A DNA stretch of 64,000 bases from Paludisphaera borealis (lineage in GTDB: Bacteria; Planctomycetota; Planctomycetia; Isosphaerales; Isosphaeraceae), in assembly GCF_001956985.1 (NCBI RefSeq), contig NZ_CP019082.1:4960001-5024000 (forward strand). Reading direction: 5' to 3'. The position numbers were made by a program, and so were the translations under genes. A model generated the notes under the pieces. It was not told the origin of the DNA. It made no database searches and saw nothing but the letters and a program-made list of their open reading frames with translations. Shown here in pieces: positions 1-64,000 of this stretch. Each line of letters begins with the position of its first letter. Position 1 is the first letter of the stretch.

Positions 1-559
1 TGAGCTGGTCGAGTCGGCTGGCGAGCGTTTCGAGGACCTCGATCACGGCGTGCTCGGCCGAGATCCCGTAGCGCTCGATCCGCGCCCGAGCGTCGACCCG
101 GAGCGTTTCGTCGGTGATCATCCGGGCGTGGGCGGCGAGGATGTCGGCGTATTGCGGGCCGAGCCGATGGCGGGCGTCGGCCTCGGCCTGCGCGGCCTCA
201 AGGCCGGCGGCTGCAAGCCCTTCTTCGAGCCGGACGAGTTCGGCGGCGAGGGCTTCGGGGGCGACCTTGCGGGGGGGCAGGCGCATCCCCAGGGGGTCGA
301 GCACCACCACCGGGCCGATCGCGATGCCGGGGCTCACGGCGATCCCCTTGACGACCTGCATGGCCGAGGCGTCGAGGTCCGGGTCGCACGGGCTGGTCGA
401 GGAAGCCTTCGGCTGCATCCCTGGGTTCCCGTCGCGTTGGTCGAGTCCGCCGCCGGCTTCGGCGTCGGCGTCGAGAACCAAAACCTCGCCCGCGTCGAGC
501 GTCGGCCGTCTCGGCGAGGCGTTCCCGTTCCAGGACGTGCCCTCATTCCCGACTGTCAT
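1..559 (-). CDS. ptsI: Phosphoenolpyruvate-protein phosphotransferase (EI), N-terminal part, cut by window edge
   Basis: Enzyme I takes phosphate from phosphoenolpyruvate and passes it to HPr in the cytoplasm. The reading frame opens at an ATG that overlaps the HPr stop codon (ATGA) and stays open to base 1, giving about 186 residues. After a poorly conserved leader of about 55 residues comes the typical EI start GIAVSPGIAIGPVVVLD, then a helical stretch with the motif DILAAHARMITDE, which matches the HPr-binding helical domain. The phosphohistidine and PEP-binding domains lie outside the window. Translational overlap with HPr indicates one operon. The leader before the conserved start is longer than in E. 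coli EI. Confidence 0.9.
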   Translation of the reverse strand, partial: MTVGNEGTSWNGNASPRRPTLDAGEVLVLDADAEAGGGLDQRDGNPGMQPKASSTSPCDPDLDASAMQVVKGIAVSPGIAIGPVVVLDPLGMRLPPRKVAPEALAAELVRLEEGLAAAGLEAAQAEADARHRLGPQYADILAAHARMITDETLRVDARARIERYGISAEHAVIEVLETLASRLDQL

Positions 560-888
560 CGGGGCGGCTCCGCAACGGTCGGCTGTTGGATCGCTTCGCC
601 GTTTTCGTCCTCGTAGAACCCGGCGGAGACCAGTTTCGCGAGCGCTTCGACGGCCTCCTCGGCGTCGTTCCCTCGGGCTTCGAGTTCCAGCAGAGTGCCG
701 CGCTCGGCGGCCAGCGAGGTCAGGTCGAGGATGCTCTTGCCGTTGAAGTGACTACCATTATACAGAACCCGGACGTCGGACTGAAACTGGATCGCCAGCT
801 TGACGAACTTGTCGGCGGGCCGCAGGTGAAGCCCCAGGCTGTTGGTGATCTCGATCTGGCGGCGGGCGACAGTCGTTTCGTGGGTCAT
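556..888 (-). CDS. ptsH: Phosphocarrier protein HPr / NPr-like
   Basis: HPr relays phosphate from Enzyme I to EIIA proteins. The 110-residue protein has the active-site histidine at H21 in the motif LGLHLRPADKF, and the regulatory-serine region GKSILDLTSLAAERGT, with S52 at the place of Ser46 of Gram-positive HPr. The C-terminal helix NDAEEAVEALAKLV is typical. It is slightly longer than the usual 85-90 residues because of a C-terminal tail of about 15 residues. It overlaps ptsI by 4 bases, and ptsN lies about 200 bases upstream. No sugar-specific permease is nearby, so a regulatory role of the NPr type is likely (inference). Confidence 0.9.
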   Translation of the reverse strand: MTHETTVARRQIEITNSLGLHLRPADKFVKLAIQFQSDVRVLYNGSHFNGKSILDLTSLAAERGTLLELEARGNDAEEAVEALAKLVSAGFYEDENGEAIQQPTVAEPPR

Positions 889-1089
889 CAGCGGCTCGAT
901 CGGCGTGCGTTGGCCTTGGACGATCGACCCTCGGATCGGCCGGCGGTTCGCAGCGCCGGCCCGGGGTCGTCGATCTTGGCGATGGTGTGGTTCGTGAACC
1001 CTCTGCGCGAGGTCGCCGCCCCTGCCGGGTCGGAACGGCGATTCCGGTACGTGTTCCGTCGACTCCAGCGAGCGCCGACCCGGCGGCTC

Positions 1090-1560
1090 TCAGTGCGCGT
1101 TCGCGTCGGCTTCCTCCAGCACCTCGACCACGGTTTCCCGGGTCTTCGCCTGCCGCAGGAACCTCACGAACCGTTCGTCCTTCAAATGCCTGGAAATATT
1201 CTCGAGCGCCCGCAGGTGGTCGCCGGGCTGGTTCTGGGGGGAGACCAGCAGGAAAAAGATGTTGACGGGATCGCCGTCGAGGGCCGCGAAGTCGACGCCG
1301 GTCTGCGACAGCGCCACGGCGCCGACCAGGCGTTGGAGCGTCGGGTGCCGGGTGTGGGGCACCGCAACCCCCATGCCGATCCCCGTCGAGCCCAGCTCTT
1401 CACGGTTCAGGATCGCGCGAATCACGCTCTCCACCTCGCCGTCGGCGAGCTGGCCGGCCTTGTTCAGGCCGCCGACCATCTCGCGGATCGCGGCTTCCTT
1501 GGTGGTCGCCTGCAAATCCACGATGATGCTGTCTCGGACCACGAAATCCAAAAGCTTCAT
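1090..1560 (-). CDS. ptsN: PTS EIIA component, fructose/nitrogen-regulatory (PtsN) type
   Basis: This is a single-domain EIIA protein that accepts phosphate from HPr. The acceptor histidine is H69 in GVAVPHTRHP, and the preceding GSTGIGMG loop is typical of the PtsN/FruA EIIA family (PTS_EIIA_2). The protein is about 156 residues. I start it at the second in-frame ATG (1560) because GGAGGGG lies just before that codon; the first ATG (1572) would place this Shine-Dalgarno inside the gene. No EIIB or EIIC domain is fused or adjacent, so it is probably a regulator rather than a transporter part. It lies between hpf and the HPr gene on the same strand. Confidence 0.87.
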   Translation of the reverse strand: MKLLDFVVRDSIIVDLQATTKEAAIREMVGGLNKAGQLADGEVESVIRAILNREELGSTGIGMGVAVPHTRHPTLQRLVGAVALSQTGVDFAALDGDPVNIFFLLVSPQNQPGDHLRALENISRHLKDERFVRFLRQAKTRETVVEVLEEADANAH

Positions 1561-1750
1561 CCGCCCCTCCATCGACGGGCCGCCAGGCTGGCTGATCGCG
1601 TCCTTCCGGCGTCGTCACGGTGACGCGTCAGGCGCTCAACCGCCGTCGGGGGATGGCGAGAGGCCAGCCCGCGAGGCTTCGCACTAGGCGGCGATGCCGA
1701 GAAATGCTCGCGTCAGAACGCGCGCCGGTTTCCACTTCGTCGAACACCCG

Positions 1751-2107
1751 TCAGGACGGTTCGCCAGGCTGCGCCTGGTCTCCCGATCGCGAGGGGTATC
1801 CGCCTTGAGGGACGTCGCCTTTGTGGTTCTGCGATTTCTCTTTATACCGTCGAAGCTGATTCTCGATCTTGTGTAGACACTGGTCCGTCGCCGCCTCGGG
1901 CGTGGGCCCCACCTCGCGAGCCACGAAGTCGTGCTTGTGCTCGGCGGAAACCAGGATCTCCACGTCCCAGGCGTTCTTCTCGTGAGCGACGGCGATTTCG
2001 ATGGCCATCAGGCGACCGAACTTGGTCAGCTTCTCCGCCTTGTCGCTCAGATATTTTTGCTGAGCCGCGCTCAGTTCGCCGTGTCGCGTCGAGATCTCGA
2101 TTTGCAC
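1751..2107 (-). CDS. hpf: Ribosome hibernation-promoting factor (short HPF/RaiA family)
   Basis: The protein binds the 30S A and P sites and stalls ribosomes in slow growth. The 118-residue product begins VQIEISTRHGELSAAQ and carries the S30AE/RaiA signature: basic helix KYLSDKAEKLTKFGR, then EIAVAHEKNAWDVEILVSAEHK, and a second helix TDQCLHKIENQLRRYKEK. The long-HPF dimerisation domain is missing, so it is the short type with a polar tail of about 25 residues. A GTG start at 2107 is chosen because AAGGAG lies 7 bases upstream; an ATG four bases earlier is in another frame. Gene order hpf-ptsN-HPr resembles the proteobacterial rpoN-hpf-ptsN locus. Confidence 0.88.
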   Translation of the reverse strand: MQIEISTRHGELSAAQQKYLSDKAEKLTKFGRLMAIEIAVAHEKNAWDVEILVSAEHKHDFVAREVGPTPEAATDQCLHKIENQLRRYKEKSQNHKGDVPQGGYPSRSGDQAQPGEPS

Positions 2108-2398
2108 CCATCGACTCCTTGCATGTGCGCTCCGTGAGCGCCGGGCAGGCACCCGTCCAAAGCGGCGCAACAGACGATTCAAGGTTAACCCCGCTTCGAC
2201 CCCAAGGTCAAGATGCATCCCACCCAAACGCTTGCGAGCTTTCGGTCTTCGAAGGCCGCCTCCGACCCGGTCGAGGGGCGTCGCGCGCCTCTGTCGTCGA
2301 CCTTTCGGGTCGCGTATCGTGGACGATCCGGCGGCCGTTCGCCGTCGGCCGCCTCCTGCACCTTCCCCTTTCCTGGGCTTTGACGAGGGACGCCTCGC

Positions 2399-4096
<1,698 letters not shown>

Positions 4097-4123
4097 GGGC
4101 CGGCCGGGGCGGGGCGGAATGAG

Positions 4124-4150
4124 AGACAGGGGGCCTTGGCCCCCCGTCTT
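4124..4150 (+). terminator. Hairpin after the lactate permease gene
   Basis: The arms AGACaGGGGGCC and GGCCCCCcGTCT form a GC-rich stem with a two-base loop, starting 28 bases after the permease stop codon. Only a short T-rich tail follows, so termination strength is uncertain. Confidence 0.55.
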
Positions 4151-4267
4151 GCTTCAAACCGGTGGGACGGACTCCGGCCGGCTGGGCTCCTGCTTCGGGA
4201 ACGAGAGCCGCCGGGGGAGCGGTGCGGTGGGGCCTTCGGGAAAACCAGGACGTCCTGGCCCGACCGC

Positions 4268-4540
4268 TCAGCTCCGGTCGCGTCCCCGGTTGGAGAAGTC
4301 TGACGATTCGGTGTAGCGGGCGTAGCCGGCGTCGAGCCCTTCGGCTCCTCGCGCGGCGGCTTCCGGCTCTTCGCGCGGCCGGTGGGCGTTTTCATCGGGC
4401 TCCCGCTCGTTCAATTTCCCGACGACATGCGGGGCCGGGGTCGCTTCCTGGGGCGGAAGTTCCTGGACCGGGTTCGCCGGCTTGCGGCGAGCGACCTTCT
4501 TGACGGTCTTGTTAGTACGCGATTCAAGTCCGACGGCCAC
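4268..4540 (-). CDS. Small lysine/proline-rich hypothetical protein
   Basis: A 90-residue product starting VAVGLESRTNKTVKKVARRK is proposed. The GTG start at 4540 is preceded by GGGAGGTG at good spacing, which is the main reason for calling it. The N-terminal third is basic (NKTVKKVARRK) and the rest is polar, rich in E, P and R, and probably disordered. I recognise no family. The ORF could be extended upstream to 4648, but that part lacks a ribosome binding site and looks non-coding. It is convergent with the permease gene. Confidence 0.45.
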   Translation of the reverse strand: MAVGLESRTNKTVKKVARRKPANPVQELPPQEATPAPHVVGKLNEREPDENAHRPREEPEAAARGAEGLDAGYARYTESSDFSNRGRDRS

Positions 4541-4928
4541 TGGACACCTCCCCGCGCGGCGCGGGTAAAAGCTGGGAGGCGCACGATCGACGGTTGGGGC
4601 CTTGACGCCCGCGCGAATCGAACGCATCCCGCGATCGCCCAGTCCCAAAGTAGGGTCGATCGCGCACCCATCACCACTGATGGGGTGCGAAGCCGGGGAT
4701 GTTGGCCAAGAGCGGTGTTCCGACGTGTTCCGTACGGAATCATCCGCACAAGCCGACCCCTGGTCCTCTAGTGATGAAGTCTACCGGACGGGCGCGACTT
4801 CGGCCAGTCTCGGACGTCCGGAATTTGCCTTGTCGAGTTCCGTTTGCGATAACGGATGCATCAATCGAGTCGAATCCGGCCTGGGAATGCCGCGATTTGA
4901 TGCATTTGTGAGACAGGACACGAATTTC
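4541..4928. other. Intergenic region with a hairpin (4663-4689)
   Basis: No gene is supported between the small minus-strand gene and the phosphodiesterase gene. The arms CGCACCCATCA (4663-4673) and TGATGGGGTGCG (4678-4689) form a hairpin with a 4-base loop and one bulge. The last 100 bases before the phosphodiesterase are less GC-rich and probably hold its promoter, but I could not place -35 and -10 boxes with confidence. Confidence 0.4.
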
Positions 4929-5414
4929 ATGCGCATCGGCATCCTCTCCGACACCCACGATCAGGTTGCGCGAACCCGGCGGGCCGTCTCGATCTTGACC
5001 GCCGCCGGGGCCGAAGCCCTGATCCACTGCGGCGACCTCACTATCCCCGAGGTCGTCGACGAACTCATCGGCGTCCCTTCCACGTTCGTCTTCGGCAACT
5101 GCGACTACGACCAGGCGGACCTCCGCCGGGCCATGAAGCGGATCGGGGCGAACTACCTCGGCCTCGGCGGCCTGATCACCCTCGGCGACCGTCGAATCGC
5201 CGTCACCCACGGCCACTCCGACGCCGAGCTGCGCCGCTTGACCGACCTCGAACCCGACTACCTGTTCTCTGGCCACACCCACCACCGCCGCGACGTCCGC
5301 GAAGGCAAGACCCGGTTCATCAACCCCGGCGCTCTCTACCGCGCCTCGTCCTGGACCGTCGCCCTCCTCGACCTCGCCGCCGACGACCTCCAGACCCTCA
5401 CCCTGACCGAATGA
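4929..5414 (+). CDS. YfcE/MJ0936-type metallophosphoesterase
   Basis: This 161-residue protein belongs to the small calcineurin-like phosphodiesterase family. All metal-binding motifs are present in order: DTH (D8, H10), GD (D36), GNCD (N57), THGH (H94) and GHTHHR (about 115-120). These proteins hydrolyse phosphodiesters with Mn or Ni; the natural substrate is often unknown. I start at the ATG directly before RIGILSDTH because the family begins there; the upstream open frame back to 4602 has no family similarity. No strong Shine-Dalgarno is visible. It stands alone. Confidence 0.85.
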   Translation: MRIGILSDTHDQVARTRRAVSILTAAGAEALIHCGDLTIPEVVDELIGVPSTFVFGNCDYDQADLRRAMKRIGANYLGLGGLITLGDRRIAVTHGHSDAELRRLTDLEPDYLFSGHTHHRRDVREGKTRFINPGALYRASSWTVALLDLAADDLQTLTLTE

Positions 5415-5425
5415 CCCCCGGCCGC

Positions 5426-5739
5426 AATTGGGTTCGTTCGCGCCGCAAACCACTACGCCCGAGCCCCCGAAACGCCTCGCCGCCTCCGTCCGACCCGCAT
5501 GTTTTCAGGCCGTCGAGCCGACCTCCGACCCGGCCGAAATTGGGTTCGTTCGCGCCGCCGCAATGGTGGGTCGGCGCGGTGTAAAGCACTGTATCCAAGC
5601 GGTTTGCGTTTCGTTTCTGGTTTGGGTTCGTTCGCGCCGAAAGGCCCTTGTTCCGACGCCTGCAACGGTCCTTTCCGCACCCGGCTCGGCCTGCCCTCCT
5701 CGTTCGACGGTCTCTCCGAGAAATTGGGTTCGTCCGTCC
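5426..5739 (+). repeat. Cluster of a short repeat, core AATTGGGTTCGTTCGCGCCG
   Basis: Four same-strand copies lie in the gene-free stretch 5415-5990: 5426-5445 (exact), 5538-5557 (exact), 5622-5639 (18 bases, first two lost) and 5722-5739 (diverged after 11 bases). Spacing is about 84-112 bases and the sequence between copies is not conserved. Reading frames crossing the copies on the minus strand repeat the peptide ANEPNF, which is a by-product rather than a protein. The pattern suggests a dispersed intergenic repeat of this lineage. No gene is supported in this interval. Confidence 0.75.
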
Positions 5740-5990
5740 ATTTTTTGGGTTCCATCCGGACCGACCCGCCTTGTGTCGAGCGGCTGATTCTCACCGATTC
5801 CGGGTTGCCAACGAGCATGCGGGCGCAATATCCCACTTGTAATTTACGACACGATGACGCCGAACCGAGTCGAACAATCGGCCGAGTCCGTCGTTCTTTC
5901 TTGGGGCCGAAACCACTGGCGTTACAATCGGTGCATCCCGAATGGGACCTCGTCCTCTGGAGCCTCAAGAGTCCATCGGAGGGATCAAAT

Positions 5991-6431
5991 ATGGATTGGA
6001 AATACACCGAACCCAACTACTCCATGGCGACGGTCGATTCGGGCGATTCGGTCGATCAAGCCATGGCTGAATTCTGTCAACACATTAAGACGCAAGTCAC
6101 GCCGAAGAATGACTCGGTCGCCTGGGATTATCTGCGTGTCGAGATGTGGTCCGATTCGGGGCGGATGATCGTGTATCCTGCATCAACCTTAAATCCGCTT
6201 CGAATCGAGAAAGCAGCATGCCAAGTCTTTTTCAGCGACCTTCTCTCGGCGTACGAACTTATCGCCGATTCTGGCCTAAATGACGAAGCTTTCGTCGCCG
6301 AAATAATTCGCGAAGAAGGAGAGTGGATCGATCGGTTTCTTGACGCCGCCCGAAGGGTAGGGCTTTTCGGCAAGCCTATTCAATTCTGGGATGGCGATGG
6401 TGACGAGCCGATCCGCGTTGAGCAGATCTGA
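5991..6431 (+). CDS. Hypothetical acidic protein, 146 aa
   Basis: The product starts MDWKYTEPNYSMATVDSGDS and is acidic, with a predicted mixed alpha/beta fold and no signal peptide or membrane segment. The start is set by GGAGGG about 8 bases before the ATG; the longer open frame upstream runs through the repeat cluster and is not coding. Codon use is clearly less GC-biased than in neighbouring genes (many third-position A and T), which fits recent acquisition. I do not recognise the family. Small acidic proteins of this kind include immunity proteins, but nothing here proves that role. Confidence 0.65.
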   Translation: MDWKYTEPNYSMATVDSGDSVDQAMAEFCQHIKTQVTPKNDSVAWDYLRVEMWSDSGRMIVYPASTLNPLRIEKAACQVFFSDLLSAYELIADSGLNDEAFVAEIIREEGEWIDRFLDAARRVGLFGKPIQFWDGDGDEPIRVEQI

Positions 6432-6701
6432 CCGAGTGGCTCCTGCCGGTGTGCGGTTCCTCCTAATCGATAAGGCGGAGGCCACGGCACAGGTGGAAGC
6501 GCTCGAGCCGCTGCGCCCCTCCGGCATGGCTAGGCCTGACCGTCCCGCCCCTGGGCCGTGTATCCGGGGTGTGCGGGGGCAGGAAGCTTGAGCGACAGGT
6601 TCCGGCGCGATGAACTGGGTTGGCGCGCCGGATTCGTTGCCTCAAGCTATATTGAAAGACGTGCATGCAAAACCGTCGCCGACCAGGACAAGGAGCAGGC
6701 C

Positions 6702-7472
6702 ATGCCGTCACCTTTTCCGGGAATGAATCCGTGGATCGAGCAGGAGGGGATCTGGGTCGATTTCCATGCCGCGTTCATCCCTGCGATCCGGCGACAACTC
6801 GCTCAGCAGGTTTTGCCGAAATACATCGTCCTGATGGAGGAGCAGGTTTCCATCCATGAGGTGCCGGCTTCTCGTGTTCGGAGCATGCGCCCCGACCTGG
6901 CGATCACGCGACCCGAACGCGGGCGAGAGCCTCGCGCCGCGGTGGGCGTCGCGGAGATCGAGGCGCCGTATCATCCGAGTCTGCCGGAAGAAGAGGTTGA
7001 GAGGCAACCTTACCTGGAGATCCGCGATCGCGAGAATCGGGAACTGGTGACCGTTATCGAATTGCTCAGTCCATCGAACAAGCGACCCGGCGAGGATCGG
7101 TGGAAGGATCTCGAAAAGCGTCGCGCGGTTCGCAGAGGGACCGCTCACCTGGTCGAGATCGACCTACTGCGGGGCTACCCTCCGATGCCGCTCGAAGATC
7201 GTCCCGAGTGCGATTACTCCGTCCTCGTCAGCCGCGCCGAACGGCGTCCGGTCGTCGACTTCTGGCCGATCGACGTCCGTGATCGCCTGCCAGTCGTCCC
7301 GATCCCGTTGCGATCGCCCGACGGCGACGCCCAGGTCGATCTCCAGGCGGCCCTCGACCAGGTTTACGACGACGCCGGTTACGTTCATTTCATCTATCAG
7401 GGGAATCCCAACCCCGCCCTCGCGCCGGAAGACGCGGAATGGGCCGAGTCGTTCCTGCCCGAGGTGTCCTGA
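6702..7472 (+). CDS. DUF4058 family protein
   Basis: The 256-residue protein begins MPSPFPGMNPWIEQEGIW and contains VTVIELLSPSNKRPGEDR, both hallmarks of DUF4058, a family common in planctomycetes and cyanobacteria with unknown function. The charged strand and helix pattern with E and K near LSPSNK has been compared to nuclease-like folds, but no activity is established. The start is chosen because AAGGAG lies 6 bases upstream and the conserved MPSPFPGMNP should be N-terminal. It is probably cytoplasmic. The upstream gap 6432-6701 shows no gene. Confidence 0.85.
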   Translation: MPSPFPGMNPWIEQEGIWVDFHAAFIPAIRRQLAQQVLPKYIVLMEEQVSIHEVPASRVRSMRPDLAITRPERGREPRAAVGVAEIEAPYHPSLPEEEVERQPYLEIRDRENRELVTVIELLSPSNKRPGEDRWKDLEKRRAVRRGTAHLVEIDLLRGYPPMPLEDRPECDYSVLVSRAERRPVVDFWPIDVRDRLPVVPIPLRSPDGDAQVDLQAALDQVYDDAGYVHFIYQGNPNPALAPEDAEWAESFLPEVS

Positions 7473-7592
7473 CCGCTCGTCCGGTCCCTTCCCCCAGCAT
7501 TCATTGCGAATCCACGCAGCAAAACAGCCCCGTCGGTCACTCCTGTTCGTGGAAGCGAGGAAAGACGGCTCCTCAGTCGGGGGTGAGCGACC

Positions 7593-8174
7593 GTGAGTCA
7601 AGATGACGAGGACGACGTCGGGCGATGTCTGGGCGGGGAGCGGGACGCTTTTCGGGGGCTGGTCGGTCGCCACGAAGGGCCGTTGATCCGGTATCTCACC
7701 GGGCAGTCGGGCCGGGGGGATCTGGCGGTCGAGGTCGCTCAGGAGGCTTTCGTCAGGGCGTACTTCGCGCTGTCGAAGCTGCAATCGCCCGCGCTCTTCC
7801 GGCCCTGGCTGCTGGGGATCGCCGAACGGGTGCTGAAGGAGACGTTGCGGGCCAAAAGGCGCTCCGCCGTCGCGCTGAGCGTCGTCACGGCCTCGGGCCG
7901 CGCGTCGCCGGCTTTCGACTCTCCGGACGATGAAGGCTCCGAACGGGAAGGGGCGCTGAACGCGGCTGTCGCCGAACTCCCGGAGCTGTATCGCGAGGTT
8001 GTCTTGCTTCGCTTCCACGCCGGACTGTCCTGCGTCCAGATCGCCGACAAGCTCAACGTGTCGACGGGGACCGTGACCAGCCGGCTTTCGCGCGCCTACG
8101 CTTTGCTGCGCCAGGCGCTTCGGGATTCTCACTTGAGACTCGGACTCGAACACGATGCGGAGGCGCCAAGATGA
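7593..8174 (+). CDS. ECF-type RNA polymerase sigma factor
   Basis: This 193-residue sigma-70 family protein has region 2 (about 10-75; EVAQEAFVRAYFALSKLQ, then FRPWLLGIAERVLKE) and region 4 with a helix-turn-helix (about 130-175; ELPELYREVVLLRFHAGLSCVQIADKLNVSTGTVTSRLSRA split over two lines of conservation). It has no region 1 or 3, so it is an ECF factor. The start codon is GTG. Its stop overlaps the start of the next gene (ATGA), a membrane anti-sigma factor, so the two are translationally coupled and the neighbour probably holds it inactive. Confidence 0.85.
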   Translation: MSQDDEDDVGRCLGGERDAFRGLVGRHEGPLIRYLTGQSGRGDLAVEVAQEAFVRAYFALSKLQSPALFRPWLLGIAERVLKETLRAKRRSAVALSVVTASGRASPAFDSPDDEGSEREGALNAAVAELPELYREVVLLRFHAGLSCVQIADKLNVSTGTVTSRLSRAYALLRQALRDSHLRLGLEHDAEAPR

Positions 8175-9688
8175 CGTGCTCGGATTTCGCGGATGAAGTC
8201 GTCGCATGGGACGAGGGGCTGCTCGACGAGGCGTCGGCCTCGCGGCTCGAAGCTCACCTGGCGACGTGTCCGGAGTGTCGCGGACTGCTCGCCGAGATCC
8301 GCGACCTTGTGGGCCGGCTTTCCGGCGACGAGCGAGGCCGGCCGGTCGGTTCGCTGGTCGCGCCGGTGATGGACCAGATCGCGGGCCGGACGATCGTCCA
8401 AGCTCGGCGAAGAGCGTTCGTCGGGAGGGTGTCGCGGGCCGCGGCGGCTTCGATCGTGATCGCGTTGGGCGTCGGCTACCTGGCGTTCGGCCCGAGCCGT
8501 CCGGGGGCGCGGGTACACGCGGCCGGTTTGAAGGAGGCGAAGGCCGGGATGGAGAACGCCGCATCCGCCACCTGGAAGGTATCCTTCTATCAGGAGCTGT
8601 TCGCCAAAGGGGGGCGTTCGGGCCGCTGGTTCCGCGACGCGAACAGCGATAAGAGCTACTCTTACAAGGCCCCGGGCAGGTATCGGTGCGAGCACCTGTC
8701 GCCCGACGGTAAGGTCGTTTTCGTGGCGATCGAGGACCGGGCGAGCGGCACCCGAATCGAGATCAACCATCTCAACAAGACGGCCGCGCTCACGACGATG
8801 GGGATCGCGTTCGAGTCGCACTATGATCCCAAGGGGCCGTTCGCCATGTATCTCGACGCGATGGAAAGCCCCGACCTCATCGCCTTGCCCGCTCGCAAGA
8901 TCGAGGGCGTCGACGCCGTGGGATTCCGCAAGGAGCCGCCCGACGGCACGCCGTATCCCTACGATCGGATCGCCTTTGATTTCTGGCTCGGGGCGAAGTC
9001 GAAGACGCTGGTCCAGTGCCGGTGGCCGGGCGCTGATTTGTTCGACGAGTCGGACGTCGCCCAGAATGCGGTCGCGTTCCCGATCCCGCGCGAGCAAGGA
9101 GTCGACGACGGCGGGCGGGCCTATTTTCTGGCGCCGGATGCGCCTGATCGGCCCGCGTATTCCGGCCACGTCTTTCACGACATCGTTTTCAACCCGCCGC
9201 TCGACGACGCCCTGTTCCAACTCGATGCGCCCGAAGGGTACGTGGTGAAGGCCGCCCAGCCCCCCCGGATCGTCGAAACCGACGTGACCGGATTTCTCGG
9301 CGTGGTCGCCGACTTCTTCGACGGAAACTTCCCCGACCGCTTCCCGCACTTCAGTCGCGATCCGGAAGCCTCCAAACGCTACGCCAAGGCTGAGCGGGCG
9401 GTGCTGACCAAGGCCAATCCTTCCGCCGCCGAAACGGCCCTGATCGAGGCGATGCGGCGGTGGTACGCCACGGGCATCCCCGGCCCCGGCCCGGTTCACG
9501 TCTTCCTTCGCGATCAGATCGCGCCGGGATCTTGGAAGTACCTCGGCAAGGGGGTGAAGCGGGGCGACAAGGACCGCATCGTCGCCTGGTACCGCCTCAA
9601 GAACGCGTCCGGTTATCGCGTGATCCACGGCGATCTCAGCATCAAGGACGCCTCCGCGTCCGAACTCCCCTTACCGGTCTCGCCCTGA
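8171..9688 (+). CDS. Membrane anti-sigma factor with zinc-finger domain and large external domain
   Basis: The N-terminus is an anti-sigma zinc-binding domain: H29, C33 and C36 in HLATCPECR, plus C3. One transmembrane helix follows (about 88-107). The remaining roughly 390 residues face outward and contain beta-rich segments such as SATWKVSFYQEL and RYRCEHLSPDGKVVF, which resemble LolA/MucB-like sensor domains of other planctomycete anti-sigma factors. The last 130 residues add a separate region. The overlap with the sigma gene indicates that this protein controls it and senses an envelope signal (inference). Confidence 0.82.
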   Translation: MTCSDFADEVVAWDEGLLDEASASRLEAHLATCPECRGLLAEIRDLVGRLSGDERGRPVGSLVAPVMDQIAGRTIVQARRRAFVGRVSRAAAASIVIALGVGYLAFGPSRPGARVHAAGLKEAKAGMENAASATWKVSFYQELFAKGGRSGRWFRDANSDKSYSYKAPGRYRCEHLSPDGKVVFVAIEDRASGTRIEINHLNKTAALTTMGIAFESHYDPKGPFAMYLDAMESPDLIALPARKIEGVDAVGFRKEPPDGTPYPYDRIAFDFWLGAKSKTLVQCRWPGADLFDESDVAQNAVAFPIPREQGVDDGGRAYFLAPDAPDRPAYSGHVFHDIVFNPPLDDALFQLDAPEGYVVKAAQPPRIVETDVTGFLGVVADFFDGNFPDRFPHFSRDPEASKRYAKAERAVLTKANPSAAETALIEAMRRWYATGIPGPGPVHVFLRDQIAPGSWKYLGKGVKRGDKDRIVAWYRLKNASGYRVIHGDLSIKDASASELPLPVSP

Positions 9689-9842
9689 GCGGCTTGTTCG
9701 GCGAGTCCTGAAAACCTCGACGGCGGCCACGGGATCTCGGCGGGCTTCACACTCGTCGAGATCCCGTGCCGTTGCGCGGTGGGATCGAGTATCCTGCGGG
9801 GAACGACTTCGCCCGGGAATCCCGATTCATCTGGAGCGACCC

Positions 9843-10493
9843 ATGATCCTCGTCTTCCTGACCTGTCTACTGACGCAAGCCCCGAAACCCGAACCGGCGC
9901 CCGTCAAGGCTCCCAAGCTGCGAGACGAGTTGCAGGCCAGGGTCAAGGAGGATCAGGCGGCCCGGTTCGCGATGATCGACTTCATGGCCAAGCACCAGAC
10001 GGGCGCCAAGTCCGCCGACGGCCGGACCGCCGTCAGTCTGTCGCCGGAGCAGAACAAGGAGCTTCAAACACTCATCAAACGTGTCAAGAAGGCCGACGAC
10101 GACAACACGGCGTGGCTGGCGGAAATCGTTCGCGAACACGGTTGGCCGGGGAAGTCGCTGATCGGCGAATCCGCCGCTCACGACGCCTGGCTGCTGGTTC
10201 AGCACGCCGACGCGCACAAGGACTTCCAGGACGACTGCCTGCAAAAGATGAAGGCCGCGCCCGCCGGCGAGGTCGCCCCCCGCGACGTCGCCTACCTGAC
10301 CGACCGGACCCTGACCAACCGAGGCAAGAAGCAGATCTACGGCACCCAGACCCGACTCGAAAACGGCAAGGCCGTCCCCTTTCCCATCGAAGACGAGGCG
10401 AACGTCGATCAAAAGCGGAAGGAATGCGGCATGCAACCCCTGGCCGAATACCTCAAGCAGGTGGAGGAGACGTACGTCAAACCGAAGCCGTGA
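9843..10493 (+). CDS. DUF6624 family protein, probably exported
   Basis: The 216-residue protein has a short hydrophobic N-terminus (MILVFLTCLLTQ) that may be a signal peptide or a lipoprotein signal around C8, then a charged region. The core shows the DUF6624 pattern: HGWPGKSLIGESAAHDAWLL, QHADAHKDFQDDCL, AYLTDRTLTNRGKKQIYGTQ, and a final GMQPLAEYLKQVEE. Family members occur in many bacteria and have no known biochemical role. It stands alone after the sigma/anti-sigma pair, with a 154-base gap that shows no promoter I can place. Confidence 0.75.
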   Translation: MILVFLTCLLTQAPKPEPAPVKAPKLRDELQARVKEDQAARFAMIDFMAKHQTGAKSADGRTAVSLSPEQNKELQTLIKRVKKADDDNTAWLAEIVREHGWPGKSLIGESAAHDAWLLVQHADAHKDFQDDCLQKMKAAPAGEVAPRDVAYLTDRTLTNRGKKQIYGTQTRLENGKAVPFPIEDEANVDQKRKECGMQPLAEYLKQVEETYVKPKP

Positions 10494-10652
10494 TGCATCG
10501 AATCTGAGCCATGTGTCTTGGATGCTACGCGCCAGCCTCCTGGTTGACTCCTTGTTGAATTTTTGATTGCGAGCGGGGCCGGCAGGTCGTAAGGTGTGGT
10601 CGAACGAGTCCATCCCTCCCGCGACGTCTCGCCGGCCGACGGAAATCCCGCC

Positions 10653-12809
10653 ATGACGATCCGTCTCCTCCTATCCTCCCTGTTCTTGCTGGCGGCGACG
10701 GCCGCGCGCGGCGACGACGATCTGGATTTCTTCGAGCAGCGGATTCGTCCGATCCTCGTCGAGAAGTGCCAGTCGTGCCACGGGCCGGAGAAGCAAAAAG
10801 GGGGGCTGCGGCTCGACTCGAAAGAAGCCTGGCGGCGAGGGGGCGGTCGTGGGCCGGCTGTTGTACCGAAGGATGTCGAGCAAAGCCCGCTGATCGCAGC
10901 GGTGCGCCGCGACGACGACCTCGCCATGCCGCCGAGCGAGACCGCCAAGCTGAATGACCGCGAGGTCGCCGACCTGGTCGAATGGGTCCGCCGAGGCGCG
11001 CCCGATCCTCGGGAAGGGGTCGCCCAGATCGGCGGCATGACCCGTGACGAGGCGTCCCGGCTCTGGTCGCTGCGGCCCGTCGCTCGTCCAGTCGTTCCCG
11101 CGAGGCAGAGCTTGACCGGAAACGCGATCGACGCGTTCCTCGACGCCCGGATCGGTTCGTCCGGGTTGACCGTCGCGCCTCGGGCGGACAAGCGGACGTT
11201 GATCCGCCGGGTCACGTTCGACCTGACCGGATTGCCGCCGACGCTCGACGAGGTGAAGATTTTCGAGGCCGACGAATCGCCTGGGGCGTTCGCGAAGGTC
11301 GTCGACCGCCTGCTCGCCTCGCCGCATTACGGCGAGCGGTGGGGAAGGCGCTGGCTGGACGTCGTCCGCTACGCCGATACGGCCGGCGAGAACTCGGACC
11401 GGCCGTTGCCCCACGCCTGGAAGTACCGCAACTGGGTGATCGCGGCGTTCAACGCCGACCTGCCGTACGACGAGTTCGTCCGGCTCCAGATCGCCGGCGA
11501 CCTGATGACGGCCGGTCGTAGCCCGACCGAGACGGCCGACCGGATCGTGGCCACGGGGTTCCTGGCCATCGCCCGGCGGTTCGGGCACGACATCGACAAG
11601 GACGTGCACCTGACCCGCGAGGACGTCATCGACACGACCGGCAAGGCGTTCCTCGGCCTGACGATCGCCTGCGCGCGGTGCCACGACCACAAGTTCGACC
11701 CGATCACGGCCGACGACTATTACGCGCTCTACGGGATTCTCGCCGGCACCCGGCTGCCGTTCCCCGGCTGCGAGCCCACCCCCGCGCCGCGCGATCTCGT
11801 GCCGCTGGCGACCGGCGGGATGGCCTTCGCGGTGGCCGAGGGGACGCCGGGCGACGTGCCGATGCATATGCGCGGCGACCCCGAGAAGCCCGGCGTGAAG
11901 GTGCCGCGGCGATGGCTCGAAGTGCTCGGCGGCCAGCCCGTCCCGCCCGGCGGCGGCAGCGGCCGGCTCGCCCTCGCCGGCTGGCTGACGGCCCCCGAAA
12001 ACCCCCTCGCCGCGCGGGTGATGGTCAACCGGATCTGGCTCGGCCACTTCGGTCGGGGTATCGTGGCCACGCCGTCCGACTTCGGTTCGCGCGGCCGGCC
12101 GCCGACGAACCCCGAGCTGCTCGACTGGCTGGCGTCGGAGTTCATCGCCTCGGGCTGGAGCGTCAAGGCGATGCACCGGCTGATCGTGTCGTCCGACGCC
12201 TACCAGCGGTCGTGCGAGACGTCCGTCGACGCCGATCCTGAGAACGCCCGCGTCGCCCGGTTCGAGCGCCGGCGGCTCTCGGCCGAGGAGCTGCGCGACG
12301 CCTTGCTCGTCGCGGCCGACCGCCTCGACCGCACCCCCGGCGGGCCGCACCCGTTCCCCCCCGAGAGCACCTGGCATTTCTCCCAGCACGACCCGTTCGC
12401 GGCGACGTACCCGAACGACCGTCGAGCGGTGTACCAGATGACGCTGCGGAACCGCCGCGACCCGTTCGCGAGCCTGTTCGACGGCGCCGACCCGAACTCC
12501 TCGACCCCGGTCCGCGACGAGTCGACCGTGCCCACCCAGGCGCTCTTCTTCCTCAACTCGCCGCTGGTCCACGAGTGCTCGGAGCGGATCGCCGGGCGGC
12601 TGGGGGCGGATCGGTCCGAGGATCAAAGGATCGAGCGGCTTTACGAAATCCTCCTCCAGCGGTCGCCGTCGATGGAAGAGCGCGAGCGAGGGCGGAAGTT
12701 CGTCGCCGACTACGCCGGCGCGGTGTCGGACGCGGAGAAGCCGACGGCCCCGTGGTCGGCGTTGGCCCGCGTGCTGATCGGCGGCAACGAGTTCCTTTAC
12801 GTCGAGTGA
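10653..12809 (+). CDS. Planctomycete c-type haem / DUF1549 / DUF1553 protein
   Basis: A signal peptide (1-20) is followed by a single-haem cytochrome c-like domain with CQSCH (C39, C42, H43) in the PSCyt1 context RPILVEKCQSCHGPEKQKG. DUF1549 follows with the motif LIRRVTFDLTGLPPT and SPHYGERWGRRWLDVVRY. DUF1553 covers the C-terminal part, with NPLAARVMVNRIWLGHFGRG. At 718 residues it is shorter than most relatives, which often carry PA14 or concanavalin-like inserts. The start is the ATG before the signal peptide. These proteins are always found next to DUF1501 genes, as here; the substrate is unknown, with roles in polysaccharide breakdown proposed. Confidence 0.88.
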   Translation: MTIRLLLSSLFLLAATAARGDDDLDFFEQRIRPILVEKCQSCHGPEKQKGGLRLDSKEAWRRGGGRGPAVVPKDVEQSPLIAAVRRDDDLAMPPSETAKLNDREVADLVEWVRRGAPDPREGVAQIGGMTRDEASRLWSLRPVARPVVPARQSLTGNAIDAFLDARIGSSGLTVAPRADKRTLIRRVTFDLTGLPPTLDEVKIFEADESPGAFAKVVDRLLASPHYGERWGRRWLDVVRYADTAGENSDRPLPHAWKYRNWVIAAFNADLPYDEFVRLQIAGDLMTAGRSPTETADRIVATGFLAIARRFGHDIDKDVHLTREDVIDTTGKAFLGLTIACARCHDHKFDPITADDYYALYGILAGTRLPFPGCEPTPAPRDLVPLATGGMAFAVAEGTPGDVPMHMRGDPEKPGVKVPRRWLEVLGGQPVPPGGGSGRLALAGWLTAPENPLAARVMVNRIWLGHFGRGIVATPSDFGSRGRPPTNPELLDWLASEFIASGWSVKAMHRLIVSSDAYQRSCETSVDADPENARVARFERRRLSAEELRDALLVAADRLDRTPGGPHPFPPESTWHFSQHDPFAATYPNDRRAVYQMTLRNRRDPFASLFDGADPNSSTPVRDESTVPTQALFFLNSPLVHECSERIAGRLGADRSEDQRIERLYEILLQRSPSMEERERGRKFVADYAGAVSDAEKPTAPWSALARVLIGGNEFLYVE

Positions 12810-12818
12810 GGCGGGACG

Positions 12819-14243
12819 ATGCGAACCGAACCGAATCCGGGCCGCCGACATTTCCTCCGCTCGGCCGTGGCGGGCTCGATCTTGATGCCCGCACTGATCG
12901 ACGAACTGACCGCCGCCGACGCCTCGAAACCCCCGCGCGGCGTCGACCCGCTCGCCCCTCGGCCGCCGCACTATCCGGCCAAGGCGAAGTCGGTGATCTT
13001 CGTCTACCTGAGCGGCGGCGTCTCGCACGTCGATTCGTTCGATCCCAAGCCCCGGCTGTTCGCCGACCACGGCAAGTCGGTGACCCTCGACCATCCCGAG
13101 ACCAAGAACCGGCCGGGCTACGAGAAGCTCTATCTCAAGCGGCCCGGCTGGACGTTTTCGCCTCGGGGCGAGAGCGGCACCGAGGTCAGCGACCTGTTTC
13201 CCGAGATCGGCGGATGCGTCGACGATTTTGCGTTGATCCGATCGATGCACACCTCGCATTCGAACCACTACAACGCCACGCTCGGACTGCACACCGGCTC
13301 GTTCGCGTTCGCCCGGCCGAGCCTGGGCTCGTGGCTGAGCTTCGGGCTCGGCAGCGAGTCGAAGGACCTGCCGTCGTTCGTGGTGATCGCCCCCAAGGTG
13401 CCGTACGCCGGCTCGCAGGTCTGGGCCAGCGACTTCCTCCCCGGAGCGCATCAGGGGACGCGGTTGACCCCCGGCCCCGAGCCGATCGCCGACCTCGCCC
13501 GCCGCGTCCCATCGTCCGCCCGTCAGGAGATGGAGCTGGCCGCGATCCGCGACGTCAACGCCGCGCACCTGGCCGCGCGAGCAGGGTCGGACGACGGCCG
13601 GCTGGCGGCTCGCATCCGGTCGTTCGAGACCGCCTTCGGCATGCAGTCGGCCATGCCCGAGGCGCTCGACGTTTCGCGTGAGACCGACGCCACGCTCGCT
13701 CTTTACGGTCTGGCGCGCGGCCAGGCCGACGGCTTCGGCTGGCAGTGCCTGGCGGCCCGGCGTCTGGTCGAGCGCGGGGTTCGGTTCGTCGAGCTGATCG
13801 ACACCGGATCGAGCGGCAACTGGGACTCGCACGGCGACATGGCCGACCACGGCCGCCTGGCGAAGAACGTCGACCGGCCCGTCGCCGGCCTGCTGCGCGA
13901 CCTGAAATCGCGCGGGCTGATGGACGAGGTGCTCGTCGTTTTCACCACCGAGTTCGGCCGCACGCCGTTCAACAACACCGTCGAAAACAAGGGGCGCGAG
14001 CATCACTCGTGGGCCTTCAGCTCGTGGCTGGCCGGCGCGGGGGTGAAGCCGGGCGTCGTCCACGGCGCGACCGACGAGCACGGCGTTCGGGCGGTCGTCG
14101 ACCCCGTCCACATCCACGATTTCCACGCCACGATCCTCCACCTGATGGGCCTCGACCACACGCGCCTGACCTACCGCCACGCCGGCCGCGACTACCGCTT
14201 GACCGACGTCCATGGCGAAATCGTCAAGGGCGTACTCGCTTGA
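12819..14243 (+). CDS. DUF1501 family protein with Tat signal (first copy)
   Basis: This 474-residue protein starts 9 bases after the DUF1553 gene and is in the same operon. A twin-arginine signal GRRHFLRSAVAG lies at residues 8-19. DUF1501 is related to alkaline phosphatase/sulfatase folds: VIFVYLSGGVSHVDSFDPKP matches the first metal-site region, GNWDSHGDMADHG the second, and VLVVFTTEFGRTPFNN the third. It is probably exported folded and works with the c-haem partner. The enzymatic activity is not established. Confidence 0.85.
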   Translation: MRTEPNPGRRHFLRSAVAGSILMPALIDELTAADASKPPRGVDPLAPRPPHYPAKAKSVIFVYLSGGVSHVDSFDPKPRLFADHGKSVTLDHPETKNRPGYEKLYLKRPGWTFSPRGESGTEVSDLFPEIGGCVDDFALIRSMHTSHSNHYNATLGLHTGSFAFARPSLGSWLSFGLGSESKDLPSFVVIAPKVPYAGSQVWASDFLPGAHQGTRLTPGPEPIADLARRVPSSARQEMELAAIRDVNAAHLAARAGSDDGRLAARIRSFETAFGMQSAMPEALDVSRETDATLALYGLARGQADGFGWQCLAARRLVERGVRFVELIDTGSSGNWDSHGDMADHGRLAKNVDRPVAGLLRDLKSRGLMDEVLVVFTTEFGRTPFNNTVENKGREHHSWAFSSWLAGAGVKPGVVHGATDEHGVRAVVDPVHIHDFHATILHLMGLDHTRLTYRHAGRDYRLTDVHGEIVKGVLA

Positions 14244-14265
14244 CGTTGATGGAAAGGAGGCCCTC

Positions 14266-15732
14266 ATGAGCCGTCACAAACGACCGCAGCCGAAGCACGA
14301 CCACGGGCACGCTTTCACCGGCTTCAATGCGCTCGAGCGCGAGGGCCTGGTCGTGGCCAGCCGGCGGAACATGCTCAAGGCGAGCGTGGCGGGCCTCGCC
14401 GGCCTGGGCCTGCCCGACCTGCTCGAACTCCGCGCGCGGGCCTCGGCGGCGGGGACGCCGGTCAAGGGGCGCAAGGCGGTGATCCTGCTCTGGATGACGG
14501 GCGGTCCCAGCCACATCGACACCTGGGACCCGAAGCCGAACCGGCCGCTCGAAAACCGGGGGCCGTTCGGCGTGATCGCGTCGAAGCTGCCGGGCGTCTT
14601 CGTCTGCGAGCATCTGCCGAAGCAGGCGGCGATGCTCGACAAGTTCACGATCATCCGCTCCGTCGACGCCAAGTTCAGCAACCACGAGCCCAACAAGGTC
14701 TTCCAGACGGCCAACCTCGACGCCGAGCCCCGCCTGGCCGGCCCGAGCGCCGAGATGTATCCGGCCATCGCCTCGATCGTCGCCAAGCACCACGGTGCGA
14801 ACCAACCGGGCATCCCGCCGTACGTGGCCTTTCAGACCTCGCGCAGCCACATCGCCTACGGCGGCCACCTCGGCCGAAGGTACGACCCGTTCATCGCCAA
14901 CCGGGCGGGTCGACTGCCGATCTACAACGACGTCGGCGTCGACACCGGCAAGATGACCGAGGCCGACTTCTTTCACCTTCCCCGAGGGCTCACCCACGAC
15001 CGGCTCAAAGACCGCCGCGCTCTCCTGACCGACATCGACGGCCTGCGGCGCGACCTGGACCGCTCGGCCGACGTCGAGGCGATGGGCCGTTACGGCCACG
15101 AGGCGATGGAGCTGCTGGTCGGCCGTCGCGCGCAGGAGGCGTTCGATATCAGCAATGAGCCCGAAGCGGTCCGCGACCGCTATGGCAAGCACCTCTGGTG
15201 TCAGCAGGCGCTGTTGGCCCGGCGGCTGGTTGAGGCGGGCGTCGCCTTCGTGACGCTCGATTTGAGCTATCACACGGCGTCGGGAACCTGGGACACGCAC
15301 GGCGACAACATCCCGCCCTACGGCGGCATCAGCAAGGGGCTCAAGCCGCTCCTGCCGATCTTCGACCATTTGATCACGACGCTGGTCTCCGACCTCGGCG
15401 AGCGCGGGCTGCTCGACGACGTGCTGGTCGTCGCCATGGGCGAATTCGGCCGCACGCCGCTGATGGGCACTCAAGGGAGCACCGACGGCCGCAACCACTG
15501 GGCGGTCGTGATGTCGATGGCAATGGCGGGCGGCGGCCTGCGCCATGGCCAGGTGATCGGCTCGACCGAGTCCGACGGCGGCCACATCAAGGAGCGCCCC
15601 GTCACCCCCGGCGACCTCGCCGCCACCATCTACCGCCACATGGGCGTTCCCCTCGACGCCACCTACCCCGACGGCACCGGCCGCCCCCGCTTCATCGTCG
15701 ACCGTGGCGAGCCGATCGCGGAATTATTCTGA
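14266..15732 (+). CDS. DUF1501 family protein with Tat-like signal (second copy)
   Basis: The second DUF1501 protein (488 residues) begins MSRHKRPQPKHDHGHAFTGF; the start is fixed by AAGGAGG a few bases upstream. A Tat-like SRRNMLKASVAGLAGLG follows at about residues 32-48. Motifs match the first copy: ILLWMTGGPSHIDTWDPKP, GTWDTHGDNIPPYGG and VLVVAMGEFGRTPLMG. The sequence is well diverged from the first copy, so this is not a recent duplication. It is the last gene of the c-haem/DUF1549/DUF1553 operon. Confidence 0.87.
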   Translation: MSRHKRPQPKHDHGHAFTGFNALEREGLVVASRRNMLKASVAGLAGLGLPDLLELRARASAAGTPVKGRKAVILLWMTGGPSHIDTWDPKPNRPLENRGPFGVIASKLPGVFVCEHLPKQAAMLDKFTIIRSVDAKFSNHEPNKVFQTANLDAEPRLAGPSAEMYPAIASIVAKHHGANQPGIPPYVAFQTSRSHIAYGGHLGRRYDPFIANRAGRLPIYNDVGVDTGKMTEADFFHLPRGLTHDRLKDRRALLTDIDGLRRDLDRSADVEAMGRYGHEAMELLVGRRAQEAFDISNEPEAVRDRYGKHLWCQQALLARRLVEAGVAFVTLDLSYHTASGTWDTHGDNIPPYGGISKGLKPLLPIFDHLITTLVSDLGERGLLDDVLVVAMGEFGRTPLMGTQGSTDGRNHWAVVMSMAMAGGGLRHGQVIGSTESDGGHIKERPVTPGDLAATIYRHMGVPLDATYPDGTGRPRFIVDRGEPIAELF

Positions 15733-15770
15733 TCGCTTCGTGCTTGCCCGTGTGATTCCGGCAATGGGGT

Positions 15771-15837
15771 GGCCCGGGTTCGTACTCGACCCCGGGGACG
15801 CGTGCCGTGGCTTCTCTACCAAGCTCGGACGCGCCGG
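15771..15837 (+). repeat. Direct repeat, copy A
   Basis: This stretch of about 67 bases starts GGCCCGGGTTCGTACTCGAC and recurs in the same orientation at 16338-16404 with a handful of mismatches. The copies flank the small bS21-like gene. The hairpin at 17069-17099 shares the GTGGCCCGGGTTCG part, so all three may derive from one intergenic element. Confidence 0.7.
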
Positions 15838-15880
15838 ACCTGGTCCACCTGTGGCTATTACAACGGACGAGGGATAGGGT

Positions 15881-15911
15881 AACCGGCAGTTGACGAATGC
15901 CTCTGCCGGTT
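15881..15911. terminator. Hairpin in the convergent gap between DUF1501 and the bS21-like gene
   Basis: Perfect 9-base arms AACCGGCAG (15881-15889) and CTGCCGGTT (15903-15911) enclose a 13-base loop. It lies just after the stop of the minus-strand bS21-like gene and 150 bases after the DUF1501 stop. No T-run follows on either strand, so a role as terminator is tentative. Confidence 0.4.
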
Positions 15912-15918
15912 CCCGTGC

Positions 15919-16215
15919 TCACGTCACGACGTAACGCCCCAACGGCCCCATCGCTCTGCGGGGCCTCATCTCGATATCATCTGCCCAGTCAAGCTCCCAA
16001 TCTTGACTATAGAGGCCGCCGCCCCGCTTTCTGACACGGTCATTCCACCGTCGGCGGCGGTTCAAGATGCTTGGCTTCAAGTAAATGTTGCGCCGTGGCT
16101 TGTGCCACTTGCAGTGATTAAGCGGATAGGCTCCCTCGGCGCGGATTCGCTTTCGGAATCGGCGGAGCGTCTCTGCGATCAGCTCGCCTTCCTTCACCTC
16201 GATCCAAACACCCAT
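15919..16215 (-). CDS. bS21-like small basic protein
   Basis: The 98-residue product starts MGVWIEVKEGELIAETLRRF. The spacing of GE, LRRFRKR, the tyrosine in NIYLKPS and the arginine-rich RRRRWNDRVRKR resembles ribosomal protein bS21 (V-x-GE-x-ALRRFKR ... YEKPS-x-RRR). It departs from bS21 in having the insert PLNHCKWHKPRRN and a non-basic tail of about 30 residues. The start is inferred from the alignment; no good Shine-Dalgarno is visible, and the longer frame upstream reads through direct repeat B. It may be a bS21 paralogue, or an RNA-binding protein of another kind. Confidence 0.5.
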   Translation of the reverse strand: MGVWIEVKEGELIAETLRRFRKRIRAEGAYPLNHCKWHKPRRNIYLKPSILNRRRRWNDRVRKRGGGLYSQDWELDWADDIEMRPRRAMGPLGRYVVT

Positions 16216-16337
16216 TCTGCGGCGTCTTGGCGGCTGACGCACTGCCGGTGGAAACGTGAACTGAATCTCGATTGTCAGGATCTTCGCAGGGAGATCGCGG
16301 GGATTCAAGGCGATGGAGCCAGGAATAATCGGCGGGC

Positions 16338-16404
16338 GGCCCAAGTTCGTACTCGACCCCGGGGACGTGGGCCGTGGCTTCACTGCCAAGCTCGGACGCG
16401 CTGA
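16338..16404 (+). repeat. Direct repeat, copy B
   Basis: Second copy of the element at 15771-15837, starting GGCCCAAGTTCGTACTCGAC. Both copies share the blocks TTCGTACTCGACCCCGGGGA, GCCGTGGCTTC and CCAAGCTCGGACGCGC. About 500 bases separate the copies. Confidence 0.7.
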
Positions 16405-16456
16405 CCCGGAGGCTCCCGCTGCTCAACGAGGCTAGGCGGTCTCAAGTAGGGTGGAC

Positions 16457-16999
16457 CTAGTTTGGAGCCTCCTCCGTGCATGGCACCCCTCGCTCCTTTG
16501 CCCGACTGATAATCTCGGGGATGGCATCCTGGAGGAAACGGTCCGAGCCGGGGTTGACTTGGATGTGGACTCTTTCACCAGTCTTTTTCGTGAAATCCAG
16601 ATAATGAACATCCTGGACCGTCCTACCGATCGGGATCTTCTTGACTGTGTGTTCGATCCCGCCAAGTTCATCAAATTGGAAATTGAAGTAATTGAAGCCC
16701 CGGTTCCACTCCACATGATTGGGGTCAATCGTTGTTCGGCTTACGGATAGGCCGGGGACTGTCGTGCAGAGGACGAGGACTCCACCGCCGAGCACGATGG
16801 AACCCAGCCATTTGCGCTTCTTTCGTATATACCACCCCGCCACGCAGGCCGATGCGGCCGCCAGGGCCACGACTGCGATTAGCCAGGTCTCAATTGTATA
16901 AGTGGATGTATCTCCTTCCACATGCCGTTTGACGCAGCCGAGCGGGACCATTGCGGCTGAAGTCAAACATACAGCCAAATATCTTTGTGATCGCCGCAC
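16457..16999 (-). CDS. Hypothetical membrane lipoprotein, 180 aa
   Basis: The N-terminus carries a lipoprotein signal with lipobox PLGC (C22) after a hydrophobic stretch. Two transmembrane helices follow (about 38-57 and 64-83). The C-terminal 95 residues form a soluble domain containing NYFNFQFDELGGIEHTVKKI and VHYLDFTKKTGERVHIQVNP. I do not recognise a family. Base composition is less GC-rich than in neighbouring genes. It lies next to direct repeat B and is separated from the LarA-like gene by the hairpin at 17069-17099. Confidence 0.65.
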   Translation of the reverse strand: MRRSQRYLAVCLTSAAMVPLGCVKRHVEGDTSTYTIETWLIAVVALAAASACVAGWYIRKKRKWLGSIVLGGGVLVLCTTVPGLSVSRTTIDPNHVEWNRGFNYFNFQFDELGGIEHTVKKIPIGRTVQDVHYLDFTKKTGERVHIQVNPGSDRFLQDAIPEIISRAKERGVPCTEEAPN

Positions 17000-17068
17000 T
17001 CTGTGCGCCTCCCTGATAGGACGCCAGGCAACTTCTCACCACCGTATACGCGCCCGGGATGGACGGAT

Positions 17069-17099
17069 GGGTGGCCCGGGTTCGGAGACCGGGCCACCC
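17069..17099 (-). terminator. Perfect hairpin after the LarA-like gene
   Basis: The arms GGGTGGCCCGG (17069-17079) and CCGGGCCACCC (17089-17099) form an 11-base perfect stem with a 9-base loop, 22 bases beyond the stop of the minus-strand LarA-like gene. There is no U-tract, so it could instead be a copy of a dispersed palindromic element. Confidence 0.5.
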
Positions 17100-17120
17100 G
17101 TCGCCGCATAATTCAATCGG

Positions 17121-18479
17121 TCAGGACGCGTTCTCGCTCCAGTAGCGATCGAGTTCCAGGTGTCCCTCGGCGTCGAAGTGGAGCGGTGCCGGCTCCGCGA
17201 CGACATGGGCGTCGACGGTGCATGCGATGTCGTCCATGGCGGCGGGTGTGAGGAGCAGTCGCGTCATTTCGAGGGTGCTGAAGATGACGGCCGCGCGGAC
17301 GCCGGTGGCGCCCGACGGGCACACGGCGAGCGCCAGTTGCAGGGCGTCTCGATCGTTCTCGCAGACGATCGGCCGCATCGCCTGGTTCGGGGTGAGGGCG
17401 GAGAGGCAGTTCACGGCCGTCCGCTCCCAGTCGACGGCCTCGTCGAAACGACGCGTGATGAACTGGCAAAGCCCGACGCCGATCGCGTTGCCGTGGCTTC
17501 CCTCGGTGAGCCGACCGCCGATGATGGTGTGGATACGCGGCATCGACGGCTTCCACGCCTGTCCCTGGATGTATCCGTAGGGAGACCGACCGATCGTCTT
17601 CGTATGCATGCCTTGCCCGGACTTGTCTTTGCCGAGATAGACGCAGTAGAGCAGGTCGAGATCCATGACGGGGAGCGAAGGCATCAGCGCCCTGGAGCGT
17701 CCGAGCGCCGCCGCCTCCGTGGCAAAGAAGCGGTCCACCGTCTCGACGGGCGAGCCGATGATCTCGGCCGTCTCGTCGAACGCATTCTCGACGATGCCCA
17801 GGCCGCCGGCGATCTTCAGTTCCGTTCCGCCGATCGTGCGGCGGGCCGAGGTCTCGATGGCGGCTCCGAGGCCGATGCCCGGGATGTGCTTGTGCATCTC
17901 GATCGCCTGCATCTTCGACAGCCCAAGGGCCAGGATCTTGGCGAAGCCGGACTCGAGGCCGTAGCGCCCCGCAGGGAGCGGGACGGGCCAGTCGATGTCG
18001 GTGTGATCCTTGATGCGGTTGACCAGGACCACGAGATCGCACGCCAGCGCGTCCTCCGAGACGTGGACCTCGACGCCGTCCACGGTGGCGATATGACGCG
18101 TCTCCATCCGCGAGCAGACGCGCGCGCCGACCGACGCCTCGGTCACCCCGCGCGAGCCCGCCATCTCAAGCTCGCCGTCCGCCGTCCCGCCGCCGTGCGT
18201 GCCCATCGCCGTCAGGACTCGGACCTCCTTGCAACGCGGCTTCAGAAACTCGACGGCCGAGCGGACGACGGTCTGGATGTCGCGGATTCCGCGGCTGGGC
18301 ATCGTGAGCCCGACGATCTTGTCGACCAAGTGCGCGGGGACCGGAAAGATCTTGTGCATCTCCTGAAACACCGCCGCACGCACATCCGACACACGCGGCC
18401 TCGCGAACACCTGCTCCACCACGGCGAAGGGGGGCAGGTTCCTGACGCGTGGGCATAGATCCAGCTTCATTGAAATCAC
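17121..18479 (-). CDS. LarA-like (lactate racemase N-terminal domain, DUF2088-type) protein
   Basis: The 452-residue protein resembles the LarA N-terminal family in its GTHGGGT loop (LTAMGTHGGGTADGELEMAG) and in the pattern VVLVNRIKDHTDI ... ESGFAKILALGLSKMQAIEMH. True LarA carries a nickel-pincer cofactor and racemises lactate; this longer, divergent branch is annotated only as LarA-like, and its substrate is unknown. The cofactor lysine of LarA cannot be assigned from sequence alone. It may begin at M4. It is downstream of the sigma/kinase pair on the same strand with a 54-base gap. Confidence 0.6.
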   Translation of the reverse strand: MISMKLDLCPRVRNLPPFAVVEQVFARPRVSDVRAAVFQEMHKIFPVPAHLVDKIVGLTMPSRGIRDIQTVVRSAVEFLKPRCKEVRVLTAMGTHGGGTADGELEMAGSRGVTEASVGARVCSRMETRHIATVDGVEVHVSEDALACDLVVLVNRIKDHTDIDWPVPLPAGRYGLESGFAKILALGLSKMQAIEMHKHIPGIGLGAAIETSARRTIGGTELKIAGGLGIVENAFDETAEIIGSPVETVDRFFATEAAALGRSRALMPSLPVMDLDLLYCVYLGKDKSGQGMHTKTIGRSPYGYIQGQAWKPSMPRIHTIIGGRLTEGSHGNAIGVGLCQFITRRFDEAVDWERTAVNCLSALTPNQAMRPIVCENDRDALQLALAVCPSGATGVRAAVIFSTLEMTRLLLTPAAMDDIACTVDAHVVAEPAPLHFDAEGHLELDRYWSENAS

Positions 18480-18533
18480 TCGTGGCTGAATAAGATGTAT
18501 TAAAAGTTGCCAGTCGGTATGCTGATTTAATGC

Positions 18534-20204
18534 TTATGCGCCACGCTGTCGCCTCAGCTTGTATTTCAGGCCGGTGACGAAGAAGCAGGCGCCGGCGACG
18601 ACCCCGAAGATGATCGGGGCGTAGCGAGGATACCAGGCCATGGGGAAGACGGCCAGGAAGACGGCGGCGGCCTGGAAGTAGTAGAAGCCCGAGAGGATGC
18701 CGGCCTTGGTCATGAACAGCATGCCGTTGGTCACGGCGATCATCGGCGAGAGCGAGAGGACCGGCAGGCCGAGGAGCCATTCGACGAGGAAGACCAGGTT
18801 GATCGCGACGATTCCCGAGCCCCAGATATGGGCGAGCTGGCGCTCGACGAAGCTGATCGGCCCTCCCTTCCTGCGGAGGCTCCAGAAGAACGCGGCCCAC
18901 GCGCCCAGGCCCACGGTGAACAGCAACACGTAGGGTAGGCGATCCGTCACGCCGGCCAGGTGCAGGGCGTTGGTCACGCCGAAGAAGAAGAGCAGGGCGA
19001 CGCTGTGGTAGATCCAGAGTTGGCCCCAGTTCTCGAGGACGGCCGCGTGGTGGCTCTCGCCCAGGAGGCGGCTCGCCAGGGCGCGGAGGCTCATCGAACG
19101 GGCGCTCACGGGCTCGTCGCGGAGGAACGCTTCGAGGTCGTCGGCGAGGGCCCCGGCGGTCGGGTAGCGCAGCTCGGGCTGCTTCTGGAGGCATCGCAGC
19201 GCGATCATCTCCAGGTCCGGGCTCACGCCGGGGTTCAGCACGCGCGGCGGGACCGGGTCGTGTTCGAGGACCAACAGGATGGTCTCGATCGGGCTGGCGG
19301 CCTGGAACGGCGGCCGCCCCGTCAGCATCTGGTAGAGGATCGCCCCCAGGCTGTACACGTCGCACGCCGGCCCGAGCGGCGTCCGCCGCGCGTCGCGAGC
19401 TTGCTCCGGAGGCATGTAGCCCGGCGTCCCCAGGATCGCGCCGGTGGGCGTGAGCGAAAGATCGCCGTCGAGATCGAGCCGCTTGGCCAGGCCGAAATCG
19501 CTGACGTAGGGGTGGCCGCCGCGATCGAGGAGGATGTTCGACGGCTTCAGATCTCGATGGAGGACGCCTTGCTCGTGCGCGTATTGGATCGCCCGGCAGA
19601 TGGGAACCAAGAGCCGGGCCGCCTCGGACTCGGGCATCGGGCCTTCCGCCAGCCGGCTCGCCAGGGTCGTCCCCTCGACGTACTGCATCGTGAAGTACGG
19701 CTGGCCCGCGTGGTCGCCCACCCGGAACACCGGCACGATGTGCGGATGTGCGAGGTGCGACGCGGCCGTCGCCTCGGCGCGGAACCGCTCGACGTCGCGC
19801 GGCGACGAGCCCAGCCCGCGCAGCAGCCGCTTCAGCGCCACGATCCGATCTCGACCCGGCTCGCGGGCGCGAAACACGACCCCCATGCCCCCCTGGCCCA
19901 GCTCGTCGAGCAGCAGGTACTCCCCGAAGCGGCCCAACTCATCATGGTCGTCGACTTCCTCAATTCGTGGTTCGGGTCGGTCGGCGAAGGCGAGCGTCTC
20001 GGCGACCCAGATCGTCGCCCAGAGCGACCGCAGCTCGTCGGCGATGCGCGGGTGACTCTGGGCGAGGGTCTCGACGTCCGGCTCCTCGCCCTGTCGCGCG
20101 GCGGCGCAGAGTGAATCGATCAGCCCGACCAGGAGCGCAGCGTCGGCGTCGTCGATGGGCGGCGGCTCGATCGCGGAAGACCGGGGGCGTTCGGGCTGGG
20201 TCAT
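18534..20204 (-). CDS. Membrane Ser/Thr protein kinase (PknB-like) with six-helix C-terminus
   Basis: A Hanks-type kinase domain spans about 93-365: glycine loop GQGGMG (103-108), catalytic lysine K125 in VALKR, HRDLKPSN (217-224), DFG (236-238) and GTPGYMPPEQA. Residues 1-90 form an alpha-helical leader seen in many planctomycete kinases. After residue 395 come about six transmembrane helices (398-416, 424-441, 463-481, 487-500, 505-522, 528-546) and no external sensor domain. It starts 22 bases after the sigma factor gene on the same strand, a pairing typical of planctomycete ECF/kinase signalling. Confidence 0.87.
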   Translation of the reverse strand: MTQPERPRSSAIEPPPIDDADAALLVGLIDSLCAAARQGEEPDVETLAQSHPRIADELRSLWATIWVAETLAFADRPEPRIEEVDDHDELGRFGEYLLLDELGQGGMGVVFRAREPGRDRIVALKRLLRGLGSSPRDVERFRAEATAASHLAHPHIVPVFRVGDHAGQPYFTMQYVEGTTLASRLAEGPMPESEAARLLVPICRAIQYAHEQGVLHRDLKPSNILLDRGGHPYVSDFGLAKRLDLDGDLSLTPTGAILGTPGYMPPEQARDARRTPLGPACDVYSLGAILYQMLTGRPPFQAASPIETILLVLEHDPVPPRVLNPGVSPDLEMIALRCLQKQPELRYPTAGALADDLEAFLRDEPVSARSMSLRALASRLLGESHHAAVLENWGQLWIYHSVALLFFFGVTNALHLAGVTDRLPYVLLFTVGLGAWAAFFWSLRRKGGPISFVERQLAHIWGSGIVAINLVFLVEWLLGLPVLSLSPMIAVTNGMLFMTKAGILSGFYYFQAAAVFLAVFPMAWYPRYAPIIFGVVAGACFFVTGLKYKLRRQRGA

Positions 20205-20226
20205 GGAGGAGTTCTCGCCGGGGCGG

Positions 20227-20850
20227 TCAGCAGAGGGAAGGGGCTTCGCCGAGGATTCCGCGAAGCCGCCGGAGGGCCCGGAGGTGCCGCATGCCCGTCG
20301 CGGCCTCGCTCAACCCCAGCACCTGCGCGGCCTCGCCGTTGGCGAGCTGCTCGAAGTGGCGGAGGAGGATGATCTCGCGATCCGCGTCGTCGAGGAGGTC
20401 GATCGCCTCGCGGAACCGCTTCCTCAGCTCGTCGCGCAGGGCCTCGGCCGCCGGGGTGAGCGCGGGGTCTCTCAGGTCAGCGGCCAGTTCGAAGGACGAG
20501 CGGTCGGCAAACGCCACGGCGGGCCGCTCGCGGTCGAGGCTGCGCTTATCCGCGCCCCGGTGGCGGCGATGGGCGTCGATCACATGATCGCGCGCGATTT
20601 GACGGAGCCAGAGATGGAACGGCATGCGGGGGTCGCGGAGGTAGTCGCCCAGCCGCTGGCTGGCTCGCAAGAGCACGTCCTGCACGACGTCGCTGGCGTC
20701 GACCCGCCGGCCGAGCGTGCGGTCGAGGCGGGCGTCGATCATCCGCCGGAGGGCAGGGCGGTGACGCTCCCACAGCTCGTCGACCGCGCAGGGGTCGGCC
20801 CGCTCGACCTGCTCCAGGAGCCGCTGCGTCTCGATCGCGTCCGGCCACAT
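20227..20850 (-). CDS. ECF sigma factor paired with a Ser/Thr kinase
   Basis: The 207-residue sigma-70-like protein has region 2 (DASDVVQDVLLRASQRLGDY, FHLWLRQIARDHVIDAHR) and region 4 (LLDDADREIILLRHFEQLAN, then GEAAQVLGLSEAATGMRHLRAL). It is the first gene of a minus-strand unit and directly precedes the kinase gene. In other planctomycetes such factors are controlled by phosphorylation from the partner kinase rather than by an anti-sigma; that is inference here. Confidence 0.85.
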   Translation of the reverse strand: MWPDAIETQRLLEQVERADPCAVDELWERHRPALRRMIDARLDRTLGRRVDASDVVQDVLLRASQRLGDYLRDPRMPFHLWLRQIARDHVIDAHRRHRGADKRSLDRERPAVAFADRSSFELAADLRDPALTPAAEALRDELRKRFREAIDLLDDADREIILLRHFEQLANGEAAQVLGLSEAATGMRHLRALRRLRGILGEAPSLC

Positions 20851-21051
20851 CGTCGACTACCTCGGTCGGGAAGAGCTGCGGTCTCACCCCGCCAGTATAG
20901 CGGCCTTCCGCCACTCGGCGTAGGACCGGCCTCACAGAGGCCAGCCACAAACTTGAGCTGTCCTGTTAATCCCGGACCTCTCCCTGCGGTTGAGAGTTTG
21001 TCGCGTGCCAATCGACGATTCAAATGGCCGACATCCTCGAAGGAGATCGCA

Positions 21052-21465
21052 ATGTACACCGTTCAAGCCTATCTCGCGTACCTGTTCATCAGCGTGACCG
21101 TGACGGTCTGGGTCGCCCGGACCCTGGCCCGCAACGGTCGAGTGTTTCTCATCGACACGTTCCACCAAAACGTGGAAGTGGCCGACGCCGTGAACAATTT
21201 GCTCGTCGTCGGGTTTTACCTGCTCAACGTCGGCTACGTCGCGCTGGCCCTGAAGTACGGCGACCGCCCGGTCGACCTCGCCGGCGCCATCGAGACGATC
21301 AGCACCAAGGTGGGTTGCGTCCTGCTATTCCTGGGAGCGATGCACTTTTTCAACCTCTACGTCTTCGCCCGGATGCGGCGTCGGGCGCTGTTGAAGAACC
21401 AGAAGCCCCCAGTACGGGCCGAGCAGTTCATCACGCCGGACCCGGCCGTCGTCGCGCTCGACTGA
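21052..21465 (+). CDS. Small integral membrane protein, 137 aa
   Basis: The protein has three hydrophobic segments (about 5-25, 50-68 and 85-105) and a polar C-terminal tail. The start is set by AAGGAGA 6-7 bases before the ATG. The motif TFHQNVEVADAVNNLLVVGFY lies between helices 1 and 2. I do not know the family, but it sits 60 bases before the DCC thiol-oxidoreductase gene and probably belongs to the same operon. A role in electron transfer or membrane redox with that neighbour is speculation. Confidence 0.7.
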   Translation: MYTVQAYLAYLFISVTVTVWVARTLARNGRVFLIDTFHQNVEVADAVNNLLVVGFYLLNVGYVALALKYGDRPVDLAGAIETISTKVGCVLLFLGAMHFFNLYVFARMRRRALLKNQKPPVRAEQFITPDPAVVALD

Positions 21466-21525
21466 ACAATCACCCCCGGCCAGGGCGGCCGTCGACCGGT
21501 CGGCCGCCCACTTGGAGACATCCCG

Positions 21526-22020
21526 ATGGAGAAACTTTATGTTCTTTACGACGCTGACTGCGGCCTTTGCAGTTGGGCCCGGCGCTGGATCATCCAGCAG
21601 CCGGCGTTTCTGCCGCTCCGTTTCATCCCGGCCGGGTCGGACACGGCCGCGCGGCTGTTCCCGGGCCTCAGCCGGCCGGACGAGCCCAAGCAAGAGCTGG
21701 TGGTCGTCGGCGACGACGGCGCGGTTTATCGTAATGAGAACGCCTGGATCATGTGCCTGTACGCGCTGGAGGAGTATCGCGAATGGGCCGTGCGCCTGGC
21801 GCATCCGCTGCTCCGGCCGCTCGCCCGGGAAGGGTTCGCGCTCCTCTCGCGGCAGCGGCCGCGGATCTCGCGGTGGTTGAGCCTCGCCAGCGAGGTCGAG
21901 ATCGCCGACACGCTCGGCCACGTCCACGCGCCGTCGTGCGCCCGGACGCCGTCCGACGTCTTTGATTCCACCGCCGGCTCGTCTCCGCGCGGGTTCGTCG
22001 AAATCGACGCGAGCCCCTGA
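21526..22020 (+). CDS. DCC family thiol-disulfide oxidoreductase-like protein (DUF393)
   Basis: The defining DxxCxxC motif is present at the N-terminus in LYVLYDADCGLCSWARRW (C13, C16). The core matches DUF393, with QELVVVGDDGAVYRNENAWI as the strand-helix pair and a conserved arginine-rich helix near SRQRPRISRWL. Proteins of this family have a thioredoxin-like fold and are named for predicted thiol-disulfide exchange; few have been tested. The length of 164 is slightly more than usual owing to a polar tail after residue 135. Confidence 0.8.
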   Translation: MEKLYVLYDADCGLCSWARRWIIQQPAFLPLRFIPAGSDTAARLFPGLSRPDEPKQELVVVGDDGAVYRNENAWIMCLYALEEYREWAVRLAHPLLRPLAREGFALLSRQRPRISRWLSLASEVEIADTLGHVHAPSCARTPSDVFDSTAGSSPRGFVEIDASP

Positions 22021-22039
22021 CGCGGTCGGGGGGGCGACG

Positions 22040-22082
22040 GTTACATTCTGTTACAGTTCTGCCTTCATCGCTTCTTTACAAT
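22040..22082 (+). promoter_or_regulatory. Candidate response-regulator box and promoter of the CotH/two-component operon
   Basis: Tandem repeats GTTACATTCT (22040-22049) and GTTACAGTTCT (22050-22060) give GTTAC-N5-GTTAC. This is like the CpxR box (GTAAA-N5-GTAAA) and the 11-base repeat pitch of PhoB boxes. A -10 hexamer TACAAT lies at 22077-22082; 17 bases upstream there is no -35 match, and the repeats cover that spot. This layout fits activation by an OmpR-family regulator, and one is encoded in the operon that follows. Confidence 0.5.
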
Positions 22083-22142
22083 CAGCGTGACGACCGAAAC
22101 CGTGGAACGACGTTGCGTCGCAATCCTTTCTCAGGTGCCGCC

Positions 22143-24341
22143 ATGCCGAGAACGACTCTGGGGATTTTTCTGTTGGTGATCGCGGGGGTGCTGATCGGCC
22201 TCGCCGCCATCGGCGTGATCGACGATCCGGGCGCCTTCGAGGCGTCTCCGGCGCTGGCACAAGGGCCGCCGCCGGGCCCCGGCGGGCCTCCCGGCTTCGG
22301 CGGTCCCGGCTTCGGCCCCGGCATGTTCCTGGCGCCGACGGTGGTCAAGGAGGCCGACGCCGACGAGGACGGCAAGCTCTCGCCCGAGGAAGCCGGCAAG
22401 GCCGCCGAGAAGTTCATTCGCGACGCCGACAAGGACAAGAAGGGCTCGATCGACGCCGACGCGCTCGGCCGCGCGGTGAATCGGCGGATGCCGCCGCCTC
22501 CTCCGGGCTTCGGTCCTGAAGAACCGTCCGACGAGTTCGGACCGGGGACGTTCATGGCGCCGGGGATCGTCGAGGCCGCCGACGCGAACAAGGACGGCCG
22601 ACTCTCGCCCGAGGAGGCCGCCAAGGCCGCTGAGAAATTCGTCCGCGACGCCGACGCGGACAAGAAAGGCGGGCTCGACGCCGACGCGCTGGCGAAGGCC
22701 ATGAGCCAGCGGATGGGCCCGCCGCCGGGCTTCGGCGGTCCGGGAGGTCCGGGAGGCAAGGAGAAGAAGCTCGTCAAGGCGTTCGACAAGGACGGCGACG
22801 GCCGCTTGAACCTGGCCGAGCGGGTGGCGGCCCGCGAGTCGTTGAAGAAGGACAAGGCCGCTGGCGGCGGCCGTCGCGGCTTCGGCCCTCCTCCGGGATT
22901 CGGCGGCGGTAAGGAAGAGCCCGTGAAGCCCGGTCCACGCATCGCGCCCGGCGACGTCGCGACGTACTCCGGCAAGCCGCTTTACGACCCGACCATCGTC
23001 CGCACCCTGTTCCTGGACTTCGACGACAAGGGGTGGGAGGGGGAGATGGCCGACTTCTATAAATCCGACGTCGAGATTCCGGCCACGCTCACCGTCGACG
23101 GCCGCAAGCTGCCGGGCGTGGGCGTCCACTTCCGCGGCATGTCGTCGTTCTTCACCGTCAAAGAAGGGCACAAACGGTCGTTGAACGTCTCGCTCGACTT
23201 CGTGAACCCGGACCAGAAGCTCGACGGCTACAAGACGCTCAACCTCCTCAACGCGCATGAGGATTCGAGTTTCCTGCATACGATTCTCTATTCCGAGATC
23301 GCCCGTAACTACCTACCGACGCCCAAGGCCAACTTCGTCCGGGTCGTTATCGACGGCGAGAGCTGGGGGCTGTACACCAACGTCCAGCAGTTCGACAAGC
23401 AATTCCTCGCCGAGAACTTCGGGACCGATAAGGGCGCGCGTTGGAAGGTTCCGGGCAACCCCGGCGCCGACGGCGGGCTTCGCTACCTTGGCGACGACCT
23501 CAAGGAGTATGAAAGCCGGTTCGAGCTGAAATCGCCCAGCGTCAAGGGGAAGGGTAAGGACGACTGGAAGGCCCTCATCGATCTGTGCCGGACTCTCAAT
23601 CAGACTCCGCCCGACAAGCTGGAAGCCGCTCTGGGTCCGATCCTCGACGTCGACGGCGTGCTCTGGTTTCTGGCCGTCGAGAACGTGCTCGTCAACGGCG
23701 ACGGCTACTGGACACGCGCCAGCGACTACAGCATTTACCGAGATCCCAAAGGCAAGTTCCACGTCGTGCCACACGACATGAACGAGACCTTCCAGCCCGC
23801 CATGATGTTCGGCCCTCCAGGAGGCCCCGGTGGGCGTGGCGGGCGGGGTGGACGCCCCGGCGGCGGTCCTGGTGGTCCTGGCTTCGGCCCCGGCGGTCCC
23901 GGCGGTGGTCCTGGCGGGCGTCCTGGCGGTCCTGGCGGCATGGGGGCCGCGGGGGTCGATCTTGATCCGCTGGTCGGGCTCGACAACGAGCGTACCCCGC
24001 TTCGAAGCAAGCTGCTGGCCGTGCCCGCGTTGAAGGCTCGTTATCTTAGCCATGTCAAGACGATCGCCGAGACCTGGCTCGACTGGAAGACGCTCGGGCC
24101 GATCGTCGAACGCTATCGGGCGCTGATCGAGAAGGAGATCGAGGCCGACACGCGCAAGCTGTCGTCCCTCGCCGCGTTCCAGAAATCGGTGGCCGAGGCC
24201 GACGAGCCTGCGCCCGCACCCGGAGCCGGCCCCGGTCGAGGACGTCGCGAACTGAGCCTGAAGGCGTTCGCCGACGGCCGCAGGCGCGCTCTGCTCGACA
24301 ACGCGGAGATCAAGAAAGCCAAGGCCGACGAGCCGAAGTGA
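22143..24341 (+). CDS. Exported CotH-like kinase protein with EF-hand repeats
   Basis: This 732-residue protein starts with a signal or anchor helix (about 5-25). Five EF-hand-like calcium motifs follow: DADEDGKLSPEE, DADKDKKGSIDAD, DANKDGRLSPEE, DADADKKGGLDAD and DKDGDGRLNLAE, separated by Pro/Gly-rich linkers. The CotH domain runs from about residue 285, with GVGVHFRGMSSF, KTLNLLNAHED and the probable metal/ATP site VVPHDMNETF. A glycine/proline-rich loop of about 45 residues (about 560-605) interrupts it. CotH of Bacillus phosphorylates spore coat proteins. It heads an operon with DUF4956 and a two-component system. Confidence 0.87.
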   Translation: MPRTTLGIFLLVIAGVLIGLAAIGVIDDPGAFEASPALAQGPPPGPGGPPGFGGPGFGPGMFLAPTVVKEADADEDGKLSPEEAGKAAEKFIRDADKDKKGSIDADALGRAVNRRMPPPPPGFGPEEPSDEFGPGTFMAPGIVEAADANKDGRLSPEEAAKAAEKFVRDADADKKGGLDADALAKAMSQRMGPPPGFGGPGGPGGKEKKLVKAFDKDGDGRLNLAERVAARESLKKDKAAGGGRRGFGPPPGFGGGKEEPVKPGPRIAPGDVATYSGKPLYDPTIVRTLFLDFDDKGWEGEMADFYKSDVEIPATLTVDGRKLPGVGVHFRGMSSFFTVKEGHKRSLNVSLDFVNPDQKLDGYKTLNLLNAHEDSSFLHTILYSEIARNYLPTPKANFVRVVIDGESWGLYTNVQQFDKQFLAENFGTDKGARWKVPGNPGADGGLRYLGDDLKEYESRFELKSPSVKGKGKDDWKALIDLCRTLNQTPPDKLEAALGPILDVDGVLWFLAVENVLVNGDGYWTRASDYSIYRDPKGKFHVVPHDMNETFQPAMMFGPPGGPGGRGGRGGRPGGGPGGPGFGPGGPGGGPGGRPGGPGGMGAAGVDLDPLVGLDNERTPLRSKLLAVPALKARYLSHVKTIAETWLDWKTLGPIVERYRALIEKEIEADTRKLSSLAAFQKSVAEADEPAPAPGAGPGRGRRELSLKAFADGRRRALLDNAEIKKAKADEPK

Positions 24342-24356
24342 ACGACAGAGACGACG

Positions 24357-24418
24357 TACGAGCCCGAAGCGCCAGCGAGTGAATCCCCATGTGAACCTCG
24401 TCGCGCGTCGGGCTCGTA
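24357..24418. repeat. Intergenic element with 11-base perfect inverted ends
   Basis: TACGAGCCCGA (24357-24367) and TCGGGCTCGTA (24408-24418) are perfect inverted repeats around a 40-base centre containing AGCGCCAGCGAGTGAATCC. From memory, the string ACGAGCCCGAAGCGC-AGCGAGTGAAT is a frequent intergenic repeat in planctomycete genomes. It sits between the CotH and DUF4956 genes and could act as an mRNA stem-loop that lowers downstream expression. Confidence 0.55.
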
Positions 24419-24456
24419 TTTCAACGGCGAACCGCACTGATACAAGGAGATTTTGA

Positions 24457-25131
24457 ATGCCGGAATGGCTCGGTGCGTCGTTGTCGAACGGTCAGGCGTC
24501 GGCTCCGTCGCTGCTGGCGTGGCGGATCGGGGCGGCGCTGGTGCTCGGCGTGGCGGTGTCGGGGATCTACCGCTGGGCGCGTCGGGGACAACTCGTCCAG
24601 ACGACGTTCCTGACGACGCTGGTGCTGTTGGCCGTGGCGATCGCGATGGCGACCCAGGTCATCGGCGACAACGTGGCGCGGGCGTTCAGCCTGGTCGGCG
24701 CCTTGTCGGTCGTCCGGTTTCGGACCGTGGTCAAGGATACGCAGGACACGGCGTTCGTGATCCTGGCGGTGGTCGTCGGCATGGCCGCGGGCGCCAACAA
24801 TCTCGCCGTGGCGCTCGTGGGCTTGGGGATCGTCGGCGTGGCGTCGTGCTTCCTCTGGCCGCATCGGCAGGGGGGCGACTGGCGCGCGACCGACTGCGTG
24901 CTCACGATTCGCGTCGCCCTGACGCCGGGGGCCCAGGCCGTGGCTGAGCAAGCCGTGGCGGCGGTCGTCTCGCGGTCGTCGCTGGTCTCGGCCGGAACGG
25001 CGCGGCAGGGCGTCTCGCTCGATTTGGTCTACCGCATCCGCCTCCGGCCCGGCCTGGCCCCGGCGCAGGTCGTGGCCGACTTGAATTCGCTGGAAGGAGT
25101 TGAGAGCGTGGAGCTGCGCCGCGCCGATTGA
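24457..25131 (+). CDS. DUF4956 membrane protein
   Basis: The 224-residue protein has three or four transmembrane helices in its first 145 residues and a cytoplasmic C-terminal domain with a ferredoxin-like strand and helix pattern. The diagnostic DUF4956 motif is GALSVVRFRTVVKDTQDTAF. An AAGGAG lies before the start. In other bacteria DUF4956 genes sit with CotH and VTC-domain polyphosphate polymerase genes; here CotH is present and no VTC gene is in the window. The stop lies 8 bases from the response-regulator start. Confidence 0.78.
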   Translation: MPEWLGASLSNGQASAPSLLAWRIGAALVLGVAVSGIYRWARRGQLVQTTFLTTLVLLAVAIAMATQVIGDNVARAFSLVGALSVVRFRTVVKDTQDTAFVILAVVVGMAAGANNLAVALVGLGIVGVASCFLWPHRQGGDWRATDCVLTIRVALTPGAQAVAEQAVAAVVSRSSLVSAGTARQGVSLDLVYRIRLRPGLAPAQVVADLNSLEGVESVELRRAD

Positions 25132-25138
25132 GGACGAG

Positions 25139-25882
25139 ATGATGACGCACGAAACGACTCCCGCCGCCGAGAAAGAGCCCCTCGCCCAGGGGGTCTCGAT
25201 CTTGCTCATCGACGACGACGTCGAGCTTTGCGAGCTGCTCCGCGAGTTCTTCGCCGGCCAGGGCGTGCGTCTGGAATCGGCGGACGACGGCCGCCGCGGC
25301 CTGAGCCTGGCGCTGGAGGGCCGGCACGACCTGGTCTTGCTCGACGGGATGCTGCCGGGCCTGGACGGCTTCGAGGTGCTTCGGCTGGTGCGGCGGCAGA
25401 GCCAGGTTCCGGTCATCATGCTGTCGGCCCGCACCGCCAAGGCCGACCGGCTCGCGGGACTCGGCGCGGGGGCCGACGACTACGTGCCGAAGCCGTTCGA
25501 CCCCGACGAACTGCTCGCCCGCGCGCGGGCCGTGCTCCGGCGCTCGGGCCGGCCGGCGCAGGCCGTCGATCGGTTGGAAGTGGACGGCATCCGGCTCATC
25601 CCCTCGGCCCGCGAGGTCTGGCGAGAAGGCGAGATCGTGCCGGTGACGACGATCGAGTACGACATCCTCGAATTCCTCATTCGCTCCGCCGGCCGGATCA
25701 TCACCCGCGACGAGCTGACCGCCGCGCTCTACCGCCGCCGCAGCTCGCCGTTCGACCGCGCCATCGACGTCCACGTCAGCCGGCTCCGCAAGAAGCTGGG
25801 CGCGTACGGAACGCGCATCCTCACGGTTCGGGGAACCGGCTACCTGTTCCGCGCCGGTCCGTCGGGCGAGGCCGAGCGATGA
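25139..25882 (+). CDS. OmpR/CpxR-type response regulator
   Basis: The receiver domain covers about 18-128 with acidic pocket IDDD, phospho-acceptor aspartate in LVLLDGMLPG (D69) and the lysine in VPKPFDPDEL. The winged-helix Trans_reg_C domain (about 145-240) ends SRLRKKLGAYGTRILTVRGTGYLF. Either of two adjacent ATG codons (25139 or 25142) may be used; GAGG lies just upstream. Its stop overlaps the kinase start by 4 bases. It is likely to bind the direct repeats at 22040-22060 that precede this operon (inference). Confidence 0.92.
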   Translation: MMTHETTPAAEKEPLAQGVSILLIDDDVELCELLREFFAGQGVRLESADDGRRGLSLALEGRHDLVLLDGMLPGLDGFEVLRLVRRQSQVPVIMLSARTAKADRLAGLGAGADDYVPKPFDPDELLARARAVLRRSGRPAQAVDRLEVDGIRLIPSAREVWREGEIVPVTTIEYDILEFLIRSAGRIITRDELTAALYRRRSSPFDRAIDVHVSRLRKKLGAYGTRILTVRGTGYLFRAGPSGEAER

Positions 25883-27198
25883 GGTCGATCTACGCCAAAC
25901 TCGTGCTCTGGGCCGTCGGCGTGTCGGTCCTCTCGCTGGTCGGATTCATCGCCACGTTCTCGTATCTGGAGGAGCCACATCCGGGGCGTCGCGGGTTCAT
26001 CAACGGGCTGATGAGCCTCCAGCTTGAAGGGGCGAGAAGGGCTCTCGCCGACGGCGGCCCTGATCGGCTCGCGGCGTACCTGAGGACGCTCAACGAGGAC
26101 TTCCGGGTCGAACACCATCTGGTCGACCGCAACGGGGTCGATCTGGTCGACGGCCGCGACCGCTCGGACGATCTGGCCCGAGCATCGAACCCCCCTCATC
26201 CCCCCGCGCCTCGCGCCAACGGCGGCCAGGCGACCAAGCTGGCGATTGACGACGGCCCCCGCCTGCTCGTCCTCATTCCTCGGCCGCCGCGGTGGACGAC
26301 GACGCTGCCGTACTACCTCTGGATCATCGTGCCGGTGCTGGGACTCCTCTACGCCCTGGCGGTCCACCTGGCGCGTCCGTTGTTGAGCTTGCGGCGGGCG
26401 GTCGACCGCTTCGGCCGGGGCGAGCTGTCGACCCGGATCGGCTCGCAGCGCCGCGACGAGATCGGCGAGCTGGCCCGCGCGTTCGACCTGATGGCGCAGC
26501 GGATCGAGTCGCTGATGGCCGCCGAGCGGCGGCTGATCCAGGACGTCTCGCACGAGCTGCGGTCGCCGTTGACCCGGCTCGGCCTGGCCGTCCGCCTGGG
26601 CCGCGACGGCGGCGACTGCCAGAAAGCCATGGATCGGATCAAGCGCGAGACCGACCGGCTCTCCAGCCTCGTCGACGAGTTGCTCCGGCTCAACTCCGCC
26701 GAGGAAGACGCGGCGTCGCGCGGCCGCGACGAGGTCCCGCTGCACGACCTGCTGCGGTCGCTGGTCGACGACTGCGCCGTCGAGGCAGACGCCAAGAGGT
26801 GCCGCCTGGAACTCCGCATCGCCGCTCCCGCCACGATCCTGGGCGACCTCGAATTGGTCCGACGGGCCGTCGAGAACGTGCTCCGCAACGCCGTCCGCCA
26901 CTCGCCCGCCGACATGCCCGTCGAGATCGACCTTCGCTCCGACGGCTCGACCGCGACGATCACGATCCGCGACCACGGCCCCGGCGTCCCCGACGACGCC
27001 CTGACCGCCGTTTTCAAGCCGTTCTTCCGGATCGAGGGGGACCGCAGCCGATCGAGCGGCGGCGTCGGCCTGGGCCTGGCCATCGCCGAACGCGCCGTGC
27101 GCCTCCACGACGGCACCATCGCCGCTGCCAACGCCCACCCGGGGCTCCAAGTCAATATTCGACTGCCCGTCGTCACAGACCGTGATTCATCTCCGTAA
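25879..27198 (+). CDS. CpxA/EnvZ-like sensor histidine kinase
   Basis: The 439-residue kinase has TM1 (about 8-28), an external domain of about 115 residues with a proline-rich stretch, TM2 (about 145-165), a HAMP domain (ARPLLSLRRAVDRFGRGELS), the phospho-acceptor H225 in QDVSHELRSPLTRL, the N box NVLRNAVRHSP, and the G boxes DHGPGVPD and GGVGLGLAIAERAV. The start ATG overlaps the regulator's TGA. The external domain is short, as in envelope-stress sensors; the ligand is unknown. Confidence 0.9.
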   Translation: MRSIYAKLVLWAVGVSVLSLVGFIATFSYLEEPHPGRRGFINGLMSLQLEGARRALADGGPDRLAAYLRTLNEDFRVEHHLVDRNGVDLVDGRDRSDDLARASNPPHPPAPRANGGQATKLAIDDGPRLLVLIPRPPRWTTTLPYYLWIIVPVLGLLYALAVHLARPLLSLRRAVDRFGRGELSTRIGSQRRDEIGELARAFDLMAQRIESLMAAERRLIQDVSHELRSPLTRLGLAVRLGRDGGDCQKAMDRIKRETDRLSSLVDELLRLNSAEEDAASRGRDEVPLHDLLRSLVDDCAVEADAKRCRLELRIAAPATILGDLELVRRAVENVLRNAVRHSPADMPVEIDLRSDGSTATITIRDHGPGVPDDALTAVFKPFFRIEGDRSRSSGGVGLGLAIAERAVRLHDGTIAAANAHPGLQVNIRLPVVTDRDSSP

Positions 27199-27263
27199 GA
27201 ATTCGTCCGAGCCTGGCCTCCTTGCGTGCCTGCAACTGGTCTTGCGGGATTCATGGAGGTTTG

Positions 27264-27371
27264 ATGAAAATGAAATCGTTAGGAGTTGAGGGGTCCGCGC
27301 TTCCTCGCGTGATCATCACGCGATCCGGTCGCCCCCTTCAACCTGACTCCTTGCGCTCATCCTCTCCGTAG
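27264..27371 (+). CDS. Possible 35-aa leader ORF before a DUF1559 gene
   Basis: An ATG at 27264 follows a strong Shine-Dalgarno (GGAGG, 4-base spacer) and opens a 35-codon frame beginning MKMKSLGVEGSALPRV. It ends 49 bases before the DUF1559 start. A 17-base palindrome, CGCGTGAT-C-ATCACGCG (27306-27322), lies inside it. It could be a leader peptide or a chance ORF; composition alone cannot decide. Confidence 0.25.
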   Translation: MKMKSLGVEGSALPRVIITRSGRPLQPDSLRSSSP

Positions 27372-27420
27372 TTGCTTGTTTCTCTTCTTCGTTGATCCGA
27401 GATTTTCACAGGGAGGCGTC

Positions 27421-28446
27421 ATGGCACGTCGTCGTGCTTCCGTGCGCGCAGCGTTCACGTTGATCGAGCTTTTGGTTGTGATCGCGATCATCGCGGTTTT
27501 GATCGCGCTCTTGCTGCCGGCGGTGCAGTCGGCCCGCGAGGCGGCCCGCCGCATCCAGTGCACCAACAACCTCAAGCAACTCGGCCTGGCGATGTCGACT
27601 TATCACGACGCTCTGGGCACGTTCCCTCCGGGCGCTCGCTACGTCGGCTGGGGAACCTGGTATCACTATTCGCTACCGTTCTTGGAGCAGGGCTCGGTTT
27701 TCAACGCGTTCAACTTCATGGGGTCGAACATCACCACGCCGCAGCTCGGCTATCTTGATGTGGCGAACTCGACGGCCACGACGATCCGGCTCGCCGCGTT
27801 CCAGTGCCCGAGCGACCAGGCGACGGCGCCGATCGGCGGCGTCACCGCGGGAAACTACGCGGCCAACTACGGCAACACCGGAACCGGCCTGTTCCAGATC
27901 ACGGCGTCGAGCCCCTACTGTTGCACGTCTTACAACGGCGTGGTCTTCGGCGGCGCCCCGTTCGCGTGGATCGCCGTCGGCACGGCCCCGGTGCAGTCGT
28001 TCGCGGGGACCTACGGCGTTGCGAGCATCACCGACGGCACGAGCAACACGATGCTTCTTGCCGAAGTGATCCAGGGCCAGAGCAACGGCAGTCAGTTCGA
28101 CCTGCGCGGCTTCATCCAGTACGGCTCGTCGAGCGGCTTCGCCACCTACCTCGCGCCGAATTCCAAGCAGCCCGACCTGCTCAACGACGCGACGTATTGC
28201 GCCTACCCGTACAGCAACAACCCGCCGTGCAAGTTCCGCACCGCCTCGCCGCCGGCCTACCCCGGCGACACCACGCCGGGCATTAACGGCGACACGTACG
28301 CCGCGCGCAGCCGCCACCCGGGGGGCGTGAACTCCGTCTACGCCGACGGCAGCGTCCACTACATCAAGGATTCGATCTCGCTGCCGACCTGGCGTGCCCT
28401 GAGCACGACGCACGGTGGCGAGGTCATCAGCGCCGACGCCATGTGA
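27421..28446 (+). CDS. DUF1559 protein with type IV pilin-like N-terminus
   Basis: The 341-residue protein has the prepilin motif AFTLIELLVVIAIIAVLIAL after a short basic leader, with processing expected before F. The DUF1559 signature QSAREAARRIQCTNNLKQLGLA follows, and the C-terminal H-X9-DG motif is SRHPGGVNSVYADGSVHYI. Start set by GGGAGG 5 bases upstream. These pseudopilin-like proteins occur in dozens to hundreds of copies per planctomycete genome and are exported, but their function is unknown. A small lipoprotein gene follows 68 bases later. Confidence 0.9.
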   Translation: MARRRASVRAAFTLIELLVVIAIIAVLIALLLPAVQSAREAARRIQCTNNLKQLGLAMSTYHDALGTFPPGARYVGWGTWYHYSLPFLEQGSVFNAFNFMGSNITTPQLGYLDVANSTATTIRLAAFQCPSDQATAPIGGVTAGNYAANYGNTGTGLFQITASSPYCCTSYNGVVFGGAPFAWIAVGTAPVQSFAGTYGVASITDGTSNTMLLAEVIQGQSNGSQFDLRGFIQYGSSSGFATYLAPNSKQPDLLNDATYCAYPYSNNPPCKFRTASPPAYPGDTTPGINGDTYAARSRHPGGVNSVYADGSVHYIKDSISLPTWRALSTTHGGEVISADAM

Positions 28447-28514
28447 GCCGGCCGCCCCGCGTCGATTTCATTCCATCAGGCCGTCACATGAAAGCGAAAG
28501 AAGGAACCGCCCCG

Positions 28515-28691
28515 ATGCGCAAGTTCGTCCTCATCGCCGTGCTCGCCACATTCACCAGCGGGATCGTCGGCTGCGGCGACTCCTCCGCGCCCGCCTCCGG
28601 CTCGGAAGGCCCGAAGCCTCCAGGCGTCCCCACCAGCGGACCCGAGGCGCCCAAGGCGCCGAAGACGTCGAAGGCCGCCAAGAAGCATTGA
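28515..28691 (+). CDS. Small lipoprotein downstream of DUF1559
   Basis: The 58-residue product MRKFVLIAVLATFTSGIVGC... carries a lipoprotein signal with C20 as the lipidated cysteine. The mature part is only 39 residues, rich in P, G, S and K, and probably disordered. The start is the ATG after AAGGAA; in-frame starts further upstream (28443, 28488) would bury the signal. Small lipoproteins of this kind often follow DUF1559 genes in planctomycetes. Its role is unknown. Confidence 0.7.
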   Translation: MRKFVLIAVLATFTSGIVGCGDSSAPASGSEGPKPPGVPTSGPEAPKAPKTSKAAKKH

Positions 28692-28720
28692 CGCGACCGC
28701 GACCGCCGATCGAGTACGCC

Positions 28721-28759
28721 GGGCGAGGCGAGGGGCGAATCCCTCGCCTCGCCCGTTTT
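28721..28759 (+). terminator. Rho-independent terminator after the DUF1559/lipoprotein genes
   Basis: Perfect 14-base arms GGGCGAGGCGAGGG (28721-28734) and CCCTCGCCTCGCCC (28741-28754) enclose a 6-base loop, followed by GTTTT. It lies 30 bases after the lipoprotein stop and 12 bases before the end of the convergent oxidoreductase gene. Confidence 0.85.
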
Positions 28760-28770
28760 CGTTGCGGCGG

Positions 28771-30531
28771 TCAGGCTCCGCCGCCTGTGCCAGTGCCGGG
28801 GTAGGTCTTGCCGTCGATCGTCCACTCGGTCGGGGTCTTGCGGCGGACGAGAGCCTGGAGTTCCTCAATCCGGCCGATCTCGTCAAGCGAGGAGCGGCCG
28901 TTTCTCGCCATGTCGGCGGCGGCGACGCCCGCCGCCGTGCCGCTCGACCATTCGATCGGGTGGAGCCGGGTCGCCGCGTTGGCCAGGAAGCTTTGCGCCA
29001 TCGTCTTGCCGGCCGCGAGCAGGTTGCCGAACCGCTCGTTGGTCAGGGCGCGAAACGGGATGTAGAACGGCAAGGTATCGTGGGCGGCGACGATGTAGGC
29101 CGGCATCGCGCAGGTCGAAAGCGGATGGACGTCCGACGGATACGCCCCCAGGGCGACGCGGTCGAAGAACCGCCGGCCCGTCTTCTTGCCGGCCGAGCCG
29201 GCGAGGTCGCCCCCCTTGAGCACGAAGCCGTCGAGGCCCACCGAGCGGCGGGTGTCGCGAATGTACGGCATCTTCGCGAGGCCGTGGCCGGTGCCGAGCG
29301 CGTCGCGGTCGAGCGTCACCTGGCGAGGGTCGATCCCCTCCGGCGCGTGGGCCTTGAACCAATCATGCCAGCCGAGCGCCCGCTGCTCGGCGGCGGCCAT
29401 GACGGCGAGGTCGACGCCGCCCCGCCAGTCGCCGCCCTGGGCGTCGGTCTCGGCGCGGGAGAGGAACAGGTAGCCGAACGGATAGTCGTTGCCGCCGGCC
29501 TTCAGCTTGGCCGAATACCCCCAGTTTTGCAGGCAGAGGTCTCCCACGGCCGCCGCCCCGCCCCCCTTGGCGCTCTTGATCCGGCGATAGGTCCAGACCT
29601 GGTTCCAGGCGTCGCCCTGGCCGTGGAACTCGTCGAAGCCGAAGCCGCCGACCCCCTCGGGCCCCGGGGGCTCGTCGACCGGTCCGGCGTTTAGCCGCTG
29701 GACGAAGTCGAACACGGTCGACTGCCCGCAACGGTCGTCGCCCAAGCGGCCGCCGTCCTCGGACTCGACCCCCTGGAGGTACGGCGAGCCGGCCAGCACG
29801 AGCAGCTCGCCCCACTCGGTCGCGTCGATGAAGACGACGTGGCGGCCCTTGCCGGCCTCGAACCGGAGCACCGACTTCGCGAACCGATCGGACGGCTCGG
29901 GGCTGTACCAGTCGGCGAGGTCTTGCGACAAATGCCGGTCGTAGCCCGCTTGAGCGACTCCCGGCCTCGGCGTTCGCCGGACGGCGACGATCGCGGTCAC
30001 GAGCCCCTTGCCCGCGTCGGCCTCGACCCGCTTGACCACCGTGTCGCGGAAGACGACGAGCGTCCCCTTCGCGACCAGCGACCGTTCGAGGGGGAGCAGG
30101 TGCTGGTCGAGGAAGTTCCGGGGCTCGAAGCAGTAGTTGCTGACCCAGCCCTTGCCGGGGTTGCCTGTGGCGTCGAGCATCGCGCGGAAGTTCGGAGTCA
30201 TGTTCACGCGGTCGCGGGCGATCGCGGCGACGTCGTACTCGGCGCCCGTCTTCTTGTCCTTGACCTTGTGCCAGGCCTCGTCGATCGCCGACACGGCGCT
30301 GGCAGTGAGCTGGCCGCCGACCCAGTCGGTCGGCTCGATCAGGCAGGTCCTCGCGCCGCTCTCCGCCGCCGCCACGGCCGCCGCGAACGCCGCCGTGGTT
30401 CCGCCGGCGATCACGACGTCGAAATCCCGGAAGACCTCCTCCCCCGCCGCCCGGGCGCCGTGCCACTCTCCCGAGGCCGCCAGCCCCGCCAGCCCCGCCA
30501 ACCCCGCTCCGAGAAACCCTCGTCGTCGCAT
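28771..30531 (-). CDS. Exported FAD-dependent oxidoreductase
   Basis: The 586-residue protein has an N-terminal signal (RRRGFLGAGLAGLAG, Tat-like) and a dinucleotide-binding fold with VVIAGGTTAAFAAAVAAAES and LIEPTDWVGGQLTASA, matching the FAD_oxidored family (PF12831). The C-terminal FAD contact is LPFYIPFRALT ... NLLAAGKTMAQSFLANAATR. GAGGAGAAGG lies 3 bases before the start. Homologues are abundant in planctomycetes, and some neighbours of sugar-degrading loci use them; the substrate here is unknown. It is divergent from the DUF5009 gene, with about 290 bases of non-coding sequence between. Confidence 0.85.
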   Translation of the reverse strand: MRRRGFLGAGLAGLAGLAASGEWHGARAAGEEVFRDFDVVIAGGTTAAFAAAVAAAESGARTCLIEPTDWVGGQLTASAVSAIDEAWHKVKDKKTGAEYDVAAIARDRVNMTPNFRAMLDATGNPGKGWVSNYCFEPRNFLDQHLLPLERSLVAKGTLVVFRDTVVKRVEADAGKGLVTAIVAVRRTPRPGVAQAGYDRHLSQDLADWYSPEPSDRFAKSVLRFEAGKGRHVVFIDATEWGELLVLAGSPYLQGVESEDGGRLGDDRCGQSTVFDFVQRLNAGPVDEPPGPEGVGGFGFDEFHGQGDAWNQVWTYRRIKSAKGGGAAAVGDLCLQNWGYSAKLKAGGNDYPFGYLFLSRAETDAQGGDWRGGVDLAVMAAAEQRALGWHDWFKAHAPEGIDPRQVTLDRDALGTGHGLAKMPYIRDTRRSVGLDGFVLKGGDLAGSAGKKTGRRFFDRVALGAYPSDVHPLSTCAMPAYIVAAHDTLPFYIPFRALTNERFGNLLAAGKTMAQSFLANAATRLHPIEWSSGTAAGVAAADMARNGRSSLDEIGRIEELQALVRRKTPTEWTIDGKTYPGTGTGGGA

Positions 30532-30823
30532 GCCCTTCTCCTCGATGGTCCGCGTCGAACTTCCGTTGGATCCGCGCCGTGAATCCCCTTCGCGAGTCTA
30601 TCACCCGCCGATCTTCTTGGTCGAGACGCGTCTTGCGACGGATCTCACTAAAATGGAATGGGTTGTGAAGCCTAATTCATTAATCGATAGGCGGCTCTAC
30701 GGCATGGGGCGCTCGGGGGAATCCGGCCGAATCGAGTTTCCGGGATGCTTGCAGAAAAAGCTCGCGCGCGAGTAGCCTCGTGGCGTTCGCTCGCGAGTGT
30801 TGATCTGAGAATCCGATTCAACC

Positions 30824-32176
30824 GTGACCGAGGACGACGTGACGTACCTAGCCGATCCGATCGATGGTCCACCCATCGAGCCGCGGGCCGTGCCGACCAA
30901 CCGCCGGGTCGACTCGGTCGACGCGCTGCGGGGGTTGACGATCCTGCTGATGGTCTTCGTCAACGACCTGGGGCCGGCCGCCCCGTCGTGGATGCACCAC
31001 ATCGAGCCGCCGTCGGCCGACGGCATGACGCTGGCCGACGTGGTCTTTCCGTGGTTTCTGTTCATCGTCGGCGTGTCGATCCCGCTGGCCTTCGAACGTG
31101 CGTTCGCGGCCGGCGCGTCCGTCAGAGGGCAGGTCGGTCATATCGTGATTCGCACGGCCGCGCTCTTGCTTCTGGGCGTGATCGGGATGAACAGTGACGA
31201 GCACCAAGGCCTCGGCGGCTCGCAGTGGAGCCTGCTCGCGTTCATCGCGATCCTTCTGGCCTGGTCGAGCGTTCCCAAAGAAACAGGGACGAAGCGGACG
31301 TTGTTCCTGGCGTTGAAGGCGGTCGGCGTCGTCGGGCTCTTGATTCTGCTGGCGATCTTCCGCCGCAAGCCGGTCGATACAAGCTTGCCGTTTTACGGCC
31401 CGGTCGAGGGCTGGGTCTGGATGAGAACCGAATGGTGGGGAATCCTCGGCCTGATCGGCTGGGCCTACCTGACGGTCGCGCTTTTGACCCTCTGGCTGGG
31501 CCGGCGTCGCGAGTGGCTGGCCGGCTCGATCGGGGTGCTAATCCTGCTCCACCTCGCCATGAATCACGGCGGCCTGTTCGCGCATCTGGAGCGCAAGGCG
31601 TGGCTGGGGCCGCTGCTGCCTCTGCTGCAGAGCCTGAGTCACGGCGTCGATTCTCTCAATCAATACGTCGGGCTCGGCGATGCGACGGGCTCGCTGGCGG
31701 CGATCACGATGGCCGGCTGCCTGCTCGGCTCGATCCTCCGCCGCGACAGCGACGTGGCGGCGCCCGACGAACGGGTCACGTGGACGTCGACCTTCGTGGT
31801 CGGCCTGCTGATCGCCGGATTCGCGACCGACACGTTCGAGGGGATCAACAAGATCGCCGCGACCCCGACATGGTGCCTCTGGTCGGCGGCCCTGGCCGCG
31901 GCGGTCTGGCTGGCGCTGTACCTCGTGATCGACGTCGCCGGCTGGCGCGCGTGGTCGATCCTCGTCCGCCCGGCCGGCGCCAACCCGCTGGTCGCCTACT
32001 TCCTCCATCCGATCGTCATCGGGGCCGTCTCCGCCTCGGGCCTCGGCGACGCCCTCCTGGGATACCAAGGATCACACAACCCGGCGGTCGTCGTCGCCGG
32101 CTCGTTCGCCATGGCGGTGGTCGTCTGCGCCCTGACCGGGCTGCTCGCCCGCCTGGGACTTCGGGTGCGGCTGTGA
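30824..32176 (+). CDS. DUF5009 / heparan-alpha-glucosaminide N-acetyltransferase-like membrane protein
   Basis: The N-terminal stretch RVDSVDALRGLTILLMVFVN and the following VVFPWFLFIVGVSIPLAFER identify the DUF5009/HGSNAT-like acyltransferase family. The protein has about 11-12 transmembrane helices and ends with NPLVAYFLHPIV. Human HGSNAT moves acetyl groups across the lysosomal membrane to glucosamine; bacterial members (NagX-like) probably modify amino sugars. The start is uncertain: GTG at 30824, or GTG at 30839, which has GAGG in front. Both give the same conserved core. No operon partner is close. Confidence 0.8.
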   Translation: MTEDDVTYLADPIDGPPIEPRAVPTNRRVDSVDALRGLTILLMVFVNDLGPAAPSWMHHIEPPSADGMTLADVVFPWFLFIVGVSIPLAFERAFAAGASVRGQVGHIVIRTAALLLLGVIGMNSDEHQGLGGSQWSLLAFIAILLAWSSVPKETGTKRTLFLALKAVGVVGLLILLAIFRRKPVDTSLPFYGPVEGWVWMRTEWWGILGLIGWAYLTVALLTLWLGRRREWLAGSIGVLILLHLAMNHGGLFAHLERKAWLGPLLPLLQSLSHGVDSLNQYVGLGDATGSLAAITMAGCLLGSILRRDSDVAAPDERVTWTSTFVVGLLIAGFATDTFEGINKIAATPTWCLWSAALAAAVWLALYLVIDVAGWRAWSILVRPAGANPLVAYFLHPIVIGAVSASGLGDALLGYQGSHNPAVVVAGSFAMAVVVCALTGLLARLGLRVRL

Positions 32177-32459
32177 GCACGGATTGAACCCGTCGTTCTC
32201 CGACGATCAGATCGTTTGGACTTTGATATCTCACCGACGTAATATTCCCGCGAAGCGTCGACTTTCTGATTCGTCGTGGACGTCGATAGGACGGGAAAGA
32301 GTTGGTCCGACCTGACTATCTGAAAAAAATGACCCAGAGTAGAATCAGGCGACCCGCGGAATCGGCTTGCGCTATGCGTGCGTGGTTGGCTGGCTGATTG
32401 CGAAGTGATCGCGCCGAGGATTGATGCGCACGGGGACCGCACGGATTGGGGGTGCAACA

Positions 32460-33776
32460 ATGCGTCTTTGCCTGGTCGAGGATCTCGCCGTAGCCGGACT
32501 CGAACCGCTGACTCTCACCCGGCCCGTGTACGAGCTTTGGCTCGGTTGCTCGACGCTGGGGGCCAAGATCGCCCGCGCCTTCGGGGTCGGGACGGGGCCG
32601 AACCGGCGGGGGGCGTTGATCCGCAACCACTTGACGGCGGTGCAGAGCCGGCGCGACCCCCACGTGGTGCTTAACGATCGCGACTGGCTGGCGCGCGGGC
32701 CGGTGGTGGCGGCGTGCGGCCGCTGGGTTCCGCCGCTGGGTTTCGAGGCGCCCGACGCCAGCGTCCCCTGGGTCGGGCTGTGCGACGGCCAGCCGGCGTT
32801 CGTCTACGCGGGCCCCGACGATGTGGTGTCGCTGGAACTGAACGGCGTCGACGACTGGTTCGAGAAGATGGCGTCGCGCTACCCCAACGAGGAGGTCGGC
32901 GGCGAGTGGATCGGTCGTCCCTGGGACCTCGTGGCCCGGAACGCGGCCCACATCGAGCGCGACTTCGCGACCAGCGGGCGGCTCGCCGTCAGCAACCGCC
33001 AGCTCGCCTCGCTCGCTCTGGTCGGGCCGTCGAATCGGCTCTGGATTCATGAGACCACCCGGATCGACCCGTACACGGTCTTCGACACGACCAACGGACC
33101 GATCATCATCGGCGCGGGCGTCTGGGTCCAGCCGTTCACCCGGGTCGAGGGGCCGTGCTACATCGGCCCCGACTCGCAGCTCTTCCGGGCGAACATCCGG
33201 GGCGCGGTCTCGATCGGCCCCAACTGCCGGATCGGCGGCGAGGTGGAGGCGTCGATCGTCCAGGGGCACTCGAACAAGTACCACGAAGGCTTTCTGGGCC
33301 ACGCCTACGTCGGCGAGTGGGTGAATCTGGGCGCGATCACGTCGAACAGCGACCTTCGCAACGACTACGGCGAGGTGATGGTGCCGTTGCAGGGCGATCC
33401 GATCGCCACCGGGCAGGCGAAGGTCGGCTGCTACATCGGCGACCACACGCGGACCGGCATGGGCTCGATGCTCAACACCGGCACGGCGATCGGCGTGATG
33501 TGCAACGTGCTGCCGGCCGGCTTGCTCTTGCCCAAGCACGTGCCGTCGTTCACGGCCGTCCTGTACGGCCGCGTCGAGCCGGGGTTCACGATCGACGAGC
33601 TGTTCGCCACGGCCCGGATCGTCATGTCGAGGCGCGGAAAGGTCTTCGACGAGCACGAGGAACAGCTCTATCGCGGCCTGTACGAGCAGACCCGCCTGGA
33701 GCGGGAGCGCGCCTTCCAGCGGACGCGGGAGCGGCGTCACGACCTCTGGCCGATCGCCCAGGCGAATTCGCGGTGA
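32460..33776 (+). CDS. GlmU-like putative sugar nucleotidyltransferase with left-handed beta-helix
   Basis: The 438-residue protein begins MRLCLVEDLAVAGLEPLTLTRPVYEL, which is typical of the 'GlmU family protein' group (NTP_transf_4), not of classical GlmU. The LxxGxGTRM nucleotide loop is absent. From about residue 185 the hexapeptide repeats of a left-handed beta-helix follow, including IIIGAGVWVQPFTRVEGPCY and GAVSIGPNCRIGGEV. The conserved HSNKYHEGFLGHAYVGEWVN and NLGAITSNSDLRNDYG stretches are shared with acyltransferase active sites. The start is the ATG preceded by GGGGGTG. The substrate is unknown; UDP-sugar metabolism is likely. Confidence 0.75.
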   Translation: MRLCLVEDLAVAGLEPLTLTRPVYELWLGCSTLGAKIARAFGVGTGPNRRGALIRNHLTAVQSRRDPHVVLNDRDWLARGPVVAACGRWVPPLGFEAPDASVPWVGLCDGQPAFVYAGPDDVVSLELNGVDDWFEKMASRYPNEEVGGEWIGRPWDLVARNAAHIERDFATSGRLAVSNRQLASLALVGPSNRLWIHETTRIDPYTVFDTTNGPIIIGAGVWVQPFTRVEGPCYIGPDSQLFRANIRGAVSIGPNCRIGGEVEASIVQGHSNKYHEGFLGHAYVGEWVNLGAITSNSDLRNDYGEVMVPLQGDPIATGQAKVGCYIGDHTRTGMGSMLNTGTAIGVMCNVLPAGLLLPKHVPSFTAVLYGRVEPGFTIDELFATARIVMSRRGKVFDEHEEQLYRGLYEQTRLERERAFQRTRERRHDLWPIAQANSR

Positions 33777-33923
33777 GGTTCCGAACCCGGCCGGCCCGGG
33801 CCGAGTCCATCAAGGGCGGCTCTTAAAGGCGGATTCCCAGGGAAAAGCGTTCACGCCACTTGCCGAGCGCTCTACGATTGGGAATACTGCCGTCGCAACG
33901 ATGCCCGCCCATTGAGAACCCCG

Positions 33924-35033
33924 ATGCCAACGCTAGTCGCGCAAGCGGAGCCAGGAATTCAGGATGCGTCCCATGCGAAGATCGACGACCGGCGCAAAAC
34001 CGCGCAGCCGTCGAAAGCCTTGAGCGAGCCGGCGGCAGCGGCTCCCGCACTCCACGCGTCGCACGCTCCCGACCTGCGCGGGTACATTTACCTGGGGATC
34101 ATGATCCTCGTCGGGTCGACGACGTCGCCCCTGGCCATGCTGGTCGTCAGGCAGCTTCCGGTCGGGCTGGTGCCGCTCTTGCGATTCGGCTTCGCGGGTC
34201 TGTGCCTGATTCCGTTCATCGGGGGCCTCAACCCCTTGAAGGAGCTGGTGCGCCACGACTGGCGGCGGCTGGCGGTGGTCGCGGCCTTCTGCGTGCCGAT
34301 CAACCAGTGGTTTTTTCTAAACGCCGCTCGGCTGGGGACGAACGCGCACGTTGGGCTGTTCTACGCGATGGTCCCCCTGGTCGTCTGGGTCCTGGCCTGG
34401 CGGCTCGGGCATGAACGGCTCGACCTCAGTCGGCTCGGCGGAATTCTTGTGAGCATCAGCGGGGTCGTGGTGATCGGCGTCGGCAACCTGCTGGGGGGCG
34501 AATCGTCGTCGCTTGAGCAGACGAGGGCGGTGATGCTCTCGGACCTCCTCCTCATCGGCGCGGTGATCTCGTGGGGGGCGTATGTGGCCCTGAGCCGGCC
34601 ATTAGTCCTCCGCCACGGCGCGATGCCGGTTCTGGCCGGCACGTTCCTGTTCGGCTTCTTCCTCCAGATCCCGATCGCGCTGGCGACCGCGACGCAGTGG
34701 CCGTCGATGCTCAAGCTGGCGACTCCGTCCGCCTGGATCAGTCTGATCGTCCTGGCCGGGTTCTTCACCCCCTTGAACCTGGCGCTCCAGAACCTGTCGC
34801 TCCGCCGCCTCGACGCCAGCCAGGTTGCGACCTTCAGCAACGTCGCGCCGGTGTTGACCGTGGTCTGGGGCGTCTGGCTGTTCCACGAAGCCCTCTCGCC
34901 GGCCCTGGTGGTCGGCGGCTTGCTGACTCTCGGCGGCGTGATCTGGACCAGCCGCCCCGCGCCGGCCTCGCGGCGTACCACCCCGCGCACGTCGCTGGCG
35001 GGCGAAGCCCCGGCGGCTTGCCCGATCGATTGA
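33924..35033 (+). CDS. EamA/DMT-superfamily transporter
   Basis: After a polar leader of about 50 residues the protein has ten hydrophobic helices in two five-helix halves (two EamA domains). Typical motifs are LVPLLRFGFAGLCLIPF in the first half, NLSLRRLDASQVATFSNVAP in helix 8, and WLFHEALSPALVVGGLLTLGGV near the C-terminus. Members export or exchange small metabolites such as amino acids or nucleosides; specificity cannot be read from sequence. I start at the ATG (33924); a TTG four codons earlier is possible. Confidence 0.85.
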   Translation: MPTLVAQAEPGIQDASHAKIDDRRKTAQPSKALSEPAAAAPALHASHAPDLRGYIYLGIMILVGSTTSPLAMLVVRQLPVGLVPLLRFGFAGLCLIPFIGGLNPLKELVRHDWRRLAVVAAFCVPINQWFFLNAARLGTNAHVGLFYAMVPLVVWVLAWRLGHERLDLSRLGGILVSISGVVVIGVGNLLGGESSSLEQTRAVMLSDLLLIGAVISWGAYVALSRPLVLRHGAMPVLAGTFLFGFFLQIPIALATATQWPSMLKLATPSAWISLIVLAGFFTPLNLALQNLSLRRLDASQVATFSNVAPVLTVVWGVWLFHEALSPALVVGGLLTLGGVIWTSRPAPASRRTTPRTSLAGEAPAACPID

Positions 35034-35123
35034 AGGCGCGGTATCTTGCCTTCCTGTCAGAGGACGAGATTTGCTTGCGCTTTTCTCGATCATGGTGAGT
35101 GACGGCTTGATCAGGATGACGCG

Positions 35124-36293
35124 ATGGCGAAGAGGCAGAGTGCGGACCCCCGGGCGAAGCAGGCCGGGGGCGCGTTGATCGTGCATGTGACGAGCCACGG
35201 CTTCGGCCATCTCAACCGCACGGTGGCGGTGATCAACCAGGTGCCGGTCGATGTCCCGGTCGTGATCCGGTCGCATCCCGACCTGTTCCCGAACTGGCGC
35301 GAGCGGCTGCTCCGGCCGGCCGAGCTTGTGCCGCACGCCTCCGACGCCGGAGCCGTCAACCCCGCCGGAGGCAGCGGCGCGACCGACGCGGCGGCGACCC
35401 TCGAACGCGCCTTGCGCGTGCATAATAAGGCGTTGTTCCGGCTCGACGACGACGTCGCCTACCTTCAAGCCGCGAACGCCGGGGCCGTGCTCTGCGACGC
35501 GCCGCCGCTCCCGTTGGTCGCGGCCCGCCGCGCGGGGGTGCCGGGGTTCTTGCTCGCCAACTTCACCTGGTACGACATTTACGAGCCCTACGCGCGGTCG
35601 GCGAGTGCCGATGCGAAGCGCCTGGTCGCCGACTACCGCGAGGCGTATCGCCAGGCCGAAGGCGTGTTTCGGGCCGAGCCGGCGCTCAAGATGAGCTGGC
35701 TGCCGAACCAGATCGACGTCGGTCTGGTCGCCAATCCCGGCCGCGACCGCTCGAAGGAGCTTCGGAAACTGCTGGGCCTGGGGGAGGCCGAGAAGCTCGT
35801 CTACTTCTACATCGGCCGATACGGCCAGGACGACCTCGACTGGGAACGGCTCGGTTCGTACGCCCGGCGCGGGGTGCATTTCGTCGGCTATCACGCGGCC
35901 CCGGTGGGAACGCCGGCCAACCTGCATCTGGTGTCGGCGAGCGAATGGTCGGGGGGCGATCTGATCGCCTCGACCGACGCGGTCGTGGCCAAGGCCGGCT
36001 ACGGCACGGTCAGCGAGGCGATGGCTCATGGCCGGCCGATCCTCTACCCGCCGCGCCAGGGATTCTCCGAATACCGGGCGCTCGACCGCGCCCTCCGCGC
36101 CTGGGGGGGCGGAGTACCTCTCTCGTCGCGCGACTTCGCCGGCATGCGGCTCGACCGGGCGCTCGATCGAGCCTTCCAGGTCGAGCCGCTGAAGTCCCCC
36201 TATCCGGTCGACGGCGCGGCGACGGTCGCCCGCCGACTGACCGAAGTCTGCCGGCCGGCCGGGACGCCCGCGCGACGAGCGGATTCGGCTTAG
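35124..36293 (+). CDS. GT-B type glycosyltransferase-like protein
   Basis: The N-terminal domain has a glycine/histidine loop HVTSHGFGHLNRTVAVI like that of MurG and plant UGT relatives. The C-terminal half shows the nucleotide-sugar-binding pattern DAVVAKAGYGTVSEAMAHGRPILYPPR. Conserved LANFTWYDIYEPYA separates the domains. The 389-residue length fits a single GT-B enzyme, and there is no signal peptide, so it acts in the cytoplasm. The closest annotated relatives include N-terminal domains of L-arabinokinase-type proteins. It ends one base before the convergent ferritin stop codon. Confidence 0.7.
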   Translation: MAKRQSADPRAKQAGGALIVHVTSHGFGHLNRTVAVINQVPVDVPVVIRSHPDLFPNWRERLLRPAELVPHASDAGAVNPAGGSGATDAAATLERALRVHNKALFRLDDDVAYLQAANAGAVLCDAPPLPLVAARRAGVPGFLLANFTWYDIYEPYARSASADAKRLVADYREAYRQAEGVFRAEPALKMSWLPNQIDVGLVANPGRDRSKELRKLLGLGEAEKLVYFYIGRYGQDDLDWERLGSYARRGVHFVGYHAAPVGTPANLHLVSASEWSGGDLIASTDAVVAKAGYGTVSEAMAHGRPILYPPRQGFSEYRALDRALRAWGGGVPLSSRDFAGMRLDRALDRAFQVEPLKSPYPVDGAATVARRLTEVCRPAGTPARRADSA

Positions 36294-36294
36294 A

Positions 36295-36780
36295 TTAAAC
36301 GCCTTCGTGGGCGAGGTAGGCCTCGACCATCAGGACGCTCGGGCCGGCGCGGCGGATCACCGACAGCCGGGTCTCGGCACTGGAAACCTCTTCGAGCTGC
36401 TCGGAGAGGAACCACTGGAGGAAGTTGAGCGCGATATAGCTCTTCTCCTCGGTCGCCAGCGCCACCAGGTCGTAGATCTGCTTCGTCGTCTTGACCTCGG
36501 AATCGTAAGCGAGCTGGGCCGCGTCGACGGCCGAATCGAACCCGTTCTTGGGCTCGGCGATCGCCGGGATCTTCGCCGTTCCGCCGGCGTCGATCAGGAA
36601 CTTCACGAACTTCATCGCGTGGTCGCGCTCTTCGTCCGACTGCTTGTAGTAGATCTTGGCCAGGCCGAAGAGCCCGTCCTGCTCGAAGTAAGTCGCGATG
36701 GCGAGGTACTGGTTGGCGTTGCCCAGCTCGTGTCCGATCTGGCGGTTGAACTCGGCGTTGATTTTCTCGCTGATTAGCAT
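36295..36780 (-). CDS. ftnA: Ferritin (FtnA-like)
   Basis: A non-haem ferritin of 161 residues that oxidises and stores iron in a 24-mer shell. Ferroxidase residues are visible: E18 in HELGNANQYL, E51 and H54 in DEERDHAMKF, and further acidic residues in EEKSYIALNFLQWFLSEQLEE. The start is the ATG at 36780, preceded by GGAGGGG; the ORF extends upstream to 36867 without support. The C-terminal tail RAGPSVLMVEAYLAHEGV is slightly extended. It is convergent with the glycosyltransferase and divergent from the dehydrogenase gene. Confidence 0.9.
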   Translation of the reverse strand: MLISEKINAEFNRQIGHELGNANQYLAIATYFEQDGLFGLAKIYYKQSDEERDHAMKFVKFLIDAGGTAKIPAIAEPKNGFDSAVDAAQLAYDSEVKTTKQIYDLVALATEEKSYIALNFLQWFLSEQLEEVSSAETRLSVIRRAGPSVLMVEAYLAHEGV

Positions 36781-36914
36781 TGAGGCCCCTCCATCGGGCG
36801 ATCGTGGTATCGTGGCTCTCAGTCGGAATGGGCGAATCCCATCCAAACTCCCTCTTTCTGGGACCAATTCGTCATCTTACCTGTGGGACCGATCCGGGGC
36901 GAGGGGAGAAACAC

Positions 36915-37922
36915 ATGAAGCTGGTCGTTCATCCGGCGGTCGACGCCGATCGCCTGGAGGCGCTGCGGTCGGCCGCCCCCGAGGCCGAGTGGATCAACGC
37001 GGTGTCGTCGTCGGAGGCGCAAGCCGCCATGCCGGGGGTCGACGGGTTCCTCGGCAAGATCACGCCGGCGATGCTCGCCCGGGCCGACCGGCTCCGCTGG
37101 GTGCAGTCGTTCACGGCGAGCCTGGAACATTATCTGTTCCCCGCCCTGGCCGCCCATCCGTGCGTGCTGACGAACACCCGGGGCCTGTTCGGCGACGTGA
37201 TCGCCGACCAGGTGATGGGCTATGTGCTGTGCTTCGCCCGCAACCTGCATACATACGTCGAGCGGCGGATCGAGCGGCGGTACGAGCCCGAGGGGGGCGA
37301 GTCGGCCCGGGTCGACTTCGCGTCGGGGCCGGGCGTGGTCAACGCCATGGACCGGGCGACGATCTACCTGCCGCGCGCCACGATGGGCGTGATCGGCATG
37401 GGGGGCATCGGCTGCGAAGTCGCGCGGCGGGCGTTGGCCTTCGGCATGACCGTTCGGGGAGTCGACCGCTTCCCCGATCGGGTCTCGCCGCCGTCGGGCG
37501 TGGACCGGGTCGACGGCCTGAACGGGCTCGAAGACCTGCTGACCTGGAGCGATTTCGCGGTCATCGCCGCGCCGCACACGCCCGAGACTGAGGGGCTGTT
37601 CGACGCGAAGATTCTGGCGGCGCTTCGACCGTCGACCTATCTCATCAACGTCGGCCGGGGGGCGATCGTCGTGCTTGACGCCCTGGTTGCGGCCCTGCGC
37701 GCCGGCTCGCTCGCCGGCGCGGCGCTCGACGTCTACGAGGTCGAGCCGCTGCCCCCGGGGCACCCGCTGTGGAGCTTCCCCAACGTGATCCTCACCCCGC
37801 ACACCGCCGGCTATTCCCCGGTCGTCGCCGAGCGGCACCGGGCCTTGCTCGTCGACAACGTCCGCCGGTTCGTTCGTAATGAGCCGCTTTTGAACGTGGT
37901 CGACAAGGCGCTCTGGTTTTGA
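36915..37922 (+). CDS. D-isomer specific 2-hydroxyacid dehydrogenase
   Basis: The 335-residue NAD-dependent enzyme carries GMGGIG (161-166) followed by D184 for NAD binding, the catalytic arginine in LINVGRGAIV (R248), the glutamate in ALDVYEVEPLP (E275) and the histidine in LTPHTAGYSP (H296). The N-terminal lid is somewhat reduced, with LRWVQSFTASLEHYLFP matching the family substrate-loop region. GAGGGGAG lies 5-6 bases before the ATG. Likely reaction: reversible reduction of a 2-keto acid; the exact acid is unknown. Confidence 0.87.
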   Translation: MKLVVHPAVDADRLEALRSAAPEAEWINAVSSSEAQAAMPGVDGFLGKITPAMLARADRLRWVQSFTASLEHYLFPALAAHPCVLTNTRGLFGDVIADQVMGYVLCFARNLHTYVERRIERRYEPEGGESARVDFASGPGVVNAMDRATIYLPRATMGVIGMGGIGCEVARRALAFGMTVRGVDRFPDRVSPPSGVDRVDGLNGLEDLLTWSDFAVIAAPHTPETEGLFDAKILAALRPSTYLINVGRGAIVVLDALVAALRAGSLAGAALDVYEVEPLPPGHPLWSFPNVILTPHTAGYSPVVAERHRALLVDNVRRFVRNEPLLNVVDKALWF

Positions 37923-37948
37923 GCCTGTCACAGGCCTACACTTAAAAT
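37919..37948 (+). promoter_or_regulatory. Candidate promoter of the second DUF1559 gene
   Basis: TTGAGC (37919-37924) and TAAAAT (37943-37948) are separated by 18 bases. The -35 overlaps the dehydrogenase stop codon, and the coding start is 70 bases downstream. The match is good for the -10 and moderate for the -35. A short dyad, GCCTGT-C-ACAGGC, lies in the spacer (37923-37935). Confidence 0.35.
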
Positions 37949-38018
37949 AGGTAGGTATGTATCGATGGCCAGCGCCGCCCGGCGCGGCCGGCTCACGACT
38001 CAAGCTTCGGAGGGTGCC

Positions 38019-38897
38019 ATGCGGAAGGCGTTCACTCTGATCGAGCTCCTGGTCGTCATCGCCATCATTGGAGTACTGATCGCCCTCCTGACGCCCGCCG
38101 TGCAATCGGCCCGCGCGGCGGCCCGACGGACCCATTGCATCAACAATCTCAAGCAGCTCGGTCTGGCGGCGGCGAGCTATCTCGGCGCTCACACCGTCTA
38201 TCCCATGAGCGCCGTGGCGGGCGCCGGGCACGGGGTGAACCAGAGCTGCTTCGCGCTTTTGCTCCCCGAACTCGAGCAGCGGCAGATGTACAACTCGTAC
38301 AACTTCCTGGTGGAGAACTACGCCCTCGTCAACAGCACGGTGGTCGGGACGAAGCTCTCGACGTTGCTCTGCCAGCAGAATCCCCTGGCGACCGATCTGA
38401 ATCCGTCGGAGCTGGTCGTCAAATCGGACGGGACGAACTATCCGGCCGGGTCGGCGTTCGCCCGCAGCCATTACGCGGCCAATTGGGGAGGCAGCCGGAC
38501 GATTCTCGGCAAGGATTTCGACCAGGCCAAGTCGTCGTACCGCGGGGTGATGGTGACCGTCCGGGTCATGACGCTGCGGGGGCCGACCACCTGCCTGCGC
38601 GCCCAGGACGTCCGCGACGGCATGTCGAACACGATCCTGTTCGGCGAGAAGCGCGACAGCCAGGGCTGGAACGTCGGCGGCTACGCCGGCAGCGAATTCG
38701 ACGTCGCACCGTCGCCCTTGTCGGCCGACTCGCCCAGCAACCGGATGATCGTCACCGGATCGTACCACCCCGGCCAGGTCAACTTCGCCTTCTGCGACGG
38801 CTCGGTCAAGCCGATCCGCGACACCATCGACCGCCTCACCTGGTACGCCCTGATCACCCGAGACGGCCACGAGATCATCAAGAACGACTCGTACTGA
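38019..38897 (+). CDS. DUF1559 protein with type IV pilin-like N-terminus
   Basis: The 292-residue protein starts MRKAFTLIELLVVIAIIGVL, a prepilin signal with a very short leader, followed by QSARAAARRTHCINNLKQLGLA. The C-terminal motif is GSYHPGQVNFAFCDGSVKPI. GGAGGG lies 4 bases before the chosen ATG; the frame upstream to 37965 has no such site. It is a paralogue of the protein at 27421-28446, with low identity outside the N-terminal 60 residues. Confidence 0.9.
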   Translation: MRKAFTLIELLVVIAIIGVLIALLTPAVQSARAAARRTHCINNLKQLGLAAASYLGAHTVYPMSAVAGAGHGVNQSCFALLLPELEQRQMYNSYNFLVENYALVNSTVVGTKLSTLLCQQNPLATDLNPSELVVKSDGTNYPAGSAFARSHYAANWGGSRTILGKDFDQAKSSYRGVMVTVRVMTLRGPTTCLRAQDVRDGMSNTILFGEKRDSQGWNVGGYAGSEFDVAPSPLSADSPSNRMIVTGSYHPGQVNFAFCDGSVKPIRDTIDRLTWYALITRDGHEIIKNDSY

Positions 38898-38936
38898 CGT
38901 CGCCGCCCGAAGTCGCTCTCCCCGCCTCGCCTCGTC

Positions 38937-40196
38937 TCAGGAGCAAGCGCGGTGGAAGACCGACGGCTCGACCGAGTTGATGGCGAAGAGTCGGTTGTGG
39001 AGCATCTGTTCGAAGATTTCGAGGTCGCCGAGGAACGTGTTGGCCGGCTGGCCGTCGCCGTTGGTGCTGACATGGTCGGGGTAGGACTGGAGCAAGGCCA
39101 GGCGGTCGGGCAGAGGGGGGTGGGCCGGGTCGCGGCCTCCGGTATTGGTGGTGAGGATGCGCATCCGCATGGCCGAGCGAATCTCGGCGGGCAGGCGGAA
39201 CCAGAAGATGCGGAAGAACGCGTAGAGGTTGGTCTCGGCCGAGACCGGGTCGTAGTATTCGAGAACCTCGCGAAACAGCGGCTGAACCATCGCGACCTTG
39301 ACCAGGGCCGAGGCCGCCGCGCCGCCGCCGGCGATCAGGGCCGCCAGGCGGTCGGCCCGCGCTTCCTGTCCCCAGGCGACGGGCTCGATCAGCCAAGAGG
39401 CCTCGTGCAGACAGTACCGCGCCCAGGCGCCGAGGGGGCCGTACAGGCGGTCGGCCCGATGCTCGACGGCCAGTTCGAGGCCTTGCACGAACCGGGCCAG
39501 CCGCGCTGCGCGGGTGGCGTCTCCGCAGGCCAGGTGCGCCAGCTCGTGGGCGAGGATCGCGCGCAGCTCGGCCTGCGTGAGAACGCGGAGTAACGGTAGA
39601 CCGATCAAGAGAGCCTGCGACCGCCGCCAGGCGACCACGCCGCAGCACGGCAAGTACGTCAGCCGCACCTGGCCGGGAGGCTTGACCCCAAGCCGCCGCG
39701 ACACCACGTCGATCGCCGCGAACAGCAAGGGGGCGTCCACCCGCGCGAGCACCGGCCCCAGGTCGGCGTCGGGGTCGTTCGTCTCGCTCCGGAACCAGAC
39801 GCCCCCGAGGGTCTCGACGACGTCGGCCCAGCTCTCGACCTCGTTGCGGAGCCAGCCGCCGAGCACCGGCACGAAGCCGCCGAGGAGTAAAAAGACGATC
39901 GCGCCGACGAGGTTGACCGACCAGAACAGCTTTTCGAGGATCCACAACACCAGCGCCCGCCACACAAGCTTGAGCGAGCCGACGGGCGAGGGGGCGAGGG
40001 GCGGCGCCAGGTGCGACGGCCCGGGTTTTCGGGACGGCTCGGGCCGCACGCGCTCGACCCGGAAGACGCCGCGGCAGAGCGGGCACGTGAACCGCGAGGG
40101 CTCGTCCGCATCCACGACCGAATCGACCGGCTCCAGACCCGCCGCGCAGTCGGGACACTGCAATTCCCGCGAGACTCCCGCCTGAGCACGACCCAT
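38937..40196 (-). CDS. M48-type zinc metalloprotease-like membrane protein with zinc ribbon
   Basis: The 419-residue protein opens with a zinc ribbon (CPDC ... CPLCRG), then one or two transmembrane helices (LILEKLFWSVNLVGAIVFLL region, about 90-115). The metalloprotease motif HELAH lies in LRAILAHELAHLACGD, with a downstream EARADRLAA giving the third zinc ligand as in M48/M56 proteases. The start is at 40196 because GGAGA lies 6-7 bases upstream; extension to 40268 lacks support. The soluble C-terminal half faces the side opposite to the ribbon or the same side, unclear. Substrate unknown. Confidence 0.7.
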   Translation of the reverse strand: MGRAQAGVSRELQCPDCAAGLEPVDSVVDADEPSRFTCPLCRGVFRVERVRPEPSRKPGPSHLAPPLAPSPVGSLKLVWRALVLWILEKLFWSVNLVGAIVFLLLGGFVPVLGGWLRNEVESWADVVETLGGVWFRSETNDPDADLGPVLARVDAPLLFAAIDVVSRRLGVKPPGQVRLTYLPCCGVVAWRRSQALLIGLPLLRVLTQAELRAILAHELAHLACGDATRAARLARFVQGLELAVEHRADRLYGPLGAWARYCLHEASWLIEPVAWGQEARADRLAALIAGGGAAASALVKVAMVQPLFREVLEYYDPVSAETNLYAFFRIFWFRLPAEIRSAMRMRILTTNTGGRDPAHPPLPDRLALLQSYPDHVSTNGDGQPANTFLGDLEIFEQMLHNRLFAINSVEPSVFHRACS

Positions 40197-40470
40197 CGCC
40201 GGTCTCCGCGTACCCAACGGTTCATCCCCGGCCCGAATCGTTGTGAGGTCGAGCCTTCGAACCGTCACTGTATCTCCGATCGATTTCGGAGTTCAAGTGG
40301 CGACGCCCTGGCGACCGCGAGAACGAGGCTCGACGGCGACCTGAAATCGGACTCGATGCGAAAAAGAACGGGCGAGCCGTCCAGCCCGCCCGTCGCGTCG
40401 TCGACGCCGATCCTTCCCCGATGGGCGACGGCCTTGACGCTCGCCGCCCGCCGGGATCAGATCCAAGGAT

Positions 40471-41022
40471 TCAGGACTTGGGCGCGTCGACGGCGTCCTT
40501 GGCCTTGTCCGCGGCGCTCTCGACGGCGTCCTTGGCTTTGTCGGCGGCGCTCTTGGCACCTTCCTCGACCTTGTCGGCGCCGGATTTCACGGCGTCGCTG
40601 GTCTTGCCCTTGAGCTCGTTGAGCTTCTCGCCGGCCTTCTCCTTGAGGTCCTTGAACTTGTCGCCGACCTTGTGCTCGACGTCCTTGATCTTCTCGCCGG
40701 CCTTTTCGACGGCGTTGCCGACCGTGGGGGCGACGTCGCTGATCTTCTCTCCAGCCTTGCCGATGACCTTGCCAGTCGCCTCGCCGGCCTTGTCGAGAGC
40801 ATGGCCGGTGGCCGCGGCCGCGCCTTCGAGCTTGCCCCCCTCGCCGGCTTCCTTGACCTTGTCGCCCAGCTTGTGGCTGGCGCTTTCGACCTTGTCGCCG
40901 GCCTTCTGAAGGCCCTTGCCGGTCGAGTCCACGCCCGACTCAACCTGATCGCCGCTGCATCCCCAGGCGGCCAGGGCCATGGGCAAGGCAAGAAGTGACG
41001 CCAACCGTACATGCCGTTTCAT
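40471..41022 (-). CDS. Lipoprotein with amphipathic LEA/apolipoprotein-like repeats
   Basis: A lipoprotein signal (MKRHVRLASLLALPMALAAW, lipobox GC with C22) is followed by about 160 residues made of 11-residue-like amphipathic repeats such as AGDKVESASHKLGDKVKEAG, AGEKISDVAPTVGNAVEKAG and ADKAKDAVESAADKAKDAV. The composition is A, K, E, D and G with no aromatic core, as in late embryogenesis abundant proteins. It is probably anchored to a membrane and largely helical upon binding. It is divergent from the blaI gene. Function unknown; membrane or desiccation protection is speculative. Confidence 0.75.
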   Translation of the reverse strand: MKRHVRLASLLALPMALAAWGCSGDQVESGVDSTGKGLQKAGDKVESASHKLGDKVKEAGEGGKLEGAAAATGHALDKAGEATGKVIGKAGEKISDVAPTVGNAVEKAGEKIKDVEHKVGDKFKDLKEKAGEKLNELKGKTSDAVKSGADKVEEGAKSAADKAKDAVESAADKAKDAVDAPKS

Positions 41023-41353
41023 AGACTGTGCTCCTGCTCCTGCTGAATCCCAGTTCACGCCGTTCCGCACCCGCTCGACGACAAGCCGCCGCGCGAAGGT
41101 TACGGAGAGTGTTCGCTTCTCACTGTATATTATAAGGGCTGCAAGGTGCGATTCGGTACGTCGCGCCGGCGATTCTTTTTAAGGGAAATCCCGTGAGGGG
41201 ATTGACCTTGTGAGACAGTTGTCTTAGGATACGGTCTGTCAGCGCGGCCGAGAGCGCTTTTTGAATACCGCCTTGTCATTGAAAAGGCGTTGAGTTCGCT
41301 GCCGCGCAGGCACCTCCAGCTCGAACCCTTCTCGCCATTAGAGACGACTTCCG
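41023..41353. other. Divergent intergenic region between the LEA-like lipoprotein and blaI
   Basis: No gene is supported. For the minus-strand lipoprotein a -10-like TATAAT reads from 41134 to 41129, about 105 bases upstream of its start, with no clear -35. For blaI the promoter and dyad at 41202-41230 are described separately. The 5' leader of blaI would be about 115 bases long. Confidence 0.5.
41202..41230 (+). promoter_or_regulatory. blaI promoter with operator-like dyad in its spacer
   Basis: TTGACC (-35, 41202-41207), a 17-base spacer and TAGGAT (-10, 41225-41230) form a good sigma-70-type promoter. The last 12 bases of the spacer are AGACA-GT-TGTCT, a perfect dyad (41213-41224). Its core ACA-NN-TGT is shared with operators of the BlaI/MecI/CopY family (TACA-NN-TGTA). 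A repressor bound here would block the promoter, so blaI is probably autoregulated. Confidence 0.6.
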
Positions 41354-41758
41354 ATGGCTAAACGCCCCCCCACCATACCCGACTCCGAACTCGACGTTCT
41401 CAAAGTCCTTTGGGAACGCGGCCAGGCCACGGTTCGCGAATCCTTGGAGACCCTCCGCGCGGCGGGCCGACAGTGGTCGTACGCCACCGTGGCGACCCTG
41501 CTCGACCGCCTCGAAACCAAGGGATTGGTTGATAGCGACCGTTCCGAACTCGCCTTCGTCTATCGCCCGACGATCAGCTCTCAGGAAGTCCGCCAGCGGC
41601 GCGTCAGCAGCTTGGTCGACAAGCTCTACCAGGGTGAGCCGGGGCTGCTCGTGCTTCATCTCCTCAAGTCGCACCCGCTCGACGCCAACCAGGCGATGGA
41701 AGTCCGCGACGTTCTCGATCAGATGTCCGCCGGCAAGCCTAAGAAGAAGAACGGCTGA
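41354..41758 (+). CDS. blaI: BlaI/MecI/CopY-family transcriptional repressor
   Basis: The 134-residue protein has the N-terminal winged helix IPDSELDVLKVLWERGQATVRESLE ... WSYATVATLLDRLETKGLVDSD of the family (shown here in parts) and a C-terminal dimerisation helix that ends in a lysine-rich tail. BlaI dimers repress genes for beta-lactamases or other functions until cleaved by a BlaR1-type protease. No BlaR1 gene is adjacent. Start codon fits the conserved N-terminus. Two membrane-protein genes follow on the same strand, 73 bases downstream, and may be in the same transcript. Confidence 0.87.
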   Translation: MAKRPPTIPDSELDVLKVLWERGQATVRESLETLRAAGRQWSYATVATLLDRLETKGLVDSDRSELAFVYRPTISSQEVRQRRVSSLVDKLYQGEPGLLVLHLLKSHPLDANQAMEVRDVLDQMSAGKPKKKNG

Positions 41759-41831
41759 CCAGTCCGATCGGTCGCCGACCGACCTCCCCGTATCGACGGC
41801 CCAACGCTCTTTATTCGAGGACCGAAGCCCA

Positions 41832-42968
41832 ATGGCCGTGACCGTCCTGGTCTGCCGTTGCGGCAAGCGGATCAGCGCCCACGGCGCGACGCCCGGGCGC
41901 GTCGGTAAATGTCCGGCGTGCGGGGCCGTTCTGCAGATTCCTCACGGTTCCGCCTCCACCCCGGAGCCCGAGCCGACCGTCCCTCGATCGGCCGACGCGC
42001 CCACGCCTTCCTCGGCGAGCCCGCTCGTCTATCACGTGATGGATGCGCCGGTCACGCGCACGCCGGATCGCGGCGTTCCACCCGATAACCAGTCGCGAAG
42101 CGCCGACGTCAAGCGCCGCAAGAACAAGAAGCCGGTCGGCCTGATCGAGCGGCTTGAGGAGTGGGAAGGGCTTGTTCGCCGGCCCGAGCCGTCGGAATCG
42201 GGCTTCTGGAACGGCCTCCTGTATCCGTTCTGGGACGCGAATGGGTTGGCCTTTCTCGTGATCTTCCCGATAATGTGGTGGTTGATCGCGCTGCCGACGT
42301 TCGAGTACCTGAGCGCCGTGGTCGGCGGCGAGACGGGGGCGATCGGTCCGCCGGTCAAGTTCCTGATCCCGTCGCTGATGGGTCTGATCATCGTCTCCGG
42401 CTACACCCTCGCGTATCTGAACCAAGTTTTCCTGTCGAGCGCGACGGGAGACGTACGACACCCGCGCTGGCCGGACCTGGATCTCTGGGAGCTCGTACGG
42501 ACCGTCATCCGATGGGCCTGGGTTTTGCTGGCGGGGTTCTTGGTGGGTGGAGTGCCCGCCTGGATGTTGCTGAGTTCTTGCGAGGAGCCGCAAACCTTGG
42601 ACTGGATCGCCTTCGGAGCCATGCTGGCGGCCGGCGCGTTCTACGCGCAGGTGTCGTTCGTGGCCTTGCTCCTGTTCGACGACCTGCTCGCGGCCAATCC
42701 GGTCACGGTCGGCCTGGCGGTCTGGCGGACGGGTCTGAGCTTCTTGCGCCCCTTCGCGTTCACGGTGGTCGCCGCGACGTTGGTCGGCGGGTTTCTCGTG
42801 ATGATCCTGCACATCTCGAATCCGTTCCTGGCGATCGGGTCGTGGCTGATCTTCTGGGGCGTCGCGTTTTACGCAGCCCTGACGGCGATGCACCTGCTGG
42901 GACTCGAATATCATCGCAACGCACGCGCGCTGGACTGGTTTCGCGGGAGCGGTCGTTCCCCTTCTTGA
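41832..42968 (+). CDS. Zinc-ribbon membrane protein, 378 aa
   Basis: The N-terminus holds a zinc ribbon (VCRCGKRISAHG ... GKCPACGAVL). A low-complexity proline/serine linker of about 70 residues follows, then a basic patch (RRKNKKP) and about six transmembrane helices starting with GLAFLVIFPIMWWLIALPTF. The C-terminal membrane half is similar to that of the next gene (compare LLYPFWDANGLAFLVIFP with LLYPLSDGPGLGLMVLFP, and ANPVTVGLAVWRTG with ANPVTVVAAVRRIG). I do not recognise a named family; DUF4013-like membrane proteins are a possible comparison. Confidence 0.72.
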   Translation: MAVTVLVCRCGKRISAHGATPGRVGKCPACGAVLQIPHGSASTPEPEPTVPRSADAPTPSSASPLVYHVMDAPVTRTPDRGVPPDNQSRSADVKRRKNKKPVGLIERLEEWEGLVRRPEPSESGFWNGLLYPFWDANGLAFLVIFPIMWWLIALPTFEYLSAVVGGETGAIGPPVKFLIPSLMGLIIVSGYTLAYLNQVFLSSATGDVRHPRWPDLDLWELVRTVIRWAWVLLAGFLVGGVPAWMLLSSCEEPQTLDWIAFGAMLAAGAFYAQVSFVALLLFDDLLAANPVTVGLAVWRTGLSFLRPFAFTVVAATLVGGFLVMILHISNPFLAIGSWLIFWGVAFYAALTAMHLLGLEYHRNARALDWFRGSGRSPS

Positions 42969-42995
42969 TGGACGCTTGACGGGCAAGGGCTGACC

Positions 42996-43931
42996 ATGTC
43001 GCGACCAAAGCGTTGGTATGATCCGGGAGCCGGCGATTCGCTGCTTCTGGTGCAACATTCGAAGGACGACCACGAGTCGTACGCATCGCTGCGCTGGAAG
43101 CACCCCCGGACGAGCCCCGGGCTGCTCGAGTGCCTGTTGTATCCGCTCTCGGACGGCCCCGGGCTGGGGCTGATGGTGCTCTTTCCGCCGGTGCTCTGGC
43201 TGCTGTCGCTGCCGGTGTTCGACTTCATCGCCGTGCTTGAGCCGATGACCAAGAGCGACTGGGCGCTCGGGCTGGTGGTGGTGCCGGTGTTCATCCCGCT
43301 GCTGTTCAGCTTCGGGACGGTCGTCAGCTACCTGTTGATTTTCCTTGGGCGCATCCTGGTGGCCAGTGCGATGGGCGAGAACGACCATCCGCACTGGCCC
43401 GAGCTGTCGCCCGAGGACATTTCCGAGGGGATCGCCCGCTGGATCTGGGCGTTCTTGATGGGCACGGTCGTCGGCGGGCTGCCGGCGGTGGTGTTCTGGA
43501 ACTACTTCGGCGCGATCGACTGGCCGACCCTCTCGGTGTTCGGCCTACTGCTGTTTTTAGGCGTCGGGTTCACGCAGATGGCCCTCGCCGCCTCGTTGAT
43601 GCATGAAACGATCACCGCGGCCAACCCCGTCACGGTCGTCGCCGCGGTCCGTCGCATCGGCTGGGCGTACCTCCTGCCGTGCGCGGCAACCACCGTCGCC
43701 GTGCTGCTGACATGCCTCAGCGTTTACAGCCTGCTGTTTCGAATGCCCAAGATGTGGATGGAAGCCGTGGCTCTCTGGGCGTTCTGGGTGTTCTTCCTGT
43801 ACACCGGAATGGTCCTCTTGCGGATGCTCGGCCTGACCTACCACGCCCACGCGATGGACCTCTACTGGTTCCGTCGCCGCCCTCGATGGGCCACCGGCGG
43901 CCGTCCGGGCCGGATCTACGCGAATTCCTGA
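42996..43931 (+). CDS. Membrane protein paralogous to the preceding gene, lacking the zinc ribbon
   Basis: The 311-residue protein has a polar N-terminus of about 50 residues and six or so transmembrane helices. It shares with its upstream neighbour the motifs LLYP-x-D-GPGL, HPHWPELSPED, W-WAFLMGTVVGGLPA, HETITAANPVTVVAAVRRIG and the C-terminal LLRMLGLTYHAHAMDLYWFR. The neighbour's zinc ribbon and linker are absent. The gap of 27 bases implies a shared transcript. Tandem duplication with domain loss or gain is the simplest explanation. Confidence 0.72.
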   Translation: MSRPKRWYDPGAGDSLLLVQHSKDDHESYASLRWKHPRTSPGLLECLLYPLSDGPGLGLMVLFPPVLWLLSLPVFDFIAVLEPMTKSDWALGLVVVPVFIPLLFSFGTVVSYLLIFLGRILVASAMGENDHPHWPELSPEDISEGIARWIWAFLMGTVVGGLPAVVFWNYFGAIDWPTLSVFGLLLFLGVGFTQMALAASLMHETITAANPVTVVAAVRRIGWAYLLPCAATTVAVLLTCLSVYSLLFRMPKMWMEAVALWAFWVFFLYTGMVLLRMLGLTYHAHAMDLYWFRRRPRWATGGRPGRIYANS

Positions 43932-43998
43932 GTGTCCTCGACGTTCGTCGGGTCGGCCGTCGTGGGGGACGCGGGCGCAAGCGATCAGACGCGCGTTC

Positions 43999-45372
43999 TC
44001 AGCGGGTCAGGCCCAACAGGACGATGGCGATGGTGAAGTAGAGCACCAGTCCCGTGGCGTCGACCAGGGTCGTGATGAACGGGGCGGAGATCACGGCGGG
44101 GTCGATCTTGAAGCGGCGGGCGGTGAGCGGCACGATCGCTCCGATCGTGTTGGCCCAAACGCAAATGCCGAAAAGCGAGAGCCCGAGGACGCTGGACACG
44201 CCCCATGGCTGACCGCGCCACAGATGGGCGTAGGCGATTCCGATCGTCCCCAGGATGAGGCCCAGGCAGACGCCCGTGAGCAATTCTCGCAGCAGGACGC
44301 GCCCCGATTTGTGCAACTTGATCTCGCCGAGCGCCAGCCCTCGGATCACCGTGCTGACGGTCTGGCTGCCCGCGTTGCCCCCCGTGCCGATCAAGAGAGG
44401 AACGAACAATGCGAGGTCGGGGTATCGTTTCGGCTCGGTGACCCATTGAAAGTATTCGAGCACGGGAAAGGTGAAGTTCTCGGCCAGGAACAAGAGCAAC
44501 AGCCACTTGATGCGGCGGCGGACCACCGAGAGGACGCTGCTCTGCCAGTAGGGCGCGGTATCCGCTTCGGGGTCGGGGGAGACGCCGCCGAACTTGAGGA
44601 TGTCCTCGGTCTGCTCCTGGCGGAGGATGTCCATGGCGTCGTCATGGGTGACGATGCCGACCAGCCGGTCGTCGGCGTCGATGATCGGCAGGGCCAGGAG
44701 GTCGTACTTGTCGATCTGGCGGGCGACCGATTCCTGATCCTCGTCGACCCGGCCGAAGATCACGTCGCGCTGCATGATCTCTTCGATCACCGCCGACCGC
44801 CGCGCCAGGATCAACCGCTTCAGCGAGACGAATCCGATCAGCCGCCGGTTGTGGTCGACGACGTAGGTGTAATAGATCGTCTCGCGGTCGGGCGCCTCGT
44901 GCCGGAGCTTTTCAAGGGCCTCGCGGACCGTGATGTGCGGGGGCAGGGTGACGTAGTCGGTCGTCATCACCGCGCCGGCGGTGCTGGGCTCGTAGCTGGT
45001 CAGTCTGCGGATGTCGTCGCGCTCGGCCTGGGCCAGGTTCGGCAGGACCTCGTCGACGAAATCCTCGTCGAGTCGATTGACCAGGGCCGCGCGCTCGTCG
45101 TGCGACATCAGGCGGAGCAGCTCGGCAGCGGCCTGCGGCGGCATCGCCTCGACCAGCCGGTTCTGCTTGTCGATGTCGAGGTAGCTGAGGACTTCGGCTC
45201 GGTCTCGGGCCTCGAGGACGCCGAAAAAGGCGTCGCCGTCGTGGTCGTCGAGATCCTCGATCAGCTCCGCCACGCGCCCGGGGTGCTGGTCGGAGATGAA
45301 ATCGCGGAGCGCGTGGACTTCACCCCCCTGGATCAGTTCGCGGAGGTCGGGCACCAGCAGCGGATTTCGCAT
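43999..45372 (-). CDS. mgtE: Magnesium transporter MgtE
   Basis: The 457-residue protein has the standard MgtE layout: an N-terminal helical domain of about 125 residues, two CBS domains (about 135-260; AVMTTDYVTLPPHITVREAL and DVIFGRVDEDQESVARQI), a plug helix, and five transmembrane helices with PLLIGTGGNAGSQT in the selectivity region. It is a Mg2+ channel gated by cytoplasmic Mg2+. GGAGGGGG lies 4 bases before the ATG. It is convergent with the membrane-protein pair and lies 103 bases downstream of serS. Confidence 0.92.
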   Translation of the reverse strand: MRNPLLVPDLRELIQGGEVHALRDFISDQHPGRVAELIEDLDDHDGDAFFGVLEARDRAEVLSYLDIDKQNRLVEAMPPQAAAELLRLMSHDERAALVNRLDEDFVDEVLPNLAQAERDDIRRLTSYEPSTAGAVMTTDYVTLPPHITVREALEKLRHEAPDRETIYYTYVVDHNRRLIGFVSLKRLILARRSAVIEEIMQRDVIFGRVDEDQESVARQIDKYDLLALPIIDADDRLVGIVTHDDAMDILRQEQTEDILKFGGVSPDPEADTAPYWQSSVLSVVRRRIKWLLLLFLAENFTFPVLEYFQWVTEPKRYPDLALFVPLLIGTGGNAGSQTVSTVIRGLALGEIKLHKSGRVLLRELLTGVCLGLILGTIGIAYAHLWRGQPWGVSSVLGLSLFGICVWANTIGAIVPLTARRFKIDPAVISAPFITTLVDATGLVLYFTIAIVLLGLTR

Positions 45373-45475
45373 AAGACCCCCTCCGTTTCACCCGCACCCG
45401 CGAGACGCGACGGCATGAGTACAATACTCCGTTGGTTCCAAACTTCGGCGTTTCTGGATCGCGACTCGACCGCGA

Positions 45476-46762
45476 TCAGCCGATGACGTCCTTGCCGATC
45501 CAGGGGCGAAGCGCCTCGGGGACGTCGATCCGGCCGTCGGCGCGCTGGTAGTTCTCGATCACCGCGATCAAGGCCCGGCTGACGGCGACGGCCGTGCCGT
45601 TGAGCGTGTGCACGAACCGCGTCCCCTTCTGCCCGGTCGGCCGATACCGGATGTTGAGCCTTCGGGCCTGGTAATCGGTGCAATCCGACGTGCTGGTGAC
45701 CTCGCCGTATTCGCCATGCTCGCCGCGTCCCGGCATCCAGGCTTCGAGGTCGAACTTGCGGTACGCCGGCCCCCCCAGGTCGCCGGTGGCGATGTCGAGC
45801 ACGACGTACGGAATCCCGAGCGTCTGGAAGATCTCCTCTTCGATCGCCAGCATCTCCTTATGGATGTCGTCCGACTGCTCCGGGGTCGAGAACGCGAACA
45901 TCTCGACCTTGGTGAACTGGTGGACCCGGTAGAGCCCCCGGCTCGCCCGGCCGGCGGCACCCGCCTCGGTCCGGAAACAGTGCGACAGACCGACGTACTT
46001 GATCGGCAGCGCCGACTCGTCGAGCAGCTCGTCGGCGAGCATGCCCCCGAGCGTGATCTCCGCGGTGCCGACCAGGCTGAGGTCGCTATCCTCGATCGAA
46101 TAGACCTGGGTCTCCTCGCCGCGAGGCGTGAAGCCGACTCCCTCCAGGATACTATTACGGGCGAGGTCGGGTGTGGTGATGGGCGTGAATCCGCGATCGA
46201 TCAATTTTCGGAGCGCGAACTGCTGGAGCGCCAGGTCGAGCAGCACGGCGTCGTTCTTGAGGTAGTAGAACCCGGCGCCGGCGACCTTGCCGCCGGTCTC
46301 GAAGTCGATCAGGTCGAGGCTCTTGCCCAGCTCGACGTGGTCCTTGACCGGGAAGTCGAAGGCGCGCGGGGCGCCGACCTTGCGGATTTCGACGCTGTCG
46401 TCCTCGGTCTGGCCGACCGGGGCGCTGGGATGGGTCAGGTTGGGGATGCGCCGCAGCCGCTGCTTGATCTCGTCGTCGAGCCGGCGGAGCTGCTCCTCCT
46501 GGTCGACGACGTCGGTCTTGAGCCGCTTGCCGACCTCGATCAGCTCGGACCGCCGCGCGGGGTCTTTCTCCTTGCCGGTCGACTGGGCCACCTCGTTCTG
46601 GCGGCGGCGGACGTCCTCGACGGCGGAGAGTACCTGCTTGCGGTCGGCTTCAAGATCGGCGATCCGGTCGATGTCGTCGAGCACGTCGGCCGGGACGTTG
46701 CGGTTGCGGCAGTTCTGTCGGACCGCGTCGATGTTGGCGATGACGTATTTCAGGTCGAGCAT
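45476..46762 (-). CDS. serS: Seryl-tRNA synthetase
   Basis: This 428-residue class II synthetase charges tRNA-Ser. The N-terminal coiled-coil arm spans about 30-105 (LEADRKQVLSAVEDVRRRQN region). Motif 2 is YVGLSHCFRTEAGAAGRASRGLYRVHQF (read in two parts: CFRTEAGAAGR and GLYRVHQFTKVEMF) and motif 3 lies in LNGTAVAVSRALIAVIENYQ. The start is the ATG at 46762, preceded by AAGGAA; family alignment begins with LDLKYVIANIDAVRQN. The only such gene in the window; mgtE follows on the same strand. Confidence 0.95.
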   Translation of the reverse strand: MLDLKYVIANIDAVRQNCRNRNVPADVLDDIDRIADLEADRKQVLSAVEDVRRRQNEVAQSTGKEKDPARRSELIEVGKRLKTDVVDQEEQLRRLDDEIKQRLRRIPNLTHPSAPVGQTEDDSVEIRKVGAPRAFDFPVKDHVELGKSLDLIDFETGGKVAGAGFYYLKNDAVLLDLALQQFALRKLIDRGFTPITTPDLARNSILEGVGFTPRGEETQVYSIEDSDLSLVGTAEITLGGMLADELLDESALPIKYVGLSHCFRTEAGAAGRASRGLYRVHQFTKVEMFAFSTPEQSDDIHKEMLAIEEEIFQTLGIPYVVLDIATGDLGGPAYRKFDLEAWMPGRGEHGEYGEVTSTSDCTDYQARRLNIRYRPTGQKGTRFVHTLNGTAVAVSRALIAVIENYQRADGRIDVPEALRPWIGKDVIG

Positions 46763-46904
46763 GGCGGTTTCCTTGAACGAGCCCCGGCGGCCTTTTGGGC
46801 CGGGGAACGACCGGGGCTCACGGTGCGTCGCCTCGTGGGCGGGTCGGAATCGAAGATCGGGTCGTCTTGGGTCGTGCCGAGATGCGCGGCGTCGGGCCGA
46901 CGGA

Positions 46905-48278
46905 TCACGACGGCCGGGCCAGCTCCTCAAGGAGGTACGCGCTGGACTTGATCCCTCGATGGAAGTCGGCCAGCGAGAACTTCTCGTTGGGGCCGTGCAG
47001 GTTGTCGTCGTTCTGCCCCCATCCCAGGAGCAGCGTGTCGATGTTCAGGTTGCGCTTGAGCAGGCCGACGACCGGGATCGAGCCCCCTTCGCGGATGAAT
47101 ACGGGCTTGACCCCGAAGCCCTGCTCGATGGCCCGGGCGGCGGCGTGGACGCCTGGACTGTCGACGTTCACCAGGACCGCCGGCGCGCCCTGCGAGACGT
47201 TCAGCTCGACCGTCACGCCTGGCGGCTTGACCGCTTCAAGATGCTTGCGGAGCAGGGCCTCGACCGTCTTGGGGTCCTGATCGGGGACGAGCCGGAAGCT
47301 GAACTTCGCGCCCGCCTTGCAGGGGAGGACCGTCTTGGGCCCGGCCCCCGCGTAGCCTCCCCAGATGCCGTTGACGTCGCAGGTGGGCCGGGCCCACTTG
47401 CGTTCAAGAGTCGTGTAGCCGGCCTCGCCGACGAGTTCGCCGACATTCAGGTCGGCCTGGAATTCGGCCTCCGAGAACGGCAGCTTCTTGAACTCAGCGC
47501 GTTCCCAGTCTTCGAGCGGCTTGACGGCGTCGTAAAATCCAGGGATGGCGATCTTGCCGTCGGGACCTTTCAGGCTGGCGAGGATCGTCGCCAGCGCGTT
47601 GAGCGGATTGGCCACCGCGCCGCCGTAGGTTCCCGAGTGCAGGTCGCGATTCGCCCCCTGGACGTGGATCTCGAAGTAGGCCAGGCCCTTCAGGCCGTAG
47701 GTGATCGCCGGCATGCCGGGCGCGAACTGGCTGCTGTCGGAGATCACGGCGTAGTCGCAGGCGAGCTTCGCGTGGTTCTCGGCGACGTAGGTCTCCAGGT
47801 TGGCCCCGCCGATCTCTTCTTCGCCCTCGATCAGGAACTTGACGTTCACCGGCAGCGAGCCCTCGGCCTTGAGCCAGGCTTCGACGGCCTTCAGGTGGGT
47901 GAACATTTGCCCCTTATCGTCGGTGGCCCCGCGCGCATAGAGGTTGCCGTCGCGAACGGTCGGTTCGAACGGCGGCGAGTTCCAGGGTTCGAGCGGCTCG
48001 GGAGGCTGAACGTCGTAATGGCCGTAGATCAGGACCGTCGGCTTCCCCTTGGCCCCCAGCCATTCGGCGTAGACGATCGGGTGTCGCTTGGTCGGGATGA
48101 TCTGGGCGTTCAGGCCCATGGCGGCGAGGTCGTCGTGGACGAACTGGGCGGCGAGCCGGGTGTCGGCGTCGTGGTCCGGCTGGGCGCTGACGCTGGGTAT
48201 CCGGATAAGTTCCTTGAGCTGTTCCTCGAAATCACCGCGATGTGCTTCCAGATATGCGTCGATCCGATCCCGACCCAT
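46905..48278 (-). CDS. M20 family dipeptidase
   Basis: The 457-residue zinc peptidase matches the M20 dipeptidase group. Zinc ligands and catalytic residues appear in order: H87 and D89 in YGHYDVQPPEP, D120 in ARGATDDKG, E153/E154 in EGEEEIGGAN, D in YAVISDSSQFAPG, and a terminal histidine in NDDNLHGPNEKF. A dimerisation domain (about 190-330) contains DLHSGTYGGAVANPLNAL. The ATG at 48278 follows AAAGGTGG. No signal peptide, so it hydrolyses dipeptides or similar amides in the cytoplasm. Upstream is an 800-base gene-free region. Confidence 0.9.
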   Translation of the reverse strand: MGRDRIDAYLEAHRGDFEEQLKELIRIPSVSAQPDHDADTRLAAQFVHDDLAAMGLNAQIIPTKRHPIVYAEWLGAKGKPTVLIYGHYDVQPPEPLEPWNSPPFEPTVRDGNLYARGATDDKGQMFTHLKAVEAWLKAEGSLPVNVKFLIEGEEEIGGANLETYVAENHAKLACDYAVISDSSQFAPGMPAITYGLKGLAYFEIHVQGANRDLHSGTYGGAVANPLNALATILASLKGPDGKIAIPGFYDAVKPLEDWERAEFKKLPFSEAEFQADLNVGELVGEAGYTTLERKWARPTCDVNGIWGGYAGAGPKTVLPCKAGAKFSFRLVPDQDPKTVEALLRKHLEAVKPPGVTVELNVSQGAPAVLVNVDSPGVHAAARAIEQGFGVKPVFIREGGSIPVVGLLKRNLNIDTLLLGWGQNDDNLHGPNEKFSLADFHRGIKSSAYLLEELARPS

Positions 48279-49084
48279 GAACGACCACCTTTCCCGATCC
48301 TCACGCCGCGCCGCGCGGCTGAGCCGAGGTTGAACCGTCGCGCCCGCATGCATCTCGCTGGGCGAAACGTCCAGTATAACACCCCCCTTACGACGGAGCG
48401 ACGCCTCTATCGTCGCTCGCCGGAAACGGCTTCGGTGAACCTTCTCAACGGTCGTCACACCCCAGGCGGCCGGGCCGTTATCTCCGGCAAGGGGACGCTG
48501 ACCGGGAGGGGTCGCGAGTGCAAGTTGTCTCGCGTCACCACAACGCGTAGTTTTGAAGCGCCGGACTTGTATCAGCACCGGCAAGGATTACAAAATGATT
48601 CCTCCCTTCTTGTACGGTTGACTTCTCTCCGGCAGAGCCCATATTTTCCAAAACTTGACTCAAGTTTCTGTGGAAAGAGGCCGGGCGACGGTTTTCCGAA
48701 GCCGATTCATGAGGGTGGTATCGAAATTGCAGTAGCAACCCGCACGGCTGAAGGAATTGGGGTTGGCGGAGCGGTCAGGGAGGATTTGAGGAGTTGTCGG
48801 CGTGGGTCGATTGTAGCCCGAGAGGCGTTTCAGTAAGAGCGGCGGCTTGGGCGAAAAACGCGTGTCACGCATGGTATATTGAACTAGTGCGGCGAGTGAA
48901 GCGTTGCCAATGGAAAGGCGACCGTCCCCGGGGTGGGTTTCGGCTCCCTTTGGGCGCGGTGTCAAGCGGATTCCTGGGATGGTTTGGCTCGGGCCTTGAA
49001 ACCCGAGACCGCTTGGCGCGGCAGCCGAGGACGTTCAGCGAAACATTCCCTTTGTTCGATGCGGTATAGGAGGGGTCCTTTCCA
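48279..49084. other. Long divergent intergenic region without a supported gene
   Basis: This 806-base gap separates the M20 dipeptidase (minus) from the 228-aa gene (plus). The part 48580-48780 has a lower GC content than its surroundings. A minus-strand -10-like TATACT is at 48377-48372 before the dipeptidase. A plus-strand TATATT is at 48883-48888 before the downstream gene. Short ORFs here have poor composition. A small RNA could hide in this gap, but I found no recognisable RNA family. Confidence 0.4.
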
Positions 49085-49771
49085 ATGAGCTTTATCCAGC
49101 GCTTCCTTGAGCGTGTGCTTCGTAACAATCCTACTCGCATGCCCCGCACCAGTTTCGACGACTTGAGCCAGGAACAGCTTGACGCCCATCTCCGCGTCGG
49201 ACGCTACGGAAGCTTCTCACTGACCGAGGCCGTGCGGCCGTCGATCGGTCTCGACGTCATCCCTCGCGAGGGTTACCGTCGCGACGTTTACTGCGACCCC
49301 GAGTCCGGCAACAAAATGCCGGTGCTCGCCGCCTCGGTGTCGGCCGACCGCCTGTTCGACGTCTTCATGGACCTGCTCGACCCGCTCGGCGAGGTGGTCG
49401 ACGTCGTCATGGAGTCAAGCCACGACTCCGAGCCCGGCTCACACTCCGACATGTACCGCGAGCACATGGACACGGTCATTCTCAAGAGCACGCTTTACGA
49501 CTACGAGTCGCTCTTGATGAACGACGGCTGCACCGGCCTCGCCGCCCTCAACCCGGGCGGGCCGATGGAAGTCCAGTTCGACGAGCACAAGCTCCTCTTC
49601 GTCTACGCCCACGACCTCGATCCGTTCGAGGAGATCCTCAAGCAGTACGGCCTCCGTCGCGACGACACGCTCAAGTTCATCTCCGAGGCCGAGCACCTGC
49701 ACTCGACCGACGACGAGCACCGCGACGAGTTCGACGAGCTGCTCTACCGGCTGGGAATCGACGACCACTGA
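49085..49771 (+). CDS. Conserved-looking hypothetical acidic protein, 228 aa
   Basis: The product begins MSFIQRFLERVLRNNPTRMP and is strongly acidic, with no signal peptide or membrane segment. Codon use is typical of the genome, and GGAGGGG precedes the ATG, so the gene is real. Notable stretches are GLDVIPREGYRRDVYCDPES and ADRLFDVFMDLLDPLGEVVD. A strong terminator follows at 49819. I recognise no family; relatives are probably confined to planctomycetes. Confidence 0.8.
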   Translation: MSFIQRFLERVLRNNPTRMPRTSFDDLSQEQLDAHLRVGRYGSFSLTEAVRPSIGLDVIPREGYRRDVYCDPESGNKMPVLAASVSADRLFDVFMDLLDPLGEVVDVVMESSHDSEPGSHSDMYREHMDTVILKSTLYDYESLLMNDGCTGLAALNPGGPMEVQFDEHKLLFVYAHDLDPFEEILKQYGLRRDDTLKFISEAEHLHSTDDEHRDEFDELLYRLGIDDH

Positions 49772-49818
49772 ACCTGAGTCCGCACGCTGGGCGCCGAGGA
49801 TCGACTCCCCCTTATCGC

Positions 49819-49859
49819 ACGGGGCGACGCATCATTTTGATGCCGCCCCGTTCTTTTTT
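49819..49859 (+). terminator. Rho-independent terminator
   Basis: ACGGGGCG-aCG-CATC (49819-49833) pairs with GATG-c-CGCCCCGT (49839-49851) with a short AT loop and a small bulge; TTCTTTTTT follows. It lies 48 bases after the stop of the 228-aa gene. Confidence 0.85.
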
Positions 49860-49988
49860 GCGCGTCGCTCTATCGTCCTCGGCGTTTGACCCGGGGAGCC
49901 GGCGTCACGTACCATGAATTCCACGTCGCGCCGGCCTGCCGTCGGGAAGTTCGGCCGGGGGCGGTCGCCTGGAACGTGGAGACTTGGA

Positions 49989-51584
49989 ATGCGGTTGCGG
50001 GGTGCATGGAGCGTCTGTGATTGCGGCCGGTCGGCCTGGGCGTGGTGGGTGTTGGTCGCCTTGACGGTCGGCCAGTTCGCCGGCTGTTCGACGCCGGAGG
50101 CCGAGAAACCGGTCGGTCCCCCGACCTTCCCGGGGGTGAAGCTGAACCTCGGCGTCGTCGGCGATCCGGCCATCCTGGCGGGCGTCACGGCCGCCCGCGG
50201 CGAGTGGGCGGCCTCGCGCCAGGCCGAGTTGACGATCGCCTTGGACCCGATCCGCGACCTCGCGACCATCGGCGACGTCGACCTGATCGTCTTCCCCGGT
50301 CAGGCGTTCGGCGAACTCGTTGATCGCGAACTCCTGGACAAGATCCCCAACGCCGTCGTGCTCCCTCCCGCGCCGAAAACCGACCCATCGAGGCCCAACG
50401 CCCGCAACGAGTCGACCGACGAGACGCCCGAGGACACGTTCAAGAACGACGACCTGGCACCGGTCTTCCGCGATCAGATCGCCAAGTACGGGACCGAACG
50501 GTATGCGCTACCCCTGGGCGGGACCGTCCTGGTGCTGGCCTATCGCCGCGACGCCTTCACCTCGGCGGCCAACCAGAAAGCGGCGAGGGAGCAAGGGCTG
50601 ACGCTCGAAGCCCCCAAGACCTGGGCTCAGCTCGACGTCTTGGCGCGGTTCTTTCAGGGGCGCGACTGGAACGGCGACGGCAAGCCCGACTTCGGCCTGG
50701 CCGCCCCCCTGGGCACCGACGCCGAAGGGGTCGCCGACGCCACGTTCCTGGCCCGGGCGGCCGGTCTGGGCCAGCACCGCGACCAGTACTCGTTCCTGTT
50801 CGACGCCGACGATATGACTCCGCGAGTCGACTCGCCGCCATTCGTCGAGGCGCTCGGTGCCGTCGCCTCGTGGAAGACCCTAGGGCCGCCGGGGGCCGAA
50901 TCGTTCGACGCGGCCGCCGCCCGCAAGGCATTCCGCGAGGGCAAGGCGGCTCTCCTTATCGACCGGGCCGAGCGGGCCGGCGACTGGGCGAACGCGGAGG
51001 GCAAGCCGATCGGCGTCGCGGCGCTGCCGGGCTCGGAGCGGGTGTATGAGCCACTTCGCAAGGTCTGGGAGACCGCCGAATCCCTCAACAAGCCGGCCTA
51101 TCTGCCGGTCGGCGGCGGCTGGCTGATCGGCGTGCGCGGCGGGCTGGAAACCGCCAAGAAGGCCGCCGCGCTCGACCTGGTCCGCTACCTGGCGGGGCCC
51201 GACGTCTCCACCCGGCTCCGCGCCGAGCGCGACTTCCCGATGGCGCCGGTCCGATCGAGCCAGATGGGGCAGGGGCCGCCCGACCCGACCTCCGCCCCGG
51301 ACGTCGACGCCCGGCTCTGGTCCGACGCGGTCAGCCAGAGCCTGATGGCCCTGCGGGTGCTTCCCGGGCTCCGCATTCCCCAGGCGGAAGGCTATCTCGA
51401 CGACCTATCGAAAGGCCGGGCCACGGCCCTCGGCGGCAAAGCGCCCGAGGCGGCCCTCCACGAAGTCGCGGCGGCCTGGTCGGCCCGAACTCAGGCGCTC
51501 GGTCCGAAGCGCCAGCTCTGGCACTACCGTCGCAGCCTCAACACCCTGGCGACCCTCCCCCAGCCGCCGGACCGGGGCAAGTGA
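49989..51584 (+). CDS. Extracellular solute-binding lipoprotein (family 1 type)
   Basis: A lipoprotein signal ends in QFAGC (C33). The mature protein of about 500 residues resembles ABC-type family 1 binding proteins: LNLGVVGDPAILAGVTAARG at the start, RYALPLGGTVLVLAYRRDAF, and the core DVLARFFQGRDWNGDGKPDFG, followed by a second lobe with AFREGKAALLIDRAERAGDW. I start at 49989 because GGAGAC lies 7 bases upstream; an upstream ATG at 49914 would add 25 residues. No ABC permease or ATPase genes are next to it. The ligand (probably a sugar) is unknown. Confidence 0.75.
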   Translation: MRLRGAWSVCDCGRSAWAWWVLVALTVGQFAGCSTPEAEKPVGPPTFPGVKLNLGVVGDPAILAGVTAARGEWAASRQAELTIALDPIRDLATIGDVDLIVFPGQAFGELVDRELLDKIPNAVVLPPAPKTDPSRPNARNESTDETPEDTFKNDDLAPVFRDQIAKYGTERYALPLGGTVLVLAYRRDAFTSAANQKAAREQGLTLEAPKTWAQLDVLARFFQGRDWNGDGKPDFGLAAPLGTDAEGVADATFLARAAGLGQHRDQYSFLFDADDMTPRVDSPPFVEALGAVASWKTLGPPGAESFDAAAARKAFREGKAALLIDRAERAGDWANAEGKPIGVAALPGSERVYEPLRKVWETAESLNKPAYLPVGGGWLIGVRGGLETAKKAAALDLVRYLAGPDVSTRLRAERDFPMAPVRSSQMGQGPPDPTSAPDVDARLWSDAVSQSLMALRVLPGLRIPQAEGYLDDLSKGRATALGGKAPEAALHEVAAAWSARTQALGPKRQLWHYRRSLNTLATLPQPPDRGK

Positions 51585-51609
51585 CGATGCGGTCGGGCGC
51601 GTGAATCCC

Positions 51610-52197
51610 ATGAGCGAACGAGAAGCCGCCGACGACCCGGGCCCGAACCTCGCGACCGACCGCGACGTTCGGGAGCTGATGGGCATGTTCGACGCCCCCG
51701 CGTTCGCGCGCCGGGGGCAAGACATGGAGTACGCCCTGAGCGGTCTGCACAACCGCTGCCGCCTGCAACGCGCCGGGATGCTCGACATGGTCCACGTCCG
51801 CCTCCGCCAGTGGTCGCGCGCGGCCGTCGGCCCCGACGACGGGAACGACGCCTTCCGCGCCTCGATCGACGTCCTCTGGACCCTGAGCCAGGCCGACCCG
51901 CCGCAATGGGCCGCATCCGCCGCGCCGACGCGTCAGCGGCGGACGATCGCCCGCGACCTCGTCGCCAGCGTCCAACGCTTCAACGACCGCTGGCTGCGGC
52001 AGGTCGCCAAGCACGACCTCCAGCCGCTCAACGCGATGATCGAGCAGTACAATATTTATTATGTCATCGAGAAAGAATGCGTCATGAGTTCGGCGCGGTT
52101 GGCCTCGCGGTTCTTCGAGCCCGTCGCCCCGTTGTCGATCGCCTCGATCCTCGCCGATCACCCTCTGCTCCCTGTTCCCGAGCTGGCCGGCGGGTGA
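51610..52197 (+). CDS. Hypothetical protein downstream of a solute-binding lipoprotein
   Basis: The 195-residue protein is soluble, mostly helical, with conserved-looking stretches RDVRELMGMFDAPAFARRGQ and RFNDRWLRQVAKHDLQPLNA. It starts 25 bases after the binding protein and is probably in its operon. GTG at 51601 is an alternative start three codons earlier. I recognise no family. The last third has IEQYNIYYVIEKECVMSSAR, which could pack as a helical bundle. Confidence 0.7.
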   Translation: MSEREAADDPGPNLATDRDVRELMGMFDAPAFARRGQDMEYALSGLHNRCRLQRAGMLDMVHVRLRQWSRAAVGPDDGNDAFRASIDVLWTLSQADPPQWAASAAPTRQRRTIARDLVASVQRFNDRWLRQVAKHDLQPLNAMIEQYNIYYVIEKECVMSSARLASRFFEPVAPLSIASILADHPLLPVPELAGG

Positions 52198-52263
52198 AAC
52201 TGGGACGCGTCGACAACGTCCCCGGTCCGCCTTACTTCCCGAAACCCGAGCGAGACGGTCCCC

Positions 52264-53844
52264 ATGATTCACGATCGCGACGAACGAGCCTGGAACCCAC
52301 GCCTCGGAGCGAGCCTCCTGGGCGCCGCCCTGTTGACGGCTTTGTGCGCGGCGCCAGTCTGGGCGCAGGTCGCCCCCCCGGAGGCTTCCAGGAAGGCCGA
52401 AGCTTCGAAGGTGGTGCAGGCCCTTTCGGGGATCGAATTCTCGGTCGACTACCCGGCGAAGGTAGCCGAGGGCAAGTCGATCTCCGCGCGGGTCTATGTG
52501 ATGCTCGGGCGGCAGGGATCGAAAGTCGACCCGAGGACCGGGCCGAACTGGTTCCGCCCCGAGCCGTTCTTCGCTCGCGACGTCAAGGACTGGAAGCCCG
52601 GCGATTCGGTTCACATCGACGCCGAATCGGACGGCTTCCCCGCGCCTCTCAGCCAGCTTGAAGCCGGCGCCTACCGCGCTCAGGCCGTCGTGCGGCTCAA
52701 TCCCGATACGGCCGAGATCGGCACGGGCGAAGGGAACCTGTTCGGGCCGATCGTCGAGTTCACGTCACCGGCGAAAGCCTCCGATTCGATCAAGTTGACT
52801 GTCGACCAGATCGTGCCGCCGAAGCCTTTTCAGGAGACCGACCGGATCAAACTAGCGGAGTGCCCCAGCCCGATCCTCTCGGCCTTTTTCGGCCGGCCGA
52901 TCAAGCATCAGGCCGCGGTGATACTTCCCAAGGCTCCGACCACGGGCAAGCTGCCGACGGTGTACACGATCACCGGCTTCGGCGGCGACCACCACTCGGC
53001 TCCCCGATATCTACAATCGCCCGGGATGAACTTCGCCAACGACATGGTCCGCATCGTGCTCAACGCCGATTGCGGGACCGGCCACCACGTCTTCGCCGAC
53101 AGCGCCAACAACGGTCCGCGCGGTAAAGCGCTGATCGAGGAGTTCATTCCGTACCTAGAAAAGACCTTCCCGCTGATCGCCGACCCCCGCGCGCGGCTGC
53201 TCAACGGCCACTCGTCGGGCGGCTGGAGCAGCCTCTGGCTCCAGGTGACGTATCCCGACACGTTTGGCGGCGTGTGGTCGACCAGCCCCGACCCGGTCGA
53301 TTTCCGCGACTTTCAGCGGATCGACCTCTATCGATCCGGCGAGAACGCTTTCCGCGACCCGCAAGGCGAGCGCCGGCCCGTCGCCCGGATGGGGACGAAG
53401 CCGTTCCTGTTCTACGACAGCTTCTCGAAGATGGAAGCCGTGATGGGTTACGGCGGCCAGCTCGGCTCGTTCGAGGCCGTTTTCAGCCCTAAGGCCGTCG
53501 ACGGCCAGCCGCGCAAGCTCTGGGATCGCAAGACCGGCGTGATCGACCCCGAGACGGCCAAGACCTGGGAAGCCTACGACATCCGGCTCGTCCTCGAACG
53601 CAACTGGCCGACCCTCAAGCCCAAGCTCGCCGGCAAGCTCCACGTCATCACCGGCTCGCTCGACACCTTCTACCTCGACGGCGCCGTCAAGCTCCTCAAG
53701 GAGTCGCAGGCGAAGCTCGGCAGCGACGCCGACATCGAGATCATCCCCGACAAGGACCACAGCAACATCCTCAACGCCGACCTCGCCGAGCGGATCGATC
53801 AAGGCATGAAAGCCGCCGTCGCGCCGCTGCTCAAGGATCGTTGA
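52264..53844 (+). CDS. Exported alpha/beta-hydrolase esterase (esterase D type)
   Basis: A signal peptide (about 10-34, ending VWAQ) precedes an N-terminal beta-rich domain of about 170 residues (GIEFSVDYPAKVAEGKSISA region). The catalytic domain has the nucleophile elbow GHSSGGW with its serine, a preceding TITGFGGDHHSAPRY loop, and an acid/histidine part near IIPDKDHSNIL. It matches the putative-esterase family (Esterase_PHB/EstD-like) that cleaves feruloyl or acetyl esters. It is a 526-residue secreted or periplasmic enzyme. The substrate is not evident from the sequence. Confidence 0.82.
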   Translation: MIHDRDERAWNPRLGASLLGAALLTALCAAPVWAQVAPPEASRKAEASKVVQALSGIEFSVDYPAKVAEGKSISARVYVMLGRQGSKVDPRTGPNWFRPEPFFARDVKDWKPGDSVHIDAESDGFPAPLSQLEAGAYRAQAVVRLNPDTAEIGTGEGNLFGPIVEFTSPAKASDSIKLTVDQIVPPKPFQETDRIKLAECPSPILSAFFGRPIKHQAAVILPKAPTTGKLPTVYTITGFGGDHHSAPRYLQSPGMNFANDMVRIVLNADCGTGHHVFADSANNGPRGKALIEEFIPYLEKTFPLIADPRARLLNGHSSGGWSSLWLQVTYPDTFGGVWSTSPDPVDFRDFQRIDLYRSGENAFRDPQGERRPVARMGTKPFLFYDSFSKMEAVMGYGGQLGSFEAVFSPKAVDGQPRKLWDRKTGVIDPETAKTWEAYDIRLVLERNWPTLKPKLAGKLHVITGSLDTFYLDGAVKLLKESQAKLGSDADIEIIPDKDHSNILNADLAERIDQGMKAAVAPLLKDR

Positions 53845-53881
53845 TCGCTTATGTGTTCGTTGGCATGACGGAGTTTCACGC

Positions 53882-54571
53882 GTGACCGATTCCGATTCGA
53901 CTGGGCCGAAGACCTCGGCGTTCCCGATCGCCGGGGTGATCTTCGACATGGACGGCGTTCTGCTCGAATCGGAGCCGTTCATCGCGGCGGCGGCGGTGAA
54001 AATGTTCGCCGAGAAGGGCGTCACGGTCATCCCGGAAGAGTTCCGGCCGTTCATCGGCACGGGCGAAGACCGGTTCCTCGGCGGTGTGGCCGAAGCGCGG
54101 GGCGTGACGCTCGACATGCCCCGCGACAAGGTGCGGACGTACGCGATCTACCTCGACCTGATCGCCGGCCGACTCGAAGCGTTGCCCGGCGTCGAGCGGT
54201 TCCTGACCGAGTGCCGCCGCCGGGGCCTGAAGACGGCCGTCGCGTCGAGCGCCGACCGGATGAAGGTCGAGGGGAACCTCAAGGAGATCCACCTGCCGGC
54301 GTCGAGCTTCCAGGCCATCGTCGTCGGCGAGGATGTGATCAACAAGAAACCAGCCCCCGACATCTTCCTCGAAGCCGCCCGCCGCCTGGGCCTCGACCCG
54401 CGCGCCTGCTTGGTGGTCGAAGACGCCGTCTCGGGCGTCGCCGCCGCTCGGGCCGCTGGCGCGCGGTGCCTGGGCCTGACGACCTCATTCGCCGCCGAAT
54501 TCCTCATGGCCGCCGGCGCCGACTGGACGGCCGCGAATCTGGAGGCTGCGCCGTTCGACGTGCTCGACTAA
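53882..54571 (+). CDS. HAD-superfamily phosphatase (beta-phosphoglucomutase-like)
   Basis: The 229-residue protein has all four HAD motifs: DMDGV (D22, D24), the cap-domain helix region AIYLDLIAGRLEALPGVERF, motif II serine in KTAVASSADRMK, lysine in NKKPAPDIFLEAA, and VVEDAVSGVAAARAAG. The start is GTG at 53882. It most resembles beta-phosphoglucomutase and related sugar-phosphate phosphatases; it cannot be decided which. It lies between the esterase and the convergent FkbM gene. Confidence 0.85.
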   Translation: MTDSDSTGPKTSAFPIAGVIFDMDGVLLESEPFIAAAAVKMFAEKGVTVIPEEFRPFIGTGEDRFLGGVAEARGVTLDMPRDKVRTYAIYLDLIAGRLEALPGVERFLTECRRRGLKTAVASSADRMKVEGNLKEIHLPASSFQAIVVGEDVINKKPAPDIFLEAARRLGLDPRACLVVEDAVSGVAAARAAGARCLGLTTSFAAEFLMAAGADWTAANLEAAPFDVLD

Positions 54572-54604
54572 ATCAGAACCAGCCGCGTATTTGAGACCTC
54601 GGCG

Positions 54605-55462
54605 CTACTCGGCGTCGCGTCGTCCGCCCTGCGTCCGACATGAGCCGACCGGGGCGGCGCGCTGCCTGGCGTAGACGTTGAAGATGCCGAAGCCGCTGCT
54701 CCACTCTTCCTGGTCGGCGACGACCTCGAAGCCATGCTGATCGAGACGCTTGAGGATGCGCTGCAATCGGCCGTCGATGTCGTGAACCTCCAGCACAACC
54801 TGCTTGATCTTGCCCCAGTCCGCTTCGCTCACTCCTTCCAGCACTTCCCACTCGCTGTTCTCGACGTCGATCTTGAGCAAGTCGATCGACTCGACACTAT
54901 GCAGGTTTATGATGTGACTTATTGTTTGTAGTTGGCATTGGACCGTCTCTTCCCCCGAGAAAAAATAGAAGTCGAGCATCTTCGCGAGGACCGATCGAGG
55001 CCATTCGCCGACTCGTCGTCCGATATCTCCGGCTTGCTGGGGACGTCTTCTCGCGACGAAGTCGTTGCGGGCGGCCCGCAGCTTTGGAATGTGGCCAGGA
55101 GAGCAGGTGGCCAGGGCGGAGGCCCGGGGATACCGGGTGAAGGTCGCCTCACCGGCGTGGTCGGAGAGGCCCATGTTGAAGAGTTTGGCCTTGTCGGCGA
55201 AGCGATTGGTGTTCAGCCGTAGCAGGTCGAAGGTCTCGGGGATGGGTTCGAAGGCGTAGAGGGTGAAGTCCCGCACGACCTGCGCGAGGAACACGTCGAA
55301 CATCCCGATGTTCGCCCCCACGTCGAAGACTGTCGCACCTTCGCCGAGCTCGATGCCACGTCGGAGGTAACAATTCTGCACGAAGATCTCGTGATACAAG
55401 AACCTGGCATCGATCCTGTTGGGTGCATAGATGCTCAGGCCGTTGGGCAGGCGAACTTTCAT
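54605..55462 (-). CDS. FkbM-family SAM-dependent methyltransferase (third copy)
   Basis: The 285-residue protein has the FkbM hallmark motifs: VFDVGANIG (45-53) for SAM binding, FEPIPETFDLLRLNTNRF, and LLKIDVENSEWEVLEGVSEAD (in two parts: LLKIDVENSE and EWEVLEG). The stretch DWGKIKQVVLEVHDIDGRL resembles methyltransferase domains that sit in PKS and NRPS assembly lines. It is the last gene of the minus-strand cluster that includes the exporter, 13 bases after the permease. It probably O-methylates a sugar or a hydroxyl of a product passing through this cluster. Confidence 0.88.
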   Translation of the reverse strand: MKVRLPNGLSIYAPNRIDARFLYHEIFVQNCYLRRGIELGEGATVFDVGANIGMFDVFLAQVVRDFTLYAFEPIPETFDLLRLNTNRFADKAKLFNMGLSDHAGEATFTRYPRASALATCSPGHIPKLRAARNDFVARRRPQQAGDIGRRVGEWPRSVLAKMLDFYFFSGEETVQCQLQTISHIINLHSVESIDLLKIDVENSEWEVLEGVSEADWGKIKQVVLEVHDIDGRLQRILKRLDQHGFEVVADQEEWSSGFGIFNVYARQRAAPVGSCRTQGGRRDAE

Positions 55463-55475
55463 CTCGATCCTCCTC

Positions 55476-56690
55476 CTATTCGTGACGCAGGGCGTCGATG
55501 GGATTGAGCAGAGCGGCCTTGACGGCGGGGAGCAGGCCGAAGACCGTTCCCGTACCGGCCGAGATCCCGAATCCCAGGGCGACCGCCCACCACGGCACGA
55601 CCACGTCGACCATCTTCGGGTGCTGGCTCGCCAGGGCGCAGAGGCAGAATCCGAGCGCGACTCCGATGCCTCCGCCGAGGATGCTCAGCGTCACGGCCTC
55701 GGCCAGGAACTGCGCCAGGATGTCGCGCCGGCCCGCCCCGACGGCTTTTCGCAAACCGATCTCTCGGGTCCGCTCCGTGACGCTGACGAGCATCATGTTC
55801 ATGATCCCGATGCCGCTGACGAGCAACGAAATGCCGACGATCCCAGCCAGCATCGCGGTGGCCGCCAGGCTGATGGCGTTGAACGCCTCGAGGATCTCGT
55901 CCTGGGTCCTGATGCTGAAGTCGTTCGGCTGGTGCGCCTCCAGGCCGTGGCGTCGTCGGAGGAGGTTGGTGATCTGGGCCCGGGCCTCGGGCACCTGATC
56001 CTCGGAGGTCGCCGTCGCCACGAAGGCCAATTTCCGCCGTTGCGAGGGGTACATCTTCAACGCCATCGTGTAGGGGACCAGGACGAGATCGTCCTGACTC
56101 GTGCCGATGAGCGCCCCTTTCTCCTTCAGGATGCCGATGACCTGGAACCGGCGGCCGTCCAGCAGGAGCGACTGCCCGACCAATTCCTCGTCGACGCTGA
56201 GCTTGCGCAGGACCTCGTGGCCGACGAGGCAGACCTGGTGCGACTGTTCGATGTCGACCACGGCGAACGGCCGCCCGGTCTCGACCTCGAACTTCCGGAT
56301 CGCGTGATACTCGACCGACACCCCTTCCAGAGGCGCATTCACCTCGTCCCTGCCGTACCGGACGGAGACCGCGCTTTGCCGGGTGTTGGGCGAGACCAGG
56401 CGCAGGGCCTCGCACCGTTCTTTGACGCTCTCGACGTCGCGGATGTCGAGTTCGGCGCGCCCGAGCGTCCGCCCCGCCTCGCCGGCCGGACGCTCGGGCG
56501 CGACCCAGACCGCGTTGGTGCCCCACCCTTTCAGGAACTCGGCCACGTAGCGGGAGAATCCCAGGACCACGCTGACCACGGTGATCGTGGACGCGACGGC
56601 GATGACCATCCCGACCATTGTCAGCAGCGATCTCGACTTGCTGGCCCAGAGCTGTTCCATGGCGATCGGGAAGTTCTTGAACATAAACAT
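55476..56690 (-). CDS. MacB/FtsX-type ABC transporter permease
   Basis: The permease of 404 residues has the MacB layout: TM1 at about 20-40 (SRSLLTMVGMVIAVASTITVV), a large periplasmic domain (about 60-290), and three C-terminal helices containing VGISLLVSGIGIMNMMLVSV and TERTREIGLRKAVGAGRRDI. The start ATG at 56690 lies 10 bases from the ATPase stop; the frame upstream to 56765 is not supported. With the ATPase and the adaptor it forms a MacAB-like exporter. The coupling helix and the Mac-type topology fit periplasmic capture and extrusion rather than uptake. Confidence 0.87.
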   Translation of the reverse strand: MFMFKNFPIAMEQLWASKSRSLLTMVGMVIAVASTITVVSVVLGFSRYVAEFLKGWGTNAVWVAPERPAGEAGRTLGRAELDIRDVESVKERCEALRLVSPNTRQSAVSVRYGRDEVNAPLEGVSVEYHAIRKFEVETGRPFAVVDIEQSHQVCLVGHEVLRKLSVDEELVGQSLLLDGRRFQVIGILKEKGALIGTSQDDLVLVPYTMALKMYPSQRRKLAFVATATSEDQVPEARAQITNLLRRRHGLEAHQPNDFSIRTQDEILEAFNAISLAATAMLAGIVGISLLVSGIGIMNMMLVSVTERTREIGLRKAVGAGRRDILAQFLAEAVTLSILGGGIGVALGFCLCALASQHPKMVDVVVPWWAVALGFGISAGTGTVFGLLPAVKAALLNPIDALRHE

Positions 56691-56700
56691 GATGGTTCTT

Positions 56701-57441
56701 CTATGGTTGAAGACTGAATACGTGGGCTCGGGGGCGTTCGAGCGCCGGGCCGACGTTCGCCGCATCGAACTCGACCCGGCCGTCGCGGACCCGCACCACG
56801 CGACGGCAGCGCGCGGCGACGTCGGGCTCGTGGGTCACGATCACGATCGTCTGCCCCTGGGCGTGCAGGGCGGTGAAGAGCCGGAGGATCTGGTCGCCGG
56901 TCTGGGTGTCGAGGTTCCCTGTGGGCTCGTCCGCGAGGAGGATCGACGGGCGGTGGACGAGAGCCCGTGCTATCGCGACGCGCTGGCGCTGGCCGCCCGA
57001 CAACTGCGCTGGCCGGTGCTCCATCCTATCGCCCAGACCGACCCGCCTGAGGGCCTCGACGGCCCGCTCGCGACGATCCCTGGCGCCGGCATAGATCAAC
57101 GGAAGCTCGACGTTGCGCAGGGCGGATTGGCGGGGCAACAGTTCGAAGGTCTGGAAGACGAACCCGATCCGATCGCCCCGGACCCGTGCGAGTTGCGACT
57201 GCGAGAGCCTGGCGACGTCGTGGCCTTCCAGCCAGTAGCGTCCCGAGTTGGGCGTGTCGAGACACCCCAGGATGTTCATGAGAGTCGACTTGCCCGACCC
57301 CGAAGGGCCCATGATCGCGATCAGCTCGTTCGGGGCGATGCGCAGGTCGACCCCCCGGAGGGCTCGGACGGTCTCCTCGCCCATCCGGTATTCCTTGGTA
57401 ATCTGTTCGAGGTGGATGACCGGCTCGGGAGAGGGCGTCAT
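56701..57441 (-). CDS. MacB/LolD-type ABC transporter ATPase
   Basis: The 246-residue ATPase has Walker A GPSGSGKST (45-53), Q loop in VFQTFELLPRQSAL, signature LSGGQRQR (147-154), Walker B ILLADEPTGNLD (167-178) and the switch histidine in IVIVTHEPD. The LDTPNSGRYWLEGHDVARLS stretch is standard for MacB/LolD/FtsE. The gene overlaps the adaptor gene by 4 bases (57438-57441), so the exporter subunits are translated together. ATP hydrolysis powers export by the permease. Confidence 0.93.
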   Translation of the reverse strand: MTPSPEPVIHLEQITKEYRMGEETVRALRGVDLRIAPNELIAIMGPSGSGKSTLMNILGCLDTPNSGRYWLEGHDVARLSQSQLARVRGDRIGFVFQTFELLPRQSALRNVELPLIYAGARDRRERAVEALRRVGLGDRMEHRPAQLSGGQRQRVAIARALVHRPSILLADEPTGNLDTQTGDQILRLFTALHAQGQTIVIVTHEPDVAARCRRVVRVRDGRVEFDAANVGPALERPRAHVFSLQP

Positions 57442-58721
57442 AACGAGTCCTCGGCGTCGCTCACAACGTGCACGGATTGACCGTCCGTGAGCTGGTCGAG
57501 GGCGCGGAAGGGCGCGACGACGACCTGCTCTCCGGCTGTTACGCCCGCGAGGATCTCCACGCGGAATTCGTCAGTGAGCCCCAGCTCGACAGGCCGGGCG
57601 CGAGCCACTCCTCCCTCGACCACGAAGGCGACCTTGACGTAGCGCGATTCCGCGTCGCGCGCCCTCTCGCCCGGCGAACGAGTGTTCCGCTCGGCCCAGG
57701 CGCGCACGGCGGGCGTGTTGGGGAGATCCTTGCGCCTGCGATGCACCACGGCGTGGGAGGGGACCCCCAGCGCATCGGCCGTTCGGCTCACCTCGATCTC
57801 GACCGTGGCCGACATGCCGGCGCGTAGGGAAGGGGGAGGGTGGTCGACCCGGACTTGGGTCTCGAAGCCGACCGACTCGCCAGACTTCCTTCCCTTCGCG
57901 GTGATCTTCTCGACGACCCCCTCGAACGCGGTGCGCCCGTCGGACTGGAGGTAGACGTGCGACGCCTGGCCAGGTTGCACCAAGGGGATGTCGGATTCCT
58001 CGACGTCGGCGCTCACCCGCATGCGAGTCGGATCGGTGATCGTCATCATGATGGTCCCCGGCAGGTTCATCGTTCCTGCGATCACCACCTCGCCGACCCG
58101 GACCGACAGACCGGCCACGACCCCGTCGATGGGGGCCCGGATCTCGGTGCGTTTCACTTCCTCAAGACTGATCGTCTTCAGGGCCTCGCTCTCAAGCAAC
58201 TCGCGCCGGCTCATCTGGAGCGCGGCCTCGGCTTTGTGAACGTGCGTCCGGGCGTCGGCCAACTCCGTCGGCGTCGAATATCCCCTGCCGGCGAGCCGCC
58301 CGTGCTGAGCCTCGTCGCGGTTGGCCTTCGCCAGGTCGTCCTCGGCCTGAGTGATCGCCGCGCGGAGCCGATCGAATCGGGCCTGGGAGGAGAGAAGCCG
58401 AGCGTTGGAGTCGGTGTCGTCGAGCTTCACGAGCACGTCGCTCGCCTTGACGACGTCGCCTTCCTTGACGTTGACCGCGACGACCCGCCCCAGCATCTGG
58501 GAGCCGATTTTCACCTCTTCGACCGGCTCGACGACCCCGGGCGCGGTGATCTTGCGGGCGATCCGGCCTCGCGACGGCGACTCGACCCGCACCTCGATCG
58601 GTGGTTCCTTGACGACCCGCCAGTCGACCACGATCGATCCGGGATCACGGTGGATCTTGGCGATAGTCACGGCGGCTATGAGGGAGCCGACCAATCCAAG
58701 CCATGCTATGAACCGAAGCAT
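57438..58721 (-). CDS. MacA/HlyD-type periplasmic adaptor (membrane fusion protein)
   Basis: The 427-residue adaptor has an N-terminal membrane anchor (about 1-22) and the lipoyl/barrel-sandwich halves: GVVEPVEEVKIGSQMLGRVV and EIRAPIDGVVAGLSVRVGEV. A coiled-coil hairpin lies between them (about 100-185; SQARFDRLRAAITQAEDDLA). A beta-barrel and membrane-proximal domain follow (GQASHVYLQSDGRTAFEGVV; AGVTAGEQVVVAPF). It bridges the MacB-like permease to an outer-membrane exit. No TolC-like gene is in the window, so the outer-membrane channel must be elsewhere. Confidence 0.9.
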   Translation of the reverse strand: MLRFIAWLGLVGSLIAAVTIAKIHRDPGSIVVDWRVVKEPPIEVRVESPSRGRIARKITAPGVVEPVEEVKIGSQMLGRVVAVNVKEGDVVKASDVLVKLDDTDSNARLLSSQARFDRLRAAITQAEDDLAKANRDEAQHGRLAGRGYSTPTELADARTHVHKAEAALQMSRRELLESEALKTISLEEVKRTEIRAPIDGVVAGLSVRVGEVVIAGTMNLPGTIMMTITDPTRMRVSADVEESDIPLVQPGQASHVYLQSDGRTAFEGVVEKITAKGRKSGESVGFETQVRVDHPPPSLRAGMSATVEIEVSRTADALGVPSHAVVHRRRKDLPNTPAVRAWAERNTRSPGERARDAESRYVKVAFVVEGGVARARPVELGLTDEFRVEILAGVTAGEQVVVAPFRALDQLTDGQSVHVVSDAEDSL

Positions 58722-58748
58722 TCGCTCCTCCCGAGCGTCGATCCCGCC

Positions 58749-59708
58749 CTAGAAACGACCGGGCATCAATATGAGACGCATTGCTGCACCGGTGATGAGT
58801 GTCAATCCAATTCGAATCGCCGCTTCGACCGCCGCCACGACCGAGCAGGCCGCGGTTGCGGTCGCGAGATTGGCCTGACCTCGGCGCCAGCCGCCGAGGA
58901 TCAAGGAGGACCAGCCGAGGAGCGCGAAGGCGTCGGCCTGACGCCAGGCGACCCAGGGCGCGGCTCGGTACGTCCCCGAGGGGAGCAACAACGCCATCGA
59001 GGCGTCGACTTCGGATGTCCGGAGGGCGAACACCAGCGTCGTCTGCAGTGCCAGGCCCAGCACCCAGTAGCCCTGTACGGCGGCGCATTCGTCCAGGGCG
59101 AGGCGGAATCCGATCGGGCGGCCGGCCAAGGCGGCCAGGGCGCTCAGGAGAGTCGCCACCACGAGGGCCCTGACGGCCGGCGCCAACGGTTCGACGACGA
59201 AGTCGCCGATCAGGGCCAGGATCGTCCAGAATCTCAGCGTGGCGCGCTGGTCCCGGATCGCCTTATGGATCTGATTGTCGGCCATCTCGCCGACGGTGCG
59301 CGACTCGGCGCGAGCGACCCCCTGCTCCACGGCCTGTTGCAACGCCAAGGTTTTCACCCCCGAGAGCCAGAGCGCTCCCTGGAGGTCGATGATGAGGACC
59401 GCCCACAGGACGAGCATCGGTCCGACTCGCTTCATGGACCGGGCGGATCGACGGGACTCGAGGCCGCCGACCGTTCGGGGCCGTTCGGTCGGCTCGAAGA
59501 ACGACTCGGAGTCGCAAGCCGCTCCGGTCTCACGGACGGATTCCCCCGACGATCCGCCGAGACCGATCGTCAGGTCAGGGACGGCCACCTGTAGGCTGTT
59601 CCGGTCCGGCACGCCGACTGCCGAGGCGGCGTGAGTTTCCACCCCGACCGATAAGTCGGCGACGGCAACGGCCCCAGGATTCGGCTCGCCGTTTCGGAGT
59701 TCGGCCAT
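58749..59708 (-). CDS. Hypothetical membrane protein in the FkbM/exporter cluster
   Basis: The 319-residue protein has a soluble N-terminal part of about 95 residues, rich in E, G and S, and then about five transmembrane helices (VGPMLVLWAVLIIDLQGALW; AVRALVVATLLSALAALAGR; GYWVLGLALQTTLVF and others). The C-terminal pattern resembles Yip1-like membrane proteins but not clearly. I start at 59708 (ATG after GAGG); the ORF extends to 59891 without support, and a later start at the first helix is possible. It lies 27 bases before the adaptor gene, so it is part of the export operon. Confidence 0.6.
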   Translation of the reverse strand: MAELRNGEPNPGAVAVADLSVGVETHAASAVGVPDRNSLQVAVPDLTIGLGGSSGESVRETGAACDSESFFEPTERPRTVGGLESRRSARSMKRVGPMLVLWAVLIIDLQGALWLSGVKTLALQQAVEQGVARAESRTVGEMADNQIHKAIRDQRATLRFWTILALIGDFVVEPLAPAVRALVVATLLSALAALAGRPIGFRLALDECAAVQGYWVLGLALQTTLVFALRTSEVDASMALLLPSGTYRAAPWVAWRQADAFALLGWSSLILGGWRRGQANLATATAACSVVAAVEAAIRIGLTLITGAAMRLILMPGRF

Positions 59709-59829
59709 GGCCTCACGTCGATCCCTAAACGATGGCACGACTTGATCTCCGAAGTCCGGCGGTCGCTCGTCCAGCACACTTGATCCGGCCTTCAACCGAC
59801 GTCCGCGCCGAGGGGCGGGGTCGCCCCGG

Positions 59830-62196
59830 TCATCGCGTCCTCTCCGGGGCGACGCGCGGCCTCGCTCGGTCCTGAGAGGCGCCTTCCTCACGAGTCAGGT
59901 CGTCGCCCGGCAGGACTCCGGTGAGGCTCAGGTCGATCCGCCTGGCGAGCCTGGCGATCAGGATGTTCAGGGGGCTGGCGGGGGGGGCCGCCGGGCTGCT
60001 TTCCCGGAGTCGCGTCAACCTTTGCTGAACTTCGTTCAATCGCGCCTTGGCGGTGGCGAGGTCTTTCCCGGCCGCCGCGGTCCGGCTCTGATCCAGGAGG
60101 TCCAGCAGCCCGGCTCTCTCCATCGCCCGCGCCTTGTCGGCGAGGATGAAGTCGATCAGTTCCGTCCGGATTCGCTCGAACGTGGCCGGAGGGCCGAGAT
60201 CCGGGATCATCTTGATATTCGAAGGAGGGGACAATTTCCCCTTCCGGTCCTCGGCCTGCACGTAATAGGCGTACGCCCCCTTCTTGACGATGTTGCGATC
60301 ATCGAAGAGCGGTTTTGTGGCGGTCCCGATCTCCACGTAAGGCCCGGGGACCGAGAAGACGCCCGGCGCTTCGCCCGGTCGCAACGGATCCTCTTGGCCT
60401 TCGGCCTCGGCTCCAATGCCCAGCAGGAAGCCGAGATCGGTTTTCCGATAGGTCGAGCGGAAGACATGGTACAGGGCGGCTTCCGGCTGAGGGCTCCAGG
60501 AGACGAGGGCGTTCTTGCCGTGACTCTCCACTTCCAGTCCTTCGGGAAGCAGAGGAGAGTGAGGCACGCCGTCGCCCCCGCTGAGCTGGTTGGTCGACGG
60601 TGCGGGCTGCGATCCTCCCGTCGCCACGGTTCCGGGGGTCGCCTGCTGCGGAGCCGAACGCGAGGACCTTCGTCGTCTGATCGGCTCGGGCGACATTACT
60701 TCCGCCGCCGCAGCGCCGCTCATCGCAACGGCTGCGCTCGCCGCAGTTGACGCGACCGAACCGCCCAGCCAAACTTCCGTGCCCTGGACGTAGTTGACGG
60801 TCCCGACGAACAGGCCGACCGGTGTCGAAGCGAACGTCCTGAGGCCGAAGTTGTACATGTCGCCCAGGCCGTTGCGGGTGATCGGCGACCAGGCGACGCC
60901 GTTCGGGCTCGCGAAGATGTCGAACCCGAACTCGGAGCGGAAGAAGGGCGCCAACGGTGTGAACCGCAGCGCCCAACTGTCGTCGTTCGTCCCCGCGTAA
61001 AGCACCCCCTGGTGCTCTTCCAGCCGCCAGATGTGCGCGTTGAACGGGTTGCCGAAACCATCGCCCAGGCCGCTGAGCGGGAACACGAGCCCGTTGGACG
61101 TCAGTCGGATGTTTCCGGAGATGAGCTCCCAGGAGTCATTGGGGTTGATTCGAATCAGCTCGGAAGAGGGGAGCAGCGTCGAATACCAACCGGCGCTCCC
61201 CACGTAGAGCCTGCCCTGGAAGGGATACATGCTGACGACCGACGTCATGATCGGCCCGCGGCCCGCCCCGCCGGTCACGACCGGGGTTATCGTGTAGGGT
61301 AAATTCCCCGAGGCGTTCGTCTTCCACACGGAATAGCCGGTCGATTGATCGCCCGCACCAAAATACAGCGAGTTGTTGAAGACGGACATCTCATAAACTT
61401 GAAGCTGCGACGGAGTGACCTGGCGGAAGCTGTTGTTCCCCAGTCGAGGATTCGACGACTCCAGGACGGAGCCGTTTCCAGTCAGTCCGAGGCTGGCCGA
61501 GACGTACAGTCGATTGTTGTAGACGGCCGTGGCGCGAAACGTAACGGCCTTCGTGTCGCCCATGAATGTCCCGGGGTCCTGGGGGATCGCCTCGAAGACC
61601 TCGCCGGGCTGCCCTGTGACGGGGTCGTTGGCGATCGTCATGCGGAGAATCCGCGGCGGCGGCATTCCTGGAGTGAATTCTCGGGCCGTGCAGCCGACGA
61701 TGTAGAGAGCCTCGGTCCCATCCGCCTCTTGATAGACGACCATGTCGCGATACCCGATGTCGCGAGCCACGGTCGTGCCGGGCACGAAATCCGACTGGTA
61801 GATCCTCGTCCATTGCCCGTTGCTCGGAGAGAACCGCCAGATCTCCGCCCGCAGGTCGAGGTCCGCGGGATTCGAGGGGCAGGGGACGTCGGGCTCCGCG
61901 AAGATCGCCTGGAGCGGAATGACGATCGGGTAGTAAAAGGCGATCGTCGCGTTTTCAACGCACTGGAAATCCCGGTTCGTTCCGATGTACAGGTTTCCAT
62001 TGAACCATTTCATCGACCAGGAGTAGCTGTTGTGGCGATCTCCGAACCCGGGGAGACTGATCTGCTTGAATCCCGACTGGGCGATCTGACCAGGACTGGC
62101 CCGGGTAAGCAGGAGCAGCGCGACGGCCGCGAGACCCCAGATCCGACGAGATGGAAATGACCGATATGAGCCGATCGGACGGGAAAGAAGTGGCAT
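59830..62196 (-). CDS. Large secreted protein with propeller-like repeats, FN3-like domain and helical tail
   Basis: A signal peptide (about 18-36) leads into about 440 residues in which a beta motif recurs seven times: NLYIGTN (68-74), ALYIVG (163-168), RLYVSAS (229-235), SLYFGAG (276-282), RLYVGSA (329-335), VLYAGTN (398-404), GLFVGTV (461-467). The roughly 50-90 residue spacing fits beta-propeller blades. A low-complexity A/S/P linker (about 480-540), a FN3-like region (about 550-670; ALVSWSPQPEAALYHVFRST, AYAYYVQAEDRKGKLSPPSN) and a helical tail with ARLNEVQQRLTRLRES follow. It is between FkbM and exporter genes; role unknown. Confidence 0.8.
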   Translation of the reverse strand: MPLLSRPIGSYRSFPSRRIWGLAAVALLLLTRASPGQIAQSGFKQISLPGFGDRHNSYSWSMKWFNGNLYIGTNRDFQCVENATIAFYYPIVIPLQAIFAEPDVPCPSNPADLDLRAEIWRFSPSNGQWTRIYQSDFVPGTTVARDIGYRDMVVYQEADGTEALYIVGCTAREFTPGMPPPRILRMTIANDPVTGQPGEVFEAIPQDPGTFMGDTKAVTFRATAVYNNRLYVSASLGLTGNGSVLESSNPRLGNNSFRQVTPSQLQVYEMSVFNNSLYFGAGDQSTGYSVWKTNASGNLPYTITPVVTGGAGRGPIMTSVVSMYPFQGRLYVGSAGWYSTLLPSSELIRINPNDSWELISGNIRLTSNGLVFPLSGLGDGFGNPFNAHIWRLEEHQGVLYAGTNDDSWALRFTPLAPFFRSEFGFDIFASPNGVAWSPITRNGLGDMYNFGLRTFASTPVGLFVGTVNYVQGTEVWLGGSVASTAASAAVAMSGAAAAEVMSPEPIRRRRSSRSAPQQATPGTVATGGSQPAPSTNQLSGGDGVPHSPLLPEGLEVESHGKNALVSWSPQPEAALYHVFRSTYRKTDLGFLLGIGAEAEGQEDPLRPGEAPGVFSVPGPYVEIGTATKPLFDDRNIVKKGAYAYYVQAEDRKGKLSPPSNIKMIPDLGPPATFERIRTELIDFILADKARAMERAGLLDLLDQSRTAAAGKDLATAKARLNEVQQRLTRLRESSPAAPPASPLNILIARLARRIDLSLTGVLPGDDLTREEGASQDRARPRVAPERTR

Positions 62197-62272
62197 CGCA
62201 AACTCCTCGGGTCGCCTAGTCCTGCCGCGATCCGCGGCCGACTCGCTCTGCTGGGACGAAACGCGAAGCGCT

Positions 62273-62293
62273 CGTACTCCACCGTGGAGTACG
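62273..62293. other. 21-base near-perfect palindrome after an FkbM gene
   Basis: CGTACTCCAC-C-GTGGAGTACG is a perfect dyad with a one-base centre, 3 bases past the stop of the FkbM gene at 62296 and about 77 bases before the secreted-protein start. It could be a protein binding site or an mRNA stem separating two cistrons. Confidence 0.45.
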
Positions 62294-62295
62294 AT

Positions 62296-63282
62296 TCAAC
62301 GAACAGGGCCTCCATCGCCCCGACGATCGGAGGTATGGGCCGTCAGAGTCTCGGGGTCGCTCGGACGCGCGTGGCGGCGTCGATCGATCGAGCCGACCGC
62401 GACCGGCGAGGCCGCGGAATGGAAATCCCTCGACGCCGACGCGTCGGGGCGCTCCCTGCCGGCGAAAACCATGTAGACGTTGCTTGACTCGAACAGCCAC
62501 TCCTGCCCGACCTCGATCCGCGCGAATCCGGCGTCTTCGAGCATCCGGCGCACGCCCTCGACGCGATCGTCGATGTCGTGGACCTCGACCGCCAAGGCCT
62601 CGATTTTGGGCCAATCGGCCGGGACGACGCCGCCGAGCACTTTCAGTTCCGCCCCCTCGACGTCGACCTTTAGGAAATCGACCCGGGTAATCGACTCCTC
62701 GGCGATGATCTGGGAAAGCGTCTTCAACCTGCACGGTGCCGGCACGACTTTCGACTCGACCCTTCGGATGAGCCAGTCGAGGGCCTGGCTTGCGATCGGC
62801 CGTGGCAACCGCTTCAGCCATCGGGGGGTGATCGACTGGAAGTCAGCCGGCGGGTCGGGCCTCAGCAAGGATTGGACGAGTTGTCGACGATCCGTCAGGC
62901 CGCCCGGTTCGAGGGATGAGAGAGCGGAGGCGAGTGGACGGTCGTAGAAGACCGCCTCACCGGGATGGTCGGAAAGGGCGCAGCGCAGGGGCCTGGCCGG
63001 TGACGTCGGGAAGTGTTCGCGAAGATTGCGCTCGAGGTCCGCGTAGGCGAGCGGCCCGGGTTCGAGAGCGATCAGGTTGACGTCGCCCCCGCACCGCTGG
63101 AGCACCTCCAGCGAGAACAGTCCGATGTTCGCTCCGACGTCGACGACCGTCATGCCGGGAACGAAGGCGACTCCGTAATGGAAATAATCGAGGATCAGTT
63201 GATAGAGTCGCACGGTATTGGGCGTCGCCCCGTGCGCCGCCAGGCCGTTGGGCAGCATGGTCTTCGGAGACTTGCGTTGCAT
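62296..63282 (-). CDS. FkbM-family SAM-dependent methyltransferase (second copy)
   Basis: The 328-residue protein carries VVDVGANIGLFSLEVL (SAM-binding loop, about 46-60), ALEPGPLAYADLERNL, and DFLKVDVEGAELKVLGGVVP, followed by WPKIEALAVEVHDIDDRVEG. The start is the ATG at 63282, preceded by GAGGAG; the ORF upstream to 63603 lacks similarity. A charged tail of about 35 residues follows the core. It is 56 bases from the first copy and shares its C-terminal motif order. Confidence 0.87.
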   Translation of the reverse strand: MQRKSPKTMLPNGLAAHGATPNTVRLYQLILDYFHYGVAFVPGMTVVDVGANIGLFSLEVLQRCGGDVNLIALEPGPLAYADLERNLREHFPTSPARPLRCALSDHPGEAVFYDRPLASALSSLEPGGLTDRRQLVQSLLRPDPPADFQSITPRWLKRLPRPIASQALDWLIRRVESKVVPAPCRLKTLSQIIAEESITRVDFLKVDVEGAELKVLGGVVPADWPKIEALAVEVHDIDDRVEGVRRMLEDAGFARIEVGQEWLFESSNVYMVFAGRERPDASASRDFHSAASPVAVGSIDRRRHARPSDPETLTAHTSDRRGDGGPVR

Positions 63283-63338
63283 CGCGATCGACTCCTCTCG
63301 TCCTCGGGGTGAAAGCTCCGGACCGATTGAACCGTCAG

Positions 63339-64000
63339 CTAGACCGCCACCGGGCCGCCTGGCTGGACGAGCGCCTGGGACGATCGGGCTGAGGAGCCGG
63401 CCCCCGGTTTTCGACGTCGGGCATAGAGCAGGGACACCGGGGATCGACGGTCCTCGTTGGTGTGGTCGATCGCGACCTGATAGCCCCGGTCTTCGAGCCA
63501 CTCCGACATGCCTTCCGCCCCCGACTCCACGTCGTGCACCTCCACGACCAACTGCTTGATCTTCCTCCAGTCCGCCTCGTCGACTCCTCGCAGGACGTCC
63601 CACTCGCTCCCCTCCACGTCAACCTTGAGCAGGTCGATTCTGTCGATTCCGTGGTCGGAGATGGTCTTCGAGAGTCGGGTGAGCGTACAGACGCGATCTT
63701 TCTTCCGGGAGGCGTAATAGAGCAGCCCGCTCACTCCCCACGAACGGACCTTCTCGCGCGCTTCTCGCAGGCGTCCGCCGCCTCCGGCTCTCTGGTCGCC
63801 CATGCGGATCAGAATGTCTCTCAGGTCCGCCCAGCGTTTCTCCAGGCGGTCGGGGCACGATGTCGAGAAGCAAGGAAGGTGCGGGTAATAGGTGAAAACC
63901 GCCTGGCCCTCCCGGTCCGAAAGGCCCGCGTTCCGCAGGACGATTCTTCCTTCCAGGCGGCTCGTATTGAGGCGCAGGGATTCGAAGATGTCGGGAACGG
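63339..64000 (-). CDS. FkbM-family methyltransferase (first copy), N-terminus outside the window
   Basis: The frame stays open to base 64000. The visible part (about 220 residues) begins VPDIFESLRLNTSRLEG, aligned with FEPIPETFDLLRLNTNRF of the third copy, then NAGLSDREGQAVFTYYPHLP, and the C-terminal core LLKVDVEGSEWDVLRGVDEAD followed by WRKIKQLVVEVHDVESG. The SAM-binding DVGANIG motif is expected upstream of base 64000. The similarity to the copy at 54605 is higher than to the copy at 62296. Confidence 0.85.
   Translation of the reverse strand, partial: VPDIFESLRLNTSRLEGRIVLRNAGLSDREGQAVFTYYPHLPCFSTSCPDRLEKRWADLRDILIRMGDQRAGGGGRLREAREKVRSWGVSGLLYYASRKKDRVCTLTRLSKTISDHGIDRIDLLKVDVEGSEWDVLRGVDEADWRKIKQLVVEVHDVESGAEGMSEWLEDRGYQVAIDHTNEDRRSPVSLLYARRRKPGAGSSARSSQALVQPGGPVAV

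Follow-up and report, generated by a model that had tools for sequence, protein, structure and literature searches.

A direct-repeat box at a fixed 22 nucleotides from the -10 as the proposed operator of an OmpR/CpxR-type regulator encoded in its own CotH-DUF4956 operon in Paludisphaera borealis and related Isosphaeraceae

Promoters of the Salmonella regulator PhoP are classified by the position of their boxes. In the available portions of the study describing them, a direct box that overlaps the -35, some 12 nt upstream of the -10, is predicted to be class II (architecture I); architecture III boxes lie 21-23 nt before the -10 (21 nt at ompX, 23 nt at rstA), the alpha-CTD is needed at rstA, and a reversed PhoP box is inactive at 23 nt (PMC3335776). 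OmpR is assigned a 20-bp box of two 10-bp half-sites, and the excerpted source includes TTTACGATTTGTTACAAAAA and GTTACAACTTGTTACATAAG, apparently as predicted OmpR sites (PMC9861516). The CpxR box is given as GTAAA-N5-GTAAA with a spacer of N(4-8), which is the reverse complement of TTTAC-N5-TTTAC (PMC12802237). For MtrA, one binding fragment from M. tuberculosis (Rv2524c) reads by eye as GTTAT-N6-GTTAT, the other two binding fragments in the source excerpt being less alike (PMC10609481). No paper was found on MtrA with GTTAC in Streptomyces, nor, in the open literature, on such an operator or such regulation in planctomycetes, Isosphaeraceae included. In streptococci and clostridia, CotH and DUF4956 genes occur together with a polyphosphate polymerase in the neighbourhood of pel genes, according to the accessible text of one study (PMC7112168).

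The locus considered here lies in a 64-kb stretch of Paludisphaera borealis DNA, called the window below, and consists of the following features.

22040..22054, plus strand: direct repeat GTTAC-N5-GTTAC, the box that the response regulator (RR) is proposed to bind (sequence and conservation).
22055..22076, plus strand: spacer, conserved at 22 nt and lacking a -35 hexamer (sequence, cross-genome comparison and promoter scan).
22077..22082, plus strand: proposed -10 hexamer TACAAT (YAYAAT in orthologous operons).
22143..24341, plus strand: first operon gene, EF-hand/CotH kinase-family protein (Pfam; start picked by comparison with relatives).
24357..24418, plus strand: 11-bp perfect inverted repeat in the CotH-DUF4956 gap (arms 24357-24367 and 24408-24418, found by eye).
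24457..25131, plus strand: DUF4956 protein (Pfam).
25139..25882, plus strand: OmpR-type RR, proposed to bind the box (Pfam, NCBIfam, RR search and structure match by sequence).
25882..27198, plus strand: HAMP-HisKA-HATPase sensor kinase (HK) (best NCBIfam models CpxA, below cut-off).

Read directly from the sequence, the box at 22040-22054 is GTTACATTCTGTTAC, with GTTACATTCT at 22040-22049 and GTTACAGTTCT at 22050-22060, and exactly 22 bases separate the second GTTAC from TACAAT. The hexamer 17 bases 5' of the -10, CAGTTC (22054-22059), matches TTGACA by eye at one position of six, and a sigma-70 consensus scan of 21950-27500 returned no promoter-like site with a -35. The preliminary description of this DNA, in which GTTAC-N5-GTTAC was placed beside a TACAAT lacking a -35, is therefore correct on these points. 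It had also set the operon start about 60 bases downstream, and the CotH ATG at 22143 is indeed 61 bases past the -10; the DCC1-like gene upstream of the box ends at 22020. The RR combines a receiver with a C-terminal winged helix (Response_reg 94.6 bits, Trans_reg_C 73.2 bits, both above the Pfam cut-offs). Regulators of this type are expected to use operators of tandem direct repeats with a 10- or 11-bp period, and a repeat of this kind is conserved at the operon itself and before a second gene, described below. Because the gap between CotH and DUF4956 measures 115 bp and holds the inverted repeat, read-through to the RR and HK genes is not certain. TTTC follows this repeat on the 3' side, and a search of the window with the left part of the repeat, allowing up to three mismatches, gives one occurrence. 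The repeat may be an attenuator or processing site, or else a dispersed palindrome.

When this arrangement is set against the described systems, the class II layout that had been claimed as an exact match is doubtful: the class II PhoP boxes in the available text overlap the -35 at about 12 nt from the -10, whereas the box here stands 22 nt away in all seven operons compared below (PMC3335776). What is shared with PhoB and class II promoters is an OmpR/PhoB-family regulator and direct repeats. The 22-nt gap matches architecture III instead, where the rstA and ompX promoters likewise carry, in the same excerpt, a single direct-repeat box with a 5-nt spacer 21-23 nt from the -10; the PhoP half-site, (T/G)GTTTA, and the regulator itself are different (PMC3335776). 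With the two apparent OmpR sites cited above the locus shares half-sites, their order and the 10-base period, but here one box stands alone, at 22 nt from the -10 (PMC9861516, excerpt). The reverse complement of TTTAC-N5-GTTAC, GTAAC-N5-GTAAA, is near the CpxR box, so that the box here would be reversed relative to CpxR sites if these, as printed in the accessible part of the source, lie on the gene strand (PMC12802237). Since a reversed PhoP box is reported as inactive at 23 nt, analogy would favour reading GTTAC as a direct, OmpR/PhoP-like box over a reversed CpxR box (PMC3335776, in part). The label CpxR/PhoB-like is better replaced by OmpR/CpxR-like, given the nearness to OmpR sites and to a reversed CpxR box.

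The proteins give a similar picture. Among the 25 best-scoring of 91 and of 81 NCBIfam equivalog models, the RR missed the cut-offs of MtrA (179.1 of 300 bits), PhoB (176.5 of 296.2), CpxR (170.3 of 341), OmpR (170.1 of 331) and further PhoB models (168.1 of 270 and 126.3 of 471), and the HK those of CpxA (215.6 of 486) and of the Legionella-type CpxA (245.8 of 800), although CpxA models were its best. As every cut-off among the models listed was missed, the circuit is described as OmpR/CpxR-type and filed as neither. The recognition stretch of the RR, SPFDRAIDVHVSRLRKKL, presumably resembles that of E. coli CpxR, and the gene content is, we assume, unlike that of cpxRA/cpxP. MtrA provides the best-scoring model for the RR and also the best solved chain by sequence (2gwr); its fragment differs from the box here in having a spacer of six rather than five and GTTAT rather than GTTAC, as far as the excerpted source goes (PMC10609481).

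Conservation was followed first at CotH relatives. A CotH protein search of 59 genomes (P. borealis, G000, and relatives) gave matches in 26, and 19 stretches around CotH relatives were compared, separate from a further G000 site (L132). The order CotH-DUF4956-RR-HK was found in six of these 19 (G001-G005 and G007), which with the window makes seven genomes, and in all seven the box lies 22 nt before YAYAAT. Orthologous operons lacking the repeat in front of them had been named beforehand as evidence against autoactivation; the repeat is kept in 7/7 genomes, with TTAAC as the first half-site in G003, so that the reading is not refuted on this point. Upstream regions of the seven operons, aligned together with those of G026 and G033, are gap-free from box to -10 and divergent in the flanks. 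Across 45 Isosphaeraceae genomes, TTAC-N6-TTAC-N22-YAYAAT matched seven times in seven genomes, each time before CotH, and the reversed control gave none. G026 is among these seven; its box is present and its RR-HK pair is not visible because the contig of this incomplete genome ends inside CotH. At CotH loci without a neighbouring RR-HK pair (eight scanned of 13 fetched), a box of at least 9/10 was found in none of the eight; two carry an 8/10 box, and one of these two (L121) has a 4/6 hexamer at gap 23.

From these comparisons it appears quite probable that the box is the cognate operator of the RR encoded by the third gene, activating CotH-DUF4956-RR-HK as a positive autoregulatory loop. 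As far as sequence comparison can tell, autoregulation is well supported, and we infer activation at this promoter. The adjacent kinase would phosphorylate the RR, and two RR monomers may then occupy the two GTTAC half-sites head to tail, as is usual to expect from the family. Judged by the spacing, the dimer site would be centred near -42, flush against the -35 position, from where the bound RR could recruit RNA polymerase to the promoter, in which a -10 but no -35 is present. CotH-DUF4956-RR-HK would thereby be switched on, from a start predicted near 22089, as what is presumed to be one transcript. It is unlikely that the operon's RR binds the box to repress, or to act both ways (negative or homeostatic autoregulation). 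A protein bound at about -49 to -35 could hinder polymerase, and conservation alone is equally compatible with repression, but the absent -35 hexamer is as expected of an activator-dependent promoter, and the fixed 22-nt spacing in several lineages together with the match to PhoP-activated promoters, as described in the accessible text, favours activation (PMC3335776).

Autoregulation by the operon's own RR gains further support from the relatives of this regulator outside CotH operons. An RR search of the 45 family genomes at E 1e-55 gave 29 matches in 24 genomes, 22 of them besides the seven CotH operons; 19 stretches, holding 20 of these 22, were fetched, and 19 of the matches were scanned upstream over up to 9 kb each. 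A sense-strand box (at least 8/10) followed at N22 by a -10 (at least 4/6) was found upstream of the RR at six of the 19 loci (G033, G029, G012, G032, G031 and G014). With 8/10 for the box and 5/6 for the -10, there were five matches at gap 22 against two for the 55 other gaps from 5 to 60 taken together; the gap of 22 had been fixed beforehand from the CotH operons, and some of the sense sites had already been spotted by eye before the gap test. Sixty sets of order-1 Markov shuffles gave no match at these thresholds. Relaxing the -10 to 4/6 gave six at gap 22 against 25 over the other gaps (mean 0.45), and a 9/10 box with a 4/6 -10 gave three against three. On the opposite strand of these stretches (L184-L202) there were three matches at gap 22 against 11 at the 55 other gaps in the looser setting, more than the average for those gaps, and one against two in the stricter; the three antisense matches are possibly chance or other promoters. 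The N22 box was not found at 13 of the 19 scanned loci, four of which have less than 3 kb of upstream sequence and nine more. The positives include the sister pairs G029/G012 and G031/G014, and thus represent about four independent lineages outside the genus.

The operons behind these boxes are of varied content. G033 has an RR 76% identical to that of P. borealis, with the same FDRAIDVHVSRLRKK stretch, and GTTAC-N5-GTTAC-N22-TATCAT before a different operon, in which translations indicate a small gene followed by ArnT-like, glycosyltransferase-like and acyltransferase-like genes. ArnT-like and glycosyltransferase-like genes, likewise read from translations, precede the RR in G032; with other genes between, the distance from box to RR is 6.5 kb in G033 and 3.8 kb in G032. 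The operon of G029 is dioxygenase-RR-HK, and in G012, G031 and G014 the RR-HK pair adjoins the box, 81-237 bases away. The claim that an OmpR/PhoB-type direct repeat is tied to the operon's own regulator is supported by the 7/7 operons and by the variants before other RR-HK operons. Further sites were noted in this material: TTTACATTCGTTAAG-N22-TTAGT(G/T) in G028/G059 and TTGACAAATCTATAC-N23-TACTAT in G035, both left out of the counts, and, on the minus strand of G033 (L184, 5610), TTTACGAATCTTAAC-N22-AATACT, some 2 kb ahead of a second regulator gene (53% identical).

Binding of the box by a different OmpR-type regulator of the cell, the operon's RR acting elsewhere, is a less likely reading still than repression. 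The RR search listed, at a first look, 96 candidates from the P. borealis genome, and OmpR-type boxes resemble one another; only a single protein of this genome, however, matches this RR at E 1e-55 or better. Moreover, variants of the box accompany RR-HK pairs at varied operons and no good box is present at the eight scanned CotH loci without such a pair. The box thus goes with the regulator, as would be expected under autoregulation. A co-variation of half-sites with the recognition helix is suggested by the sequences. P. borealis, G001-G005 and G033, the last of which is placed beside the genus in the tree (99/97), have FDRAIDVHVSRLRKK in common and KTTAC-type half-sites, save for TTAAC in G003. 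In G029 and G012, FDRALDVH..SHLRKK goes with second half-sites of TTCAT/TTCAG; FDRSIDVHISHIRKK goes with TTAAT/TTAAC in G031 and G014, and FDRVIDMHVCNLRKK with TTGAC and TTTAC in G032. The helix of G007 is divergent (FDRSIDVHVSSIRKK) and its box is still TTTAC-N5-TTTAC, which argues against a simple helix-to-box code.

The repeat by itself is close to what chance would give. With one mismatch allowed, 0.53 copies are expected in the 64-kb window, and at least one copy occurred in 42 of 100 shuffles. Exact GTTAC-N5-GTTAC is found twice in the whole P. borealis genome (7,651,896 bases in three contigs) and once in the reversed control; the box-N22-(-10) pattern at up to two mismatches matched five times against 11 in the reversed control, the site at 22040 being alone among the five with fewer than two mismatches. 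The looser KTTAC-N5-KTTAC gave 29 matches in the six genus genomes against 26 in the reversed control, so that the bare repeat is not enriched. With counts this near to chance, the evidence beyond chance is the conservation of the repeat with its spacing and -10 at the CotH operon. A chance or neutral repeat, kept because the region is conserved, would fit the lack of significance in the window and the near equality with the reversed control in the genus, but has next to no probability given that box, spacing and -10 stay constant across species whose flanks differ, and that all seven matches to the full pattern lie at the CotH operon.

The 29 genus matches comprise five at CotH, six at a dioxygenase gene and 18 that were set aside. 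The dioxygenase locus of P. borealis is as follows.

G000:C1:6637000-6650000 (L203), about 5612-7083: dioxygenase-domain gene, then an EF-hand gene, with the box upstream.

KTTAC-N5-KTTAC stands before this gene in 6/6 genus genomes, once in each, 119-167 bases from the matched start. The P. borealis protein has a Dioxygenase_C domain, and those of the other genus members were matched to it. Next to it comes an EF-hand gene in four of the six (G000, G001, G004 and G005); tblastn detected none in the dioxygenase loci of G002 and G003. The box lies 23 bases before TAGAAT in P. borealis; in the other five genomes TACCCT lies 44-45 bases past the box, and four of these five also have a -35-like element of the TTCA type 21 bases beyond the box, a class I-like arrangement. 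At 24 other dioxygenase loci (30 scanned of 54 matches) a 10/10 box was found in none; three have a 9/10 box, in G033 at 277, in G013 at 533 and in G035 at 1416 bases, each without a -10 at gap 21-24. On this sequence pattern, the dioxygenase gene, elsewhere in the genome, is probably also under the same regulator in the genus.

Taken more widely, it is possible, though we hold this only tentatively, that Isosphaeraceae carry a cassette in which the fixed-22-nt box and the RR-HK pair move together. The genes between them would be exchanged (CotH-DUF4956, dioxygenase, ArnT-like plus glycosyltransferase-like, or none), and the half-sites would drift with the recognition helix. The Paludisphaera cassette would then govern a surface regulon of small size in which EF-hand proteins are prominent (the CotH protein and, in four of six species, the product of the gene after the dioxygenase), perhaps in response to calcium or to envelope stress. 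This type of circuit is familiar, and the planctomycetes that host it are a little-studied group. If the autoregulation reading is right, it provides a specific, testable operator-regulator pair with a predicted second target in the genus, and box variants that occur in nature next to recognition helices which differ. The CotH/DUF4956 and dioxygenase genes, so far uncharacterised, would also be tied to a single signal.

Some of the remaining repeat matches and one neighbouring gene pair are of interest in their own right. The match at G000:C1:2760008 (GTTACAAATCGTTAC) was considered as a further target and dropped, as it has no apparent counterpart among the genus matches. Seven of the 18 set-aside matches read (G/T)TTACAGCGGTTTAC, in appearance a dispersed repeat that has nothing to do with the promoter. 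Its copies are L158, L162, L165 and L169 in G002, L150 in G004, and L164 and L171 in G005; those of G002 have identical downstream sequence as far as printed. In the window itself, on the minus strand at 18534-20850, an ECF-type sigma factor gene adjoins a Ser/Thr protein kinase gene (Pfam).
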